From Streptomyces fragilis (GTDB taxonomy: Bacteria; Actinomycetota; Actinomycetes; Streptomycetales; Streptomycetaceae), in assembly GCF_003112515.1 (NCBI RefSeq), contig NZ_BEVZ01000003.1, positions 186,001-250,000 on the forward strand: a stretch of 64,000 nucleotides of DNA, read 5' to 3'. Under the pieces are notes generated by a model that was not told the DNA's origin, ran no database searches, and was given only the letters and a program-made list of their open reading frames with translations. A program made the translations under genes and the position numbers. Position 1 is the first letter of the stretch; each line of letters begins with the position of its first letter. Positions 1-64,000 of this stretch are shown here, in pieces.

Positions 1-518
1 ACATCCAGGACGCCTTCATCAACGGCGAGGTCGCCTCGATCATCCAGGGCCCCTGGGAGATCACGAACTTCTACAAGGGTTCGGCGTTCAAGGACAAGAA
101 CAACCTGGGCATCGCCACCGTCCCGGCCGGCTCCGCCGGCAAGGCCGGCGCGCCGACCGGCGGCCACAACCTGTCGGTCTACGCCGGCTCGGACAAGGCC
201 CACCAGGAAGCCGCGCTGAAGTTCGTGAAGTTCATGACCTCCGCCAAGTCGCAGGAGTCCGTGGCCCTCAAGAACTCCACGCTGCCCACCCGTGACGACG
301 CCTACACCGACAAGGTCAAGGCCGACCCGGGCATCGCCGGCTACCAGGGCGTCCTGCCCGCCGCCCAGCCCCGTCCCGAGCTGCCCGAGTACAGCTCGCT
401 GTTCGGCAAGCTCGACGCGGAGCTGCCCGCCATCGCCGGCGGCAAGAAGACCCTCGACAAGGGCCTGACCGCGATCGAGACGGAGATGGCCAAGCTCCTG
501 CCGGGCTTCACCAAGTAA
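1..518 (+). CDS. malE: Maltose/maltodextrin ABC transporter substrate-binding protein, C-terminal part
   Basis: The gene enters from outside the window; the reading frame is open from position 3 to the TAA at 516-518, giving about 171 residues. Segments such as INGEVASIIQGPWE and the GGHNLSVYAGSDK stretch are typical of the C-terminal lobe of family 1 extracellular solute-binding proteins. The lipoprotein signal and N-terminal lobe are not visible. Two permease genes and an alpha-glucosidase follow on the same strand, which supports a role as the lipid-anchored receptor for maltose or maltodextrins (the MalE/MalF/MalG importer of Streptomyces). Substrate is inferred from context. Confidence 0.9.
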   Translation, partial: IQDAFINGEVASIIQGPWEITNFYKGSAFKDKNNLGIATVPAGSAGKAGAPTGGHNLSVYAGSDKAHQEAALKFVKFMTSAKSQESVALKNSTLPTRDDAYTDKVKADPGIAGYQGVLPAAQPRPELPEYSSLFGKLDAELPAIAGGKKTLDKGLTAIETEMAKLLPGFTK

Positions 519-539
519 GACCGGCAGCCTCGACCGGGG

Positions 540-577
540 CGACTGCCGGATCCGACCTGACACGGGTCCGGCGGTCG
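540..577 (+). terminator. malE-malF intergenic stem-loop
   Basis: A 15-bp stem (two G.U pairs) with the 8-nt loop ACCTGACA lies 22 nt after malE and 74 nt before malF. There is no U-run, so it is more likely a partial terminator or a mRNA-stabilising hairpin than a full stop. Such a structure would give more binding protein than permease, as seen in other ABC-importer operons. Confidence 0.65.
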
Positions 578-650
578 TCCCCGCCACGGTTGCTCCCCTC
601 CCCCTCTCCCGACGAACGGCCGTCTCTCCGGCCTCGAAGGTGTCGTTTCC

Positions 651-1586
651 ATGATCGCTGCGATCCGCCACGGATGGCGCCGGCACTGGTACGCCTACGC
701 GATGATCGCGCCGGTGGTCCTCGTGCTGGGCGTGCTCGTCCTGTACCCACTGGTGTACGGCTTCTGGCTCACCCTGACCGACGCGAACTCGCTGAACTCC
801 GCGCGCACCATCGGCGTGAACGAGATCGAGGCGACGTACAAGTTCGTCGGGCTGGACAACTACGCGGACATCCTCTTCGGTGAGACCGCGTACGACCGGT
901 TCTGGTCGCACTTCATCTGGACCATCGTGTGGACCGTCGCCTGTGTGACGCTGCACTACACGCTCGGTCTGGGCCTGGCCCTGCTGCTCAACCAGAAGCT
1001 GCGCGGGCGCACCTTCTACCGGCTGCTGCTGATCCTCCCGTGGGCCGTGCCCACCTTCGTCACCGTCTTCGGCTGGCGCTTCATGCTCGCCGACGAGGGC
1101 ATCATCAACGCCGGCCTGGAGCTGCTGCACCTGCCGACGCCCCTGTGGCTGGAGGACACCCTCTGGCAGCGGGTCGCCGCGATCATGGTGAACACCTGGT
1201 GCGGCGTGCCGTTCATGATGGTCTCCCTGCTGGGCGGCCTGCAGTCGATCGACGGCAACCTCTACGAGGCGGCCGAGCTCGACGGAGCGTCCCCCTGGCA
1301 GCGGTTCCGCTACGTCACCCTGCCCGGCCTGCGCTCGGTGAGCTCCACCGTCGTGCTGCTGGGCATCATCTGGACCTTCAACCAGTTCGCGGTGATCTTC
1401 CTGCTGTTCGGCACCAAGGCGCCGGACGCGCAGATCCTGGTCACCTGGGCCTACTTCCTGGGCTTCGGCCAGCAGCCGCGGGACTTCGCCCAGTCGGCGG
1501 CCTACGGCATGCTGCTGCTCGCGATCCTGGTCGTCTTCACCTCCTTCTACCGCCGCTGGCTCGCCCGCGGCGAGCAGCAGTCCTGA
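651..1586 (+). CDS. malF: Maltose ABC transporter permease, MalF-type
   Basis: This 311-residue integral membrane protein has an N-terminal cytoplasmic stretch, a first membrane segment around residues 17-40 and several more hydrophobic helices. The EAA loop that contacts the ATPase begins at residue 206 (EAAELDGAS, then the conserved glycine). This is the family 1 sugar permease (binding-protein-dependent transport inner membrane component). It lies between the malE end and malG, only 10 nt upstream of malG, so the genes are one operon. No ATPase gene is present; Streptomyces sugar importers of this type commonly share the ATPase MsiK encoded elsewhere. The ATG at 651 has only a weak upstream AAGG. 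Confidence 0.9.
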   Translation: MIAAIRHGWRRHWYAYAMIAPVVLVLGVLVLYPLVYGFWLTLTDANSLNSARTIGVNEIEATYKFVGLDNYADILFGETAYDRFWSHFIWTIVWTVACVTLHYTLGLGLALLLNQKLRGRTFYRLLLILPWAVPTFVTVFGWRFMLADEGIINAGLELLHLPTPLWLEDTLWQRVAAIMVNTWCGVPFMMVSLLGGLQSIDGNLYEAAELDGASPWQRFRYVTLPGLRSVSSTVVLLGIIWTFNQFAVIFLLFGTKAPDAQILVTWAYFLGFGQQPRDFAQSAAYGMLLLAILVVFTSFYRRWLARGEQQS

Positions 1587-1596
1587 GGCAGGAGCC

Positions 1597-2499
1597 ATGA
1601 CTACCCACACCCTCGAGACCCCCGTCGAGGCGGCACCGGCACGGACCGCGCGGAAGGCGGTGCGCCGCCGCGGCGAGACCCGCCCGCTGGTCCGGGTCGT
1701 CTCGCACGCCGTGCTGATCGTCGCGAGCCTGATCGCCGTCCTCCCGGTCGCCTGGATCTTCCTGCTGTCGCTCGGCCCGGACAAGGACGACTACCTGCGG
1801 CCCGGCGGCATCTTCGGCAAGGCCACCCTGGACAACTACGTCACGGTCCTGACCGACACCAACTTCCTGTACTGGCTCAAGAGCTCCCTGATCGTCTCGC
1901 TGGGCACCACCGTGCTCGGCGTGCTGATCGCGGCCACCACCGGCTACGCGGTCTCCCGGATGCGCTTCCCCGGCCAGAAGAAGCTGATGTGGGTGCTGCT
2001 GTGCACCCAGATGTTCCCGATCGCCGTGCTGATCGTGCCGATGTACCAGCTGCTGACGAGCCTGCGGCTGATCGACACCTTCGGCGGCCTCATCCTGGTC
2101 TACTGCTCCACCGCCGTCCCCTACTCGGCGTGGCTGCTCAAGGGCTACTTCGACACGATCCCCTTCGAGATCGACGAGGCGGGCCGCGTCGACGGCCTGA
2201 GCCCTTTCGGGACCTTCCTGCGGCTGATCCTGCCGCTGGCCCGCCCGGGCCTGGCGGTCGCCGCGTTCTACAACTTCATCACCGCCTTCGGCGAGGTCGC
2301 CTTCGCCTCGACGTTCATGCTCGACGACGTCAAGTACACCCTCGCGGTGGGCATGCAGAGCTTCGTCAGCGAGCACGACGCCCAGCGGCACCTGATGGCC
2401 GCCACCGCGGTCCTGGTGGCGATCCCGGTCTCGGCCTTCTTCTACCTGGTCCAGAAGAACCTGGTCACCGGCCTCACCGCCGGCGGGACCAAGGGCTGA
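1597..2499 (+). CDS. malG: Maltose ABC transporter permease, MalG-type
   Basis: The 300-residue permease has a basic N-terminus (residues 1-40, rich in Arg), a first membrane helix at about 42-65 and the EAA-type loop starting at residue 194 (EAGRVDGLS). A GGAG ribosome site sits 4-7 nt before the ATG. It pairs with MalF to form the translocation pore for maltodextrins. The start is the only one that keeps the ribosome site. The alpha-glucosidase gene begins 61 nt downstream, which places uptake and cytoplasmic hydrolysis together. Confidence 0.9.
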   Translation: MTTHTLETPVEAAPARTARKAVRRRGETRPLVRVVSHAVLIVASLIAVLPVAWIFLLSLGPDKDDYLRPGGIFGKATLDNYVTVLTDTNFLYWLKSSLIVSLGTTVLGVLIAATTGYAVSRMRFPGQKKLMWVLLCTQMFPIAVLIVPMYQLLTSLRLIDTFGGLILVYCSTAVPYSAWLLKGYFDTIPFEIDEAGRVDGLSPFGTFLRLILPLARPGLAVAAFYNFITAFGEVAFASTFMLDDVKYTLAVGMQSFVSEHDAQRHLMAATAVLVAIPVSAFFYLVQKNLVTGLTAGGTKG

Positions 2500-2560
2500 C
2501 CGCGCGCCGCGGCACCACTCCCCCCACCGACAGCGACCCTCGGCACACAACAAGGACGTC

Positions 2561-4261
2561 ATGAGTCACCAGACCGCCGAACCGGTTTCTCCCACCCACA
2601 GCCCGGCCCCCCGCACCGCCGGCCACGCCGTCGCCGACCGCCGCGACTGGTGGCGGGACGCGGTCATCTACCAGGTGTACCCGCGCAGCTTCGCCGACAG
2701 CGACGGCGACGGCATGGGCGACCTGCCGGGCATCCGCTCCCGGCTGCCCTACCTGCGCGACCTGGGCGTCGACGCGGTGTGGCTGAGCCCCTTCTACGCC
2801 TCTCCGCAGGCCGACGCCGGCTACGACGTCGCCGACTACCGCGCCGTCGACCCGATGTTCGGCAACCTGCTGGACGCCGACGGCCTGATCCGCGACGCCC
2901 ACGAGCTGGGCCTGCGGATCATTGTCGACCTGGTGCCCAACCACTCCTCCGACCAGCACGAGTGGTTCAAGCGGGCCCTCGCCGACGGCCCCGGCTCGCC
3001 GCTGCGCGACCGCTACCACTTCCGCCCCGGCAAGGGCGCGAACGGCGAACTCCCGCCCAACAACTGGGAGTCCATCTTCGGCGGCCCGGCCTGGACCCGG
3101 GTCACCGAGCCCGACGGCACGCCCGGCGAGTGGTACCTGCACCTGTTCGCCCCCGAGCAGCCCGACTTCAACTGGGACCATCCGGCGGTGGGCGACGAGT
3201 TCCGTTCCATCCTGCGCTTCTGGCTGGACATGGGCGTCGACGGCTTCCGGATCGACGTCGCCCACGGCATGGTCAAGGCCCCCGGCCTGCCCGACATCGG
3301 CGACAGCGAGCAGGTCAAGCTGCTGGGCGACGGCGTCGTCCCGTTCTTCGACCAGGACGGCGTCCACGAGATCTACCGCCAGTGGCGCCTGATCCTCGAC
3401 GAGTACAGCGGCGACCGCGTCTTCGTCGCCGAGGCGTGGACCCCGACCGTCGAGCGCACCGCCCACTACGTGCGCCCCGACGAGCTGCACCAGGCGTTCA
3501 ACTTCCAGTACCTGAGCACCCACTGGGACGCCGCCGAGCTGCGCGAGGTCATCGACCGGACCCTGGAGGCGATGCGTCCGGTGGGCGCCCCCGCCACCTG
3601 GGTGCTCTCCAACCACGACGTCACCCGGCACGCCACCCGCTTCGGCAACCCGGCGGGCCTGGGCACCCAGATCCGCGAGGCCGGCGACCGGGAGCTCGGC
3701 CTGCGCCGTGCCCGCGCCGCCACCCTGCTGATGCTGGCGCTGCCCGGCTCCGCGTACCTGTACCAGGGCGAGGAGCTCGGCCTGCCGGACGTCGTCGACC
3801 TGCCCGACGAGGCGCGCCAGGACCCCGCCTACTTCCGCGGCGCGGGCCAGGACGGCTTCCGCGACGGCTGCCGGGTGCCGATCCCGTGGACCCGTGAGGG
3901 CTCCAGCTACGGCTTCGGCGACGGCGGCAGCTGGCTCCCGCAGCCCGCGGGCTGGGGCGAGCTCAGCGTCGAGGCGCAGCAGGGCACGCCCGGCTCCACG
4001 CTGGAGCTGTACCGCACCGCCCTCGCCGTCCGCCGCGAGACGCCCGACCTGGGCGCCGGGGAGGGGGTGGAGTGGCTGCCCGCCCCCGAGGGCGTGCTGG
4101 CGTTCCGCCGCGGCGCGTTCGTCTGCGTCGCCAACACGACCGGCCAGGCCGTTCCCCTCGCCGCGCCGGGCCGTCTGCTGACGGCCAGCGGCGAGGTCGC
4201 CGTCACCGACGGCGAGGCCCTCGTCCCGGCCGACACCACCGCCTGGTGGACCACGGCCTGA
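2561..4261 (+). CDS. aglA: GH13 alpha-glucosidase (oligo-1,4/1,6-glucosidase type)
   Basis: The 566-residue protein has no signal peptide and starts with the WWRDAVIYQVYPRSF motif of GH13 alpha-glucosidases. The four conserved regions are all present: DLVPNH (residues 123-128), GFRID with the nucleophile Asp232, EAW with the acid/base Glu291, and SNHD with the transition-state Asp353. It should hydrolyse maltose and short maltodextrins in the cytoplasm after import by MalEFG. An AAGGAC ribosome site precedes the ATG. Streptomyces aglA-type genes are normally the last gene of the maltose operon, and the hairpins downstream agree with that. Exact substrate preference (alpha-1,4 versus alpha-1,6 or trehalose) cannot be read from the sequence. 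Confidence 0.9.
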   Translation: MSHQTAEPVSPTHSPAPRTAGHAVADRRDWWRDAVIYQVYPRSFADSDGDGMGDLPGIRSRLPYLRDLGVDAVWLSPFYASPQADAGYDVADYRAVDPMFGNLLDADGLIRDAHELGLRIIVDLVPNHSSDQHEWFKRALADGPGSPLRDRYHFRPGKGANGELPPNNWESIFGGPAWTRVTEPDGTPGEWYLHLFAPEQPDFNWDHPAVGDEFRSILRFWLDMGVDGFRIDVAHGMVKAPGLPDIGDSEQVKLLGDGVVPFFDQDGVHEIYRQWRLILDEYSGDRVFVAEAWTPTVERTAHYVRPDELHQAFNFQYLSTHWDAAELREVIDRTLEAMRPVGAPATWVLSNHDVTRHATRFGNPAGLGTQIREAGDRELGLRRARAATLLMLALPGSAYLYQGEELGLPDVVDLPDEARQDPAYFRGAGQDGFRDGCRVPIPWTREGSSYGFGDGGSWLPQPAGWGELSVEAQQGTPGSTLELYRTALAVRRETPDLGAGEGVEWLPAPEGVLAFRRGAFVCVANTTGQAVPLAAPGRLLTASGEVAVTDGEALVPADTTAWWTTA

Positions 4262-4358
4262 CCCGGCCGCCCCGACCGGTCCGGCCCGGGTGAGCCACCT
4301 GGCCGCCCCGGCCGCGCCGGCTGATCGGACCGGTCCGGCCCCATCGGCCGCCCCGACC

Positions 4359-4415
4359 GACCGGTGGACCGCAGGACGACGTACCGCCCGCTCGTCGTTC
4401 CGCGGTCCACCGGTC
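4359..4415 (+). terminator. Long imperfect hairpin after aglA
   Basis: Two 23-nt arms (4359-4381 and 4393-4415) pair with one G.U and one mismatch around an 11-nt loop. It lies about 100 nt after the aglA stop and is a candidate terminator of the maltose operon. No U-run follows, which is usual in GC-rich actinomycetes. Confidence 0.6.
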
Positions 4416-4448
4416 ACCCACCCGTACGACCGCACGAACGCACGACTC

Positions 4449-4483
4449 CCCGTGGCCTGCCGCTCCTCGCGGCAGGCCACGGG
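4449..4483 (+). terminator. Perfect 15-bp hairpin between aglA and amylopullulanase gene
   Basis: Perfect 15-bp arms close a 5-nt loop (TCCTC). It ends 87 nt before the next start codon, so it could end the maltose operon or act in the 5' leader of the amylopullulanase gene. Together with the hairpin at 4359-4415 it fills most of the 300-bp gap; no other gene is seen in that gap. Confidence 0.65.
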
Positions 4484-4569
4484 TGAACTCACGCCCCCGC
4501 CGCGGCCATCCCCCACGCTCCGCCGGCCGCCGCATCGCAGCTCACCGGACGTCAAGGAGGACCTTCGTG

Positions 4570-10011
<5,442 letters not shown>

Positions 10012-10038
10012 CCCGCCTCCTGCCCTGCCCGGAAACAC

Positions 10039-10077
10039 CGGACGGCGTCCCCCACGGCCTGTGGGGGACGCCGTCCG
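10039..10077. terminator. Bidirectional terminator
   Basis: A perfect 17-bp stem closes the loop GGCCT, 28 nt after the amylopullulanase stop and 44 nt before the stop of the convergent DUF4190 gene. It can end transcription from both sides. Confidence 0.85.
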
Positions 10078-10120
10078 CCGTCCGGAGCGGGTACGCGGGC
10101 CGCTGACCGCGTCCGCGCGG

Positions 10121-10489
10121 TCAGTCGTTGACCTGGTCGCCGTAGTCCCGCTCGCACGCGTCCATCTCGGCCTGCGTGTCCGCCTGCTTCACGCAGTCCC
10201 TCAGGTTCTCGAACTCGTCGCTGCCCAGCAGCGACGCCCCCACCACGACCAGCAGCAGGGAGCCGATCAACGCCAGCGTGCCCAGCACCGCGCCGGTCAC
10301 CGACAGCCCGCGGTGCGGCGCCCCGTCGCGGCGGGCCCGGCGCATCCCCAGGATGCCGAACACCAGCGCGAGGACCCCGAGCAGGATGCCGCCGACCACG
10401 GTCCAGAAGAAGACCACCGCCAGGATGCCGAGCACCAGGGCGGGGATGGCGAGGCCGTTCTTCGGCTGCGGCCGGTCGTAGGAGGACAT
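10121..10489 (-). CDS. DUF4190 membrane protein
   Basis: The 122-residue protein has two hydrophobic segments (about residues 14-46 and 62-88), separated by a basic loop with RRARRDG, and ends in a short Cys-containing tail (CVKQAD...CERDYGD). This is the DUF4190 family, small two-helix membrane proteins common in Streptomyces; the function is unknown. The ATG at 10489 directly follows an in-frame GTG at 10492 that could also serve. It is encoded convergently to the amylopullulanase gene and sits just downstream of a TetR gene on the same strand. Confidence 0.8.
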   Translation of the reverse strand: MSSYDRPQPKNGLAIPALVLGILAVVFFWTVVGGILLGVLALVFGILGMRRARRDGAPHRGLSVTGAVLGTLALIGSLLLVVVGASLLGSDEFENLRDCVKQADTQAEMDACERDYGDQVND

Positions 10490-10573
10490 CACGTCACACT
10501 CATCTCTGGGGAGAATCCGACTGGATACGAACTGCCGTCTTCCCCGGGAGCGTTGACGGATTCCTGCTGCCCC

Positions 10574-11266
10574 TCAGGCGGCCAGCGCCGCCAGCCTGCC
10601 GATCAGCTCGACGAAGGGGCTGTCCTGCGGCTCCTCGGCCAGCACCCGGCGCAGCAGGTCCGCCAGCAGCGGGTCGGAGGTGGCGGCGACCGCCGCGAGC
10701 GCGGCGAAGTCGTGCACCAGCTGCACCTCCAGCTCCTCGCGCGGGATCGCCCGCCCGGACAGCCAGAGCAGCGCCGTCGACTCGGCGTGCGAGATCCACG
10801 AGCGCAGCAGCAGCTCCAGCCGCGGGGAGACGGGCCCCTCCAGCGCCATGTGCTGCAGCATCTGCTCGAACGCCACCTGGCGCACCCCGTCGACCAGCGC
10901 GTTGGTGGTTGACGAGCCCACCGCGGGGCCGCCGCGCATCAGCGCCGAGAACCCCGGGCCGTGATCGTCGACGAACGCGAAGAAGCGGCGCGTCACCCGC
11001 AGCAGCCGGGCGCCCAGCGGGCCCTCCCGCGGCTCGGTGAACCGCCCCGCGAGGTCCTGCGAGGCCAGCTGCAGCGCCGCCTCGTACAGGCTGAGCTTGC
11101 CCGGGAAGTAGTGGTACACCAAGGGGCGCGAAATCCCGGCGGCCGCGGCGATCTCGTCGATGGAGACCTCGTCGGGCGAACGGTGGCTGAACAGCTCGAG
11201 TGCGACGTCGATCAACTGCTGCCGCCGCTCCTCGACCCCCATCCTGCGACGTACCCCGGTAGTCAT
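10574..11266 (-). CDS. TetR-family transcriptional regulator
   Basis: The 230-residue protein has an N-terminal TetR DNA-binding domain (residues about 10-60, with VSIDEIAAAAGISRPLVYHY as the helix-turn-helix) and a helical C-terminal ligand-binding region of ordinary length. The ligand cannot be predicted. It precedes the DUF4190 gene on the same strand with an 84-nt gap, so that gene or its own gene may be the target. A clear operator palindrome was not found next to it. Confidence 0.9.
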   Translation of the reverse strand: MTTGVRRRMGVEERRQQLIDVALELFSHRSPDEVSIDEIAAAAGISRPLVYHYFPGKLSLYEAALQLASQDLAGRFTEPREGPLGARLLRVTRRFFAFVDDHGPGFSALMRGGPAVGSSTTNALVDGVRQVAFEQMLQHMALEGPVSPRLELLLRSWISHAESTALLWLSGRAIPREELEVQLVHDFAALAAVAATSDPLLADLLRRVLAEEPQDSPFVELIGRLAALAA

Positions 11267-11381
11267 ACGAACACCTTAGCGGCGGGTGCGCGCCCGCGGT
11301 CGGCACGGCCCGCGGGCCGCCGGGAGATCGCGGCCGCCGGGGGCTCGTGGCCGCCGGGGCCCGCGCGCCGCCCGCCGTGCC

Positions 11382-13322
11382 TCAGCCGAGGCCGGTGATC
11401 CTGCGCCCGTCGGTCAGGGTCGCCCTGAGGTCGGCGCGCGCACCCTGCTCGGCCGGGGCGCTGAGGAAGCGCCCGTCCGCCTGGGCGCGCACCCCGCCGG
11501 AGGCGGTGACCGACGCCGTGCGCGGGCCGCCCGCCGCCAGCAGGTACCAGGCGCCGCTGCCCGCCTTCCACAGCACGCCCGCGACGGCCTGCGGGTCACG
11601 CGCCCCGCAGGCCGTGACGTCGGTGCCCTTCGCGGTGACCGCCGCCGCCTCCACGCCCGGCGGACGGAACTGGGCCAGCACCTGCGCGCCCTCGCCGCGC
11701 CAGGTCTCGGAGCGGGTGCACACCCAGGCCGCCGAGCCCGTGCCGTCCGGCAGCGGCTGCTCGGCGAACCGCCACGCGTTCACCGACCGCACGCCCTGCC
11801 CGCGCATCGTCGCCAGCGTGCAGGCCAGCGGCTTCCACGCCTGCCGGGAGCGGGGCCCGAAGTCGGCGGGCCCGGCGCCCGGCTCGCCCACCGTGAGCGC
11901 GGCCGGGGTGAGCTCGCCCAGGTCCGTGACCATCCGCCGGCCGCCGTCCCCGGTGAGCTCCAGGGCGTTCCACGAGGTGCAGGCGCCGGGCTGCTGCCGG
12001 ACCGGCCCGGCCAGCGGAGAGGTCACCCCGTCCGGCCCGACGTCCAGCACCTCGCGGCGGGAGCCGCTCCCTTTGCCGCCCAGCAGGTCCCGGCCGGCGG
12101 CCTCCTCCACCCAGGGCGCCAGCAGGTAGCGGACGTTGCCGTCGGAGCGGCCCACCACCACGGCGCTCGCGGTGACGTCCGCGGCGCCGTCGGCGCGGGC
12201 GAAGTCCAGTGCCGCGCCGGCCGCGCCGGTGGCGGGCTCCGCGTACCGGACGATCCGCAGCCCGTCGTGCAGCAGCACCACGCGGGCGCCGTCGACCTCG
12301 CCCGCGTACAGCAGCCGGGGCGGACCCGCCGGGCCGCCGGAGGGCGTGCCGGGGGTCGCCGAGACCTGCACCGTGCGGCCGGGACGCGCCCAGACGGCCA
12401 GCGCGCGCCGCAGCAGCCGCTCGTCCCCGGCCAGCGCGCCCCGGGCGGGCCAGACGGAGAAGTCCAGGCGGGCCGAGGTCCGCCAGGCGTCCGGCTCGGC
12501 CCGGACCAGCTCGGCCGGGTCCAGCGCGGCGCGCATCGCCGGGTTGCTGGCGTACGGCGGGGCCGCGGCGCCGTCCGGCCCCCAGCCGTCGCCCGGCGAC
12601 AGCACCAGCGCCGCGCAGACCACCGCGGCCGCCGCCGCGGCCAGGGCCGCCTTGGTGTGCTGACGGCGGCGCATCAGGTCCGTCGGCCGGGCCTGCAGGG
12701 CGCACGGGTCGAACTCCGGGGAGTCGAGCAGGGTGTACTGGACCGGCACCTTGTCCGCCTCGCGGACCGCCGTGTACGGGCTCTCCACGCCCGCCGACTC
12801 CAGGACCTCACGGACCTCGTCGTCCGGCAGCCGCTCCAGCCCGCGCAGCACGTACGCCGCCCGCGCGGCCGGGGAGAGGGCGGACAGCCGCTGCTCCAGG
12901 GCCAGTTCCCCCGCGCCTCCGGAGCGGGGGAACAGGCGGATGCCCCACACCTGGGGGAGCAGCGGGGGCAGGAGCGGGAAGCGGGGCAGCCTCCGCCGGC
13001 CGCCCGCCTCCAGAGCGGCCCGCACGATCCGCATCCGCACCACCGCGTACCCCGGGTCGCTGTCCAGGCCCTGCGCCTGGGCGGGGATCACCGAGGAGGG
13101 CGTCCTCCCCCTGGGCAGGGCCCGCTGGGTGACGGCGTGCGCGGTGAGCACCCGCCGACCGCGGTCCTGGCCGGACGGCAGCAGCAGGTACGCGAGCCGG
13201 ACCAGCCGCGGGTAGTGCTCGACGAGCGCGGCCTCGGCCTGCTCCACGTCGAGGTCTTCGCCGGGGCGGTGGGGGCGGGCCCTGCGGGCGGGCGGAGGGG
13301 AGGCGACATGCTGTGGCTGCAC
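11382..13322 (-). CDS. Single-pass membrane protein with sigma-factor-like N-terminus
   Basis: This is a 646-residue protein starting at GTG 13322. Residues 26-60 (AEAALVEHYPRLVRLAYLLL) resemble sigma-70 region 2 and residues about 142-180 (LEQRLSALSPAARAAYVLRGLERLPDDEV) resemble region 4. A membrane helix follows at about 223-242 (KAALAAAAAAVVCAALVL), then a roughly 400-residue extracytoplasmic domain of unknown fold. Related large Streptomyces proteins are annotated only as hypothetical. A degenerate ECF-sigma/anti-sigma-like fusion is possible, but DNA binding is not shown. No operon partner is obvious; the next gene upstream (TPR protein) is 30 nt away and may be cotranscribed. Confidence 0.7.
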   Translation of the reverse strand: MQPQHVASPPPARRARPHRPGEDLDVEQAEAALVEHYPRLVRLAYLLLPSGQDRGRRVLTAHAVTQRALPRGRTPSSVIPAQAQGLDSDPGYAVVRMRIVRAALEAGGRRRLPRFPLLPPLLPQVWGIRLFPRSGGAGELALEQRLSALSPAARAAYVLRGLERLPDDEVREVLESAGVESPYTAVREADKVPVQYTLLDSPEFDPCALQARPTDLMRRRQHTKAALAAAAAAVVCAALVLSPGDGWGPDGAAAPPYASNPAMRAALDPAELVRAEPDAWRTSARLDFSVWPARGALAGDERLLRRALAVWARPGRTVQVSATPGTPSGGPAGPPRLLYAGEVDGARVVLLHDGLRIVRYAEPATGAAGAALDFARADGAADVTASAVVVGRSDGNVRYLLAPWVEEAAGRDLLGGKGSGSRREVLDVGPDGVTSPLAGPVRQQPGACTSWNALELTGDGGRRMVTDLGELTPAALTVGEPGAGPADFGPRSRQAWKPLACTLATMRGQGVRSVNAWRFAEQPLPDGTGSAAWVCTRSETWRGEGAQVLAQFRPPGVEAAAVTAKGTDVTACGARDPQAVAGVLWKAGSGAWYLLAAGGPRTASVTASGGVRAQADGRFLSAPAEQGARADLRATLTDGRRITGLG

Positions 13323-13352
13323 GTTCAGCAGAACGAGCGAACCGGGCGTTGG

Positions 13353-13895
13353 TCACCCGTTGGTGGGAGAGTTCCCCTCGGACGGGTCGCGCAGCAGCCG
13401 CGCGTAGTTCGCCATCGACCGCTGGTAGCGCGGCAGATGGGCGGCCAGCGCCTCGGTCACCAGGGACAGGCCCTCCCGGTCACGCCCGAGCGATGACAGG
13501 CACAGTGCCAGGACGCAGCGCACCGCGTCGTCCAACTCGTCCGACGGCGCCGTCAGTTCGGGCTCGAGCAGGGCGACGCCCTCCTCGGCCCGGCCGATGT
13601 TGCGCAGCGAGCTGGCCAGTTGGATGCGGGCCCGGCGGCCTTTGTAGCCGTCGAGCCCGCGCTCCAGTGCCTGCCGGTAGAGCGGCTCCGCCCGATCGGA
13701 ACGCCCGGTCGAGTCCCACGCACACGCGCGCTCGAACAGGGCGAACGGATGACCGTCCGGAAGCTCGTCGGCCAGCGCGCCGATCCGGGCGCGGAACGCC
13801 TGCCCGCCCTGCTCGTCCTGCGGGAAGTCGTCCATGGTCGCCCAGGCGGCCGTGACGCGCTCCTCCCACTCCCGCTCCACCATGATCGGTTCCAT
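13353..13895 (-). CDS. Tetratricopeptide-repeat protein
   Basis: The 180-residue acidic protein is built of helix pairs such as ALFERACAWDSTGRSDRAEPLYRQAL and RRARIQLASSLRNIGRAEEGVALL, which match the TPR consensus (Tetratrico_PF12688-type protein of actinomycetes). It has no signal or membrane segment. In-frame starts lie at GTG 13904, ATG 13895 and ATG 13883; ATG 13895 is chosen as the first ATG. It probably acts as a protein-interaction scaffold; no partner can be named. The sigma-like membrane protein gene follows 30 nt downstream. Confidence 0.75.
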   Translation of the reverse strand: MEPIMVEREWEERVTAAWATMDDFPQDEQGGQAFRARIGALADELPDGHPFALFERACAWDSTGRSDRAEPLYRQALERGLDGYKGRRARIQLASSLRNIGRAEEGVALLEPELTAPSDELDDAVRCVLALCLSSLGRDREGLSLVTEALAAHLPRYQRSMANYARLLRDPSEGNSPTNG

Positions 13896-13934
13896 GGCGG
13901 CCACCCTGTCACGGGCGCGCGGCGCCGTCGAGAG

Positions 13935-14654
13935 TCAGTCCGCCAGCGGGGGCGTGTACTTGTAGCCGACCCTGCGCACGGTGGTGATCGCCTGGCGGTG
14001 CTCGCCCAGCTTGCGGCGCAGCCGGGCGACGTGGACGTCGACGGTGCGGCCGTCGCCGATGTGGCCGTAGCCCCAGACGGTCGCCACCAGCTGGTCCCGG
14101 GTGTGGACGCGGTGGGGGTGGGCGACCAGGTGGGCGAGGAGTTCGAACTCCAGGTAGGTGAGGTCCAGCGGCTGCCCGGCGACCTCGGCGGTGCGGCGCG
14201 GCACGTCCACGCGGATCAGTTCCGCGGTCGCGGCGTCCCCGGCGTCCTCGTCGGTCACGGCGTTCACGGCGTCCTCGCCCGTCGCGCCGTCGGCCGGGAT
14301 CGGGACGTCCTGGACGGCGGGCGGGGCGAAGGGGGGTGCGAGCGGGTGCGCGAAGGGCGGGGCGGCGGGTGCGGCGGCCTCCCGCAGGAAGGGTGGCTGC
14401 CGGTCGGCGGGCACCAGCACCAGGTAGCCGACCATCGGCGGCTGCCCCGGCAGCGAGGGCACCGACTGCGGCGGGACGGGCAGCCAGGTGGCGCCCGGCG
14501 GCAGCAGCCGTTCGACGGGGGCGGGGGCCGCCGCCCCCGGGGAGCCCACCGCCCGCAGACGGCGGCGCGCGGCGGCCTCGGCCGTGCGCGGGCCGGAGGG
14601 GTGCAGGGCGGGGGAGTGCAGGTCGGACGTGTGCGAGGCGTGCGTGGTCGCCAT
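13935..14654 (-). CDS. glnRII: Winged-helix regulator, GlnRII-like
   Basis: The 239-residue protein has a Pro/Ala-rich N-terminal half without a recognisable receiver aspartate and a C-terminal OmpR/PhoB-type winged helix (about residues 145-237: PLDLTYLEFELLAHLV ... RTVDVHVARLRRKLG ... VGYKY). Streptomyces has a second GlnR-like protein, GlnRII, encoded close to glnII, and this gene sits directly downstream of glnII in the expected order. GlnRII binds the promoters of glnA, glnII and amtB in S. coelicolor. The start at ATG 14654 has an AAAGAAG upstream; the longer open frame to 14867 lacks sequence typical of the family. The name rests on synteny and the domain. Confidence 0.75.
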   Translation of the reverse strand: MATTHASHTSDLHSPALHPSGPRTAEAAARRRLRAVGSPGAAAPAPVERLLPPGATWLPVPPQSVPSLPGQPPMVGYLVLVPADRQPPFLREAAAPAAPPFAHPLAPPFAPPAVQDVPIPADGATGEDAVNAVTDEDAGDAATAELIRVDVPRRTAEVAGQPLDLTYLEFELLAHLVAHPHRVHTRDQLVATVWGYGHIGDGRTVDVHVARLRRKLGEHRQAITTVRRVGYKYTPPLAD

Positions 14655-14893
14655 GGGAATCAGCTTCTTTCGCGCGGAAGGTCGTCGGAAGGGACGTGGA
14701 TCGCGCGCGGCGGCGAGGCTGCGAGGAGAAGGTGTCAGCGGGCCGGCGCGCAGGTCGCGCGACGACACACACGGTCGAAGTCGTGGTGCTGACGGGACGG
14801 CCAGAAGGGCTCGAGATCGAACCGACCTGTCATGCCACACCTCCCCATGCCGTTGATGTGCTCCCATTAGACCAGAGTTGCGGGCAAGTGGAA

Positions 14894-14923
14894 GGGGGCG
14901 TCCACCAGTTGGCGGGCGCCCCC
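14894..14923 (-). terminator. Terminator of glnII
   Basis: A 7-bp GGGGGCG/CGCCCCC stem starts 39 nt after the glnII stop and is followed on the minus strand by TTCC. The rest of the 307-bp glnII-glnRII gap (14655-14961) has no gene and should hold the glnRII promoter; no confident hexamers were seen. Confidence 0.55.
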
Positions 14924-14961
14924 TGCTCCGGGACCGTTCGTGGGCCGGGCCCGCGGCCGGA

Positions 14962-15990
14962 TCAGACCTGGCCGGCCTTCTCCAGCGCCTCGCAGCAGGT
15001 GTCCACGATCAGGCGGGTCACCACGTACGGGTCGACGTTGGCGTTCGGGCGGCGGTCCTCGATGTAGCCCTTGCCGTCCTTCTCGACCTGCCACGGGATG
15101 CGGACCGAGGCGCCGCGGTTGGAGACGCCGTAGGAGTACTTGTCCCACGGGGCGGTCTCGTGCAGACCGGTCAGACGGTCGTCGATGCCGGCGCCGTAGT
15201 TCTTCACGTGGTCCAGCGGCTTGGAGCCCTCGCCGAGCGACTCGCAGGCGGTGATGATGGCGTCGTAGCCCTCACGCATCGCCTTGGTGGAGAAGTTGGT
15301 GTGCGCGCCGGCGCCGTTCCAGTCGCCCTTGACCGGCTTGGGGTCGAGGGTGGCGGCCACGCCGAAGTCCTCGGCGGTGCGGTAGAGCAGCCAGCGGGCG
15401 ATCCACAACTGGTCCGAGACCTCGAGCGGGGCGAGCGGGCCGACCTGGAACTCCCACTGGCCCGGCATGACCTCGGCGTTGATGCCGGAGATGCCCAGGC
15501 CCGCCTTGAGGCAGTTCTCCAGGTGCGCCTCGACGATGTCGCGGCCGAAGATCTCGTCCGCGCCGACGCCGCAGTAGTAGCCGCCCTGCGGGGCCGGGAA
15601 GCCGCCGCGCGGGAAACCGAGCGGGTAGTTGTCCTTGAAGAAGGTGTACTCCTGCTCGATGCCGAAGATCGGCTCCTGGGAGCCGTACCGCTCGGCCACC
15701 TCGACCAGGGCGGCGCGCGTGTTGCTCGGGTGCGGGGTGAGGTCGATGTTCAGCACCTCGCACAGCACCAGGATGTCCTCGCCGCCGCGGACCGGGTCCG
15801 GGCAGGAGAAGACCGGCTTGAGCACGCAGTCGGAGGAGTGGCCCTCGGCCTGGTTGGTGCTGGAGCCGTCGAAGCCCCAGATCGGCAGCTCGGCACCCTT
15901 GGCGTCGTCGGAGAGGATCTTCGTCTTGGAACGGAGCTTGGCCGTCGGCTCGGTGCCGTCGATCCAGATGTACTCAGCCTTGAAGGTCAC
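14962..15990 (-). CDS. glnII: Glutamine synthetase II (eukaryotic-type)
   Basis: The 342-residue protein starts at GTG 15990 (VTFKAEYIWIDG). It has the GSII hallmarks: PIWGFDGSSTNQA near residue 40, the glutamate-rich EPIFGIEQEYTFF block and the PGQWEFQVGP block of the active site. It makes glutamine from glutamate, ammonium and ATP in the cytoplasm. At about 340 residues it is the short eukaryotic-type enzyme, much smaller than GlnA at 28748. Streptomyces carries both forms. A well-formed GlnR operator lies 100-140 nt upstream, so expression should rise under nitrogen limitation. GlnRII is encoded just downstream. Confidence 0.95.
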   Translation of the reverse strand: MTFKAEYIWIDGTEPTAKLRSKTKILSDDAKGAELPIWGFDGSSTNQAEGHSSDCVLKPVFSCPDPVRGGEDILVLCEVLNIDLTPHPSNTRAALVEVAERYGSQEPIFGIEQEYTFFKDNYPLGFPRGGFPAPQGGYYCGVGADEIFGRDIVEAHLENCLKAGLGISGINAEVMPGQWEFQVGPLAPLEVSDQLWIARWLLYRTAEDFGVAATLDPKPVKGDWNGAGAHTNFSTKAMREGYDAIITACESLGEGSKPLDHVKNYGAGIDDRLTGLHETAPWDKYSYGVSNRGASVRIPWQVEKDGKGYIEDRRPNANVDPYVVTRLIVDTCCEALEKAGQV

Positions 15991-16092
15991 GGGCCACATC
16001 CTTCGGTGGTCTCGACCGTGCGGGACGGTCGTCGCGGGGCGAGGCGCTGCGGCATCGGTGCGCCGGTATGTCCCGCAGACTGCCAAGGGGCG

Positions 16093-16130
16093 ATTTCCCG
16101 ACCGTTGCCCTCGTGTGAACCCCGTGTTAC
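16093..16130 (-). promoter_or_regulatory. GlnR operator (two tandem boxes) of glnII
   Basis: Read on the minus strand the site is GTAAC-n6-TTCAC-n6-GCAAC-n6-GAAAT, with exact 11-nt spacing. The GlnR consensus is gTnAC-n6-GaAAC repeated. Its position, 103-140 nt before the glnII start, is right for activation. The rest of the 306-bp gap (15991-16296) shows no gene. Confidence 0.85.
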
Positions 16131-16296
16131 CGGCCTTCCGGGTCCCCCGTACGGGCGTGTGAGGCGCCCCGGCCACCGCGCACGGGACGATCCGGCACGC
16201 CCGTCCGCCGGCGACCGCGCGGAGGTCCGGCGGCTCGTATGCGATGGGCTTGACCGCCCCGGCGAGGGGGTAGGGCCCGCCCGTCGGCCCCCGCGG

Positions 16297-17196
16297 TCAC
16301 AGGCTCCCGGAGGGGTCCTCGAAGCCCATCACCGCGTCCTCGACGTGGGTGAGCAGGGCCTCGGTGCGGGTGGCGAGTGCGGCGTCCGCGCGTTGGCCGT
16401 CGGTCCACTGCCCCTTCGCGAGGATCACCGAGCGGACCGTCGTCACCTGCGCGTGGGCGCTCGCCCGGGGATCCCGGACGTCGGTCATCCGCCCGCTCGG
16501 AATGGGCAGGGCCCAGTAGGTCAGGGGGTCCGTCGCGGCCGCCTCCCGCACCCGCACGGCGTCCTCGGGGCGCTCGAAGGTGATCACGCTCACCTGGATC
16601 TGGGCCGTGCCGGCGGTGTCGATGTACAGGGCGTCCGACTGCAGGTCGCACGGCCCTCCCTGCGCGACCACGGCGGACAGCTCCGGCGTCATCAGGACGG
16701 AGCGCTCCAGGGGGGTCCTGGCGCCGTAGTTCTGCTGGTCGACCCTGCGGTAGGTGGCGTGTTCCGTCCTCACCAGCTCGTTCGGGTACGAGTGCTGCAT
16801 GTCGACGTGCGGTCGCCGCAGCGCCTCGGTGAGCGCGGGCGGCGTCTCTGCGGGCGTCGCCACGTGCAGCGGGGGCACCGTGACCGTGCGGTTCGGGTCG
16901 GGAGGGGCGGAGTGGGGAGCGGGCGCGGCCGAGCCGGAGCGGGAGTGCGCCGGGCCGGGAGGCGCGGCCTTGGAGTCGCCGCCCTCCGCCGGCCACAGGG
17001 CGACGCCCAGCACCACCGCACCGGCCACCACTACGGCTCCGATGCCGACGCCCCGCCGTAGCCGCCGCCCGCGCTCCTGGGCGCGCACCCGCCGCCGCTC
17101 CGCGAGCCAGGCATCCTGTGCGGGGGACCGGTACTCGGGGAGCGGTCCCGTGAAGGAACCGGGACCGGAGGGTCTGTCGGCGGCGTCGCTCTTCAT
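16297..17196 (-). CDS. Hypothetical single-pass membrane protein
   Basis: The 299-residue protein starts at ATG 17196. A basic cytoplasmic N-terminus (ERRRVRAQERGRRLRRG) is followed by one membrane helix at about residues 51-70 (VGIGAVVVAGAVVLGVAL), a Ser/Pro-rich linker and a roughly 190-residue outside domain. The family is not recognised. The open frame extends far upstream in this GC-rich DNA but without plausible protein sequence, so ATG 17196 is preferred. It lies between glnII and an ArsC-like gene with no clear operon link. Confidence 0.7.
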   Translation of the reverse strand: MKSDAADRPSGPGSFTGPLPEYRSPAQDAWLAERRRVRAQERGRRLRRGVGIGAVVVAGAVVLGVALWPAEGGDSKAAPPGPAHSRSGSAAPAPHSAPPDPNRTVTVPPLHVATPAETPPALTEALRRPHVDMQHSYPNELVRTEHATYRRVDQQNYGARTPLERSVLMTPELSAVVAQGGPCDLQSDALYIDTAGTAQIQVSVITFERPEDAVRVREAAATDPLTYWALPIPSGRMTDVRDPRASAHAQVTTVRSVILAKGQWTDGQRADAALATRTEALLTHVEDAVMGFEDPSGSL

Positions 17197-17267
17197 GGTC
17201 GCGGACGCTAACAGCGGCCCGGCGGCTGCCTCCAGGGGCGTGCGGCACCCGTTCGCCGCCCGGGCCG

Positions 17268-17639
17268 TCAGGACCTCCCGTCGCGCGCCAGGGCCTCGCG
17301 TACCGCGTCCTCGGAGCGGGCGACCACGGCCGTGCCGTCGTCGGCGGTGATGATCGGGCGCTGGATCAGCTCGGGGTGGGCGGCCAGCGCGGCGATCCAC
17401 CGGTCGCGGGCGGCGGCGTCCCTGGGCCACTCCTTCAGCCCCAGCTCCTTGGCGGCGGCCTCCTGGGTGCGGGTGATCTCCCACGGCTCCAGGCCGAGCC
17501 GCTCCAGCACGGCGCGGATCTCGCCCTCGCCGGGGACGTCCTCCAGGTAGCGGCGCACGGTGTAGTCGGCGCCCTCCGCGTCGAGCAGCGACAGGGCGCT
17601 GCGGCACTTCGAACAGGCCGGGTTGATCCAGATCTCCAT
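17268..17639 (-). CDS. ArsC/Spx-family thioredoxin-fold protein
   Basis: The 123-residue protein begins MEIWINPACSKCRSAL, so residues 9-12 carry the CxxC of glutaredoxin-dependent arsenate reductase relatives. The later LIQRPIITADDG segment is the conserved substrate-arginine loop (QRPI) of the ArsC family. It may be an arsenate reductase (grxC/arsC type), but no ars genes are nearby and many such paralogues have other roles. Start ATG 17639 gives the exact family N-terminus. Confidence 0.85.
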   Translation of the reverse strand: MEIWINPACSKCRSALSLLDAEGADYTVRRYLEDVPGEGEIRAVLERLGLEPWEITRTQEAAAKELGLKEWPRDAAARDRWIAALAAHPELIQRPIITADDGTAVVARSEDAVREALARDGRS

Positions 17640-17826
17640 GGGCCCACGATACGCGCCGGCCGGCTGCCCGGAACTCGTTTCCCCCATCCGCCACCGGAGC
17701 CCCAACACCCCTCCTGGCCAGGGACTTTGTCGGTGCCGGGCGGTAGAATGAATGTATGTTCGAAGGGGTTCGGCGGGGGTCCTCCGCCGGTCCCTCGGGC
17801 GACCCGTCCGCGACAGGAGGATGCCT

Positions 17827-18141
17827 GTGCCCGCCGCTTCCACGACCCGGCCCAAGGCCCGTCCCACCCAGTCCACCAGCAAGCGTCCCGTCCCGCTCGA
17901 CCGTCCCTACGTCCCCGTCCAGAAGCGTCCGCTGCCCGCGGGCCGGCCGCGCGAGTGGTACATCGACCACAACCGCCGCCTGAAGGCGATGCGGCTGGCG
18001 ATCACCCTGCTCGACTCGGGCTTCCACACCGCGCGGCAGGCCCCCGACGAGGTCGTCCACATGGCGGCCCAGCTGATCGGCGTCCACCCTCCGTCCCCGG
18101 CGACCTGCCGGATGGTCAGGGCGCTGCTCCAGGCGTACTGA
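17827..18141 (+). CDS. Small conserved Streptomyces protein
   Basis: About 104 residues, basic and Pro-rich at the N-terminus and helical at the C-terminus (REWYIDHNRRLKAMRLAITLL ... CRMVRALLQAY). AGGAGG at 17815-17820 touches the ATG at 17821 and is six nt before GTG 17827, so GTG 17827 is the better start. A TAGAAT hexamer at 17744-17749 could be a -10 box. No function is known. It is transcribed alone, away from the ArsC-like gene and towards the HEAT-repeat gene. Confidence 0.7.
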   Translation: MPAASTTRPKARPTQSTSKRPVPLDRPYVPVQKRPLPAGRPREWYIDHNRRLKAMRLAITLLDSGFHTARQAPDEVVHMAAQLIGVHPPSPATCRMVRALLQAY

Positions 18142-18170
18142 CGCCGCTCACCGCACGCGCACGCACGCCA

Positions 18171-18198
18171 CGCCCCGGCCGGTCCTCCGGCCGGGGCG
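18171..18198. terminator. Bidirectional terminator
   Basis: A perfect 12-bp stem with the TCCT tetraloop fills the gap between the stop of the small plus-strand gene and the stop of the convergent HEAT-repeat gene. Confidence 0.85.
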
Positions 18199-19650
18199 TC
18201 ACGCGTCCCGACGCGGGGCGAGGGCGGTGCCGGTGGCCGAGATGAGGAACTCCAGCCGGGAGCGGGGGACGTGGTCACGGGCGCGTTCGAGCAGGGCGGC
18301 CACCTCCGCGCCGTCCTGCGCCGTCCTGACGGGCGGCCAGTCGCCCAGGGACCGCAGCGCCCGCCTCCGCAGCCCTTCGTCGGGGTCGTCCAGCAGTGCC
18401 ACCGACGCCCGGAGCCGGGGCAGACCGCCGTGCGCGATGAGCAGCCGCAGGGCCGCCCGCCGCTGGTGCGCGGGGCGGCCGGGTCCGAGCAGCCGGGCCA
18501 GCGGCGCCGGGTCCAGGCGCGCCGCGTCCGGCAGGAGGGCCGTCGCGGCCTCCCGCGCCACACCGGCCGCCGGGTCCTCCAGCAACGGCAGCAGCTCCGC
18601 GCGGTCCACGGCGTCCAGCTGCCGCAGGCCGGCCACCGCCCGGGCCCGGACGGCGGCCGCGGGGTGGGCGAGCAGCGGGCGCAGCAGCCGGGCGTCCTCC
18701 CGGGCGCCGCATTCGGCGAGGCCCGCGACGGCGCCGGGCGGGACCGCCGGGTCGTCGGGGTTCGCGCACAGCGTCCGGTAGCGGGGGAGCGGGTCGACGC
18801 CGTGCTCCCGCAGCACCCACCGCGCGCAGGCCCGCACCACGGCGGAGCGGTCGCACAGATAGGCCCCGGCCCGGTCCGGGCGGCCGGACCGCCGGAGCGC
18901 GGTGACCCCGCCGGCTCGGGCGTGGGCGTTGCGCGCCCCCAGCAGCGGCTCCAGTACCGCCGCGCGCTGCGGGTGCCCGTCGGGCAGCGGGGCCAGGGCG
19001 GCGAGGGCCGCCTCCGAGCACAGGTTCTGCACGACCACGTCCGCGTCGGCGGCGGCCGTCCGTGCCAGTTCGACGGGGGTGAACAGCCCCTCCTCGACCA
19101 CCAGCCGCACGGCGAAGCGGCGCACCCGCCGCTCGCGGTGGGCCAGCAGCGGACCGAGCTCCCCGGCCGTCGCCTGCCGCAGGACGTCGCGGACCAGGCC
19201 GACCGCGCAGTCGCCCCGGGAGCGGCGGCCCACGCGCAGCACCAGCGGCGTGAGCGCGACGGCCCGCCCGACGGTGAGCATCCGCCACAGCAGGGCACGT
19301 GCCCGCAGCCGCACCGGGCCCGCCCAGTCGGCGCAGCGGACGACCACCAGCGGCAGCAGCCCGGGGTGCGCCTCGGCCTCCTTCAGGGCCTTCTCGCGGA
19401 CCCGCCCGTCCCCGTGGCACAGGGCCGTGGCGAGGAGCGGCCCGGTGTACGGCCCGGACGGCAGCGGCAGGCTCCGCAGCCGGTGCCACCGCTCGTACCC
19501 GGTGTCCCACGACGAGGGCTCCAGGGCCCGGCGGACCCCGTCGTCCAGCGCGAGCCACGCCGCGGGGTCGGCGTCCAGGTCGCCCACCACCCGCTCGACG
19601 CTCTCACCCGCCGCCAGCCGCAGCACGCCGCCGTGCTCGTCCCCGGCCAC
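18199..19650 (-). CDS. HEAT-repeat-like protein
   Basis: The 483-residue protein consists almost wholly of Leu/Ala-rich helix pairs with the HEAT/PBS-lyase spacing, for example AAAVRARAVAGLRQLDAVDRAELLPLLEDPAAGVAREAA-type units around residues 330-370 and ALLDDPDEGLRRRALRSLGDW near the end. It has no signal or membrane helix. Such proteins are protein-binding scaffolds; no client is indicated. Its stop lies 2-3 nt from the terminator stem, and the FMN oxidase gene upstream is only 3 nt away, so the two are cotranscribed. Confidence 0.75.
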   Translation of the reverse strand: MAGDEHGGVLRLAAGESVERVVGDLDADPAAWLALDDGVRRALEPSSWDTGYERWHRLRSLPLPSGPYTGPLLATALCHGDGRVREKALKEAEAHPGLLPLVVVRCADWAGPVRLRARALLWRMLTVGRAVALTPLVLRVGRRSRGDCAVGLVRDVLRQATAGELGPLLAHRERRVRRFAVRLVVEEGLFTPVELARTAAADADVVVQNLCSEAALAALAPLPDGHPQRAAVLEPLLGARNAHARAGGVTALRRSGRPDRAGAYLCDRSAVVRACARWVLREHGVDPLPRYRTLCANPDDPAVPPGAVAGLAECGAREDARLLRPLLAHPAAAVRARAVAGLRQLDAVDRAELLPLLEDPAAGVAREAATALLPDAARLDPAPLARLLGPGRPAHQRRAALRLLIAHGGLPRLRASVALLDDPDEGLRRRALRSLGDWPPVRTAQDGAEVAALLERARDHVPRSRLEFLISATGTALAPRRDA

Positions 19651-19653
19651 GCG

Positions 19654-20823
19654 TCACCGCACCGGGCGCAGGTCGCCGCGGGTGAGGGAGGCGGTGGAGG
19701 CGTAGCCGTCGATGGCGAGGGTCAGGTCGAGCTCGGCGAGCAGGCAGCGCAGGACGTGCTCGACGCCGGCCTGGCCGCCCACGGCGAGGCCGTAGCTGTA
19801 GGGGCGGCCGACGGCCACCGCGCGGGCGCCGAGGGCGAGGGCCTTCACCACGTCGGGGGCGCCGCGGACGCCGGAGTCGAAGACCACCGGCACCTCGCCC
19901 GCCGCGTCGACCACCTCGGGCAGGCAGTCCAGGGCGGGCAGGCCGCCGTTGGCCTGGCGGCCGCCGTGGTTGGAGCAGTAGAGGCCGTCGACCCCGCCGT
20001 CCACGGCCCGCCGGGCGTCCTCGGGGGAGCAGATGCCCTTGAGCAGCACGGGCAGGGAGGTCAGGGAGCGCAGCCAGGCCAGGTCGTCCCAGGTCAGACG
20101 CTGGTTGCCGAAGATCATCGCCCAGTGGCCGGTGGCGGCCTCCGGGTCCTCCTCCGGCGGGACGGCCAGCCGGGATCGGAACACCGGGTCGCTGAAGTAG
20201 TTGGCCAGGCACTGCCCCTTGAGCTGGGGGAAGCTCGCGAGGGACAGGTCACGGGGACGCCAGCCGAGCGTGAGGGTGTCCAGGGTGACGACGATCGCCG
20301 AGTACCCCGCGGCCTCCGCGCGGCGCACCAGGGACTCGGTCAGCTCGGGGTCGTTGGGCGGGTACAGCTGGAACCAGCCCGGGGTGTCGCCGAGTTCGCG
20401 CGCCACGTCCTCCATCGGGTCCTGGGAGAGCGTGGAGGCGATCATCGGGACGCCGGTCGCGGCGGCCGCGCGGGCGGTGACCAGGTCGCCCCGGCCCTCG
20501 GCCAGGTCGCACAGGCCGATCACGCCGACCGGGGCCAGCATCAGCGGCGTCGGCAGCCGGCGGCCGAACAGCTCGGTGGACAGGTCGCGTTCGGCCGCCC
20601 CCGCGAGCATCCGCGGCATCAGGCCCCACCGCTCGAAGGCCGTCACGTTGGCGTTCTGGGTGCGCTCGTCGCCCGCCCCGCCGGCCACGTACGACCACAG
20701 CTCGGGCGGCATCACCTGCTCCGCGCGGCGCTCCAGTTCGCCGTAGGACATGGGCAGTTCGGGCACCTTGCCGACCAGCCCGTCGAAGTAGATGCCGAGT
20801 TGCCAGTCACCGTGGTTGGGCAC
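19654..20823 (-). CDS. FMN-dependent alpha-hydroxy-acid oxidase, lactate 2-monooxygenase-like
   Basis: The 389-residue protein has the FMN-dependent alpha-hydroxyacid dehydrogenase fold. The catalytic motif SNHGGRQ (His base and Arg) is at about residues 283-289, the FMN-binding Lys is in LLKGI, and the phosphate loop is in FDSGVRG. The N-terminus (WQLGIYFDGLVGKVPELP) is like lactate 2-monooxygenases, which turn L-lactate into acetate and CO2. Lactate oxidase or another 2-hydroxy acid substrate is possible. It is translationally close to the HEAT-repeat gene (3 nt apart); the thioesterase gene upstream is 58 nt away. Confidence 0.8.
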   Translation of the reverse strand: MPNHGDWQLGIYFDGLVGKVPELPMSYGELERRAEQVMPPELWSYVAGGAGDERTQNANVTAFERWGLMPRMLAGAAERDLSTELFGRRLPTPLMLAPVGVIGLCDLAEGRGDLVTARAAAATGVPMIASTLSQDPMEDVARELGDTPGWFQLYPPNDPELTESLVRRAEAAGYSAIVVTLDTLTLGWRPRDLSLASFPQLKGQCLANYFSDPVFRSRLAVPPEEDPEAATGHWAMIFGNQRLTWDDLAWLRSLTSLPVLLKGICSPEDARRAVDGGVDGLYCSNHGGRQANGGLPALDCLPEVVDAAGEVPVVFDSGVRGAPDVVKALALGARAVAVGRPYSYGLAVGGQAGVEHVLRCLLAELDLTLAIDGYASTASLTRGDLRPVR

Positions 20824-20881
20824 CGGAGTCTCCTTGGACGACGAGGGAGGGGACGAGCGGGGGTGCGGCGCGACAAGGACC

Positions 20882-21673
20882 TCAGCCGCGGCGGACGTTG
20901 GCGAGGGCGGTGGTCGTCGAGTAACCGATCGGGCCGGCCGTGTCGTACAAGGTGCAGTGGCCGACCGCGACGCCGTCCTCGCTGCTGTGCGCCGTGGCCT
21001 GGAACCCTATGGCGTCACCGAGCGGGAGACGAGAGAGGGAGAGCGTGTAGTCCGCGTTGATGAACTCCAGCTCCTCGTCGGAGCGGTGCGACATGGGGCT
21101 CGCGGTGTCGGCGGCCAGGGCGACCCGCACGAACGGGGAGAGGGCCTCGCCAGCGACCAGGTCGGCCTCGTCACGCAACCAGGCCCGGCGCACCGCCGCG
21201 TCCCGCCAGCTGCTCACGGGACGGTTGTCGCCGTCGAACTGCCAGAAGTTCCACGGCATGTCGTGCCGGGCGGGCGCGATCTCCTCGGGCGGCGGGGCGT
21301 CCCAGTCCGGGGTGGCCGGGACCGGGCCCGGGGGCTGCTCCCCACGGCGCAGCAGCACGGCGCTCGCGCGGGCGGCGACGCCGTTCGCGCCGTGCAGCAC
21401 GGCGTCGGCCACGCGGATGCGGCGGCCGTCGCGGACCCGCTCGGTGGTCACCCGGACCGGGGCGAAGGGGCAGGCGCGGAACAGGTCGACGGTGAGGCGG
21501 GCGACGTGCAGGCCCTCGTCGTGGTGCTCGCGCTCCAGGGAGCGGGCGAGCAGCCCGCCGAGGAGACGGCCGTGCAGGGCGCCGGGCGTCCACCAGCTGG
21601 TGGCGTGCTCCCCCGGGACCAGGGTGTCCCCGTCCGCGGTGAAGAACGCCGGGGTGTCGTTCGTCCGGTCCAT
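20882..21673 (-). CDS. Acyl-CoA thioesterase-like double-hotdog protein
   Basis: The 263-residue protein starts at ATG 21673 and matches the thioesterase-like superfamily (two fused hotdog folds): LHGRLLGGLLARSLE as the first central helix and EELEFINADYTLSLSR in the second half. It likely hydrolyses an acyl-CoA in the cytoplasm; the acyl group is unknown. The open frame runs on upstream but only through GC-rich repeat DNA. It is probably the first gene of a three-gene unit with the FMN oxidase and HEAT-repeat genes. Confidence 0.75.
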   Translation of the reverse strand: MDRTNDTPAFFTADGDTLVPGEHATSWWTPGALHGRLLGGLLARSLEREHHDEGLHVARLTVDLFRACPFAPVRVTTERVRDGRRIRVADAVLHGANGVAARASAVLLRRGEQPPGPVPATPDWDAPPPEEIAPARHDMPWNFWQFDGDNRPVSSWRDAAVRRAWLRDEADLVAGEALSPFVRVALAADTASPMSHRSDEELEFINADYTLSLSRLPLGDAIGFQATAHSSEDGVAVGHCTLYDTAGPIGYSTTTALANVRRG

Positions 21674-21846
21674 GCGGTGCCCCCGCCCCCTCTTGTGTTC
21701 ATAGGCCAACCATCTGGGTGGGGGCAGCGTAAGGCACGGGTCAACGGGGTCGTCGGGGCGGCCCGGGCAGGGGCGGGCGGTCACGCACGTGCGGGCGCCG
21801 GACGGTCCCGGGTGGAACCGTCCGGCGCACGGGGCAGCCCGGAGCG

Positions 21847-22008
21847 TCCGGCGGCGAGGGCGCTGCCGGGGCGCAGGCGCCGGCCCGGCGGGGTGCCGCT
21901 CGGGTGCGGGGCGCTGTCCGGGCGGGGTGCCGCTCGGGTGGGGGCGCCGTCCGGGCGCGGGCGCTGTCCGGGCGGGGGCCGCTCGGGCGGGGGCGCCGTC
22001 CGGGTGCG
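21847..22008. repeat. GC-rich imperfect tandem repeat
   Basis: Units of about 50 bp built on GGCGCTGTCCGGGCGGGG and CCGCTCGGG lie at 21910-21959 and 21960-22008, with a partial, more diverged copy before them. This fills most of the 343-bp gap between the thioesterase start and the stop of the NsdA-like gene (21674-22016). No gene or terminator is convincing there. Confidence 0.7.
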
Positions 22009-22016
22009 GGCGCCGG

Positions 22017-23513
22017 TCAGAGGAGTGCCGCCACCCGGTCCCGGTAGGTGCGGACCGGTGCCGCGTCCTTGTACGGCTCGAGCCGCCGCTCGAAGTCCCG
22101 CACGTACTCCACCGCCCGCAGCGACCGCATCTCCGCCGCCTGCCCCGCGGCCTCCGCACCCAGCTGGCAGGCCTGGTCCAGCTCGCCCAGCCCCAGCCGC
22201 GCCGACGCCAGCACCAGGCGGCAGAAGAGCCGGCTGCGGGCGTACGCCGGCGCCCGCAGCTGCAGCGAGCGCTCCGCGTACTGGGCGGCCGCCCGGTACT
22301 GCTGCAGGTCACGGTGGCAGTGGCCGAACTCGTCCGCCAGCTGCGCCTCGTCGAAGAAGCGCGCCCACGGCGGGACCTCGTCCCCCGACCGGGCCGCCTC
22401 CAGCGCCCGCTCCGCCCGCACCAGCGCCGCCGTGGACGCCCGCACCTCTCCCAGCACGCCGTGCGCCCGGGCCTCCACCGCGTGCAGCAGGGCCTGCACC
22501 ACCGGGGGAGCGGAGCCGCCTGCGCCCTGCTGCGCCACCCGGGCGAGCTGCACCGCCTCCCGTCCGTGGCCGAGGTACACGGCCTGCCGGCTCATCGACA
22601 CCAGCACGTACGCCCCGTACATCCGGTCGCCCGCCGCCTGGCTCAGGCGCAGCGCCTGCACGAAGTACCGCTGGGCCAGCCCGTGCGCCCCGATGTCGTA
22701 CGAGGTCCAGCCGGCCAGCCGGGTCAGGTCGGCCACCGCGCCGAACAGGCGGCGGCCCAGCTTCTCGCCGTACACGCCGCGGAGCATCGGCTCCGCCTCG
22801 TGCTCGAGGTAGCGGACCAGCGCCTGCCGGGCGTGCCCGCCGCCGTAGGCGTGGTCGAGGGAGCGGAAGAGCTCGCCCACCGACCGCAGCGCGGCGACGT
22901 CCCCGCCGGTCACCCGCTGGCCGGGGCCTCGCTCGGCCGCCCGTTCCGCGCCGCCGCCGCGGCCGCCGCGCTGCCGGGGCACCGCGGCGATCGTCTGCCC
23001 GGGCTCACGGACGGGCCGGCCCTGCGCCGGTACCCGGACCGCGCCCGCGGGCGGCTCGCCCCGGCCGACCCGCTCGTCGGGGCGGCCGATCAGCCAGTCG
23101 CGGCTGGGGACCACCAGCCCGGCCGGGGTGAAGGCGATCTTGCGGAGCTCGGCGTGGCTGCCCGAGTCCTTGCGCCACAGGCCGCTGACGATGTCCACGG
23201 CCTCCTCCGGGGTGGCCGCGAACTCCAGCCCGGCGTACACCGGGGCGCAGGCGTCGAGGCCGAGGTCCTGGGCGGTCAGCCGGCGGCCGAGGCGGCGGGT
23301 GAACACCTCGGCGATCAGCGCCGGCGTGGTCCCCCGGGGCTGCTGTCCCCGCAGCCAGCGGGTGACGGACGTCTTGTCGTACCGCAGGTCGAGTCCGTGC
23401 TCGAGTCCCAGCTGGTCCACGCGCCGGGCCAGTCCCGCGTTGGAGAATCCCGCCTCTGCGATGAGCGCGGCGAGCTGGCGGTTGGGAGTGCGCTGCGCGG
23501 GTCGTTCCGTCAT
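22017..23513 (-). CDS. NsdA-like regulatory protein (HTH plus TPR-like helices)
   Basis: The 498-residue protein has an N-terminal helix-turn-helix (residues about 10-60: AALIAEAGFSNAGLARRVDQ ... DKTSVTRWLRGQQPRG) and a long helical C-terminal half with TPR-like pairs (YRAAAQYAERSLQLRA, LGELDQACQLGAEAAGQA). This layout is that of NsdA and its paralogues, which repress differentiation and antibiotic production in Streptomyces. Which paralogue it is cannot be settled here. The start is ATG 23513 with a distant AGGAG; the longer open frame upstream has no family sequence. It is divergent from lipB. Confidence 0.75.
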   Translation of the reverse strand: MTERPAQRTPNRQLAALIAEAGFSNAGLARRVDQLGLEHGLDLRYDKTSVTRWLRGQQPRGTTPALIAEVFTRRLGRRLTAQDLGLDACAPVYAGLEFAATPEEAVDIVSGLWRKDSGSHAELRKIAFTPAGLVVPSRDWLIGRPDERVGRGEPPAGAVRVPAQGRPVREPGQTIAAVPRQRGGRGGGAERAAERGPGQRVTGGDVAALRSVGELFRSLDHAYGGGHARQALVRYLEHEAEPMLRGVYGEKLGRRLFGAVADLTRLAGWTSYDIGAHGLAQRYFVQALRLSQAAGDRMYGAYVLVSMSRQAVYLGHGREAVQLARVAQQGAGGSAPPVVQALLHAVEARAHGVLGEVRASTAALVRAERALEAARSGDEVPPWARFFDEAQLADEFGHCHRDLQQYRAAAQYAERSLQLRAPAYARSRLFCRLVLASARLGLGELDQACQLGAEAAGQAAEMRSLRAVEYVRDFERRLEPYKDAAPVRTYRDRVAALL

Positions 23514-23855
23514 CTGCGGTGCGGTCTCCTGCCTTCCGTGGCGAGCCCCCTCGGGCGCCCGGATTGCCTGTGAGCAGCCGTTATGGCCAGTGAACGGCGT
23601 GAATGTAGCGGAGAGTAGGCAGCTCATCGCACACTTCACCCTCCGTTCATTCGATCGGGTGAGTTTCCTATCCGGAAGTGACGCTTCGGGCCCTCTTGGG
23701 GCGACTCCGGCCGACTGGGAACGACCGGTGTCGAGTGTGTTCATGCCAGGACAACCCGGGTGCCGCCGGGCGCGTGGCGTGCCGCCGGCGCGGAGCGCCT
23801 ACAGTGGCCGGGGGCCGTCCGCCGCGGCCCGGTCCGGATACGCCTGGAGGTTTCC
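23514..23855. other. Divergent intergenic region, NsdA-like gene / lipB
   Basis: This 342-bp gap must hold both promoters. A short locally AT-richer stretch occurs at about 23575-23680, near the NsdA-like gene. A TACAGT hexamer at 23800-23805 is a possible -10 for lipB, about 50 nt before its GTG. No gene, repeat or hairpin stands out. Confidence 0.4.
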
Positions 23856-24656
23856 GTGGGTGAGGTGCGGTTCGTACGCATGGGGTTCGGCGCCGAGGCC
23901 GTCGAGTACCTGCAGGCGTGGGAGGAGCAGCGCCAGGTGCACGCGGCGCGGTTCGCCGACGAGATCCCCGACACCGTGCTGCTGCTGGAGCACCCGCCGG
24001 TCTACACGGCCGGCCGCCGCACCGCGGACAGCGAGCGCCCGCTGGACGGGACGCCGGTGATCGACGTCGACCGCGGCGGCAAGATCACCTGGCACGGCCC
24101 GGGCCAGCTGGTCGGCTACCCCATCCAGAAGCTTCCGCGCCCCGTCGACGTGGTGGCCCACGTCCGGCGCCTGGAGGAGGCCATGATCCGCACCTGCGCG
24201 GAGTTCGGCCTGGAGACCACCCGGATCGAGGGGCGCAGCGGTGTCTGGATGCTCGGCGACCCGGTGGAGCAGCGGCCCTCGCTCGGCGGGCTCTCCCTGG
24301 ACCTCGACCCGCGGATGACGGACGAGGAGTTCGACCCCCGGCTCAACGGGCCCGAGTACGCGCCGTCCAACGCCGGCCAGCGCCGGGAGGACCGCAAGCT
24401 CGCCCAGATCGGCGTGCGGGTCTCCAAGGGCGTGACCATGCACGGGTTCGCGATGAACATCAACCCGGACACCACCTGGTTCGACCGGATCATCCCCTGC
24501 GGCATCCGGGACGCCGGCGTCACCTCGCTCGCCGCGGAGCTCGGGCGCGACGTCACCATCGCGGACGTGCTCCCGGTGATCGAGAAGCACCTCCGCGAGG
24601 TCCTGGAGGGCGCCGACCTCCGCCCCCGCGAGACGGAAGCCGCCGCCTCCGCCTGA
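23856..24656 (+). CDS. lipB: Octanoyl-[acyl-carrier-protein] protein N-octanoyltransferase
   Basis: The 266-residue LipB moves the octanoyl group from ACP to the lipoyl domains of 2-oxoacid dehydrogenases and the H protein. The [11 protein letters not shown] motif, the catalytic Lys181 ([10 protein letters not shown]) and the thioester Cys215 (IIPCGI) are all present. GGAGG sits 5 nt before GTG 23856, which fixes the start; upstream codons are not conserved. An insert around residues 132-170 ([19 protein letters not shown]) is longer than in E. coli LipB and is usual in actinomycetes. lipA follows after the heme oxygenase gene, so octanoyl transfer and sulfur insertion are encoded together. 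Confidence 0.93.
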
Positions 24657-24760
24657 CCCGCGCGCCCGGGCCCGACCCGCTCCGGGTGGCCGGGGCCGGG
24701 CCAGGCCCCGGGCCGGAGCCGGCGCCGCTCCGGTCCTCCGGGCGCGTCGGCGCGAGCGGG

Positions 24761-24766
24761 CACACT
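24761..24766 (+). promoter_or_regulatory. Candidate -10 box for a leaderless mRNA (heme oxygenase)
   Basis: CACACT ends 6 nt before the ATG at 24773, so transcription would begin at or next to the start codon. There is no ribosome site upstream of this ATG, which agrees with a leaderless transcript. Confidence 0.45.
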
Positions 24767-24772
24767 GGGAAC

Positions 24773-25438
24773 ATGAACACCGCGCAGCCGTTCTCCCAGC
24801 TCATACGCACCGCCTCCCGGGCACAGCACGAGGAGGCGGAGAGCAGCGGGTTCCTGGGCGCCATGCTCGGCGGCAGGCACGGCGTCGAGGCGTACGCCCG
24901 CTACACCCAGCAGCTCCGCTTCGTGTACCGCGCGCTGGAGGAGCGGGCCGGCGTCCTGCGCGACGACCCGGTCGCCGGACCGTTCGTGCGGCCCGAGCTG
25001 CTGCGCCTGTCCGCCCTGGACCGCGACCTGGCCCACCTGCGCGGCCCCGGCCGCCCGGCGGACGCCGCCCCGCTGCCCGCCACCGAGGAGTACGCGGCCC
25101 GCATCGCCGAGTGCGCCCGCGACTGGCCGGCCGGGTACGTGGCCCACCACTACACCCGCTACCTCGGCGACCTCTCCGGCGGCCGGATCATCCGCGACGC
25201 CGCCGAGCGGACCTGGGGCTTCGACCGCGGGGGCGACGGCGTCCGGTTCTACGTCTTCGACGCGATACCGAACCCGGCCGCCTTCAAGCGCGCCTACCGT
25301 GCGCGGCTCGACGCGCTCCCGGTGGACGACCTCGAGAAGCGCCGGGTGGTGGAGGAGTGCCGCCGCGCCTTCGCGTACAACACCGCCCTCCTGCGGGACC
25401 TGGAAAGGGAATTCCCGGCCACCGCCCGAGCCTTGTAG
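24773..25438 (+). CDS. Heme oxygenase (biliverdin-producing)
   Basis: The 221-residue all-helical protein matches HmuO-type heme oxygenases: His19 in the RAQHEEAE helix is the proximal heme ligand and YLGDLSGGR is the distal helix with the flexible glycines that hold O2. It opens heme to biliverdin, CO and iron and may serve iron recovery. It stands between lipB and lipA, with no heme-uptake gene next to it. Presence between the two lipoate genes is a positional feature of this region, not a functional link. Confidence 0.9.
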   Translation: MNTAQPFSQLIRTASRAQHEEAESSGFLGAMLGGRHGVEAYARYTQQLRFVYRALEERAGVLRDDPVAGPFVRPELLRLSALDRDLAHLRGPGRPADAAPLPATEEYAARIAECARDWPAGYVAHHYTRYLGDLSGGRIIRDAAERTWGFDRGGDGVRFYVFDAIPNPAAFKRAYRARLDALPVDDLEKRRVVEECRRAFAYNTALLRDLEREFPATARAL

Positions 25439-25553
25439 GAGGGCGGGGAGAGTGAGAGCCACCCCACGTCCGTAAGCCCGGCCTCGGGACGGACACCGAA
25501 ACAAGGCGGCGTACGCTGGTTACGCCTACGAACCGAAGTCACAGGGAGCCGAT

Positions 25554-26528
25554 GTGTCCGCAGTCGCACCCGACGGACGCAAGATGTTGCGCCTGGAGGT
25601 CCGGAACAGCCAGACCCCCATCGAGCGCAAGCCCGAGTGGATCAAGACCCGGGCGAAGATGGGTCCCGAGTACACGAAGATGCAGAACCTCGTGAAGAGC
25701 GAGGGCCTGCACACGGTCTGCCAGGAAGCCGGCTGCCCCAACATCTACGAATGCTGGGAGGACCGCGAGGCCACCTTCCTCATCGGCGGCGACCAGTGCA
25801 CCCGGCGCTGCGACTTCTGCCAGATCGACACCGGCAGGCCCGAGGCGCTCGACCGTGACGAGCCGCGCCGCGTCGGCGAGTCCGTGGTCACCATGGACCT
25901 CAACTACGCCACCATCACCGGCGTCGCCCGCGACGACCTCGAGGACGGCGGCGCCTGGCTCTACGCGGAGACCGTCCGCCAGATCCACCAGCAGACCGCC
26001 GAGCGTGCCGAGGGCCGGACCAAGGTCGAGCTGCTCGCCCCCGACTTCAACGCGGTGCCCGAGCTGCTCCAGCAGGTCTTCGAGTCCCGTCCGGAGGTCT
26101 TCGCGCACAACGTCGAGACGGTCCCGCGGATCTTCCGCCGGATCCGCCCCGGCTTCCGCTACGAGCGCTCCCTCGAGGTGATCACCAAGGCCCGCGAGTT
26201 CGGCCTGGTCACCAAGTCCAACCTGATCCTGGGCATGGGCGAGACCCGCGAGGAGATCAGCGAGGCCCTGCGCGACCTGCACGGCGCCGGCTGCGAGCTG
26301 ATCACCATCACCCAGTACCTGCGGCCCTCCGTGCGCCACCACCCGGTGGAGCGGTGGGTCAAGCCGCAGGAGTTCGTCGAGCTCCAGAAGGAGGCCGAGG
26401 AGATCGGCTTCGCCGGCGTCATGTCCGGTCCGCTGGTCCGCTCCTCGTACCGCGCCGGGCGGCTCTACGGCATGGCGGTCGAGCAGCGCGCCAACGACGG
26501 TGCGGACGCGGCCCCCGCGGCGGTCTGA
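25554..26528 (+). CDS. lipA: Lipoyl synthase
   Basis: The 324-residue radical-SAM enzyme inserts two sulfurs into protein-bound octanoyl groups. It has the auxiliary cluster motif Cx4Cx5C (Cys56, Cys61, Cys67) and the radical-SAM motif Cx3Cx2C (Cys82, Cys86, Cys89). The RSSY near the C-terminus supplies the serine ligand of the auxiliary cluster. AGGGAG lies 7-12 nt before GTG 25554. It completes the lipoate pathway started by LipB; the products are used by the two-lipoyl-domain E2 at 56461-58263. Confidence 0.95.
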
Positions 26529-26570
26529 GCCCGCTCTCCAGCGGCGGTCCGAGCCCGCTCTCCAGCGGCG
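26527..26570. repeat. 20-bp perfect direct repeat overlapping the lipA stop
   Basis: Two identical 20-bp copies (26527-26546 and 26551-26570) are separated by GTCC. The first overlaps the last base of the lipA stop codon. It looks like a recent local duplication. Confidence 0.8.
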
Positions 26571-26620
26571 CTCGTGCGGTGCTCCCGAAGCCCGTGCCAC
26601 GGTGGCGACACCCTCGGCAG

Positions 26621-26666
26621 CGTGCCCGTGTCCGTCCCTCGGGTGGACGGGCGCGGGCACGCTTTT
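26621..26666 (+). terminator. Terminator of lipA
   Basis: A 17-bp stem (two G.U pairs) with loop CTCGGGT is followed by CTTTT, a rare true U-run in this GC-rich DNA. It ends the lipA transcript about 100 nt after the stop. Confidence 0.85.
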
Positions 26667-26755
26667 CATCCGGCTTTGACCGATGAGTCACGCTCTGGTA
26701 ACACCAGTGAGGGACTCTGAAACCCGACGCGCAGCCCACGCATCCCAGGGGGACC

Positions 26756-27010
26756 GTGACCGTGACCGTGACCACGGAGACCATCGAGACCGTCGAACCG
26801 GCGCGCGCACGCGACGGCGGGGCCGGGCCGCTGCCCTCGCTGACCGGGGCGCTGCTGGCCGTGGAGTCGCTGCTCCTGGGCGGCGGACAGCGCACCGCGC
26901 GGCGCAACGCCTGGACCTCCGTCCTGGAGGACCGGCGCCGCGCCCGCGACCGGATCGAGGCCCAGCGGGTCCTCGGGACGGCGCCCGCCGCGCCCGCGCT
27001 GCGTTCCTGA
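26756..27010 (+). CDS. Small conserved hypothetical protein
   Basis: An 84-residue protein with a Thr/Val/Glu-rich start, a short Leu-rich helix (LTGALLAVESLLLGGG) and an Arg-rich C-terminal helix (RRNAWTSVLEDRRRARDRIEAQ). Three GTG codons at 26756, 26762 and 26768 are in frame; AGGGGG at 26747-26752 best fits GTG 26762. It is found between lipA and the DUF4191 gene in Streptomyces; no function is known. Confidence 0.65.
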   Translation: MTVTVTTETIETVEPARARDGGAGPLPSLTGALLAVESLLLGGGQRTARRNAWTSVLEDRRRARDRIEAQRVLGTAPAAPALRS

Positions 27011-27079
27011 CCGGTCACGCCGCGGTGACCGCCCGGGCACGGAGCGGGCACCGCCTTCGTGGGGGCGGGCCGGTGCACG

Positions 27080-27085
27080 TAGACT
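27080..27085 (+). promoter_or_regulatory. Candidate -10 box for a leaderless mRNA (DUF4191 gene)
   Basis: TAGACT ends 7 nt before the ATG at 27093, so the start site would be at the start codon. No ribosome site is seen between the two. Confidence 0.55.
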
Positions 27086-27092
27086 TCGAGAC

Positions 27093-27791
27093 ATGGCGAG
27101 GAAGGAAACCGCAGCGGAGTCTGCGAATGCCGGGCGACTCAAGCAGATCGCCCTGACGTACAAGATGACCCGCAAGGCCGACAAGAAGATCGGTCTTGTG
27201 CTCGCGGCGGTCGGAATCATCACCCTCGGTGTCTTCCTCGCGATCGGCTTCTTGATCGGTCACCCGATCTACCTGGGCATCCTCGGTCTGCTGGTCGCCT
27301 TCCTGGTGACCGCGATCGTGTTCGGGCGCCGGGCCGAGCGGGCCGCCTTCGGGCAGATGGAGGGCCAGCCGGGCGCCGCCGCGGCGGTGCTGGAGAACAT
27401 CGGCCGGGGCTGGTCGACGACGCCGGCGGTCGCGATGAACCGCAGCCAGGACGTGGTGCACCGGGCGGTCGGCAAGGCCGGCATCGTGCTGGTCGCGGAG
27501 GGCAACCCGAACCGGGTGAAGTCCCTGCTCGCCGCCGAGAAGCGGAAGATGAACCGCATCGTCGCCGACGTGCCGGTCCACGACATCCTGGTCGGCAACG
27601 GCGAGGGCCAGGTCCCGCTGAAGAAGCTCCGCGTCACGATGATGAAGCTGCCGCGGGTGCTCACGGGGCCGCAGGTCACGACCACCAACGACCGGCTGCG
27701 GGCGATGGGCGACCTGATGAAGAACATGCCGCTTCCGAAGGGGCCCATGCCGAAGGGCATGAAGCTCCCCCGCGGCAGCAAGGGCCGCTGA
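27093..27791 (+). CDS. DUF4191 membrane protein
   Basis: The 232-residue protein has a charged N-terminus, two adjacent membrane helices (about residues 32-53 and 56-78) and a cytoplasmic domain of about 150 residues with VLENIGRGWSTTPAVAMNRSQDVVHRAVG and KSLLAAEKRKMNRI. This is the actinobacterial DUF4191 family, always near lipA and glnA; the function is unknown. Start ATG 27093 fits a leaderless transcript. Confidence 0.9.
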   Translation: MARKETAAESANAGRLKQIALTYKMTRKADKKIGLVLAAVGIITLGVFLAIGFLIGHPIYLGILGLLVAFLVTAIVFGRRAERAAFGQMEGQPGAAAAVLENIGRGWSTTPAVAMNRSQDVVHRAVGKAGIVLVAEGNPNRVKSLLAAEKRKMNRIVADVPVHDILVGNGEGQVPLKKLRVTMMKLPRVLTGPQVTTTNDRLRAMGDLMKNMPLPKGPMPKGMKLPRGSKGR

Positions 27792-27830
27792 ACCAACCCG
27801 CACCGCACCCACTCCCACGAACGAACGCCA

Positions 27831-27861
27831 CAGGGCGCCCGGCATCCCGCCGGGCGCCCTG
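27831..27861. terminator. Terminator of the DUF4191 gene
   Basis: A perfect 13-bp stem with loop ATCCC lies 40 nt after the DUF4191 stop. Confidence 0.8.
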
Positions 27862-27905
27862 CGCCGTTCCGGGGTGTGCAGCGGAGGCGGGGCGCCGTGA
27901 AGCAC

Positions 27906-27990
27906 GCCCTGGCAGCGGCGGCCGGGTGCCCCAAAGCCCTGGCAGTGGCGGCCGGGGGTACAAAGCCCTGGCAGCGGCGGCCGGGTGCCG
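27906..27990. repeat. Three tandem ~29-bp repeats
   Basis: Copies start at 27906, 27936 and 27965, each beginning GCCCTGGCAGCGGCGGCCGG (second copy GTGG), joined by 7-10 variable bases. They sit just outside the stop of the RDD gene. No hairpin or coding sense was seen. Confidence 0.75.
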
Positions 27991-28014
27991 TAGGAAGAAT
28001 CCCGGCAGCGAGCG

Positions 28015-28491
28015 TCAGGCGCGGATCTCCACCGTGCCGGCGAGCCGATCGTGCAGCCCTCGCCCGTCCCGGTCCCACACCAGCGCGGGCAGACCGAGAC
28101 ACAGCAGCGCCGTCCGCACCGCCGCCCGCCACGGCACCACCGTGCCGCTCGCGACCGCGACCACCCGCAGCCCGAACAGCCGCTTGCCCGGCGTGTAACC
28201 CACGGTGCCCACGGTGAGCACGCCCAGCGCGAAGAAGATCAGCAGCGCCCAGTTGCTCGTCGACTGACCGTAACCATCCGTGAGGAGACCGTATGCGATC
28301 AGCACGCACAGTCCCCAGTCCACGACCAGCGCACCGAGGCGCCGACCGGGACGCGCCACCGAGCCGGGGCCGCCTTCGGGGAGGCCGAGCCCCTGGCCCC
28401 GGTAGCCGAAGTCCACGCCGGCCTCCTCCGCCGCCGCGCGGGGGCCGGAGAGCCAGGATCCGAGTGCTTGCCTGTTGTCCACGGACTCCAC
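28015..28491 (-). CDS. RDD-family membrane protein
   Basis: About 158 residues. After a hydrophilic N-terminus comes [26 protein letters not shown], with the Arg and Asp residues that define RDD proteins, then two further membrane helices and a C-terminal [18 protein letters not shown] typical of the family. The function is not established (some RDD proteins are ion antiporters). GTG 28491 with GGAAG upstream or GTG 28482 can be the start. It is divergent from glnA. Confidence 0.85.
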
Positions 28492-28613
28492 GGTACTTCC
28501 CGTGCGCGCGCGTGGAGGAGGGCGGGGTGCGGACGGGAACCCGGGGCAGGACCATGGAAGGGGACCCGAGCGATCCGGCGACGGCCCGGCGGTCACCACC
28601 GCCGATCAGCCGG

Positions 28614-28651
28614 TTAACTTCCCGGAAACAAATGAGTCATGTTCGAGAAAT
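28614..28651 (+). promoter_or_regulatory. GlnR operator of glnA
   Basis: TTAAC-n6-GAAAC-n6-GTCAT-n6-GAAAT with exact 11-nt spacing matches the GlnR consensus (gTnAC-n6-GaAAC in tandem). It ends 96 nt before the glnA start. The same layout is found upstream of glnII at 16093-16130. Confidence 0.9.
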
Positions 28652-28747
28652 CGCCGATCACTAGGGTCCCAGACAGCGTGTGTCACCGCACTGGCACGCG
28701 AAGTACTAACACCCCTGGCGGAACCGGCCGGGAGTAGGAGGAGCTGG

Positions 28748-30157
28748 ATGTTCCAGAACGCCGACGAGGCCAAGAAGTTCATCGCCGATGAGGACGTCAA
28801 GTTCGTAGACGTTCGCTTCTGCGACCTGCCGGGTGTGATGCAGCACTTCACGATTCCCGCCACGGCGTTCGACCCGGGCGAGGAGCTGGCCTTCGACGGG
28901 TCCTCCATCCGCGGCTTCCAGGCCATCCACGAGTCGGACATGGCCCTGCGCGCCGACCTCAGCACGGCCCGTGTCGACCCCTTCCGCCGGGACAAGACGC
29001 TCAACATCAACTTCTTCATCCACGACCCGATCACCGGTGAGCAGTACTCCCGTGACCCGCGGAACGTGGCGAAGAAGGCCGAGGCCTACCTGGCGTCCAC
29101 CGGCATCGCCGACACCGCCTTCTTCGGTCCCGAGGCCGAGTTCTACGTCTTCGACTCGGTGCGCTTCTCCACCGAGGCGAACCAGGCGTTCTACCACATC
29201 GACTCGGAGGCGGGCGCCTGGAACGCCGGCGCCACCGACAACAACCGTGGTTACAAGGTCAAGTACAAGGGCGGCTACTTCCCGGTGGCCCCGGTCGACC
29301 ACTTCGCCGACCTGCGCGCCGAGATGTCCCTGGAGCTGGCCGCGTCCGGCCTCGAGGTCGAGCGCCAGCACCACGAGGTGGGCACCGCCGGCCAGGCCGA
29401 GATCAACTACAAGTTCAACACGCTGCTGGCCGCGGCCGACGACCTGATGCTGTTCAAGTACATCATCAAGAACGTCGCCTGGCGCAACGGCAAGTCCGCC
29501 ACCTTCATGCCCAAGCCGATCTTCGGTGACAACGGCTCCGGCATGCACGTGCACATGTCGCTGTGGACCGGCGGCCAGCCGCTGTTCTACGACGAGACCG
29601 GCTACGCGGGTCTGTCCGACATGGCCCGCCACTACATCGGCGGCATCCTCAAGCACGCGCCGTCGCTGCTCGCCTTCACCAACCCGACGGTGAACTCCTA
29701 CCACCGCCTGGTGCCCGGCTTCGAGGCCCCGATCAACCTGGTGTACTCGCAGCGCAACCGCTCCGCCGCGATGCGCATCCCGATCACCGGCGCCAACCCG
29801 AAGGCCAAGCGCGTCGAGTTCCGCGCGCCCGACTCCTCCGGCAACCCGTACCTGGCCTTCTCCGCGCTGATGATGGCCGGCCTGGACGGCATCAAGAACA
29901 AGATCGAGCCGGCCGAGCCGATCGACAAGGACCTCTACGAGCTGGCTCCCGAGGAGCACGCCAACGTCGCGCAGGTCCCGACCTCCCTCGGCGCCGTCCT
30001 CGACGCCCTCGAGGCCGACCACGAGTACCTCCTCCAGGGCGACGTCTTCACGCCGGACCTGATCGAGACCTGGATCGACTACAAGCGCACCAACGAGATC
30101 GCCCCGATCGCGCTGCGCCCCCACCCGCACGAGTTCGAGCTGTACTACGACATCTAA
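28748..30157 (+). CDS. glnA: Glutamine synthetase I
   Basis: The 469-residue GSI-beta enzyme makes glutamine from glutamate and ammonium. It has DGSSIRGF near residue 50, the [14 protein letters not shown] active-site block and the adenylylation Tyr397 in DLYELAPEE, so activity is probably controlled by GlnE. AGGAGGAG precedes the ATG by about 6 nt. The last 31 bp (codons for HEFELYYDI and the stop) are the left attachment repeat of the element at 30158-43266. The protein is intact, but the native terminator is now about 13 kb away at 43311-43365. Confidence 0.97.
30127..30157 (+). repeat. attL: attL: left copy of a 31-bp direct repeat
   Basis: The 31 bp at the 3' end of glnA, including its stop codon, recur without mismatch at 43236-43266. 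The bases on both sides differ (C and A here, T and G at the right copy), which sets the limits of the identity. It is the crossover segment used by the integrase at 42440-43198. Confidence 0.95.
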
Positions 30158-30203
30158 AGGGTTTCTGTCTTAGTAGCAGTTCTACTCATGCACGCTTACG
30201 GGG

Positions 30204-30216
30204 ATAGATACTATCA
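30204..30216. promoter_or_regulatory. Short palindrome near attL
   Basis: GATAG-ATA-CTATC is a perfect inverted repeat in the 154-bp non-coding left end of the element (30158-30311). GGGATA overlaps it, like the half-sites of the 40.3-kb array. In the excised circle this region lies upstream of the integrase gene, so it could help control it. Confidence 0.35.
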
Positions 30217-30274
30217 TCCCTGTCAAGTTGAGTAATTGCCCGCTAAGGCAGCCGCAATACAAGGCCAAATAGAG

Positions 30275-30306
30275 AAGGACCCTTACCGGGATTGGTGAGG
30301 GTCCTT
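30275..30306. terminator. Terminator at the left end of the element
   Basis: A 13-bp stem (one G.U pair) with loop GGGATT lies just past the stop of the last operon gene. It can end the leftward operon and, in the integrated state, glnA transcription arriving from the left. Confidence 0.8.
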
Positions 30307-30311
30307 TCTCG

Positions 30312-30722
30312 TTATGGCTGAATCTGAATTCTCGCGCAAACCACCTGATAGTCAATCGTCTTGCCATTCATATCAACCTGAGGGAATACGCCTCTTACGT
30401 TGAAGACCGTATCTGTACCGTCTTCATTCGCATATACGAGTTCCCCGGCCTTGTTCCTTACATTGCCAATCTGGTCATCCAAGTCAGGCCGGAAAGGCAT
30501 GAACAACTGAATCCAACTCTCATTGGAATAACTGCCCTGCTCTTGACGCAAGAACTTTTCAATTGATTGCCACGTTCTCACAGACCCGCCCGTTGCTCTA
30601 ACAGTCCTTGGATTGTCATAGTCCCAATATGATTCAGGAAAGCTACCGGTATCCGGGTCCTGCTCTCCAAGAACGTACTTATAGATGTCCGCGCTAAATT
30701 CATAGCGCTTCATAGCCATCAT
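30312..30722 (-). CDS. Putative head-closure (neck) protein
   Basis: A 136-residue soluble protein of no firm family. It is last in the head operon, right after a connector-type protein, where siphophages carry the head-closure or stopper gene. Its ATG (30722) follows the previous stop (30725-30727) by 2 nt, with GGTGAG as ribosome site; M at 30719 or 30713 is also possible. Composition is mixed alpha/beta (SWIQLFMPFRPDLDDQIGN, VFNVRGVFPQVD). The role is inferred from position only. Confidence 0.5.
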   Translation of the reverse strand: MMAMKRYEFSADIYKYVLGEQDPDTGSFPESYWDYDNPRTVRATGGSVRTWQSIEKFLRQEQGSYSNESWIQLFMPFRPDLDDQIGNVRNKAGELVYANEDGTDTVFNVRGVFPQVDMNGKTIDYQVVCARIQIQP

Positions 30723-30724
30723 TC

Positions 30725-31141
30725 TCACCAGGACCACCACCTATCGTGCATCCAACCGGTTTCACAGTCCTGCCTACGCTGTTCTCTTCGGTAATTGATT
30801 GGCGGGAAGCTAATAAAGCGACTTCTTCGCCATGACACATTGCCGATAGCCTTCTGAGCTAGTGGAGATAGCCAAACAGGCTTATTGCCAATCGTCATCT
30901 TGTCATCACCATGAGAGTAAGACTCTAGATTCGGCTGTTCAAAGACAGACGTTGGGTCATCTTCCATATAGGCGCACTGATAGGCAACTGCCTTACGTAG
31001 CCAAATGACATCCGTTGGGTCTGTTACTAGCTCAATAGGTCTTCCGCTAGCTGTCTCGATGATTGCCTGAGCTTTCTTCAAGGTGGCTAGGTCAACAGAA
31101 ACCCCGGCGATTTCATATACGTCTGAAACTGTTGCGTACAT
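30725..31141 (-). CDS. Putative head-tail adaptor (connector) protein
   Basis: The 138-residue protein begins with YATVSDVYEIAGVSVDLATLKKAQAIIETASGRP, the helical start typical of phage gp6/gp15-type adaptors that bind below the portal ring. The long C-terminal part is basic. It lies 2 nt after the Ig-like protein gene and 2 nt before the head-closure gene, so all three are translationally linked. In a satellite it would give the interface to which a helper tail binds. Confidence 0.65.
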   Translation of the reverse strand: MYATVSDVYEIAGVSVDLATLKKAQAIIETASGRPIELVTDPTDVIWLRKAVAYQCAYMEDDPTSVFEQPNLESYSHGDDKMTIGNKPVWLSPLAQKAIGNVSWRRSRFISFPPINYRREQRRQDCETGWMHDRWWSW

Positions 31142-31143
31142 CC

Positions 31144-31464
31144 TTAGTCCTCCAATCCTGGCACCACTACTACGCGCAATGGTGTTGTGTAATCCGCTCC
31201 TGAGCCTGCCGATAGCTTGACGGCTAGTCGGTAATCCCCAGGAACATCGAATAGTGAAGTAGCGGGCCACGTAAACGTAACCTTGCCATTCACCTCATCC
31301 GTGATTGTTGCTGTTCCTCCGGTGCGGGTAACACCATCAGGGCCGACTAGAAGCAAAGCAGCGTCGGTATAGGCAGACAAGTCACGGGTATTGCCACTCT
31401 CATCCTGAACAAGAATGAGAACAGGCTCAACCGGGATTTGCCCGGTTACATAAGTCAGGCTCAT
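31144..31464 (-). CDS. BppU-N/Ig-like virion protein
   Basis: The 106-residue beta-rich protein (VEPVLILVQDESGNTRDLS, then ATITDEVNGKVTFTWPATSLFDVPGDYRL) resembles the N-terminal domain of phage BppU-like proteins, a beta-sandwich often fused to fibres or found alone in head operons. Here there is no fibre part, so it may decorate the head or the neck. Its ATG overlaps the previous stop as TAATG. The assignment is by sequence pattern only. Confidence 0.55.
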   Translation of the reverse strand: MSLTYVTGQIPVEPVLILVQDESGNTRDLSAYTDAALLLVGPDGVTRTGGTATITDEVNGKVTFTWPATSLFDVPGDYRLAVKLSAGSGADYTTPLRVVVVPGLED

Positions 31465-31748
31465 TAACCTTCAATCTCCGTTCGTAGAATCTTCCTCGGT
31501 AGCTCTAGTGGAATCTCATTAGAACCAAGGGTGAGGATTACCCTTTTGCGAGCAAGCGTCATGACTAGCTCTGTGTATGAGGTAACGGCCACAGGCGTCC
31601 GTGTGACGCTCCAACCCAACCCCCGGCCGATTGCCTTGCCGGATGCGACAGAGACGCTCACAGGGGCACTGGGGGCCGTTCCTGGGGCACGGCTGACAGA
31701 CCAGCCGCTACCGCGTGCCGTTGCCCTACCGGCTGCAATGCTCACCAT
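31464..31748 (-). CDS. Small protein with two internal ~30-residue repeats
   Basis: The 94-residue protein contains two similar units: SIAAGRATARGSGWSVSRAPG (about residues 3-23) and SVASGKAIGRGLGWSVTRTP (about 33-52), followed by a non-repeat tail (VILTLGSNEIPLELP). The family is unknown. Its start overlaps the decoration-like gene stop as TAATG, and it lies among head genes, so a minor virion or adhesion-like role is possible. Confidence 0.55.
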   Translation of the reverse strand: MVSIAAGRATARGSGWSVSRAPGTAPSAPVSVSVASGKAIGRGLGWSVTRTPVAVTSYTELVMTLARKRVILTLGSNEIPLELPRKILRTEIEG

Positions 31749-32212
31749 TAGGAAACCTCAATCTCGAACATTCCTGAGCCGGAAATGAAGTTTCCTGAAT
31801 CCTCATCCTGTTCAAAGTAAGAAAACTGGATTCCGAAATCCTCATTGGCAAGGCTAAGAGTCTGCCCCAAATCGACATAGCCAATAAGAGGCTTTCCGGT
31901 TGCAGTGTCGTCATAGACAACGGCATAGCGAACATTAGCCGTAAGGCCCGGCCAAGTTACATCATCGGCATCAATCTTGAACTTGCCTGAGCTATAGGTA
32001 AGCGTCTTACCGGTAAGGGTAATGCCGCCTGCCGTATATCCCGCGCCTGAAACCTCATAAGGGCTAACGGTTGACCATGCACCTTGAGTGTTGCGATTAG
32101 GCGTATAGCCCGAACCAATCAAAGCAACCTTGATTGTGTCGGACGTGAAATTAATCTGTCCGTTGAACGCCTTAGCGAACAAAGAACCGTAGAAATAAGT
32201 AGGTAGTGCCAT
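31748..32212 (-). CDS. Putative capsid decoration / minor structural protein
   Basis: The 154-residue protein (LFAKAFNGQINFTSDTIKVALIGSGYTPN, then YEVSGAGYTAGG and TANVRYAVVYDD) belongs to a phage structural protein family common near the capsid gene of actinobacterial and other phages. AAGGAG lies 7 nt before ATG 32212. It is the first gene after the major capsid gene, the usual place for a decoration protein. Experimental role in this group is not known to me. Confidence 0.6.
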   Translation of the reverse strand: MALPTYFYGSLFAKAFNGQINFTSDTIKVALIGSGYTPNRNTQGAWSTVSPYEVSGAGYTAGGITLTGKTLTYSSGKFKIDADDVTWPGLTANVRYAVVYDDTATGKPLIGYVDLGQTLSLANEDFGIQFSYFEQDEDSGNFISGSGMFEIEVS

Positions 32213-32286
32213 TTTCAAACTCCTTTCATGACAGAAGGGGCCAGGGCCGAAACCCTAGCCCCCTCAATCGGAACCAATCCTAAGGA

Positions 32287-33159
32287 TTAGGCTCCAGCCG
32301 TTACCTCAAGGATTCCGAATGCCTCAGGACGCGCAACAGCGAATCCACGACGGGCACGAACCTTAAGAATCTTTCCGTCACGACGGAACTCATCTCCGAC
32401 AAGAGACTCAGGACCGGAACGAACACCTAGAAGCAGGTGCTGTCGATTACCGACAACAAGCAGCGGATTACCGGTAGGGGCATCCGTGACAGTCGTAGAA
32501 GTCTTGAGACCGTATGAGAAATTCACGTCGAATCCGAACAGAGTTGCAGGAGTAGCGGAAGTACCCTCAACAAAGATTGGATTGCCGTTGTCGTCAAGGA
32601 TTCCACGGAATGCGGCCTTGAATGATGGGTGAGCCATTACAACGGTGTCCGCGTCATTCGCGTAATCCGAACCCTCGTAAAGTGCCAGAGTGTCTGACAG
32701 CTTGGCATAAGTCACCGCACCGGCAGTCGCAATCTTCTGGCCGGAACCAGCAGCCTTGTAAAGGGAAGTGAACGGAACGGTGGTGCCATTCTCGGTACCC
32801 GTGCAAGCAATTGCAGCGTTGTCTAGCTCACGCGCATAAGAGACTGCCCACTCGGCCTGATAAGCCGAGATAACGTTTGCCACAGCGTCCTGTAGGTCTT
32901 CCTCAGCAATGGTGAAGGTCTTACCGAACTTCACCGCGTCAAGGATTACATTGTCTAGGACCGGCTCAGCGTCGGTGTAAAGGTCAGTCTTCTCAACAAC
33001 GTCAACGCCAAAGCGACCCATGCGAGGAACCTTGATGGTGTCCGAACGCATTGTGATTCGACGCGCTACCGCCTCAACGACGGAATTCTGATTGACGCGG
33101 GTAATTACCTCAGAGCCATACTCCTCAGGTACCCAATCGTCTGCATTAACAAAAGCCAT
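32287..33159 (-). CDS. Major capsid protein, HK97 fold
   Basis: The 290-residue protein shows the HK97-type layout: an N-terminal arm, the extended loop region (TDAEPVLDNVILDAVKFGKTFTIAEEDL), the P-domain helix (VANVISAYQAEWAVSYARELDNAA) and the A-domain (VVMAHPSFKAAFRGILDDNGNPIF). It lacks a long N-terminal delta domain, in line with the separate scaffold gene just upstream. It would build the shell of the satellite's own head. Two hairpins lie in the 142-bp gap before it. Confidence 0.85.
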   Translation of the reverse strand: MAFVNADDWVPEEYGSEVITRVNQNSVVEAVARRITMRSDTIKVPRMGRFGVDVVEKTDLYTDAEPVLDNVILDAVKFGKTFTIAEEDLQDAVANVISAYQAEWAVSYARELDNAAIACTGTENGTTVPFTSLYKAAGSGQKIATAGAVTYAKLSDTLALYEGSDYANDADTVVMAHPSFKAAFRGILDDNGNPIFVEGTSATPATLFGFDVNFSYGLKTSTTVTDAPTGNPLLVVGNRQHLLLGVRSGPESLVGDEFRRDGKILKVRARRGFAVARPEAFGILEVTAGA

Positions 33160-33195
33160 TTTCTTTTATTCTCCAGTTATGTATTTAGTTGTCCG

Positions 33196-33294
33196 GAACA
33201 CCCGCAAGGGGATATCCCGTAGGTGTTCACAGACACCTAATTCAGTTGTTATTCAATTGTCACCTGAATTCCCAGGCCGGCTGGTTTATTCAGG
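33196..33294 (-). other. Two hairpins between scaffold and capsid genes
   Basis: Stem 1 pairs 33196-33202 with 33222-33228 and encloses the palindrome GGGATATCCC. Stem 2 pairs 33263-33269 with 33288-33294 and CCAG (33272-33275) with CTGG (33281-33284). They occupy the only sizeable gap in the head operon, just upstream of the gene needed in highest amount. Processing or stabilising roles are plausible; no U-run marks them as terminators. Confidence 0.5.
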
Positions 33295-33301
33295 AATTCT
33301 T

Positions 33302-33697
33302 TTAATTGCCGAAAAGCTGTTCGGCTAGCACATCAGCGGAAGTCTTAGAAGGACGTGCTTCCCGCTTATCTGCGGCGTCCGCTCCACCTGAAATCTTCTT
33401 TGCCTCTCCGAATAGCTCCGGAAGGTCTTCCTTCAAAGTGTCTAGCTGTTCCGTAAGTCCCTCAATCTCTCCGGCCTCCGTCACGCGAAGCTCTGACATA
33501 TTGAGATACTTGGCAACCTTGGGGTTGCTTAGACCAGCCTGAGAGAGTGCCTTTTCGGTTGCTAGGCGTACTGCCACGTTCCGAAATGTGTCCCGCTTCT
33601 CTCGATGCTTTAGAGCCTCCGCATTGGCCTTGTTTAGGGCCGCCTGCATTGCCTCAATGTCGTTTGGTCGTTCCTGGTTTTCCTGGTTGTCCGTCAC
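33302..33697 (-). CDS. Phage scaffolding protein
   Basis: The 131-residue, highly charged, helical protein has a coiled-coil N-terminal part (EAMQAALNKANAEALKHREK), the GP20-like LATEKALSQAGLSNPKVAKYLNM segment and a flexible C-terminus, all typical of small scaffold proteins encoded between portal and capsid. It starts at GTG 33697, overlapping the stop of the 35-residue gene before it (GTGA). No protease domain is visible. Confidence 0.75.
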   Translation of the reverse strand: MTDNQENQERPNDIEAMQAALNKANAEALKHREKRDTFRNVAVRLATEKALSQAGLSNPKVAKYLNMSELRVTEAGEIEGLTEQLDTLKEDLPELFGEAKKISGGADAADKREARPSKTSADVLAEQLFGN

Positions 33698-33801
33698 TTG
33701 TTGATTCCTCCGTCTCGTGAGTTGTAGTTGTGTCGGTTCCTTTGTCTCTTCTCCAGGGCCTCAATCAAGGCCCGGAAGAGTTGGCGAATTTCTTCGGTCA
33801 T
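33694..33801 (-). CDS. 35-residue ORF coupled to portal and scaffold
   Basis: ATG 33801 overlaps the portal stop (ATGA) and its TGA overlaps the scaffold start (GTGA). The peptide (MTEEIRQLFRALIEALEKRQ, then a polar tail) is an amphipathic charged helix. GGAGG inside it serves as the scaffold ribosome site. Double coupling suggests it is translated, if only to carry ribosomes to the scaffold start; a small head-assembly factor is possible. Confidence 0.6.
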   Translation of the reverse strand: MTEEIRQLFRALIEALEKRQRNRHNYNSRDGGINK

Positions 33802-35198
33802 GCCGCCTGTTCGTACGGGTTATCCGGAACCCCCGTCGTGTCCTTAGGCTGCACATTGTGCGATTCTGATTCACCCGGCAGCTCGTTGCCTGCCTGAATC
33901 TGTGCCGATTCCTTCTCAGCCATCCATGTCTTGACTAGAGCCGCGTCATATCCCATTTCTGCGGCGACCTGCTCAAGAGGAATGCCAATCTGAATCTTCT
34001 TATAGGCAATCTCCATTGCCTCCTTAGTGTCGAAAGTCTCTACAGGCTTCCAATGCACCTGTACGTCTTCCTTAAATCCCCCGGCCTTGAGGATGAATGT
34101 AAAGACTTCCCGCCATGTTGACCCAAAGGACAACTGACGATTTCGAACCTTCTTCACTAGTGGTGCCTCTGCCGTTCTAAGGGCTTCACCGGATGGGATA
34201 TTGCCGGTTGGCTCAAAGTAATGCAGTGGCGTTGATGTGGTTGAAGCCATCGCGCGTACATAAGCCTTGAAAGGCTCAAGGAACGTGTTCGGGTCAGCAA
34301 CCTTGAATTGCCCGACTTCCTTGATTCCTTGGAAGATAGCCATTTCGCCAGGGCTGTTGTTGGCACTGATTGACTCATTGCCTGAATCAAAGTCCGCCGA
34401 CTCTGATGAACCCTCAGCAGCAAGGGCGTAACGCTGTGGGAAGCTATGGAAGTCATTGGCAGCCATCTGGCCGACCATGAGCTTATTGATAGCGTCCTGA
34501 GCACCGTAAGCGCCTAGATGCTCTGGCTTGCCCTTTGGCCTCTCCGTCCGGAAATGGAATACCGGAAGTTCTCCTAGGTTGTGCTTCATAACTCCATTGC
34601 TATCCGTGAAATCATCCACGAAAGGAAGGAAGTCAGAATCCTTAGGAGTGTGCGGAAGCTTTTCCGCACGGCTGATGTACTTCTCAATCCTGTCTGAGTA
34701 GTACAGATTGACTCGTGTGCGAGTCTTAACGGCGTTCTTCTCATGGATGCTGATTTCCCACACCTTTGCGGCACAACGCTTTAGGCGGGGGTTTTCCTCA
34801 TCGTAGAGAACAACCGTTGTCTTTGGGGAGTTGTAGTGAACCTGTAGGGTATCGCCCTCAGGCCAAACAATGAGATAGGCGTCACCATAAATAAGGGCTC
34901 TCTTGTGAATCTCCCCGGTCTCTAGGACCAATTCATTAGATGCCCAAACCCTATCGAGATAGCTGCCAGCCTCAGGACTAACGGCAGACACAGAAGCAAT
35001 CTCTAGGCGGTTATTCACCGTATCTACGGGTGTTGCTGCGAAGTTGAGTCGGAAGCGATTGCCCGTCCGGTGCAAAGCACGACTCATAGCCACAGAGGTA
35101 AATACCTCTTCGGCCGTTCCTTCGTAATACTCTTCTGCGGTTGTGTATTCGTTTCTCCTGTCCAGGATTTCGTTAACCGCGATGGTTAGGTCTGTCAT
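33798..35198 (-). CDS. Phage portal protein, SPP1 Gp6-like
   Basis: The 466-residue protein has the SPP1-type portal pattern: YYEGTAEEVFTSVAMSRALHRTGNRFRLNFAATPVD with conserved VDTVNNRLEI, KRALIYGDAYLIVWPEGD in the wing, and the long stem/crown helices (SGEALRTAEAPLVKKVRNRQLSFGSTWREV) towards the C-terminus. It forms the dodecameric DNA gate of the head. The C-terminal tail after residue 430 is Pro/Gln/Glu-rich. It is coupled to the 35-residue gene by ATGA. Confidence 0.85.
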   Translation of the reverse strand: MTDLTIAVNEILDRRNEYTTAEEYYEGTAEEVFTSVAMSRALHRTGNRFRLNFAATPVDTVNNRLEIASVSAVSPEAGSYLDRVWASNELVLETGEIHKRALIYGDAYLIVWPEGDTLQVHYNSPKTTVVLYDEENPRLKRCAAKVWEISIHEKNAVKTRTRVNLYYSDRIEKYISRAEKLPHTPKDSDFLPFVDDFTDSNGVMKHNLGELPVFHFRTERPKGKPEHLGAYGAQDAINKLMVGQMAANDFHSFPQRYALAAEGSSESADFDSGNESISANNSPGEMAIFQGIKEVGQFKVADPNTFLEPFKAYVRAMASTTSTPLHYFEPTGNIPSGEALRTAEAPLVKKVRNRQLSFGSTWREVFTFILKAGGFKEDVQVHWKPVETFDTKEAMEIAYKKIQIGIPLEQVAAEMGYDAALVKTWMAEKESAQIQAGNELPGESESHNVQPKDTTGVPDNPYEQAA

Positions 35199-35214
35199 TT
35201 CTTTGTGTAATCCA

Positions 35215-35230
35215 ACTCCTTATAAGGAGT
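35215..35230. promoter_or_regulatory. 16-bp perfect palindrome upstream of portal
   Basis: ACTCCTTATAAGGAGT is a perfect palindrome 17 nt before the portal start, in the 119-bp gap after the large terminase gene. It may be a protein-binding site or an RNA hairpin that hides an AAGGAG sequence. Confidence 0.4.
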
Positions 35231-35317
35231 ATATCAGAATTCCTTTCTAATTCATAATTGATTGGCGAGCCGGCCTGACTTATTCATAAACAATTCCAGG
35301 CCGAACTCAATTCATTC

Positions 35318-36985
35318 TCAGACGTAGCTCTGAGACTTAATGCTTGGCTGTACTTGAGGCTTTCCAAGGAAGTACAGAACCCCCGAACAAACGGCATCCA
35401 CAACGTCGTCATGGGTGACGCGAGGAAAGGCGTACATCTGTGTTTGCAGGGTGTCAAAGAACCCTGTATGCCAAACCTTGCCCTTCTGGTAGAAGTCAAG
35501 AGCGTGAGTTGCCCTTACCTCTTTCGCTCCGACAGCTCGTTCTAGTCGGAGCTTTGCCGGAATCCCGTCAAAGACAGACTTCCAGACGTCTCCACCCTGG
35601 TTGGACTCAACTAGGACCACCTTGGCCCCGTACGCCTTACAGAGGGTTGTCACAAGGTCCCGTAGCTCAGGGCCAGGGGAAATCTTGTGCTGTTCCGCGT
35701 AACGCACGTAGATGCGTCCGTCGTCCTTGCCGTTCTCATCCAAGCCTCTGGACTCAATGGCAATACCGGTGTAGTCGCTTCGCTTCTTAGTCGTGACAGC
35801 AGGGTCAACAATCAGAAGCGTGTTTCCATAACCCCCGACAGGCTCACCAATGCGAATATCCGTGTCCTGCCAATAGGCAGCATCAAGAGACACAGGGCGA
35901 TTCATTAGGTTCATTGCAAAGCTGCGAGTGTGCCTAATGCTGTTGAGGTAATCCATTGACCAGAACTCAGGCCAAAGGGAGCGTTCCCTATCACCATCCT
36001 TGAGAATGACAGGGAAGTAATGAACCTTGATGTTCTCATCAATGACCCATCTAAGGTCAGGGTCTAGGGCTTCATAGAAATCAGGGTCCGAATTTCTCAA
36101 ATTTTCTGTATTTGAATTGGGTGTAGATATAGGCAAATTCGAATTGAATTCATTAGTACCGCTTTTAAGAACGCCTCCAAAATTGCCAGGAAAATCAATC
36201 GATTCAGATTCCTTCCATTCCCGCTCTTTCTCTTCAACCATTCTCATTTGGTCAATGATGCTGCCGGGCATTGTTGTTGTTCCTGCAAAGCAAACCCGTG
36301 CATAGATGTTCATTGGCAGAATGGCATTGAGAACAGTTCCCCTACGCTTAATTGCCTCATTCTCTGAGTAGTTAGCCTCACCCGGTTCAATGTCATCGAA
36401 CAAGATAAGGTCTGGTCTTTGCTTATTAATCTTTAGGCCAAGGGTCTTTGAATCAGCACCCTTAGCAACAAAGGCAAACCCGTTAGCCTGCCGGATTTGG
36501 TCACGAGACTGAGCAATAGCTGTGTTCTTCCTCTTGCCAAGCAAAGGAGTACACAGGTCAGGGAAGTCCTTGCCTAGTGCTTCATTGGTGTCTAGCTCAT
36601 CCTTAAAGGTCTGTAGGTGTTCCTCTGCCTGTCCTGCTGAGTCAGCAAAGGCAGCAACGAACCTGATGTGTCCGTGAGCCGCACCCCACATAGGCAAGAT
36701 GAGAAAGAGCCACGTACTCTTGCCACCATTTCTAGGGGCAATGAATGCGTCTCTTGATTCTCGTTCCTTAGTGATTGGCTTAGCCCATGTCTTTGCGTAT
36801 TCAGCTAGAGCCAAATGGAATTCACTAAGGGTCATCTCTCCGGTATCACTCGTAACGTGATGAAGCAGATAGATAACCGCAAACAAAAGAGGATTGTTCT
36901 TTGTCTGTCTAATCCTGCCCTCTTGAGTTAGAAGGTCCTGCTTTACCTCCATTGGTAGTGATGCCATGTATTCATAAATCTTCAT
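35318..36985 (-). CDS. Terminase large subunit
   Basis: The 555-residue packaging motor has a Walker A motif (APRNGGKST, Lys89), a Walker B motif (PDLILFDDIE, about residues 190-200) and a C-terminal RNase H-like nuclease beginning LLIVDPAVTTKK near residue 390. It cuts and pumps DNA into the prohead through the portal. Length and motifs are complete. A satellite with its own large terminase packages its own genome instead of redirecting that of the helper. Confidence 0.9.
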   Translation of the reverse strand: MKIYEYMASLPMEVKQDLLTQEGRIRQTKNNPLLFAVIYLLHHVTSDTGEMTLSEFHLALAEYAKTWAKPITKERESRDAFIAPRNGGKSTWLFLILPMWGAAHGHIRFVAAFADSAGQAEEHLQTFKDELDTNEALGKDFPDLCTPLLGKRKNTAIAQSRDQIRQANGFAFVAKGADSKTLGLKINKQRPDLILFDDIEPGEANYSENEAIKRRGTVLNAILPMNIYARVCFAGTTTMPGSIIDQMRMVEEKEREWKESESIDFPGNFGGVLKSGTNEFNSNLPISTPNSNTENLRNSDPDFYEALDPDLRWVIDENIKVHYFPVILKDGDRERSLWPEFWSMDYLNSIRHTRSFAMNLMNRPVSLDAAYWQDTDIRIGEPVGGYGNTLLIVDPAVTTKKRSDYTGIAIESRGLDENGKDDGRIYVRYAEQHKISPGPELRDLVTTLCKAYGAKVVLVESNQGGDVWKSVFDGIPAKLRLERAVGAKEVRATHALDFYQKGKVWHTGFFDTLQTQMYAFPRVTHDDVVDAVCSGVLYFLGKPQVQPSIKSQSYV

Positions 36986-37180
36986 AGTCTTTGTCCTGTT
37001 ATGTTCCCTTCTCAGTAAACCCGCTGGTCAATGGCGTATGTGCATGAGTTGCACGCCAACTTCACCCCTGCTTGCCGACACAGGGCTTTGTATCAACGTT
37101 TGTACCAATACCCCAGAGGCCGGCAATTCCCCTGCTACAAAGCGTGGTACAGAGATTGGCTGTACGCCTGTCTCAGAGGG

Positions 37181-37666
37181 TCAGATACCTTCCGGGGCTC
37201 CCAGTCCAGTGACCTTCTGTTCGGCCGCCTGAAACGCCTTGGAAAGGTTCTCGATAGCCTTGTCTGTCTCTGATGGCTGCTCGGTGCCGTTGCGGCTGGT
37301 TGCCTTGCCCTGAATCAGGTTCATTGTCTGAACTGCCTTGTTCACGGCTTCTGCTGTCTTCTTAAGCTCATCACCCGTAATGTCTGGCCTTTCGTTAACA
37401 ATCTCCATTCCTCTATCAATGATGTCTTGCATGGCGATTAGTAGTTCTTCCTCCCGATACCACTGGTTAAAGGCGGAAGACTTCTGCTTTAGTTCGGAAA
37501 GGGCAATCTCTACCCCGAATTCCTTTGACCATGAGTTTGCGGTACTCCAACTGTTTGGATACCCAAGCTCACGCCTTGCCCGGCTATGTCCGATTAGGCT
37601 TGCCTTTTCGAGATATGCGAGCTTTTCCTCTTCTGTGTATTTACGCTGATTCATATTTTTTTGCAT
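37181..37666 (-). CDS. Putative terminase small subunit
   Basis: The 161-residue protein has an N-terminal HTH-like segment (TEEEKLAYLEKASLIGHSRARRELGYPNSWSTANSWSKEFG), a helical oligomerisation region and an acidic C-terminal tail, as in phage small terminases that recognise the packaging site. It lies directly before the large subunit on the same strand, though 195 nt away. ATG 37666 or ATG 37654 may be the start; no strong ribosome site is seen. Confidence 0.65.
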   Translation of the reverse strand: MQKNMNQRKYTEEEKLAYLEKASLIGHSRARRELGYPNSWSTANSWSKEFGVEIALSELKQKSSAFNQWYREEELLIAMQDIIDRGMEIVNERPDITGDELKKTAEAVNKAVQTMNLIQGKATSRNGTEQPSETDKAIENLSKAFQAAEQKVTGLGAPEGI

Positions 37667-37735
37667 TTACGAATACGCGAGACCCTGGTATTACGTCTAT
37701 AAAGCTATTTCTAAGCCCTGTTTACGAAGCTATTT

Positions 37736-37918
37736 CTAACTACCCATTGTCTCAAGCCAAAGAAGAGTCTTGATGATTCTTCCTACAGCCGTAGGGCTAG
37801 CGTCTAGTTCTTTAGCTACCTTCTTTGGGTTCAGCTTCTCGCCTGTTCGTATCCTTTCTTTTAAGTTGTCTATCTCAGACATCAATAGTTGTCTGTCTGA
37901 TTCTCTTGGGCCTGTCAT
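37736..37918 (-). CDS. Small HTH protein
   Basis: A 60-residue protein with KKVAKELDASPTAVGRIIKTLLWLE as a helix-turn-helix-like segment and a charged N-terminal helix (LLMSEIDNLKERIRTGEKLN). It could be a regulator of the packaging genes or a partner of the small terminase. The family is not recognised. It starts at ATG 37918. Confidence 0.55.
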   Translation of the reverse strand: MTGPRESDRQLLMSEIDNLKERIRTGEKLNPKKVAKELDASPTAVGRIIKTLLWLETMGS

Positions 37919-37994
37919 TGTCTCCTCTCAAACCCGCCGTTTTTCTTCAATTTCAACTAGTTACCGAGTCACCTTAATAGCTCGGTATAAGAAA

Positions 37995-38051
37995 GCCCCA
38001 GCGACTTTGAGGAGAGTAATACAGCCTAGCCGTAAACGATTTCGCTGGGGC
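37995..38051. other. Inverted repeat in the 222-bp gap before the HTH gene
   Basis: A perfect 10-bp pair (GCCCCAGCGA at 37995-38004, its complement at 38042-38051) encloses 37 nt. The gap 37919-38140 has no ORF that makes sense. It could be the 3' structure of the HNH transcript or a packaging-site element near the terminase genes. Confidence 0.4.
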
Positions 38052-38140
38052 CTTCTAGCAATTAGGAGAAGTGCACAACCAAGAATGAGAACAAGTCTTT
38101 GTTGCCTACCTTTTCATTATAGGGGAATTGCTCTCCTAAA

Positions 38141-38335
38141 TCAACTTCCCGACTTCTTTTTCCAATACCGGGCCTTTTGATACTCCCGGTCATGTTCTCT
38201 ATTCTTCTTCTTCCAATCCTTCTGGTACTTACCTTGGCAAGAACGACACATACCCTGCAATCTGTCTCGGGTAGCAGGATGCTTATTGAACTCCTTATCG
38301 TCCTTTGTCTTCTTGCATTCACTGCATTTCTTCAT
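38141..38335 (-). CDS. Short Cys-rich HNH/endonuclease VII-like protein
   Basis: The 64-residue basic protein has CSECKK and MCRSCQGKYQKDWKKKN, i.e. two CxxC pairs about 25 residues apart, followed by Lys/Arg/Tyr-rich helix. This is the N-terminal zinc part of recombination endonuclease VII/HNH proteins. The usual HxxD/HNH catalytic stretch is not present, so it may be a zinc-only relic or a DNA-binding form. Phage and cf-PICI packaging blocks often have an HNH gene next to the terminase genes. Confidence 0.6.
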   Translation of the reverse strand: MKKCSECKKTKDDKEFNKHPATRDRLQGMCRSCQGKYQKDWKKKNREHDREYQKARYWKKKSGS

Positions 38336-38408
38336 CTGTCTATCTCAATGTTTGTTGAGACATCCTTTCTTGTGTTGGGAAACCCGCCCGAAAACCGGGC
38401 GGGGGCTC

Positions 38409-38726
38409 TTACTCAAACATACGGCTGATGGTGCGGTGAATGGTGTTGATGGGTACCTCATAGCCCTTGCTCTGTGAGACAAGCTCTCGGATTGTCTCTC
38501 TATTGGTAACCCCAGTAATCCAGAGGGCGCGAACCATCTTGCTGATGCTTTGGTTTGGGTCAAGGTGAGGGCGTGTCTTCCTGGTTGGTACCGGCTTCTC
38601 ATCACTCAGTACCGCAAAGCCAACCCCGGCCTTTCCCGCAAGGTATGAGAGGTTAATGGCATCCTGCTTAGAGCCAACCTCAATGAAGATGAATGAACCA
38701 TCCCCGTCTGTAATTCTTGTGCGCAT
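38409..38726 (-). CDS. Hypothetical protein with C-terminal HTH
   Basis: The 105-residue protein has a beta-rich N-terminal half (GSFIFIEVGSKQDAINLSYLAGKAGVGFAVLSD) and a C-terminal helix-turn-helix-like part (ISKMVRALWITGVTNRETIRELV ... PINTIHRTISRMFE). It is probably a small DNA-binding regulator. No homologue can be named. It lies 11 nt after the stop of the zinc-binding gene upstream in the leftward operon. Confidence 0.55.
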   Translation of the reverse strand: MRTRITDGDGSFIFIEVGSKQDAINLSYLAGKAGVGFAVLSDEKPVPTRKTRPHLDPNQSISKMVRALWITGVTNRETIRELVSQSKGYEVPINTIHRTISRMFE

Positions 38727-38737
38727 TTCTTACTCCT

Positions 38738-39025
38738 TTAGTCGCTTTCCTTAACGCTCATGCCGATTCGTTCAAACAAATCCCACACTTGCCCCCAGTC
38801 GTAGTACAGAGAGTTAGCTCTATCTAGAGCCTTGTAACCAATCGACTGGCATTCCGAACAAGAGAAGCGCTTATCTCTTGTTCCGTCCTTCTTTCGTCGT
38901 GCGTTTGGGTGCTTACACTCGCCGTTAGTCTCGATGCTCTCAATGAGCCGTTGGCACCTCTCGTTCTCTCGGTAAGCCTTGGCAGCCTCAATCCATTCAT
39001 TGTTTAGTGCATCCCTGTTCAGCAT
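38738..39025 (-). CDS. Small zinc-ribbon-like hypothetical protein
   Basis: The 95-residue protein contains CKHPNARRKKDGTRDKRFSC-SEC, a C...H...CxxC arrangement that suggests a zinc site, between two charged helices. The ending (WGQVWDLFERIGMSVKESD) is helical. The function is unknown; it is part of the early section of the leftward operon. Confidence 0.5.
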   Translation of the reverse strand: MLNRDALNNEWIEAAKAYRENERCQRLIESIETNGECKHPNARRKKDGTRDKRFSCSECQSIGYKALDRANSLYYDWGQVWDLFERIGMSVKESD

Positions 39026-39063
39026 TCTTGTTGTTCTCCTAATCTATTAGCGTGTAGTTCGAT

Positions 39064-39900
39064 TCACCATGCGTCAGTATCTACAAGGGTCCTTGTATCC
39101 CTGAGAGGGATAGAAAGCTCTTCAACGTTCTCAGCCGCATACGTGTATCGCATATTGAAGTTGTTTCCCCAAAGGTCGTATTCTTCCTTGGCTGCTTCCT
39201 CTGCTACGGCAAGGATGTAAGCGTAAGGGTGTCCCTTTCGGTAAGTGATTCCATAAGCGGCAACGTTCTTGCTTACCTCTGCAATGTCATCACGCTTAAA
39301 CCAAGCCTCAATGTCTAGCGGCTGGTCTTCCTCAATAGGCATGGTTTCCTCTTCCTTCTGTTCGTCGGTTGCTTCGTGGTCCGTATCGTCAGAGCAAGGC
39401 TGAGAAGGTGTCTCAGTGGCCGTCTGAGCCTCTGTCGTTCCTTCCTGGTCTTCCTGTACCTCTGTTGATTCCTGGGGGCTCTCAGCCTTTACCAGGGAGA
39501 CAGGCTTAACCAAGCCATCCCAATCCCGCTTGATGCCGTGATGAACGCAAGAGGATGAAGCCTTAGCGCTTCTCTGTACGTCGTTGCCATGAAAGACCAG
39601 ACACCTAACGGAAGATTCCTTAGTAAAGAATCCTTCCTCAATGGCAACCTTGATTGCCTTACAAATGGTGTTCTGTGAGGGATACCGAATCTCACCGGTC
39701 TTACGGTCTACGGTTGGTAGAAGGCTTTCTAGCTCACCCGTCGCAAATTCGGCATGACCAATACGGTTCATGCGTGCTTCGGCAAGAAAGACCAGTCGGG
39801 CAAAGAGTGGAAGTCTCATGCTTCCGGCTAGCCTCTGGTTAAATGAATCTGATACAGCGGCCCATCTCTGGTTACCGCCAAAGTTAATGTTGTTCTGCAT
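39064..39900 (-). CDS. Putative replication/regulatory DNA-binding protein
   Basis: The 278-residue protein is first in the leftward operon. Its N-terminal part (FARLVFLAEARMNRIGHAEFATGELESLL ... NTICKAIKVAIEEGFFTKESSVRCLVFHG) is a winged-helix-like domain of the kind seen in replication initiators and phage/ICE regulators. A long acidic linker (about residues 140-195, Glu/Thr-rich) separates it from a C-terminal domain. A 17-bp site like those of the 40.3-kb array lies in its 3' end (39096-39112). A Rep role is suggested by first position and by the repeats, but not shown. ATG 39900 follows AAGGAC. Confidence 0.5.
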   Translation of the reverse strand: MQNNINFGGNQRWAAVSDSFNQRLAGSMRLPLFARLVFLAEARMNRIGHAEFATGELESLLPTVDRKTGEIRYPSQNTICKAIKVAIEEGFFTKESSVRCLVFHGNDVQRSAKASSSCVHHGIKRDWDGLVKPVSLVKAESPQESTEVQEDQEGTTEAQTATETPSQPCSDDTDHEATDEQKEEETMPIEEDQPLDIEAWFKRDDIAEVSKNVAAYGITYRKGHPYAYILAVAEEAAKEEYDLWGNNFNMRYTYAAENVEELSIPLRDTRTLVDTDAW

Positions 39901-39921
39901 ATTTAGTCCTTAGTCCTTAGT

Positions 39922-39990
39922 CTCAGTGTTTTGTGCAAAAGAAATAGCCCCAAGGAAGGGACTAGCTTCCTTGGGGCTAAGAACACTGAG
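39922..39990 (-). terminator. Leader terminator/attenuator before the leftward operon
   Basis: On the minus strand an inner 14-bp perfect stem (39966-39979 with 39945-39958, 7-nt loop) is followed by TTTCTTTTG, an intrinsic terminator pattern, and a 9-bp outer stem (39982-39990 with 39922-39930) encloses it all. It lies 45-90 nt upstream of the first gene. It may gate the whole operon by attenuation or antitermination. Confidence 0.65.
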
Positions 39991-40090
39991 TAAGAACGCA
40001 AGGGAATATGCGCCTAGCTTGTAATTCTTCGAAAACCCTCCTGTCGGGCATCTAGTCCATGTCCGTTTGGCTTCTTTCGACTACTCTTTA

Positions 40091-40110
40091 AGTATACCAC
40101 ATTCTGTGGT
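40091..40110 (-). promoter_or_regulatory. Candidate leftward promoter with operator palindrome
   Basis: On the minus strand a TATACT -10 box (complement of 40091-40096) overlaps ACCACA-TTC-TGTGGT (40096-40110), a perfect 6+6 palindrome. Transcription would start near 40084 and run into the leader terminator and the capsid operon. No good -35 box is present, so an activator or a helper factor could be needed. Confidence 0.45.
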
Positions 40111-40292
40111 TAGAGGAAGGCTTATCGAACCTTCTTCAATGTCACAACAAAGTAACAACTACTAACCTCCCACCACCCTTTGCCTCTTTATTCTTTGAGT
40201 GTTCTAACGCGTGCCGCGAAGCGGTATGCGTCATCCTTTGGATTGTCCAACTACTAAAAGATAGATACAGAGCACATTTCGGTTTCGCCTAG

Positions 40293-40367
40293 GGATAGAG
40301 CCATCGTTATATCCCTCAGAGGGATTGGCCGTATCCCTCACAGGGATATATCCCTCAGGAGGATAGA
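40293..40367. repeat. Array of 17-bp palindromic sites (iteron/operator)
   Basis: Sites at 40312-40328, 40334-40350 and 40351-40367 follow TATCCCTCAnAGGGATA, with an extra half-site AGGGATA at 40293-40299 and one further copy at 39096-39112. They lie in the 681-bp gene-free stretch 39901-40581. They could be iterons of a replication origin served by the 39064-39900 protein, or operators of a master repressor. The stretch also holds the leftward promoter and leader terminator. Confidence 0.7.
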
Positions 40368-40507
40368 TGAAGCCTTATCTCTAGCTGTTGTTGATTGGTT
40401 CAACCTTAGCATCCGAGAAGCCCTCTTGTCGAATATCCAGAGGCTTATTGATAAACGGCCCAATTTTTGCCGGCCTCCGGTTATGCCGGGAAATTAAAGC
40501 ATTCCAT

Positions 40508-40536
40508 CTGACGTTTTCTGAGGGCTTCCCTATGGG
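40508..40536 (+). promoter_or_regulatory. Weak candidate promoter of the Lsr2-like gene
   Basis: CTGACG (40508-40513) and TATGGG (40531-40536) are 17 nt apart, about 45 nt before the GTG at 40582. The match to the consensus is poor. Confidence 0.3.
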
Positions 40537-40581
40537 TCTGTGCTAACCTCTTGCCTCACGCAAGCAGAGAAGGGGGTCACA

Positions 40582-41142
40582 GTGGCCACTCACGCGGTAC
40601 CCGTTGACGCATCCAAGAAGGATGAGCCGGGGGTCAAGGAAGTCACGACGCACATTCCTGGGGTTGGGCCTGTTCAGGCTTACTTCAAGGTGGTCACGAC
40701 TGACGACTACGACGGAAAGACCGAGAAGGACGTAGAGACCTTCCGCTTCTCTTCCCCCATCCTGCTTGAGTCTGAGCAGGAAGTCATTGGGGAAGATGGA
40801 GAGCCGGAAAAGAATGACGACGGTTCTACCAAGCTTGAAGTGGTCAAGCTCTGGAAGACCGTTGCCTATGAAATCGACTTGGGAGAAGGAAGCCGAGACA
40901 AGCTCGTTGCTGCCCTTGCTCCGTTTGTCGAAAAGGCAAGAGAGGTTGCGGCTCCCATCACTGCCACTCCTGTGAGGCAGACGTCTTCCGGCCCTTCTCA
41001 CGATTTGAACGCCATTCGTGAATGGGCCAAGAGTGCCGGGCACGACGTGAAAGACAAGGGCCGAGTTGCCGCTAAGGTGATTGAGGCTTACTACAACAGC
41101 ACGGGTAAGCCCAACCCGGAAAGCACTTCGCGCCTTCTCTAA
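40582..41142 (+). CDS. Lsr2-like nucleoid silencer with an enlarged dimerisation domain
   Basis: The 186-residue protein (GTG 40582, AGGGGG upstream) shows both halves of Lsr2. VVTTDDYDG and DVETFRF (residues 37-56), then VAYEIDLGEGSRDKLVAALAPFV (94-116) match the dimerisation domain, and DLNAIREWAKSAGHDVKDKGRVAAKVIEAY (141-170) matches the AT-minor-groove domain. Residues 57-93 are an acidic insertion absent from ordinary 110-residue Lsr2, and the usual RGR is KGR here. Lsr2 silences AT-rich foreign DNA in actinomycetes; a copy on an AT-rich element may silence the element itself or oppose host Lsr2. A perfect terminator follows. Confidence 0.8.
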   Translation: MATHAVPVDASKKDEPGVKEVTTHIPGVGPVQAYFKVVTTDDYDGKTEKDVETFRFSSPILLESEQEVIGEDGEPEKNDDGSTKLEVVKLWKTVAYEIDLGEGSRDKLVAALAPFVEKAREVAAPITATPVRQTSSGPSHDLNAIREWAKSAGHDVKDKGRVAAKVIEAYYNSTGKPNPESTSRLL

Positions 41143-41159
41143 GCTAAAGGCGCAAAAGG

Positions 41160-41195
41160 AAAAGGCCCTAAGGAATCAAATCCTTAGGGCCTTTT
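41160..41195 (+). terminator. Intrinsic terminator of the Lsr2-like gene
   Basis: Perfect 15-bp arms around ATCAAA end in TTTT, 17 nt after the Lsr2-like stop. It can also act on the GntR gene converging from the right. Confidence 0.9.
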
Positions 41196-41208
41196 CTGTA
41201 TTCGCTTA

Positions 41209-41439
41209 TCATTCGGGGACCTTAACCACAAAGGTTCCCTTGTTGGCCAGGGTCACCACCAGGCCGCGCTCCCGCAGCTCCTGTACGGCCCTTCTGGCCG
41301 TTCCTGGTGCCACGCCGTACTGAGACCCCATGTCCCGCTCGTTCGGCAGTCTCGCGCCGACTGAGAGCCGTCCGGCCCTGATGTCTGCCTCTACGGCGTC
41401 GGCAACGCGCACGTACACGTATCCGATGCTGTCGCTCAT
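41209..41439 (-). CDS. Stand-alone GntR-type winged-helix regulator
   Basis: The 76-residue protein is only the DNA-binding part of GntR regulators: YVRVADAVEADIRAGRLSVGARLPNERDM, then YGVAPGTARRAVQELRERGLV. No effector domain follows, so it is about a third of the usual length. The GC content is host-like, unlike most of the element. ATG 41439 is chosen; the upstream open frame is implausible. It is divergent from the ATPase-like gene and is the only obvious repressor candidate on the element. Confidence 0.75.
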   Translation of the reverse strand: MSDSIGYVYVRVADAVEADIRAGRLSVGARLPNERDMGSQYGVAPGTARRAVQELRERGLVVTLANKGTFVVKVPE

Positions 41440-41495
41440 GGGTTGGACGCTAGGGCGCTGACCAGCACCATGCTTCCCTGGGTGGCTCCATGTGG

Positions 41496-41527
41496 CGCTA
41501 TGGGGTGCCCTGTAGTGGCCTATAGCG
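41496..41527. promoter_or_regulatory. Inverted repeat between divergent GntR and ATPase genes
   Basis: CGCTAT (41496-41501) and ATAGCG (41522-41527) face each other across 20 nt in the 209-bp divergent region. TATAGC-like hexamers occur on both strands. It is a candidate GntR operator. Confidence 0.35.
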
Positions 41528-41648
41528 GTAGCCTCTGAGCTGCACGAACGTAAGCGGCCCGGCAACCGAGCGACCGGCTACCGGGCCTAGTCCACGCTGA
41601 CTAGGAGCGCAGACAGGTGCAGCATATCCAGGCTTTGAGGTGGTTCTA

Positions 41649-42089
41649 GTGACCACCATCGAAAACGGGAACATTCCCGTTCACGAGGTTGCCCGCAAAG
41701 AATGGGGTTGGCATCAGACCCCGGCATCGGTGAAGTTGGCCCGGCGGATTCTCCGTAAGTGGCTGGCTTCTCATCAGGTCAAGTTCTTTGAGGATGAAGC
41801 GCTTCTGTGCTTCTCGGAACTGCTGACCAATGCCATTCGTATTCCGTCGCCGGATGGTTGGACGGATACGGTTTGGTCGCTCTATCCGGATAGGCTCAGG
41901 ATTCAGGTGAAGGACTATTCGCCTGATGCCCCTAAGGTCTGCTATCCGGATGATGAATGCGAATCCGGGCGGGGATTGTCTCTCGTTCATCTCGTGTCGG
42001 ATGACTGGGGATATGAAACCTGCACCTTCCTTGACGGGAAAGGCGGGTATCTCCCCGGAAAGTACGTGTGGTTTGAGTTGAACGGCTAG
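41649..42089 (+). CDS. GHKL ATPase-like regulator (anti-sigma/RsbW type)
   Basis: The 146-residue protein has the N box in LCFSELLTNAIR, a G1-like VKDYSPDAP and a G2-like ESGRGLSLVHLVSDDWGYE, the HATPase_c_2 signature of the many small RsbW-like proteins of Streptomyces. GAGG sits 8 nt before GTG 41649. It may bind a sigma factor or anti-sigma antagonist, or be a regulator acquired from the host. No partner gene (STAS or sigma) is next to it. Confidence 0.8.
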   Translation: MTTIENGNIPVHEVARKEWGWHQTPASVKLARRILRKWLASHQVKFFEDEALLCFSELLTNAIRIPSPDGWTDTVWSLYPDRLRIQVKDYSPDAPKVCYPDDECESGRGLSLVHLVSDDWGYETCTFLDGKGGYLPGKYVWFELNG

Positions 42090-42106
42090 CCACACAACCA
42101 AAGACC

Positions 42107-42150
42107 AGTAACCCCCGGATTTCCACGGTTCCCCCCGTCCGGGGGTTACT
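42107..42150 (+). terminator. Terminator of the ATPase-like gene
   Basis: Perfect 13-bp arms (42107-42119 and 42138-42150) with an 18-nt loop are followed by GCTTTT. Confidence 0.85.
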
Positions 42151-42167
42151 GCTTTTCTGAAAGGACA

Positions 42168-42311
42168 ATGATGGAGCTGATAGGCATAGCCTTAGCCCTT
42201 TGGGTCTCTTACAAGTGGGGCCAGAAAGAGGCTTACCGAAAGGGATTTGCGGAAGGGGTGAAGAAAGCCAAGAACTACACCCTTGAGGTAAGCGTCAAGG
42301 AAAAGAAGTAG
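42168..42311 (+). CDS. 47-residue small membrane protein
   Basis: ATG 42168 follows AAAGGAC by 2 nt; a second ATG is at 42171. The peptide has one hydrophobic helix (MELIGIALALWVSYKWG) and a basic tail (KEAYRKGFAEGVKKAKN ... VKEKK). A perfect terminator 10 nt after the stop supports a real gene. The function is unknown; the size recalls membrane exclusion or toxin-like peptides, without proof. Confidence 0.55.
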   Translation: MMELIGIALALWVSYKWGQKEAYRKGFAEGVKKAKNYTLEVSVKEKK

Positions 42312-42321
42312 ATACAAAGCC

Positions 42322-42360
42322 AGAGGCCCGGTTACCCATGAATCAGGTAACCGGGCCTCT
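42322..42360. terminator. Bidirectional terminator between small membrane gene and integrase
   Basis: A perfect 15-bp stem with a 9-nt loop lies between convergent genes (stop at 42311 and integrase stop at 42440). Confidence 0.85.
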
Positions 42361-42439
42361 GTGTTGCCCTGTGAGCCTCTGTCAGACCCTCCTAGGTCTC
42401 TCCGTACCCCTGAGGGCTCCTAGGCTGTCTGAGGGCCGC

Positions 42440-43198
42440 TCAGGCGAACCTAGCCATGACTGACTCGATGTCAGCCTCTTGGGTCTGGACGTAGTACCGG
42501 AGCGAGACGGCTACGTCGTGGTGCCGCATCTGCCGCCTCAGGACTTCCGGGGGTGCCCCCAGCTTCACAAGGTTCGTGGCGAACAGGTGACGCAAGGCAT
42601 GGGGGTTCAACTCGATGCCCAATTCTTTCTTGGCCCGTCGCTTTACGCCCCTGTAGACCGTGGCGTGATTGATGGCTCCCAGTTCGTACGTGGCGTACTC
42701 CTCCGCAAACCATTCCGGCACAAAGACAGGGCCGGTGGTCTTAGCGGGGGTGATGTGATTCTGTGGAGTCCTCTGGCGGTCAATGTTGATGACATTGCCC
42801 TTTAGAGTCTGCTTGACCAGAGACTCACCAATCCTCATTCCGGCGAACGTCATGCCGTAGACGTGAGGACGGTATTTCGAATCCGCGAAAGCTTCCCTGA
42901 CTTCCTGCACGGTCGGAAGGTCATAGACCTTTTGCTTCGGTGCAGGAGTAGGCACCTTGATTCCAAGACAGGCTTGGAGATTAACCGCGTGCTTCCTACG
43001 GGTGCTTGCGGTGATGATTCCCGAGAGTCGCCTACTCAGTTCCCGAACGGTTGCTTCCTTGACGGGAAGGTCTTCAATCTCCAAAACCCTGAGAGTCTGG
43101 AGATAAGACCGATAGGTGTTGTCCTTGATTGCCCGCTCTTCCAGCCGCTTATAGGCCAGAGCCAAACAGGTTCCACGCTTAGCCTGTCGAAGTTCCAC
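42440..43198 (-). CDS. int: Tyrosine integrase of the element
   Basis: The 252-residue recombinase starts at GTG 43198. A short SAM-like core-binding part (residues 1-80) is followed by the catalytic domain with Arg122 (GMRIGE), Lys153, His200-x-x-Arg203 (PHALRH), His226/227 and the nucleophile Tyr235 or Tyr236 (LRYYVQ). There is no arm-binding N-terminal domain, so it is shorter than lambda-type integrases. It lies 37 nt from attR. The frame stays open through attR into the chromosome, but those codons are not integrase-like. No excisionase gene was recognised. Confidence 0.9.
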   Translation of the reverse strand: MELRQAKRGTCLALAYKRLEERAIKDNTYRSYLQTLRVLEIEDLPVKEATVRELSRRLSGIITASTRRKHAVNLQACLGIKVPTPAPKQKVYDLPTVQEVREAFADSKYRPHVYGMTFAGMRIGESLVKQTLKGNVINIDRQRTPQNHITPAKTTGPVFVPEWFAEEYATYELGAINHATVYRGVKRRAKKELGIELNPHALRHLFATNLVKLGAPPEVLRRQMRHHDVAVSLRYYVQTQEADIESVMARFA

Positions 43199-43235
43199 GT
43201 CTACTACGAACCTTCCGCGACAGCGAATCCGCCGT

Positions 43236-43266
43236 GCACGAGTTCGAGCTGTACTACGACATCTAA
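43236..43266 (+). repeat. attR: attR: right copy of the 31-bp direct repeat
   Basis: This copy is identical over 31 bp to the end of glnA (30127-30157), including the stop codon, but is not attached to a glutamine synthetase gene. Chromosomal sequence that should follow glnA begins right after it. Confidence 0.95.
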
Positions 43267-43310
43267 GAACCGTGCAGGTCAGAGCCGGTGCGTAGGGCTC
43301 TGGACCGTAA

Positions 43311-43365
43311 CATGACCGTGGGCCGTGTCCTTCCCCTGACGGGAAGGACACGGCCCACGGTCATG
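43311..43365. terminator. Original glnA terminator, displaced by the element
   Basis: A perfect 25-bp stem with loop CTGAC lies 45 nt after attR. In the empty site it would be 45 nt after the glnA stop. It now ends only transcripts coming from the element side and from the convergent peptidase E gene. Confidence 0.9.
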
Positions 43366-43415
43366 TGGGTGACCGCTTGCCGCGCGGTGGCCGTGCCGCC
43401 CCGCGGCCGAGCGGG

Positions 43416-44108
43416 TCAGCAGGTCCCGTCGTGCGAGTCCCGAAAGTGCCTCCAGTGGCCGCCGGAGACGACCTCGACGGTGCCGCCGGTCACCTTGACG
43501 GCGGTGTCGTCGTCGATCGCGTACGCCGGGCCCCGGAGGCCGGCGGCCCATTTCTCGGCCTCGGCCATGGTGTTCTCCGGCAGGTTCTCGTGGTCGAGAT
43601 GCGGAAAGAGCGAGAAGTCGACAACGCCCAGCGTGCTGTTGTCGCCGGTGGGTGGCTTCCAGCTGTAGGACTCGACGAAGTCCTGCCCGATGTCGGGGGT
43701 CATCACCATGCTCCCGGCGCTCGCTCCGACGTAGACCGTCCCGTGCAGGGACGGCAGGAGGCGTTCCAGTCCGGATTGCCGCATCCAGTGGCACAGGTAC
43801 AGGGCGTCGCCGCCTCCCACCAGCAGGGCGTCGGTCTCCCGGACCAGCGGGACCCACTGTTCCTCGTCGATGCTCGGAAGCGCGGTGAGCTCGAGCACCC
43901 CCAACGACTTCCAGCCCAGTTCGCACAAGGTGATGACGGACTGCCCCGTGATCAACCGGTACGCACTGCCGGGGCCGCCGGCCATGGCGTACGCCGCGGT
44001 GGGGACGCAGAGGGCGGAGGCCTCGGCGATCGGCTTGCCCAGCAGGTCGACCAGGGCGTTCTCGATGCTCGGGTTCGTGATGCCGGCGGACGTGAGCAGA
44101 AGTTTCAA
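43416..44108 (-). CDS. Dipeptidase E-like peptidase (S51)
   Basis: The 230-residue protein has the S51 fold: LLVGGGDALYLCHWM and YVGASAGSMVMTPDIG, where the serine of GASAGS (about residue 130) is the nucleophile, with a later His in FPHLDHE. Family members cut Asp-X dipeptides or act on cyanophycin-like products. It has no signal peptide and acts in the cytoplasm. It is convergent to glnA across the displaced terminator. Confidence 0.85.
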   Translation of the reverse strand: MKLLLTSAGITNPSIENALVDLLGKPIAEASALCVPTAAYAMAGGPGSAYRLITGQSVITLCELGWKSLGVLELTALPSIDEEQWVPLVRETDALLVGGGDALYLCHWMRQSGLERLLPSLHGTVYVGASAGSMVMTPDIGQDFVESYSWKPPTGDNSTLGVVDFSLFPHLDHENLPENTMAEAEKWAAGLRGPAYAIDDDTAVKVTGGTVEVVSGGHWRHFRDSHDGTC

Positions 44109-44350
44109 GTCTCCTCCAGATGCGGGCGCGACGGGGCTCCGACGGGTAGACGCGGGATCGTCCCGGAACTCATCGCCGAGCCGGAGGTGACCGCGTCAGG
44201 CTGCCGCACGTTCGTCGCCGGACGGCGCCGGGTCGCGAGAACCGCACCGAAGCCCGTTTCTCGTGGCTCGGACGGTGGTCGTCGAGCCGGCAGCTCGCGC
44301 CGTCTGCGAAGGGCCTGCGCCGTGGCGCTCGGCGGGGTTGCGCAAACGAA

Positions 44351-44363
44351 CCGAAAGTTTCGG
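44351..44363. promoter_or_regulatory. CGAAA-n-TTTCG palindromes upstream of the xylanase gene
   Basis: CCGAAA-G-TTTCGG (44351-44363) is a perfect palindrome, and a related CGAAACTTCG is found at 44494-44503, just before the xylanase promoter. Xylanase genes of Streptomyces carry CGAAA/TTTCG operators for a xylan-responsive repressor. The 477-bp gap 44109-44585 has no gene; it also holds the peptidase E promoter. Confidence 0.55.
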
Positions 44364-44513
44364 AATGCGGCCGCTGCCTCGGAGGTCCGGTTGGGCGAAG
44401 ATCAACGATCTTGATGAGAAGGAGGTCGCCCGGGAGGGGTCTAATCCCGTTGTGGGAGGGGTGGTTGAGGCGGGCTTCATCCTCGAATGTTTTCGAAACT
44501 TCGACCGAAACAA

Positions 44514-44541
44514 TTGACACGGATCCACGTCTCTCCACACT
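44514..44541 (+). promoter_or_regulatory. Xylanase promoter
   Basis: A perfect -35 TTGACA (44514-44519) is followed after 16 nt by CACACT (44536-44541). The CGAAACTTCG element lies 10 nt upstream, placed for repression of initiation. Confidence 0.6.
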
Positions 44542-44585
44542 GGTCATCAGTCGCCATCCCCCCACCCCTGAAGGAGGATTGACGG

Positions 44586-45614
44586 ATGAACAGTCGCGTT
44601 CACCCCGTCGGCCGCACACGCCGCAGAGTCCCCAACGCGGTCCGCAGTGCCGCCATTCTCATCGTGGCTTTCTTTGCCTACGTGGCCGGCTTCGCCCCGG
44701 CGAACGCTGCCACGGTCGTCACGTCCAACAGCACCGGCACCCACGAAGGCAACTTCTACTCGTTCTGGCAGGAGGCCAGCGGCGGGTCCATGACCCTGAA
44801 CTCGGGTGGCAACTACAGCGTCACCTGGAACAGCAACGCGAAGAACATCGTCGTGGGCAAGGGCTGGAACCCGGGCAACGCGACCGACTCCGTCACGTAC
44901 TCGGGCTCGTTCAACTGCAACGGCAACTGCTACCTCGCCCTGTACGGGTGGTACCAGAACCCGCTGGTCGAGTGGTACATCGTCGAGAACTGGGGCAACT
45001 ACAACCCCAGCACCGGCGCCACCCGGGTGGGCTCGGTCCAGTCCGACGGCAGCACCTACGACCTGTACAAGGCCACCCGCACCAACGCTCCGTCCATCGA
45101 GGGCACCAAGACCTTCACCCAGTACTTCGCGGTCCGTCAGGCCAAGCGCACCGGCGGCACCATCACCAAGTCGACCATCTTCAACGCCTGGAGGAACGCC
45201 GGCCTGCAGTTCGGCTCCGCCAACTACGAGATCATGGCCACCGAGGGTTACTACAGCAGCGGCAGCTCCAACATCACGGTGAGCCGTGGCGGCTCCAGCG
45301 GTGGCGGTGGCGGCGGTGGCGGCACCACCCCGCCGCCCACCAACCCGGGCAGCTGCGTGGCGACCCTGTCGGCCGGCGACAAGTGGAGCGACCGGTACAA
45401 CCTCAACGTGTCGGTCAGCGGCGCCAGCACCTGGACCGTCACGGTCAAGGTCCCGTCGCCGGAGAAGGTCCTGTCCACCTGGAACATCTCGGCGAGCTAC
45501 CCCGACGCCCAGACACTGGTGGCGAAGTCCAACGGCAGCGGCAACAACTGGGGCATGACCATCCAGACCAACGGCACCTGGACCTGGCCGACGGTCAGCT
45601 GCAGCAGCGGCTGA
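44586..45614 (+). CDS. Secreted GH11 endo-1,4-beta-xylanase with CBM2-like module
   Basis: The 342-residue protein starts after AAGGAGG. A signal peptide ends near residue 41 (APANA). The GH11 domain (about 42-232) has both catalytic glutamates, Glu129 in EWYIVENWG and Glu220 in EGYYSSGS. A Gly-rich linker ([10 protein letters not shown]) leads to a C-terminal carbohydrate-binding module (about 252-340) with the [21 protein letters not shown] start and conserved Trp residues ([30 protein letters not shown]). It cuts xylan outside the cell. A CE4 deacetylase gene follows 210 nt downstream. Confidence 0.93.
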
Positions 45615-45630
45615 GCGACGGCCGAGCAGC

Positions 45631-45661
45631 GACCCGGCGCCGGCGGCGCGCCGGCCGGGTC
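45631..45661 (+). terminator. Possible terminator of the xylanase gene
   Basis: An 8-bp outer stem (GACCCGGC/GCCGGGTC) with a further inner CCGGC/GCCGG pair lies 17 nt after the stop. It may be leaky, leaving some readthrough into the deacetylase gene. Confidence 0.5.
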
Positions 45662-45824
45662 CTGATCACCGAGCCGCCGGGCCCGACCAGGAGGCGGGCC
45701 CGGCCCGCCTGAGGAAAGGTGCCACCGTGGAGGGGCCGTCCGGGTGCTCGCGCACCCGGGCGGCCCTTACCGCCTGACCCGGCGCCACGCCCCCACAGAC
45801 CAGTCCCGACCAGGAGACCCGCAC

Positions 45825-46535
45825 ATGCGCCATCCCTCCCCGCAGGCCGACCCGTCCGGAAGGGCCGGCGCCCGCGACGGTTACGTCGCCCTCACCTTCG
45901 ACGACGGGCCGTCGCACCGGACCGCCGCGCTGCTGGACGCGCTGCGGGAGGCCGGGCTGCGGGCCACCATGTTCAACCAGGGCAACCACGCCGCCGAACG
46001 TCCCGACCTGGTGCGGGCGCAGGTCGCCGCCGGGATGTGGGTCGCCAACCACAGCTACAGCCACCCGTACATGACCGGGCTGGAGCCGGCGGAGATGGAG
46101 TCCGAGATCACCCGCACCCAGGAGGCCCTCGCGGCCGCGGGCGGCGGCACCCCGCGGCTGTTCCGCCCGCCCTACGGCGACACCGACGAGACCCTCGCGG
46201 CCGTGGTGGCGAAGGCGGGACTCACGGAGATCTGCTGGGACGTCGACACGCGGGACTGGGACGACGCGAGCGCCGACGCCATCGTGGAGGCGGTCGGCCG
46301 GCTCACCGACGGCCAGGTCGTCCTGATGCACGACTGGCCGCCCAGCACGCTCGAGGCGATCCCGCGCATCGGCGAGGTGCTGCGGGCGAAGGGGCTGCGC
46401 ACCGGCATGATCTGCCCCGACACCGGCCGCGCTGTCGCCCCCGGGAACCGGGACGGGGCTGGGAACGGGGCCGGGAACGGGGACGGTGACAGGGCCGGGG
46501 ACGGTGCCGGGAACGTGGACAGGGCCGAGGGCTGA
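45825..46535 (+). CDS. CE4 polysaccharide deacetylase without signal peptide
   Basis: The 236-residue protein has a complete NodB domain: TFDDGPSH (Asp26, Asp27), the metal histidines His76 and His80 (NHSYSHPY), RPPYGDTD and a late DGQVVLMHDW. Next to a xylanase it is probably an acetyl-xylan esterase. The N-terminus (MRHPSPQADPSGRAGARDGYVAL) has no hydrophobic stretch, so no secretion signal is seen. After the domain comes a Gly/Asn/Asp tail (GNGAGNGDGDRAGDGAGN) like a linker, but no binding module follows. AGGAG lies 8 nt before ATG 45825. Confidence 0.85.
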   Translation: MRHPSPQADPSGRAGARDGYVALTFDDGPSHRTAALLDALREAGLRATMFNQGNHAAERPDLVRAQVAAGMWVANHSYSHPYMTGLEPAEMESEITRTQEALAAAGGGTPRLFRPPYGDTDETLAAVVAKAGLTEICWDVDTRDWDDASADAIVEAVGRLTDGQVVLMHDWPPSTLEAIPRIGEVLRAKGLRTGMICPDTGRAVAPGNRDGAGNGAGNGDGDRAGDGAGNVDRAEG

Positions 46536-46580
46536 GGGCCAGCGCACGACGGCACCCACCCCCGCACGGCGGCCGCCCCA

Positions 46581-46616
46581 CACCCCCACGGGGGTGCGCC
46601 CCCACGCACGGGGGCG
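46581..46616. terminator. GC-rich hairpin pair between convergent genes
   Basis: Two small stems (CACCCC/GGGGTG at 46581-46596 and CGCCCCC/GGGGGCG at 46597-46616) stand between the deacetylase stop (46535) and the FAD oxidoreductase stop (46711). More C-run/G-run pairs follow up to 46690. Confidence 0.5.
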
Positions 46617-46710
46617 ATCCCACACCCCCCAAAGGGGAGCGCCCGCACACACAGGGGCGGCCCCACACCCCGTACGGGGCAGCGCGGGGCCGCCGCAGGA
46701 CCGGCCCGCG

Positions 46711-48294
46711 CTACGCCGCCCTCGGCCGCGGCACCGGCTCCCCGCGCCGCACCCCCGTGCCGGTGCGCAGGTCCCGCAGGATGGCCGCCGAGGCCCGGTG
46801 ACCGGAGTGCAGGGCACCCTGCACCGTGCCGGTGTCGCGGTGGTCGCCGCAGACGTACAGCCCGGCCAGCAGCCGCACCGAGCGCCTAAGACCGTTCGAC
46901 GGCCGCATGACGGGCACCGCCTCCACCGTGCGGTGCACCGCGAGCGTCTCCCAGGCCCGCGTCGAGACCCCGTACAGTCGCGCCAGATGGTCCCGGGCCG
47001 CTCCGTCCACGTCCTCGGGCGGCGTGCCCAGCAGGGTGGAGGAGATCAGCGCCCGGCCGGCCGGCGCACGGGTCGGGTCGACCTGGCTGACCACCGCCGT
47101 GTGCGCCACCGGCCCGCCGCGCTCGGCGTCCAGGAGCAGGAAGGCACCGGTGTCCGGCGCCTGGGTGGTGGTGTGGTGGACCACCGTGACCTGGTGGAAG
47201 TCCGGTACGCGCAGCCCCGGCAGCAGCTCCGCGGCGGTCCGCGCGTCGGTGGCCAGCAGCACCGCCCGGCACCCGAACTCGCCGTGCTCGGCCGTGGTCA
47301 CCGAGGTGGTGGAGACGGACGTGACCCGCACCCCGGTGTGCACCGTGCCCGGCGGCAGGGCGCGCGCCAGCAGCTCCGGGAGCACCTCCGCGCCGCCCTC
47401 CGGCACGCACAGCCGCCCGGTCGCCCAGGCGCGCAGGGCCAGGTCGGCGCACCGGCTGGACCCGGACAGCTCCGGATCGCAGAGCAGCGCGGCCAGCAGC
47501 GGGCGCAGGAAGCCGTCCACGGCGGACGCGGGGACGCCGCGCGCCGTCAGGGCCTCCGCGGCCGGCATCCCGGCACGGCCCAGCAGCCGTTCCACGGGTG
47601 CGGCGGCGATCCCGGCGAGCGCCGAGGCGAGACGGGCCCGGTCACCCGCGCCGACGAGCGGCCCGGACCCGGCGGGCGGGACGGGCGTGTGCCACCCCGG
47701 GCGCGGACGGAGCCGGCCCAGGCGGGGCCGACGGGCCCGCAGGCCGGTCATCCGGATCGCGGCCACCGCCCCGGCGCGCGTCCTCGCCACAGCCGCGGGC
47801 CGGGTGGGCTGCGCGGGGAAGACGGGCGGCGCGGGGGGCGCGACCGTGGCGAGCGCGCCCCCCAGCCCCGAGGCCGCAGCGGGAACCTTCCACCGGCCCC
47901 GGTCCACGGCCGCCGTCCCGCCGTCGGCGCCCTCGCGCTCCCCTTCGTGCGCCTCGCACGCCTCCCGCGCGCCCCCCAGGACTCCCTCGGGTCCGCCGGC
48001 GTGATGACGGCGGCCCGCGCCGTGCACCAGGACCCCCGGTGCGAAGGGGCGCAGCACCAGGCCGTCCAGACCGGGGGTGGTGCACAGTTCGGGATACGAG
48101 GTGAACAACAACTGACCGATCCGGTCCAGTCGGAAGCCGTCGACCTTCTCCGTCGACATCCTGCCGCCCACGAACGGGGCGGCCTCCAGGACTGCGGTGC
48201 TGACGCCTGCCGCGGTCAGCCGCAGAGCCGCCGACAGTCCGGCGACTCCGGCTCCCACGACGACGACATCCGCCTTCTGTACGGGCTGAAGCAC
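46711..48294 (-). CDS. FAD-dependent oxidoreductase (amine oxidase/protoporphyrinogen oxidase-like)
   Basis: The 527-residue protein starts at GTG 48294 after GAGGAGG. ADVVVVGAGVAGLSAALRL is the dinucleotide fold, PFVGGRMSTEKVDGFRLDRIG continues the FAD site, and the C-terminal GLYVCGDHRDTGTVQGALHSG closes the FAD pocket as in NAD(P)-binding amine oxidases. Between about residues 90 and 230 there is an Ala/Pro/Arg-rich region unlike the rest. The substrate is unknown. The frame stays open upstream past 49700 only because the DNA is GC-rich. Confidence 0.8.
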   Translation of the reverse strand: MLQPVQKADVVVVGAGVAGLSAALRLTAAGVSTAVLEAAPFVGGRMSTEKVDGFRLDRIGQLLFTSYPELCTTPGLDGLVLRPFAPGVLVHGAGRRHHAGGPEGVLGGAREACEAHEGEREGADGGTAAVDRGRWKVPAAASGLGGALATVAPPAPPVFPAQPTRPAAVARTRAGAVAAIRMTGLRARRPRLGRLRPRPGWHTPVPPAGSGPLVGAGDRARLASALAGIAAAPVERLLGRAGMPAAEALTARGVPASAVDGFLRPLLAALLCDPELSGSSRCADLALRAWATGRLCVPEGGAEVLPELLARALPPGTVHTGVRVTSVSTTSVTTAEHGEFGCRAVLLATDARTAAELLPGLRVPDFHQVTVVHHTTTQAPDTGAFLLLDAERGGPVAHTAVVSQVDPTRAPAGRALISSTLLGTPPEDVDGAARDHLARLYGVSTRAWETLAVHRTVEAVPVMRPSNGLRRSVRLLAGLYVCGDHRDTGTVQGALHSGHRASAAILRDLRTGTGVRRGEPVPRPRAA

Positions 48295-48518
48295 GTGCCC
48301 CTCCTCGAGGTTGCGCGGCCGCTGGAGACGTGATGCCCCCAACTTCCTCCCGGAATACCCGAGTTCGGTCCCAATCGAGGTTAGGTCCGGCCGTTCTCGA
48401 GCGCGCTGTGCGCACGGACCGGGCACGGTGGCACGCCGGTGGCACGCGCACGCGTACGCGCGCCCCGTCCCGCACCGGCCCTCGGTCCCGCCCCGGCCCC
48501 CGGTTCCCGCTCCGGGGC

Positions 48519-49457
48519 TCAGTCCCTCAGCGCCGCCCGTACCGCCGACTCCACGTCGGGGCAGGAGAAGGAGAACCCGGACTCCAGCAGCCGCGCCGGA
48601 ACCACCCGCGCGCTGCCCAGCACGTCCTGGCTCATCCCGCCCAGCACCGTCCGCAGCACCGGGGCGGGCACCGCGAACACCGCCGGCCGCCGCAGCACCT
48701 TCGCCATCGCGGCGGTCACCTCCCGGTTGGTCGCCGGGGCGGGGGCCGTGAGGTTGAACGGGCCCTCGAGACCGGGGGTGAGGAGCAGGTGCCGCAGGGC
48801 GTCGATCTCGTCCCGCAGCGCCACGAACGACCAGTACTGCCGGCCGTCGCCGAGCCGTCCGCCGAGTCCCGCCCTGAACAGGGGGAACAGCCGCCCCCAG
48901 GCGCCGCCCTGCCGGGCCACCACCAGCCCGGTGCGGGCCAGCACCGTCCGCACCCCCGCCGCACGGGCCGGCTCGGCGGCGGCCTCCCACTCCACGGTCA
49001 GCTCCGGCAGGAAACCGCGTCCGGGCGGGGCGCCCTCGTCCACGGCGCGGTCGCCGGTCTCGCCGTAGTAGCCGATCGCGCTGCCGTTGAGGAACACCTC
49101 GGGCGGGGTGTCCATCGCGGCGATCGCCCCCGCCAGCGCGGTCGTCCCCCGCACCCGGCTGTCGCGGATCTCCCGCTTGTAGGCCTCCGTCCAGCGCCGG
49201 TCGCCGACGCCCGCGCCCGCCAGGTTCACCACCGCGTCGCAGCCGGCGAGCGCGGCGGGGTCCAGCCGGCCGGAGCTCGGGTCCCAGCGGATCTCGTCCC
49301 CGCCCCGCGGCTCCCGCCGCACCAGACGCCGCACCCGGTGCCCGTCCGCCTCGAGGGACCTGGCCAGCGCGCCGCCGATCAGGCCCGATGCCCCCGCCAC
49401 GGCGACGGTCCGGCCGCGTTCCGTCCCGCCCTGTCCGCCTGCTCCACTCGCTTCCAT
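48519..49457 (-). CDS. TIGR01777-family NAD(P)-dependent epimerase/SDR
   Basis: The 312-residue extended SDR protein has TVAVAGASGLIGGALARSL as nucleotide-binding loop, VVNLAGAGVGDRRWT and the SAIGYYGE active-site stretch typical of TIGR01777 proteins (YfcH type), which carry a YYG motif instead of the plain YxxxK. It also has the C-terminal DUF1731 part (PAVFAVPAPVLRTVLGGM). The function is unknown. ATG 49457 is divergent from the GNAT gene. Confidence 0.88.
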   Translation of the reverse strand: MEASGAGGQGGTERGRTVAVAGASGLIGGALARSLEADGHRVRRLVRREPRGGDEIRWDPSSGRLDPAALAGCDAVVNLAGAGVGDRRWTEAYKREIRDSRVRGTTALAGAIAAMDTPPEVFLNGSAIGYYGETGDRAVDEGAPPGRGFLPELTVEWEAAAEPARAAGVRTVLARTGLVVARQGGAWGRLFPLFRAGLGGRLGDGRQYWSFVALRDEIDALRHLLLTPGLEGPFNLTAPAPATNREVTAAMAKVLRRPAVFAVPAPVLRTVLGGMSQDVLGSARVVPARLLESGFSFSCPDVESAVRAALRD

Positions 49458-49537
49458 GGGGCCATCGTGCAGGACGGGAGGCGCCCTGAGCCGTAGTCAC
49501 GCCGGGAACCGCTTTCCCGGGGCGGCGGGTGCCGCCG

Positions 49538-49543
49538 TAGCAT
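49538..49543 (+). promoter_or_regulatory. Candidate -10 box for a leaderless mRNA (GNAT gene)
   Basis: TAGCAT ends 6 nt before ATG 49550. There is no ribosome site between them. Confidence 0.5.
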
Positions 49544-49549
49544 GCGGCC

Positions 49550-50050
49550 ATGTCAACCAGCGCTGACCGCGGTCCCCTGATCCGTCCCGCCCGCGCGGAG
49601 GACGACGAGGCGTTGTCCCGTCTGGACCGCGAGACCTGGTCCACCGTCCACGCCGTGACGCCCCCGCCCCCGCCCGGCCGCCCCTTCTTCGGCGAGCGGC
49701 AGCCGGTCGGCGACATCCTGGTGGGCGAGCTCCACGGCGAGGTCGTCGGTTACGTCCGGGTGAGCCCCTCCACCCCGCTGGAGGCCAACGCCCACGTGCA
49801 GCAGATCCAGGGCCTGGCCATCGCCGAGCGGGCCCGCGGCCTGGGACTCGGCAAGGCCCTGATGCGCGCCGCCGAGGACCTGGCCCGCCGCCGCGGCGCC
49901 CGTCGCCTCACCCTGCGCGTCCTCGGCCACAACGCCCGTGCCCGCGCCCTCTACTCCTCCCTCGGTTACGCGGTCGAGGGCATCCTCCCCGAGGAGATGC
50001 TGCTCGACGGCAAGTACGTCGACGACGTCCTGATGGGCCGCTTCCTGTGA
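49550..50050 (+). CDS. GNAT-family N-acetyltransferase
   Basis: The 166-residue protein has the GNAT fold with VQQIQGLAIAERARGLGLGKALMRAAEDLARRRGARRLTLRV: the Q/RxxGxG/A acetyl-CoA loop is RGLGLGKAL. The C-terminal part (HNARARALYSSLGYAVEGI) is also typical. The acceptor is not predictable; RimI-like or small-molecule targets are possible. A strong hairpin follows. Confidence 0.88.
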   Translation: MSTSADRGPLIRPARAEDDEALSRLDRETWSTVHAVTPPPPPGRPFFGERQPVGDILVGELHGEVVGYVRVSPSTPLEANAHVQQIQGLAIAERARGLGLGKALMRAAEDLARRRGARRLTLRVLGHNARARALYSSLGYAVEGILPEEMLLDGKYVDDVLMGRFL

Positions 50051-50134
50051 GTCCGCGCCACTGCCGACGTCAACGGGTCGTGGACTTCGGGCACAGGTCG
50101 TCGGCCCCGCGGAGGGCGCTCGGGCGCCGAACGC

Positions 50135-50167
50135 CGCATGGCCCTGCCGGGGCGGCAGGGCCATGCG
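50135..50167. terminator. Bidirectional terminator
   Basis: A perfect 14-bp stem with loop GGGGC lies between the GNAT stop and the stop of the convergent small membrane protein gene. Confidence 0.85.
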
Positions 50168-50185
50168 TACGCGTCCGTCGACGTG

Positions 50186-50491
50186 TCAGTGGGAGTTGTC
50201 GTGGGGTTCACGGCTTCCGGACTTGGCCAGTCCACGGCTGATCATGTAGCCGACGGTCAGGATCACGACGTAGAGCCATGCCTGATCCGCGCGGAAGTAG
50301 TCGAGGTGGCCGTCCTCGGAGCCCACGACCAGGGAGGCGATCAGGACCGCCACGACGGAGGCGAGATAGGCGAAGAACTCCGTCGTCTTCAGCGCCGGCT
50401 TCGTCTCGGTCGACAGTCGGCGGGGTCGGGCGGCGGCGGGGTCCACGCCCGCGTGGTGGGTCGGACCGCCGGCCGGGTTCACACTGCTCAT
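50186..50491 (-). CDS. Small two-helix membrane protein
   Basis: The 101-residue protein has a polar N-terminus, two membrane helices (about residues 37-57, TTEFFAYLASVVAVLIASLVV, and 69-88, QAWLYVVILTVGYMISRGLA) and a short charged tail. It is common in Streptomyces with no known function. ATG 50491 is chosen; a longer frame to 50518 exists. The 292-bp gap upstream (50492-50783) has no further gene or clear signal. Confidence 0.75.
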   Translation of the reverse strand: MSSVNPAGGPTHHAGVDPAAARPRRLSTETKPALKTTEFFAYLASVVAVLIASLVVGSEDGHLDYFRADQAWLYVVILTVGYMISRGLAKSGSREPHDNSH

Positions 50492-50783
50492 GGGGTGTGC
50501 ATCCTGTCTGTCGCGCAAAGTACCTGATGCACTTCACCGGGGAGCGCGTCGGAATCGATGCTGTCCCTCCCGCAGATACCCGGGCCCAGGCAGATAAACG
50601 GAGCATAAGAATCCGGCTGGCGGGCAGCGGTGGCCGCGCCCTCCCGTCGCGTCGACCGGGCCCCCACCGGGATCACCGGGCACCGCCACACCGGAGACGT
50701 GCCCCGGCCGCCGCGCCGAGGCCGGTTCACCCGCGCGGCCCTCACCGATCGCGTCGGTCCCGGGCGGCGCGGAGAGTGGACGC

Positions 50784-51695
50784 ATGCGCGCCTCCCGTAT
50801 ATCCGCCGAGGTCGTGGCCCGTGTCCGGGAGCTGGTCCGGAGGCTGGGCCAGGGCCAGGGGTCCCGTGGGCCGAGGCGGCGCGGCGGGCGTGGCGGGAGG
50901 CGGGGGCGGCCGAGCGCCGAGGTGGTGGCGCCGCCGCTGATCGCCGTGATGGTGCTGCTGTTCGTGCTGGCGCTGCAGGGGCAGGGCGAGGACCGGGCGA
51001 TGCCGCGCGGGCCCGCCGCACCCAGCGGGCCCCGGTACGGGGCGCCCCAGCCGAAGATCGTGCCGCGGTCGGCCTGGCTGAAACCGGGCGACGAGCGGCA
51101 CGCCCGGGAGGCCGGACAGGACCGGAAGCGGGAGCGGACCAAGCCGCCGCCGAAGTACGACGACAAGGTGGTCGCCGTCTTCGTGCACCACACCGACTCG
51201 CCCAACGGCTACGACTGCGCCGACACCCCCGGCATCATCCGCGCCATCAGCGCCGACCAGACGGCCGGCCGGCACTGGGACGACATCGGCTACAACTTCC
51301 TGGTGGACCGCTGCGGGACCCTCTACGAGGGCCGGGCCGGCGGCTCCGGGCGGGCGGTGACCGGCGCGCACACGCAGGGGTTCAACCACCGCACGGTCGG
51401 CGTCGCCGCCATCGGCACCTTCACCCAGGGCGCCGAGGTGCCGGAGGCGATGACCGAGGCCATCGCGCGGCTCGCGGCCTGGAAGCTGGGGCTGTCCGAC
51501 ATCGACCCGCGGGGCGACGTGCGGCTGGTGTCCAGCAACGGGCAGAGCCGGTTCGACAAGGGCGAGACGGCGGAACTGCCGGCGATCGCGGGCCACGACG
51601 ACGGTTACCGGACGACCTGCCCCGGGGCGGCGCTCAAGGCGCACCTGCCGCTGATCCGGGAGCGCGCCGCGCAGCTCCAGGGGCGGCAGTCATGA
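50784..51695 (+). CDS. PGRP-type N-acetylmuramoyl-L-alanine amidase, membrane-anchored
   Basis: The 303-residue protein has an Arg/Gly-rich cytoplasmic start, one membrane helix (about residues 48-65, VVAPPLIAVMVLLFVLAL), a Pro-rich spacer and a PGRP/amidase_2 domain (about 90-295). Zinc ligands are seen in VFVHHTDS, AGAHTQGFN-type VTGAHTQGFN and RTTCPGAAL (Cys instead of the last His, as in animal non-T7 PGRPs). It should act on peptidoglycan outside the membrane. The conserved Tyr in DDIGYNFLVD is present. Confidence 0.85.
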   Translation: MRASRISAEVVARVRELVRRLGQGQGSRGPRRRGGRGGRRGRPSAEVVAPPLIAVMVLLFVLALQGQGEDRAMPRGPAAPSGPRYGAPQPKIVPRSAWLKPGDERHAREAGQDRKRERTKPPPKYDDKVVAVFVHHTDSPNGYDCADTPGIIRAISADQTAGRHWDDIGYNFLVDRCGTLYEGRAGGSGRAVTGAHTQGFNHRTVGVAAIGTFTQGAEVPEAMTEAIARLAAWKLGLSDIDPRGDVRLVSSNGQSRFDKGETAELPAIAGHDDGYRTTCPGAALKAHLPLIRERAAQLQGRQS

Positions 51696-51883
51696 GGACG
51701 GCGGGCGGCGAGGCGGCCCGCGGGACCACGGCGGGCGGGACCACGGCGGGCAAGAAGGCGGCCCGCGGGGTAGCGGCCGGCGCGAGTGCCGCCCGCGTGC
51801 GGGGCGGCGCCCTCACGACGCCCGCGAGTGCCGCCCGCCTGCGGGGCAGCGCCCTCACGACGCCGCGGGGACGGCCCGCATGA
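51692..51883 (+). CDS. Low-complexity ORF coupled to the amidase gene
   Basis: ATG 51692 overlaps the amidase stop (ATGA) and opens a 63-residue Ala/Gly/Arg/Thr-rich frame. Most of it is made of a 15-bp and a 42-bp tandem repeat. It may be a repeat expansion with a chance open frame and not a gene. Confidence 0.3.
   Translation: MRTAGGEAARGTTAGGTTAGKKAARGVAAGASAARVRGGALTTPASAARLRGSALTTPRGRPA
51781..51864. repeat. Two tandem 42-bp repeats
   Basis: Copies at 51781-51822 and 51823-51864 differ at only a few positions. A shorter 15-bp tandem pair (GCGGGACCACGGCGG) lies just before them, from about 51720. Confidence 0.8.
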
Positions 51884-51898
51884 GGACGGCCCTCGGCT

Positions 51899-52429
51899 TC
51901 AGCCCTCGTCCCCCTCGACGAAGCGGTCCCACAGGCGCGGGAACCGCTCCGCAAGGGCCTCGTCGTCCCCCAGGTCGAGCGGCTCGCCCTGGGGCCGCGG
52001 GGGCGGGGCGGACAGGCCGAGGTCGGGGGTGACCAGACCGGTCAGCTGCTCGTACGCCTCGTCCGCCGCGTAACCCAGCTCCTCGCCGTCGCCGTCGACC
52101 TCCTCGTCGAAGTCGTCGAGGAGGTCGGCGAGGGCGTCCGGGTCGTGCAGCGCGCCCTCGAACACCTCACGGCCCTGGCCGATGAGCCAGCAGCGGAACC
52201 GGTCGAAGGCGTCGTCGTCGGCGCCGTCCAGCAGGATCGAGGCGGCGCCCCACAGGTCCTGACGGTAGGCCCGGTCGTAGCGCGACTCGAAGTGGCGGGC
52301 GAAGTCGAGCACCGCCTCCGGGTCGAGCCGCACGAGCCGCTCCACCAGGAGGTCGGCCTGCTCCTCCGGATCGCCCTCGGCCTCCTCGCGGGCGCCGTCC
52401 ACCAGTTGCCAGAACTCCGCTTCGTCCAT
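51899..52429 (-). CDS. DUF4240 protein
   Basis: The 176-residue acidic protein begins MDEAEFWQLVDGAREEAEGDPEEQADLLVERL, the defining start of DUF4240. The middle (DFARHFESRYDRAYRQDLWGAASIL ... FRCWLIGQGREVFEGAL) is also conserved. No function is known; it is cytoplasmic. ATG 52429 comes right after an in-frame GTG. It lies downstream of aceE but behind a strong terminator. Confidence 0.85.
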   Translation of the reverse strand: MDEAEFWQLVDGAREEAEGDPEEQADLLVERLVRLDPEAVLDFARHFESRYDRAYRQDLWGAASILLDGADDDAFDRFRCWLIGQGREVFEGALHDPDALADLLDDFDEEVDGDGEELGYAADEAYEQLTGLVTPDLGLSAPPPRPQGEPLDLGDDEALAERFPRLWDRFVEGDEG

Positions 52430-52473
52430 CACGGAACCAGCATCGTCCCTGGAACCGCCGGTCGCACCCGGGC

Positions 52474-52517
52474 ACGACGGAGGGGGACGGCGGAATCCCG
52501 CCGTCCCCCTCCGTCGT
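52474..52517 (-). terminator. Terminator of aceE
   Basis: A perfect 20-bp stem with loop AATC lies 33 nt after the aceE stop. Confidence 0.9.
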
Positions 52518-52549
52518 CACTCGGTCAACCCCTGACCGGCACCGGACCT

Positions 52550-55261
52550 TTACAGGCCGTACCGCTCGCGGGCCTCCTTGACGGCCGTGGCCTTGACCTC
52601 GCCGCGGCGGGCGAGCTGGGCCAGCGCGGCGACCACGATCGACTCGGCGTCGACGCCGAAGTGGCGGCGGGCCGCGTCACGGGTGTCGGAGAGGCCGAAG
52701 CCGTCCGCGCCCAGCGAGGACCAGTCCTGCTCCACCCACTGCGCGATCTGGTCCGGGACCTGGCGCATGTAGTCGGACACGGCGAGCACCGGGCCCTGGG
52801 CGCCGGCCAGCGCCTGGCGGAGATACGGCACCCGCTCCTCGCCGCGCAGCAGGGCCTCGTCGGCCTCCAGCGCGTCGCGGCGCAGCTCCGTCCAGGAGGT
52901 CGCGGACCACACGTCGGCGGCCACGCCCCAGTCCTCGGAGAGCATCCGCTGGGCCTTGAGCGCCCAGTGGATCGCCGTGCCGGAGCCCAGCAGCTGGATG
53001 CGCGGGGCGTTGGCCGCCGGGGAGAGGCCGGCGGACTCCGCCGTGTTGAAGCGGTACAGGCCCTTGACGATGCCCTCGTCGATCCCGCCGACGGCCGGCT
53101 TGGCCGGCTGCGGCAGCGGCTCGTTGTAGACCGTCAGGTAGTAGAAGACGTCCCTGTCCTCACCCGGCGCGGCCTCGCCGTACATCCGGCGCAGGCCCTC
53201 CTTGACGATGACCGCGACCTCGTAGGCGAAGGCGGGGTCGTACGTCAGGGCGGCCGGGTTGGTGGCCGCGATGACCGGGGAGTGGCCGTCGGCGTGCTGC
53301 AGGCCCTCACCGGTCAGGGTGGTGCGGCCGGCGGTGGCGCCGACGAGGAAGCCGCGGCCGAGCTGGTCGCCGAGCTGCCACATCTGGTCGGCCGTGCGCT
53401 GCCAGCCGAACATCGAGTAGAAGATGTAGAACGGGATCATCGCCTCGCCGTGCGTGGAGTACGCGGTCGCGGCGGCGATGAAGTCGGCCATCGAACCGGC
53501 CTCGGTGATCCCCTCGTTGAGGATCTGGCCGTTCTTGGCCTCCTTGTAGTACATCAGCTGGTCGCGGTCGACCGGCTCGTACGTCTGCCCCTTGGGGGAG
53601 TAGATGCCGAGCGACGGGAAGAGCGACTCCATGCCGAAGGTGCGCGCCTCGTCGGGGACGATCGGCACCCAGCGCCGGCCGGTCTCCTTGTCGCGGACCA
53701 GGTCCTTGACCAGGCGGACGAACGCCATCGTGGTGGCGACGTTCTGCGAGCCGGAACCCTTGTCGAAGGAGGTGAACGCCTTCTCCGCCGGGGCCGGCAG
53801 CGGGGCCAGCGGGTGGACGCGGCGGGCCGGAGCCGGACCGCCGAGCGCCGCGCGGCGCTCCTGCAGGTAGCGCACCTCGGCGGAGTCGGCGCCCGGGTGG
53901 CCGTAGGGGACGACGCCGTCGACGAAGTCGCTGTCCTTGATCGGCAGCTCGAGGCGGTCGCGCATCGCCTTGAACTCGTCGGTGGAGAGCTTCTTCATCT
54001 GGTGGTTGGCGTTCTTGGACGCGAAGCCCTCGCCGAGCGTGTGGCCCTTGACCGTCTGGGCCAGGATCACCGTCGGGGCGCCCTTGAACTCCACGGCGGC
54101 CTTGTAGGCGGCGTACACCTTGCGGGGCTCGTGGCCGCCGCGGGAGAAGTGGAAGACGTCGAGGATCTTGTCGTCGCTCAGCAGCTTCGCCATCTCGGCG
54201 AGCGCCGGGTCCTTGCCGAAGAAGTCCTCGCGGATGTAGGCGGCGTCCCGGGTCTGGTACGTCTGCACCTGGGCGTCCGGCACCTCGCGCAGCCGGCGGA
54301 CCAGCGCGCCCGTGGTGTCGAGCTGGAGCAGCTCGTCCCAGGCGGAGCCCCACAGCGACTTCACGACGTTCCAGCCGGCGCCGCGGAACTGGGCCTCCAG
54401 CTCCTGCACGATCTTGAAGTTGGCGCGGACCGGGCCGTCGAGGCGCTGCAGGTTGCAGTTGATGACGAAGGTCAGGTTGTCCAGACCCTCGCGGGCCGCC
54501 AGCGCGAGTGCCGCCGTCGACTCCGGCTCGTCCATCTCGCCGTCGCCGAGGAACGCCCACACGTGCGAGGCGGAGACGTCCTTGATCCCGCGGTTGGTCA
54601 GGTAGCGGTTGAACCGCGCCTGGTAGATCGCGGAGAGCGGGCCCAGGCCCATGGAGACGGTGGGGAACTCCCACAGCCAGGGCAGACGGCGCGGGTGCGG
54701 GTAGGAGGGCAGGCCCTCGCCGCCGGACTCACGCCGGAAGTTGTCCAGGTGCGCCTCGGTGAGGCGGCCGTCCAGGAACGCACGGGCGTAGACGCCGGGG
54801 GAGGCGTGGCCCTGTACGTAGATCTGGTCGCCGGAGCCGGGAGCCTCGGGGGACTCCTTGCCCTTGAAGAAGTGGTTGAAGCCGGTCTCGTAGAGCCAGG
54901 CCGCGGAGGCGAAGGTGGCGATGTGGCCGCCGACGCCGTACTTGCTGCCGCGGGTCACCATGGCGGCCGCGTTCCAGCGGTTCCAGGCCGTGATCCGGGC
55001 CTCCATCTCCGGGTCGCCGGGAACCTCGGGCTCCGCGGCGGTCGGGATGGTGTTGATGTAGTCGGTCTCGAGGAGCTTGGGCAGCGAGACCCCGGCCCCC
55101 TCTGCGCGCTCCAGGGTGCGGCGCATCAGGTACGCGGCACGGTGCGGGCCGGCCGCCTCGGCGACCGCGTCCAGGGAGGCCTGCCACTCGGCGGTCTCCT
55201 CGCGGTCACGGTCCGGGAGCTGGTCCAGCGCGCTAGGGGCGATGGCGTGGGGGTCGGTCAT
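52550..55261 (-). CDS. aceE: Pyruvate dehydrogenase E1 component (homodimeric)
   Basis: The 903-residue E1 decarboxylates pyruvate with thiamine diphosphate and passes the acetyl group to lipoyl-E2. The thiamine motif GDGEMDEPES ... NCNLQ lies near residues 238-268. SKYGVGGHIATFASAAWLYE and FNHFFKG are typical AceE segments, and the length fits the E. coli type E1 (about 890). ATG 55261. A GntR gene lies upstream on the same strand with a 17-bp palindrome in the gap, so pyruvate- or metabolite-dependent control is likely. E2 and E3 genes follow at 56461-59709. Confidence 0.96.
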   Translation of the reverse strand: MTDPHAIAPSALDQLPDRDREETAEWQASLDAVAEAAGPHRAAYLMRRTLERAEGAGVSLPKLLETDYINTIPTAAEPEVPGDPEMEARITAWNRWNAAAMVTRGSKYGVGGHIATFASAAWLYETGFNHFFKGKESPEAPGSGDQIYVQGHASPGVYARAFLDGRLTEAHLDNFRRESGGEGLPSYPHPRRLPWLWEFPTVSMGLGPLSAIYQARFNRYLTNRGIKDVSASHVWAFLGDGEMDEPESTAALALAAREGLDNLTFVINCNLQRLDGPVRANFKIVQELEAQFRGAGWNVVKSLWGSAWDELLQLDTTGALVRRLREVPDAQVQTYQTRDAAYIREDFFGKDPALAEMAKLLSDDKILDVFHFSRGGHEPRKVYAAYKAAVEFKGAPTVILAQTVKGHTLGEGFASKNANHQMKKLSTDEFKAMRDRLELPIKDSDFVDGVVPYGHPGADSAEVRYLQERRAALGGPAPARRVHPLAPLPAPAEKAFTSFDKGSGSQNVATTMAFVRLVKDLVRDKETGRRWVPIVPDEARTFGMESLFPSLGIYSPKGQTYEPVDRDQLMYYKEAKNGQILNEGITEAGSMADFIAAATAYSTHGEAMIPFYIFYSMFGWQRTADQMWQLGDQLGRGFLVGATAGRTTLTGEGLQHADGHSPVIAATNPAALTYDPAFAYEVAVIVKEGLRRMYGEAAPGEDRDVFYYLTVYNEPLPQPAKPAVGGIDEGIVKGLYRFNTAESAGLSPAANAPRIQLLGSGTAIHWALKAQRMLSEDWGVAADVWSATSWTELRRDALEADEALLRGEERVPYLRQALAGAQGPVLAVSDYMRQVPDQIAQWVEQDWSSLGADGFGLSDTRDAARRHFGVDAESIVVAALAQLARRGEVKATAVKEARERYGL

Positions 55262-55391
55262 GTCGCCGCCTTCCTCAGTCGAAGGGGTGCGGTGCGCGCG
55301 GGTGCGCGCGGATGCGGGGTGCCCTTGGGTCTTTGGCAGGACAGGGCAGGGTGGAACCTCGGGTAAGAGGCCCGCGGCGACTGTAACCCCC

Positions 55392-55408
55392 TGATCGATG
55401 ATCGATCA
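55392..55408. promoter_or_regulatory. 17-bp palindrome upstream of aceE, likely GntR operator
   Basis: TGATCGAT-G-ATCGATCA is a perfect 8+8 palindrome, 131-147 nt before the aceE start, in the 286-bp gap between the GntR gene and aceE. It is the most AT-rich and symmetric piece of the gap. GntR/FCD proteins often bind palindromes of this size. Confidence 0.6.
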
Positions 55409-55547
55409 AAGGGATGAGCGGTAAAACTTGCCGAACCGGCGAAAGTCGGCACGCAGTGCCACGACATTGGCAGGGTCCACGACACCCGGTGCCGTGGAAT
55501 CGCAGGTCAGAAGGGGTGGAGAACCGCTCGAATGGGGAGTGGGGTGC

Positions 55548-56183
55548 TCAGGCGGCGGCGTCCGGGCGGGGTGCGCAGCCCAGGACGTGGGCCTTCACGA
55601 GGTCGGCGATCCGGGGGTCGCGGCGGCGGAAGGCGGCCACCAGCTCCTCGTGCTCCTCCGCGAAGGACTGCTGCACGGTCCCCAGCCAGCGGATCGACAG
55701 GGCCGTGAACACCTCGATGCCCAGCCCCTCCCAGGTGTGCAGCAGGACCGAGTTGCCGGCCGCCCGCACCATCTCGCGGTGGAAGGCCACCGTGTGCCGC
55801 ACCTGGCCCGCCGCGTCGGCCAGCCGGTCGGCCTCGTGCAGGGCCGCCACGTGCGGCTCCAGGACCGAGCAGTCGTCCCCGAGGCGCTCCGCCGCCAGTT
55901 CGGCCGCGATGGCCTCCAGGCCGGCCCGCACCGGGTAGCTCTCCTCCAGGTCGGCGGCCGTCAGGCTCCGCACCCGCACGCCCTTGTTGGGGGCGGACTC
56001 GATCAGCCGCAGCGACTCCAGCTCCCGCAGGGCCTCGCGGACCGGGGTCTGGCTGACCTCCAGCTCGGTGGCGATCCGCCGCTCCACGATGCGCTCGCCC
56101 GGCTTCCAGCGGCCGCTGACGATTCCCTCCACGATGTGCTCGCGGATCTGTTCGCGCAGCGAGTGGATGACGGGCGCGGTCAT
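55548..56183 (-). CDS. GntR-family regulator, FCD subfamily
   Basis: The 211-residue protein has an N-terminal winged helix (LREQIREHIVEGIVSGRWKPGERIVERRIATELEVSQTPVREALREL) and a C-terminal FCD helical domain with metal/ligand residues such as His in VAFHREMVRAAGN and LVKAHV. It lies just upstream of aceE on the same strand and is the obvious candidate regulator of pyruvate dehydrogenase (PdhR-like by position). Ligand (pyruvate or other carboxylate) is inferred. ATG 56183 follows GGAG. Confidence 0.88.
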   Translation of the reverse strand: MTAPVIHSLREQIREHIVEGIVSGRWKPGERIVERRIATELEVSQTPVREALRELESLRLIESAPNKGVRVRSLTAADLEESYPVRAGLEAIAAELAAERLGDDCSVLEPHVAALHEADRLADAAGQVRHTVAFHREMVRAAGNSVLLHTWEGLGIEVFTALSIRWLGTVQQSFAEEHEELVAAFRRRDPRIADLVKAHVLGCAPRPDAAA

Positions 56184-56405
56184 GGGGGCTCCTTCGGGCA
56201 GGGGCGACCTGCGGCCAGGGCCCCCGGGGGCGTGAGACGCTTAGACAATACGGCTGCGGAGCGTGTCTGCCGAGGCACATCCGGGCGCTGAGACGCAGGT
56301 GAGACGAGGCTTACACCACGCGACGGGCGCTGTGGCGAGGATCCCCCGGCCGCCCGGGAGCCCCCTTGACCCGCCTTTGACGTGCGCTTCACCCGGGCTT
56401 CACGC

Positions 56406-56445
56406 GACGGCGCCCCCGCCCGGAATCCCGGGCGGGGGCGCCGTC
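56406..56445 (-). terminator. Terminator of sucB
   Basis: A perfect 18-bp stem with loop AATC lies 16 nt after the sucB stop. Confidence 0.9.
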
Positions 56446-56460
56446 AGGCACGGGGCGTGG

Positions 56461-58263
56461 TCACAGGCCGAGCTCGACCTCGAACTCGCCGGCCTCCAGG
56501 ATCGCCTTGACCGCGGTCAGGTAGCGGGCGGCGTCGGCGCCGTCCACCAGACGGTGGTCGTAGGAGAGCGTCAGGTAGGTCATGTCGCGGACCGCGATGA
56601 CCGGACCGTCCTCGGTCTCGATGACGGCCGGACGCTTCACCGTGGCGCCGATGCCCAGGATGGCGACCTGGTTCGGCGGAACGATGATCGTGTCGAACAG
56701 CGCACCGCGCGAACCGGTGTTGCTGATCGAGAAGGTGCCGCCGGCCAGCTCGTCCGGGGTGATCTTGTTGGCGCGGACCTTGCCCGCCAGCTCCGCCGTG
56801 GCCTTGGCGATGCCGGCCAGGTTGAGGTCGCCGGCGTTCTTGATGACCGGGGTCATCAGGCCCTTCTCGGCGTCCACCGCGATCCCGATGTTCTCGGAGT
56901 CGAAGTAGGTGATCGTGCCCTCGGCCTCGTTGATCCGGGCGTTGATGACCGGGTGGGCCTTCAGCGCCTGGGCCGCCGCCTTCACGAAGAACGGCATCGG
57001 GGAGAGCTTGACGCCCTCACGGGCCAGGAAGGCGTCCTTGGCCTGGTTGCGCAGGCGCATCAGGCGGGTGACGTCGACCTCGACCACCGAGGAGAGCTGG
57101 GCCTGCTCGCGCAGCGCCTTGACCATGTTGTCGCCGATGACCTTGCGGATCCGCGGCATCTTCACGGTCTGACCGCGCAGCGGGGACGCCTCGAGGGCCG
57201 GGGCCTTCTTGGCGGCCGGCGCGGCCGGGGCGGCGGCGGCCGGAGCCTGCGCCGCGGCCTTGGCGGCCTCGGCGGCGGCCAGGACGTCCTGCTTGCGGAT
57301 GCGGCCGCCGACGCCGGTGCCCTTGACGGAGCCCAGGTCGACGCCGTTCTCGGAGGCGAGCTTGCGCACCAGCGGGGTCACGTAGGCGTCGCTCGCACCG
57401 GTGCCGGAGGGCGCGGCCGGGGCCTGCGCGGCGGGGGCCGGAGCGGCCGGAGCCGGGGCCGGAGCCTGAGCCGGGGCGGCCGGGGCCGGAGCCTGAGCGG
57501 CCGGGGCCGGCGCGGGGGCGGCGGCCGCGGGAGCCGGGGTGGGCTCCGGGGCCGGGGCCGGGGCGGGAGCCGGGGTGGGCTCCGGAGCCGGGGCCGGGGC
57601 GGCCGGGGCCTCGGGAGCGGCGGCGGCCGGGGCCGAGCCCGGGGTGCCGATGACGGCCAGCTTGGCGCCGACCTCGGCCGTCTCGTCCTCGTTCACCACG
57701 ATCTCGAGCAGCGTGCCGGAGGCGGGCGCCGGGATCTCGGTGTCGACCTTGTCGGTGGAGACCTCGAGCAGCGGCTCGTCGGCCTCGACGGACTCGCCGA
57801 CCTGCTTCAGCCAGCGGGTGACGGTGCCCTCGGTGACGGACTCGCCGAGCGCCGGGAGCACCACGTCGGTGCCCTCGGCGGAGCCGCCGCCGGCCGCCGC
57901 CTCGGCGGTCGGGGCGGGGGCCGGCTCGGCCTGGTCCGGGGAGGGGGTGGTCTCCGGGGCCTGGACCGGCTCGGCGGCCGGCGCGGCCTCCTGGGCCGGG
58001 GCGGCCTGCTCGGCCGGGGCGCCGGAGCCGTCGTCGATCAGGGCCAGCTCGGCGCCCACCTCGACGGTCTCGTCCTCGGCCACCTTGATGGAGGACAGGA
58101 CGCCGGACGCGGGCGAGGGGATCTCGGTGTCGACCTTGTCGGTCGAGACCTCGAGCAGCGGCTCGTCGGCCTCGACCCGCTCACCCTCGGCCTTCAGCCA
58201 ACGGGTGACGGTGCCCTCGGTGACGCTCTCGCCGAGCGCCGGAAGGGTTACGGAAACCGCCAT
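56461..58263 (-). CDS. sucB: Dihydrolipoamide acyltransferase (E2) with two lipoyl domains
   Basis: The 600-residue E2 has two lipoyl domains (residues about 1-78 and 130-210), each with the lipoylated Lys in [12 protein letters not shown]. Long Ala/Pro/Glu linkers follow, then an E3-binding domain ([28 protein letters not shown], about 290-325) and the catalytic domain with HRLVDG near residue 570. In actinomycetes this protein is named SucB but can serve as the E2 of both pyruvate and 2-oxoglutarate dehydrogenase. Its own lipoyl groups come from LipB and LipA. lpd is 57 nt upstream, so lpd-sucB form an operon. Confidence 0.92.
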
Positions 58264-58320
58264 GGTTTCGGTTGCTCCTAACGAAAGTACGGAAGTCTGT
58301 TCGCGGTCGTCCGGCGGTGA

Positions 58321-59709
58321 TCAGTCGTGAGCGTGCAGCGGCTTGCCGGCCAGCGCGAGGTGGGCCTCGCCCAGCGCCTCGTTCTGCGTCGGGTGCGCGT
58401 GGATGAGCTGCGCGACCTCGGCCGGCAGCGCCTCCCAGTTGTAGATCAGCTGGGCCTCGCCGACCTGCTCGCCCATGCGGTCGCCCACCATGTGGACGCC
58501 GACCACGGCGCCGTCCTTCACCTGGACGAGCTTGATCTCGCCCGCGGTCTTGAGGATCTTGCTCCTGCCGTTGCCCGCCAGGTTGTACTTGAGGGTGACG
58601 ACCTTGTCCGCGCCGTAGATCTCCTTGGCCTTGGCCTCGGTGATGCCGACGGAGGCGACCTCCGGGTGGCAGTACGTGACGCGCGGCACACCGTCGTAGT
58701 CGATCGGGACGGCCTTGAGGCCGGCCAGACGCTCGGCCACCAGGATGCCCTCGGCGAAGCCGACGTGCGCGAGCTGGAGGGTGGGCACCAGGTCGCCGAC
58801 CGCGGAGATGGTCGGGACGTTGGTGCGCATGTACTCGTCGACCAGGACGTAGCCGCGGTCCATCGCGACGCCCTGCTCCTCGTAGCCCAGGCCCTGCGAG
58901 ACCGGGCCACGGCCGACGGCGACGAGGAGGACCTCGGCCTCGAACTCCTTGCCGTCCGCCAGGGTGACCTTGACGCCGTTCTGGGTGTACTCCGCCTTCT
59001 GGAAGAAGGTGCCCAGGTTGAACTTGATGCCGCGCTTGCGGAAGGCGCGCTCGAGCAGCTTGGAGCTGTTCTCGTCCTCGACCGGCACGAGGTGCTTCAT
59101 GCCCTCGATGATCGTGACCTCGGAGCCGAACGACTTCCAGGCCGAGGCGAACTCGACGCCGATGACGCCGCCGCCCAGGATGATCGCGGACTGCGGGACG
59201 CGGTCCAGGACCAGCGCGTGGTCCGAGGAGATGATCCGGTTGCCGTCGATCTCCAGGCCCGGCAGCGACTTCGGCACGGAGCCGGTCGCCAGCAGGACGT
59301 GGCGGCCCTGGATCCGCTGCCCGTTCACGTCGACCGAGGTCGGGGAGGAGAGACGGCCCTCGCCCTCGATGTAGGTCACCTTGCGGGAGGCGACCAGGCC
59401 CTGCAGACCCTTGTACAGGCCCGAGATGACCTCGTCCTTGTACTTCATGACGGCCGGGACGTCGATGCCCTCGAAGGTCGCCTTGACACCGAACTGCTCG
59501 CTCTCACGCGCCTGGTCGGCGATCTCGCCGGCGTGCAGGAGAGCCTTGGTCGGGATGCAACCCTTGTGCAGGCAGGTGCCGCCGACCTTGTCCTTCTCGA
59601 TCAGGGCGACGTCAAGGCCCAGCTGAGCCCCGCGCAGCGCCGCGGCGTACCCGCCGCTACCGCCGCCGAGGATCACTAGGTCGAAAACGGTGCTGGCGTC
59701 GTTCGCCAC
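58321..59709 (-). CDS. lpdA: Dihydrolipoamide dehydrogenase (E3)
   Basis: The 462-residue flavoenzyme re-oxidises lipoyl groups. It has the FAD loop GGGSGGYAAA, the redox pair Cys46/Cys51 in GGTCLHKGCIPTKALL, the NAD loop GGGVIGVEFAS and the C-terminal HAHPTQNEALGE with the catalytic His-Glu. GGAGG lies 7 nt before GTG 59709; an upstream GTG frame exists but is not conserved. It is transcribed with sucB. Confidence 0.95.
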   Translation of the reverse strand: MANDASTVFDLVILGGGSGGYAAALRGAQLGLDVALIEKDKVGGTCLHKGCIPTKALLHAGEIADQARESEQFGVKATFEGIDVPAVMKYKDEVISGLYKGLQGLVASRKVTYIEGEGRLSSPTSVDVNGQRIQGRHVLLATGSVPKSLPGLEIDGNRIISSDHALVLDRVPQSAIILGGGVIGVEFASAWKSFGSEVTIIEGMKHLVPVEDENSSKLLERAFRKRGIKFNLGTFFQKAEYTQNGVKVTLADGKEFEAEVLLVAVGRGPVSQGLGYEEQGVAMDRGYVLVDEYMRTNVPTISAVGDLVPTLQLAHVGFAEGILVAERLAGLKAVPIDYDGVPRVTYCHPEVASVGITEAKAKEIYGADKVVTLKYNLAGNGRSKILKTAGEIKLVQVKDGAVVGVHMVGDRMGEQVGEAQLIYNWEALPAEVAQLIHAHPTQNEALGEAHLALAGKPLHAHD

Positions 59710-59925
59710 GTCACGTCCTCCATGCATGTGCGCCACGCCGGTCTCGTCCGACCGGTCGGCGGCTGGTCACGGCCGCTCTAAGTGCTTCGGCCCGGGTGGG
59801 GCCCTGTCCTGCCAAGGGTCCATCTTTGCACTTGTCGGAGCCCAACCGGACGCGGGGCCGTGTTGTGAGACGCGGCACAGTCCCCGGCGAGGCGGGTTCC
59901 GCATACCCCGCCACCGGACGCCCAA

Positions 59926-59970
59926 GGGGGTGGGGAGGGGTCCCGCGCCGCGGAACCCCTCCCCACCCCC
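59926..59970 (-). terminator. Terminator of pepA
   Basis: Sixteen perfect base pairs (GGGGGTGGGGAGGGGT with its complement) extend inward by four more around a small loop, 16 nt after the pepA stop. Confidence 0.9.
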
Positions 59971-59985
59971 GGTGGGTCGCGCCGG

Positions 59986-61536
59986 TCAGACCAGGTCGCC
60001 CGCGGCGGCCCGCTCGGCCAGACGGACCAGCGTGCGCACGGCGCTGCCGGTGCCGCCCTTCGGCGTGTAGCCGAACGGCTTGCCCTCGTTGAAGGCCGGG
60101 CCGGCGATGTCCAGGTGCGCCCAGGCGATGTCCTCGCCCACGAACTCGCGCAGGAACAGACCGGCCACCAGGCCGCCGCCCATCCGCTCGCCCATGTTGG
60201 CGATGTCGGCCGTGGCCGAGTCCATGCCGGCGCGCAGGTGCTCCGGCAGCGGCATCTGCCAGGCGTCCTCGCCGCTCTCCTCGGCCGCCTCGTGCACCAG
60301 GGCGCGGAAGGCGTCGTCGTTGGCCATGACGCCGAAGGTCCGCGACCCCAGGGCGACCATCATCGCGCCGGTCAGCGTCGCCACGTCGACGATCGCGTCC
60401 GGCTTCTCCAGCGAGGCGGCCCACAGGCCGTCGGCCAGGACCAGACGGCCCTCGGCGTCGGTGTTGAGGACCTCGACGGTCTTGCCGCTGTACATCCGCA
60501 GCACGTCACCCGGACGGGTGGCGGAACCGGACGGCATGTTCTCCGCCAGGCAGAGCCAGCCGGTCACGTTCGCCTCGATGCCCAGGCGCGCCGCCGTCAC
60601 CACCGCGGAGAGGACCGCGGCGGCGCCGGACATGTCGCACTTCATGGTCTCGTTGTGACCGGCCGGCTTCAGGGAGATGCCGCCCGAGTCGTAGGTGATG
60701 CCCTTGCCGACGAAGGCCAGGTGCGTCTTCGCCTTCGACGAGGTGTACGACAGCTTCACCAGCCGCGGCGGACGGGACGAGCCGCCGCCCACGCCGAGGA
60801 GGCCGCCGTAGCCGCCCTTGGTGAGCGCCTTCTCGTCCAGCACCGTCACCTTGAGGCCGTGCTCCTTGGCGGCCTTCTGCGCGATCTCCGCGAAGGTGGC
60901 GGGGAACAGGTCGTTCGGCGGCATGTTGATCAGGTCGCGGGCGTGGTTCATCTCCTCGGCCACCGCGACGCCGCGCTCCACGGCCGCCTTGAAGGCGCGG
61001 TCGCGCGGCTTGCCGCCGAGCAGCACCGCCTCGCCCAGCGGGCCCTTCTTCGCGGCCTTGGAACCCTTGCCGCCCTTGGCGTCCTTGCCGGACTCCTTGT
61101 AGGCGTCGTACGTGTACGCGCCCAGCAGCACGCCCTCGGCGACCGCGCCGGCCGCCTCCGCGTCCTCCAGCGGGAGCGCGAACGCGGCCTTGGCCACGCC
61201 GGTCAGCGCACGGGCGGCCGCACCGGCGGCCCGGCGCAGCGCCTCGGCGCCCCAGGCCTCGTCCTTCTCCGGCTGCGCGCCCAGGCCGACGGCCACCACC
61301 AGCGGGGCCTTGAAGCCGGACGGGGCGGGCAGCTTGGTCACCTCGCCCTCGGCGCCCGAGGCGCCCAGGGTCTCCAGCAGGCCGGCCAGCGAACCGTCGT
61401 ACGCCTCGGCGACGGCCTCGGCGCCCGCGGTCACGACAGGGCCGCCGTCCGGCTGCGCGCCCTTGGCGACACCGACGACGATCGCGTCGGCGCGCAGGCC
61501 GGCGACGGCGGCGGTGCTGAGAGAAAGATCAGTCAC
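59986..61536 (-). CDS. pepA: Leucyl aminopeptidase (M17)
   Basis: The 516-residue protein has the M17 signature NTDAEGRLVLADGL (about residue 357), the metal-binding FVGKGITYDSGGISLKP and DMSGAAAVL blocks, and an N-terminal regulatory domain of the usual kind. It removes N-terminal residues from peptides in the cytoplasm. It is upstream of lpd on the same strand but separated by a strong terminator. Confidence 0.95.
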   Translation of the reverse strand: MTDLSLSTAAVAGLRADAIVVGVAKGAQPDGGPVVTAGAEAVAEAYDGSLAGLLETLGASGAEGEVTKLPAPSGFKAPLVVAVGLGAQPEKDEAWGAEALRRAAGAAARALTGVAKAAFALPLEDAEAAGAVAEGVLLGAYTYDAYKESGKDAKGGKGSKAAKKGPLGEAVLLGGKPRDRAFKAAVERGVAVAEEMNHARDLINMPPNDLFPATFAEIAQKAAKEHGLKVTVLDEKALTKGGYGGLLGVGGGSSRPPRLVKLSYTSSKAKTHLAFVGKGITYDSGGISLKPAGHNETMKCDMSGAAAVLSAVVTAARLGIEANVTGWLCLAENMPSGSATRPGDVLRMYSGKTVEVLNTDAEGRLVLADGLWAASLEKPDAIVDVATLTGAMMVALGSRTFGVMANDDAFRALVHEAAEESGEDAWQMPLPEHLRAGMDSATADIANMGERMGGGLVAGLFLREFVGEDIAWAHLDIAGPAFNEGKPFGYTPKGGTGSAVRTLVRLAERAAAGDLV

Positions 61537-61664
61537 GGTGGTGATGTCTCGCTTCCGTTGAGAGTGGTGTGCGTCCGCAGGGCCGAGAGGATGGGCTCGG
61601 CCGGGCCCTGGGCTTCTGGGAGGAGCCTACGCGCGGGCCCGCGCCCGGGTCAGCCCAGGCACGG

Positions 61665-62477
61665 TCACCCCACGCACAGCACCAGCAGCGAGACGGTCGC
61701 CGCGGTCTCCGCCAGCGCGCCCAGCACGTCTCCCGTTACCCCTCCGAAGCGGCGTACACAGCGCCGCAGCAGCAACTCGGCCGCCAGACACCCCAGCAGC
61801 ACCGCCGCCGCGGCGCCCAGCGCCGCGCCCGCGCCGTCCAGCAGCGCCCCGGCGGCGGCCGCGGCGAGGGTGACCGCGACGGCGACCGCGGCGGCCGCCG
61901 CCCGGGGCACCGTCCCGGCGACCACCGCGCCCAGCCCCTCCGGCCGGGCCGCGGGCACCCCCGCCCTGGCGCCCAGGGTCAGCGCCAGGCGCGCGGTCAC
62001 GGCGGACAGCAGCGCGGCGAGCGCGCCCGGCGCGGGGGAGCGGCCGAAGGCCTCGGCCAGCGCCGCGACCTGCGCGGCCAGCGCCAGCAGCAGGGTGACC
62101 ACCCCGAACGGGCCGATGTCGGAGCGCTTCATGACGCGCAGCGCCTCGTCGGCGGGTTTGGCGCTGCCCAGGCCGTCGGCGGTGTCGGCGAGGCCGTCCA
62201 GGTGCAGCGCCCGGGTCAGCACCGCGGGAACGGCGACGGCCACGACGGCGGCGAGCGGCGGGGCGAACCCGGCGGCGAGAGCGGCCACGCCGGCCAGGGC
62301 CGCCGCGGCTCCGACCGCCAGCCCGGCGAGCGGGGCGCAGAGCATGCCGTGACGGGCCGCCGTCCGGTCCCAGCGGCGCACCCGCACCGGCAGCGTGGTG
62401 AGGGTGCCCAGGGCGAACCGCGGTCCGTCGAGGACGCCGGGGCGGCCGGCGAGGCGTGAGGGGGTGGGGTCGGACAT
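61665..62477 (-). CDS. cobS: Adenosylcobinamide-GDP ribazoletransferase
   Basis: The 270-residue polytopic membrane protein has the CobS signature ALHLDGLADTADGLGS (about residues 88-103) with DxxAD-D residues and the conserved MKRSDIGPFGV. It joins adenosylcobinamide-GDP and alpha-ribazole in vitamin B12 assembly. ATG 62477 is chosen over a longer frame. Other cob genes are expected nearby in Streptomyces but none are in the window. Confidence 0.9.
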   Translation of the reverse strand: MSDPTPSRLAGRPGVLDGPRFALGTLTTLPVRVRRWDRTAARHGMLCAPLAGLAVGAAAALAGVAALAAGFAPPLAAVVAVAVPAVLTRALHLDGLADTADGLGSAKPADEALRVMKRSDIGPFGVVTLLLALAAQVAALAEAFGRSPAPGALAALLSAVTARLALTLGARAGVPAARPEGLGAVVAGTVPRAAAAAVAVAVTLAAAAAGALLDGAGAALGAAAAVLLGCLAAELLLRRCVRRFGGVTGDVLGALAETAATVSLLVLCVG

Positions 62478-62589
62478 GCGGCGTGACGCTACCGGCCCCG
62501 CGCCCGCGGTCACCCGGCGGGGCGGGGACCGCGTCCCGGCCGGCGAACCGGGCCGGCCGGGAACCGGGGTCCCGGGCGGGGAGCGCGTC

Positions 62590-62868
62590 TCAGCCGGGGA
62601 TGAGGCCCTCGTCGGTGAGGAGGGCGCGGACCTCGTCCAGGGTGGCGTCCGGGGCCGGGAGGATCAGCTCGGACGGCTCCAGGGAGTCGTCCGGCAGCGG
62701 TTCCCCCAGCTCGCGGACCTTGTCCAGCAGGGCCCGCAGCGTCCGGCGGAAGCCGGGGCCGTCGCCCTGCTCCATCTCCGACGACAGTTCGTCGTCCAGC
62801 GCGGAGAGTTCGGCCAGATGGCTGTCGGACAGCCGGACCTGACCCTCACCCATGATCCGAACGATCAT
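62590..62868 (-). CDS. pspAA: PspA-associated protein PspAA
   Basis: The 92-residue acidic protein (MIVRIMGEGQVRLSDSHLAELSALDDELSSEME) matches the PspAA family found next to pspA in actinobacteria. It starts 27 nt after the pspA stop, so both are one transcript. It is thought to modulate the PspA membrane-stress response; the mechanism is unknown. Confidence 0.88.
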   Translation of the reverse strand: MIVRIMGEGQVRLSDSHLAELSALDDELSSEMEQGDGPGFRRTLRALLDKVRELGEPLPDDSLEPSELILPAPDATLDEVRALLTDEGLIPG

Positions 62869-62895
62869 CCCGGGCCTCCCTGAAAGCGGTCGGGG

Positions 62896-63684
62896 CTACT
62901 GCTCCTTGTGGAACCGAGGGGTGTCCTGCGGCTGCTCCTGCGTCCGGCCGCCGCCCTCGATGGCCTGCTGCTGCTCGGCGGGACCCGACAGCTCGGCCTT
63001 CATCCGCTGCAGCTCCAGCTCCACATCCGTACCACCGGAGAGCCGGTCCAGCTCGGCCTGGATGTCGTCCTTGGCGAGCCCGGACGGGTCCTCGAGCGCG
63101 CCCGAGGCGAGCAGCTCGTCGATCGCGCCGGCCCGCGCCTGCAGCTGCGCGGTCTTGTCCTCGGCGCGCTGGATGGCCAGGCCGACGTCGCCCATCTCCT
63201 CGGAGATGCCGCTGAACGCCTCGCCGATCCGGGTCTGCGCCTGGGCCGCCGTGTAGGTGGCCTTGATGGTCTCCTTCCTGGTGCGGAAGGCGTCCACCTT
63301 CGCCTGCAGCCGCTGGGCCGCAAGAGTGAGCTTCTCCTCCTCGCCCTGCAGGGTGCTGTGCTGCGTCTCCAGGTCCGTCACCTGCTGCTGCAGCGCGGCA
63401 CGCCGGGTCAGCGCCTCGCGGGCCAGGTCCTCACGGCCCAGCGCCAGCGCCTTGCGGCCCTGCTCCTCCAGCTTTCCGGACTGCGAGCGCAGCTGGTTCA
63501 GCTGGAGCTCCAGACGCTTGCGGGAGGTCGCCACGTCGGCGACCCCGCGCCGCACCTTCTGCAGCAGCTCGAGCTGCTTCTGGTACGAGTAGTCGAGGGT
63601 CTCGCGAGGGTCCTCGGCCCGGTCCAGGGCCTTGTTCGCCTTCGCGCGGAAGATCATCCCCATACGCTTCATGACACCGCTCAT
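62896..63684 (-). CDS. pspA: PspA/IM30 (Vipp1) family protein
   Basis: The 262-residue protein is a long coiled coil (YSYQKQLELLQKVRRGVADVATSRKRLELQLNQLRSQ ... LQQQVTDLETQHSTLQGEEEKLTLAAQRLQAKVDAFRTRKETIKATYTAAQAQ) with an amphipathic N-terminal helix (MSGVMKRMGMIFRAKANKALD), the hallmark of PspA/IM30. It forms assemblies that protect the membrane under stress. Its C-terminal tail is Gln/Pro-rich and probably disordered. It is divergent from the DUF3043-like gene. Confidence 0.94.
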   Translation of the reverse strand: MSGVMKRMGMIFRAKANKALDRAEDPRETLDYSYQKQLELLQKVRRGVADVATSRKRLELQLNQLRSQSGKLEEQGRKALALGREDLAREALTRRAALQQQVTDLETQHSTLQGEEEKLTLAAQRLQAKVDAFRTRKETIKATYTAAQAQTRIGEAFSGISEEMGDVGLAIQRAEDKTAQLQARAGAIDELLASGALEDPSGLAKDDIQAELDRLSGGTDVELELQRMKAELSGPAEQQQAIEGGGRTQEQPQDTPRFHKEQ

Positions 63685-63920
63685 GGGCTTCGCGCGCCCC
63701 CTTCTGACGACTTCCAGCTCCAGCTACTGCCGACACAACCCACGGTAAGGGCTGTCTCTCCATTACCGCACTGTCCGGCGGGCGATCCGGTCCTCCGCGA
63801 GGACGACCACGGACACGTCCGGTCCGGCCCAGGGAGGAGATCGTCCCCCCGGGTGTCAGGACGCGGGCCGTTGCGGGATCGTTCCCACCGGGGCGGTGGT
63901 CCATGCCTGGCGCCACCCCG

Positions 63921-63926
63921 TACCCT
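63921..63926 (+). promoter_or_regulatory. Candidate -10 box for a leaderless mRNA (DUF3043-like gene)
   Basis: TACCCT ends 8 nt before GTG 63935 and no ribosome site intervenes. Confidence 0.4.
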
Positions 63927-63934
63927 TGGGTTTT

Positions 63935-64000
63935 GTGTTCCGAAGCCGTGCCAACGCCGAGAAGGCCAAGGACGCCGCGCAGTCGCCGGTGAGCCAGGCC
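63935..64000 (+). CDS. Start of a DUF3043-like membrane protein gene (partial)
   Basis: GTG 63935 opens 22 codons to the window edge: VFRSRANAEKAKDAAQSPVSQA, short and polar. DUF3043 proteins begin VFRSR-x-x-EK and lie divergent from pspA in Streptomyces, which supports the call. The membrane helices would lie beyond the window. Confidence 0.6.
   Translation, partial: MFRSRANAEKAKDAAQSPVSQA

Follow-up and report, generated by a model that had tools for sequence, protein, structure and literature searches.

An Lsr2-like protein with a distinct, conserved dimer module in a MulchRoom-type satellite of Streptomyces fragilis: a candidate self-pairing silencer

We analyzed a window of 64,000 nucleotides from Streptomyces fragilis, in which an integrated element encodes an enlarged Lsr2-like protein; this observation is confirmed. 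Judged from its sequence and structural models, the protein is a member of the Lsr2 family with a distinct conserved dimer module, carried by a recently described satellite group. With moderate confidence, and drawing on the sequence, the models, and the analogy of a prophage silencer, we favor the reading that it serves as a satellite-owned, self-pairing xenogeneic silencer of a MulchRoom-type satellite.

The frame proposed in the earlier note does encode an Lsr2-like protein of 186 residues (Table 1). Its GTG start, with AGAAGGGGG just upstream, lines up with the annotated start of gp12 of MulchRoom (OQ784832), a satellite of Streptomyces phage MulchMansion, to which the protein has 57% identity over 99% of its length. 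Both Lsr2 domains are as clear as that note had them, each scoring above its Pfam cutoff: the dimerization domain (PF11774) at residues 90 to 122 (34.4 bits; cutoff, 29.6), where the match covered only positions 25 to 57 of the 58 in the profile, and the DNA-binding domain (PF23359, Lsr2_DNA-bd) at residues 140 to 171 (42 bits; cutoff, 26.9). In a sequence search of the PDB, the DNA-binding part matches the solved Lsr2 domains 2kng, 6qkp, and 6qkq. The host genome encodes two further Lsr2 proteins, Lsr2 and LsrL (G000:C10:130244 and C8:42546), which have the same two domains in the same order but are only 111 and 106 residues long, lack both the N-terminal extension and the insertion described below, keep Asp28 and Arg45, and carry R-G-R in the DNA-binding domain. 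The calculated pI of the satellite protein is 5.1, against 8.2 for host Lsr2 and 6.8 for LsrL. This acidic pI, an N-terminal extension of about 30 residues, and K-G-R in place of R-G-R are features that the earlier note did not mention.

TABLE 1 Features of the integrated element and of its Lsr2-like protein (positions in the window)
Feature	Position	Strand	Basis
attL, 31-bp core at 3' end of glutamine synthetase gene (PF00120)	30127..30157	+	Perfect direct repeat
Head-to-tail stopper	30312..30740	-	MulchRoom gp7, 35%
Head-to-tail adaptor	30725..31141	-	MulchRoom gp6, 49%
Major capsid protein	32287..33159	-	PF05065; MulchRoom, 74%
Scaffolding protein	33302..33697	-	phrog_194, PF06810; MulchRoom, 59%
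Portal	33798..35198	-	PF05133; MulchRoom, 69%
Terminase large subunit	35318..36985	-	phrog_38, PF17289; MulchRoom, 58-63%
Terminase small subunit	37181..37666	-	MulchRoom, 55%; no PHROGs or Pfam family
Lsr2-like protein gene, 186 aa	40582..41142	+	GTG at 40582, stop ending at 41142; Pfam, MulchRoom gp12 match
N-terminal extension, residues 1-33, ahead of the M. tuberculosis Lys4 equivalent	40582..40680	+	VIA alignment, predicted strands 3-8 and 18-25
Insertion, residues ~59-92, at the Asp28 turn of canonical Lsr2	40756..40857	+	Alignment, span counts, predicted hairpin 52-67/85-100
Lsr2 DNA-binding domain, residues 140-171, including K159-G160-R161	40999..41094	+	PF23359, 42 bits; PDB 2kng, 6qkp, 6qkq by sequence
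GntR-type HTH regulator	41209..41565	-	PF00392; MulchRoom gp11, 84% over 86 aa
Histidine-kinase-like ATPase domain protein	41640..42089	+	PF13581, 35 bits (cutoff, 27.4); phrog_12354 transcriptional regulator; MulchRoom gp10, 46% over 129 aa
Tyrosine integrase	42440..43186	-	PF00589, phrog_1; MulchRoom gp8, 61%
attR, 31-bp core	43236..43266	+	Perfect direct repeat of 30127-30157, spacing 13,109

The gene lies in an AT-rich island (51.0% GC, against 73.4% in the surroundings). The description of this island as an AT-rich satellite that encodes the protein was borne out by its perfect 31-bp att repeats, its composition, and its MulchRoom-matching genes, and by its gene content the 13,109-bp element appears to be an integrated satellite of the MulchRoom type. 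Its size is near the unique length of MulchRoom (13,178 bp, that is, 14,787 minus a terminal repeat of 1,609 bp), and its gene order is the same except for the inverted integrase gene. A packaging and capsid module (TerS, TerL, portal, scaffold, capsid, adaptor, stopper; 35 to 74% to MulchRoom) is joined by a shared lysogeny module (integrase, 61%; GntR, 84%; kinase-like, 46%; Lsr2-like, 58%). Among the element proteins searched with Pfam and PHROGs, several small ones of which matched no family, there was no tail or lysis family, nor was a primase or polymerase family found among the element proteins searched. The MulchRoom gp12 protein shares the N-terminal extension, the insertion, K-G-R, and the neighbors (GntR, kinase-like, and integrase genes; portal, capsid, and terminase); the S. 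fragilis element differs in being integrated, with att repeats at the glutamine synthetase gene, and in its reversed integrase gene. Matches to the att core, mostly of 90 to 97% over 29 to 35 bases and counted whatever the gene, recur in other sampled genomes, and a flank search found no empty attachment site. A perfect 26-nt inverted repeat at 43310-43366, just outside attR, is probably a terminator. An 18-nt palindrome-like repeat has four copies, three clustered at 40308-40364 upstream of the Lsr2-like gene and one at 39094-39111; the cluster was dropped as a set of operators or iterons because four relatives, when examined, lacked the repeat in the region upstream of the gene.

In the MulchRoom description (PMC10690885), gp12 is only annotated, Lsr2 is mentioned once, and the satellite is said not to be directly related to predicted Actinomycetota PICIs. 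The same paper states that homology in bacterial genomes stops at the conserved genes and a match to the integrase, so the integrated form described here, flanked by its two repeats, extends that account. A later description of MulchRoom, or of Lsr2 in phage satellites, was not found in the open literature searched, outside which most subscription papers lie.

The four-gene lysogeny block (Lsr2-like, GntR, kinase-like ATPase, integrase) has a GC content of 56.9%, against 49.5% in the rest of the element; only 3 of 1,311 blocks of the same size on the circular element are equally GC high, and MulchRoom exhibits a similar contrast (55.6% against 49.1 and 50.3%). This is as would be expected if the packaging genes are silencer targets and the lysogeny genes escape silencing, and it may also come from separate origins of the two blocks. 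Insertion-type Lsr2 proteins with the C-terminal domain were found in DNA of 51 to 57% GC in the seven stretches measured (the S. fragilis element, MulchRoom, L074, L075, L010, L011, and L043). A related capsid gene (E ≤ 1e-30) is present in 9 of 394 genomes of the family, including S. fragilis itself; the 19.9 kb taken at each of the other eight capsid-related loci contains no Lsr2, and these stretches are mostly near 70% GC (0.58 to 0.77 per kb). MiniFlayer, a virulent sister satellite that is more AT-rich (46.7% GC) and has no annotated integrase, gave no Lsr2 match, which argues that being AT-rich does not oblige a satellite to encode an anti-silencer of its own; this argument is weakened by the Lsr2-DNA-binding protein of its helper, which might supply such a function.

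The earlier note placed a 37-residue acidic insertion at residues 57 to 93, in the middle of the dimerization domain. The insertion is real, acidic (net charge, -6 over residues 57 to 93), and located in that domain, but it extends over about residues 59 to 92, and the extra stretch amounts to 33 to 35 residues. The span that starts at the Asp-Asp motif and ends at the Leu of xIDL measures 60 residues in the 186-residue protein. This span is bimodal among the 73 proteins measured: it is 42 to 60 in 34 proteins and 25 to 35 in 39, host Lsr2 and LsrL included, with none between, the 39 insertion-less proteins being those returned by the searches and not a random sample. The insertion is not a chance event, because it recurs in MulchRoom gp12 and in relatives from viral contigs, genomes, and a prophage. 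It is not a general phage trait in our sample either: the eight phage and two plasmid Lsr2 proteins examined (drawn from 395 phage and 179 plasmid records that matched) have 105 to 122 residues and spans of 25 to 35, the Lsr2 of Microbacterium phage Magritte, with a span of 35, representing a smaller enlargement. The N-terminal extension adds about 30 residues to those that precede the first core strand in Lsr2 itself. It is common to the 11 family members aligned, and the first position of the VIA alignment pairs residue 4 of the 4e1p chain with residue 34 of the model.

An AlphaFold model of the single chain, built with 17 aligned sequences, has a mean pLDDT of 85.9 and a pTM of 0.47, a low value that perhaps comes from two domains not fixed against each other. 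It consists of five β-strands (residues 3 to 8, 18 to 25, 29 to 40, 52 to 67, and 85 to 100) followed by a helix (102 to 118). The mean pLDDT within the insertion is 94 (61 to 70), 95 (71 to 80), and 95 (81 to 90), and these values, over an extended hairpin, led us to reject a loose acidic loop; the insertion is instead predicted to be an ordered β-hairpin on the Lsr2 dimer core, accompanied by the N-terminal β extension. In the VIA comparison, all 56 residues of the M. tuberculosis dimerization domain (4e1p_B) align with model residues 34 to 123 at 2.2 Å and 36% identity (Z = 4.4); since these 90 model residues hold the 56 of 4e1p_B, 34 are extra. This entry tied for the top row with the Lsr2 DNA-binding domain 2kng, and rows other than Lsr2 had Z values of 2.0 to 2.9. 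A Z value below 8 alone may reflect a common arrangement, and because 4.4 is modest, it is the sequence match that carries the claim of a core fold. Foldseek gave no match against the PDB at E ≤ 0.001; its Lsr2 rows (4e1p, 6qkq, and 2kng) had probabilities of 0.93 to 1.00, and RNA-phage coat proteins, first by E value, were set aside at TM scores under 0.25. Among viral models, the best Foldseek match was a Gordonia phage Lsr2-like protein (E = 3.2e-4). A model of L049, a relative without the DNA-binding domain, has the same strand order at a mean pLDDT of 70.1, its alignment overlapping that of the first model.

The enlarged module is not common in chromosomal Lsr2 paralogues: host Lsr2 and LsrL are without it, and in the order it was matched at E ≤ 1e-6 in 16 of 391 genomes, at 24 places, with part of each genome's candidates scored. 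Eight of the matching genomes have two insertion-family proteins. The near relatives include L074 and the IMG/VR contig L075, which probably represents a third satellite (portal, 88% to MulchRoom). A further near relative, L043 (G170:C1:2240034-2259576), sits in an apparent siphoviral prophage with tail and lysis genes, so its function need not be satellite specific; the Lsr2-like, kinase-like, and GntR genes that this prophage has in common with the satellite suggest exchange of a lysogeny module between the two. More distant relatives with a capsid module are L004 from Streptomyces prunicolor (the same stretch as L011 in IMG/VR) and L010. A variant C-terminal part of LTEW/LAEW type, below the Pfam Lsr2_DNA-bd cutoff, was seen in L004:8938-9525, L045:9244-9858, L047:9391-9936, and L044:5239-5739. 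Of 10 other insertion-family proteins scanned with Pfam, 2 (L043 and L075) reach the PF11774 cutoff, 7 match below it, and 1 does not match.

The family also includes many shorter proteins: 24 of its 34 distinct members end early and have no DNA-binding motif, and in the two of these scanned with Pfam, no DNA-binding domain was found. They have about 133 to 150 residues and a basic tail (L046:9495-9899, L048:9511-9915, L049:9408-9806, and L052-L073). At two of the short-protein loci, the neighbors belong to ordinary chromosomal families (collagenase, dehydrogenase), others matching none, and L046 lies in DNA of 64 to 67% GC. Some insertion-family proteins are thus found in ordinary high-GC chromosome, and AT-rich elements are not the only place in which the enlarged module occurs.

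In the solved Lsr2 dimer, Asp28 and Arg45 from opposite chains form a bridge (PMC3374832). When the equivalents are placed by counting from Leu36 of that paper, the Arg45 position is Val109 in the satellite protein, and the insertion replaces the Asp28 turn. Arginine is found at the Arg45 position in none of the 34 insertion-family proteins, against 22 of the 39 others, 21 of which also have Asp28 (host Lsr2 and LsrL keep both). Arg45 is likewise missing in the remaining 17 of the 39, so its loss is no proof of a changed partner. Within the insertion, D80-G81 is nearly invariant, and MAFFT sets Asp28-Gly29 against it; by this alignment, its aspartate may still reach the partner or serve for the Asp28 turn. 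Since Arg45 is replaced by valine and the Asp28 turn by the insertion, a dimer with host Lsr2 would be expected to lose at least one bridge, at least on the Arg45 side, and insulation from the host protein would therefore be favored over its poisoning. Linear chains of M. tuberculosis Lsr2 grow end to end after removal of residues 1 to 3 (PMC3374832). The strand that forms chains would have to end freely for such growth, and here the extension leaves 33 residues at that place. It is therefore likely that the partner or the filament is changed.

In the DNA-binding domain, R-G-R, which we take to be the minor-groove motif of the Lsr2 family, is found in all 29 of the insertion-less Lsr2 proteins that are not from phages or plasmids. 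The 186-residue protein, MulchRoom gp12, and four of the other eight insertion-family proteins with the C-terminal part have K-G-R, as do two Gordonia phage Lsr2 proteins; R-G-R is kept in the relative L074 and, by eye, in L004. Binding to AT-rich DNA may be weaker with K-G-R than with R-G-R; the domain otherwise looks intact. The engineered dominant negative of Streptomyces Lsr2 is R82A, which has lost DNA binding (PMC6584129). We located R82 by counting residues in the host copy, and the matching arginine is kept in the satellite protein as R146.

These observations bear on the suggestion of the earlier note that an altered dimerization domain turns the protein into a dominant antagonist, which would join host Lsr2 oligomers, cap or distort them, and so free the AT-rich satellite genes. 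The altered domain stands, and together with the N-terminal extension it could end chains, given that chain growth needs residues 1 to 3 removed (PMC3374832). Changed oligomerization is also the proposed means of H-NST and of truncated CgpS; antagonism by N-terminal fragments is described for both CgpS and H-NS, and H-NST and truncated CgpS are without a DNA-binding domain (PMC7074111). The satellite protein has such a domain, so it is not of the truncated type, and relatives without one, the short insertion-family proteins, are the better candidates for natural Lsr2 antagonists. The kept domain with R146, the lost Arg45, the position of the gene among lysogeny genes (integrase and GntR), and its absence from the virulent, more AT-rich MiniFlayer, qualified as it is by the Lsr2-DNA-binding protein of that satellite's helper, all tell against antagonism, which we consider improbable and less likely than a satellite-owned, self-pairing silencer.

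A cooperating silencer, forming mixed filaments with host Lsr2 and thereby strengthening silencing of the element, would draw on the core fold shared with Lsr2 and on the one contact that D80-G81 could keep; the loss of Arg45, and an extension and insertion that have no counterpart in the host proteins, leave this decidedly improbable. There is about as little to be said for a DNA-organizing protein used in satellite replication or packaging and not in silencing: nucleoid-type proteins can presumably serve in DNA handling and the searched proteins lack a primase or polymerase family, but the gene is placed with the GntR, kinase-like, and integrase genes, of the same composition, in both the element and MulchRoom, and MiniFlayer, for which replication and packaging are just as necessary, does not have it.

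The self-pairing silencer that we prefer has a functional analog in CgpS of Corynebacterium glutamicum prophage CGP3, a prophage-encoded Lsr2-type silencer of its own element (PMC7002338 and PMC7074111), the likeness being one of described function. After integration, the satellite protein would coat the AT-rich packaging genes and help to silence them, as CgpS does for CGP3. Owing to the hairpin and the changed Asp28-Arg45 contact, its partner would be another copy of itself and not host Lsr2, and end-to-end chain growth of the kind described for the M. tuberculosis protein would be blocked or altered by the N-terminal extension. Silencing of the satellite would then be set by its own protein and could be released separately on arrival of a helper.

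Helper phages MulchMansion and MindFlayer each have the Lsr2 DNA-binding domain twice, once near either genome end, as found by searching the whole records; by the lengths in Table 1 of the satellite paper, these genes lie inside the terminal repeats. They are annotated as Lsr2-like DNA bridging proteins (MT897905, 4089-4610, L128; MW291014, 3522-4034, L127), and Pfam gives their products the DNA-binding domain and no Lsr2 dimerization domain. Because DNA binding without a bridging domain is the design that we would expect of an anti-silencer, the helper proteins are better candidates for that role than the satellite protein; no experiment on them was found in the literature searched (titles and abstract openings). 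One could go further and propose a silencer/anti-silencer pair, in which MulchMansion gp7 or MindFlayer gp6 would displace both the self-pairing satellite Lsr2 and host Lsr2 from AT-rich DNA and so switch the satellite on, the insertion having evolved to keep silencing by the satellite separate from that by the host; as a whole, we think this speculative and unlikely.

Neither silencing in the MulchRoom group in Streptomyces nor sensing of the helper is described in the literature that we found. What the S. fragilis element adds to that group is a relative in integrated form, flanked by both att repeats, and a candidate silencer whose dimer module is predicted to be distinct; the known helpers provide a candidate inducer. 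As a natural example of possible insulation from host Lsr2, the protein bears on the coexistence of several silencers in one cell.
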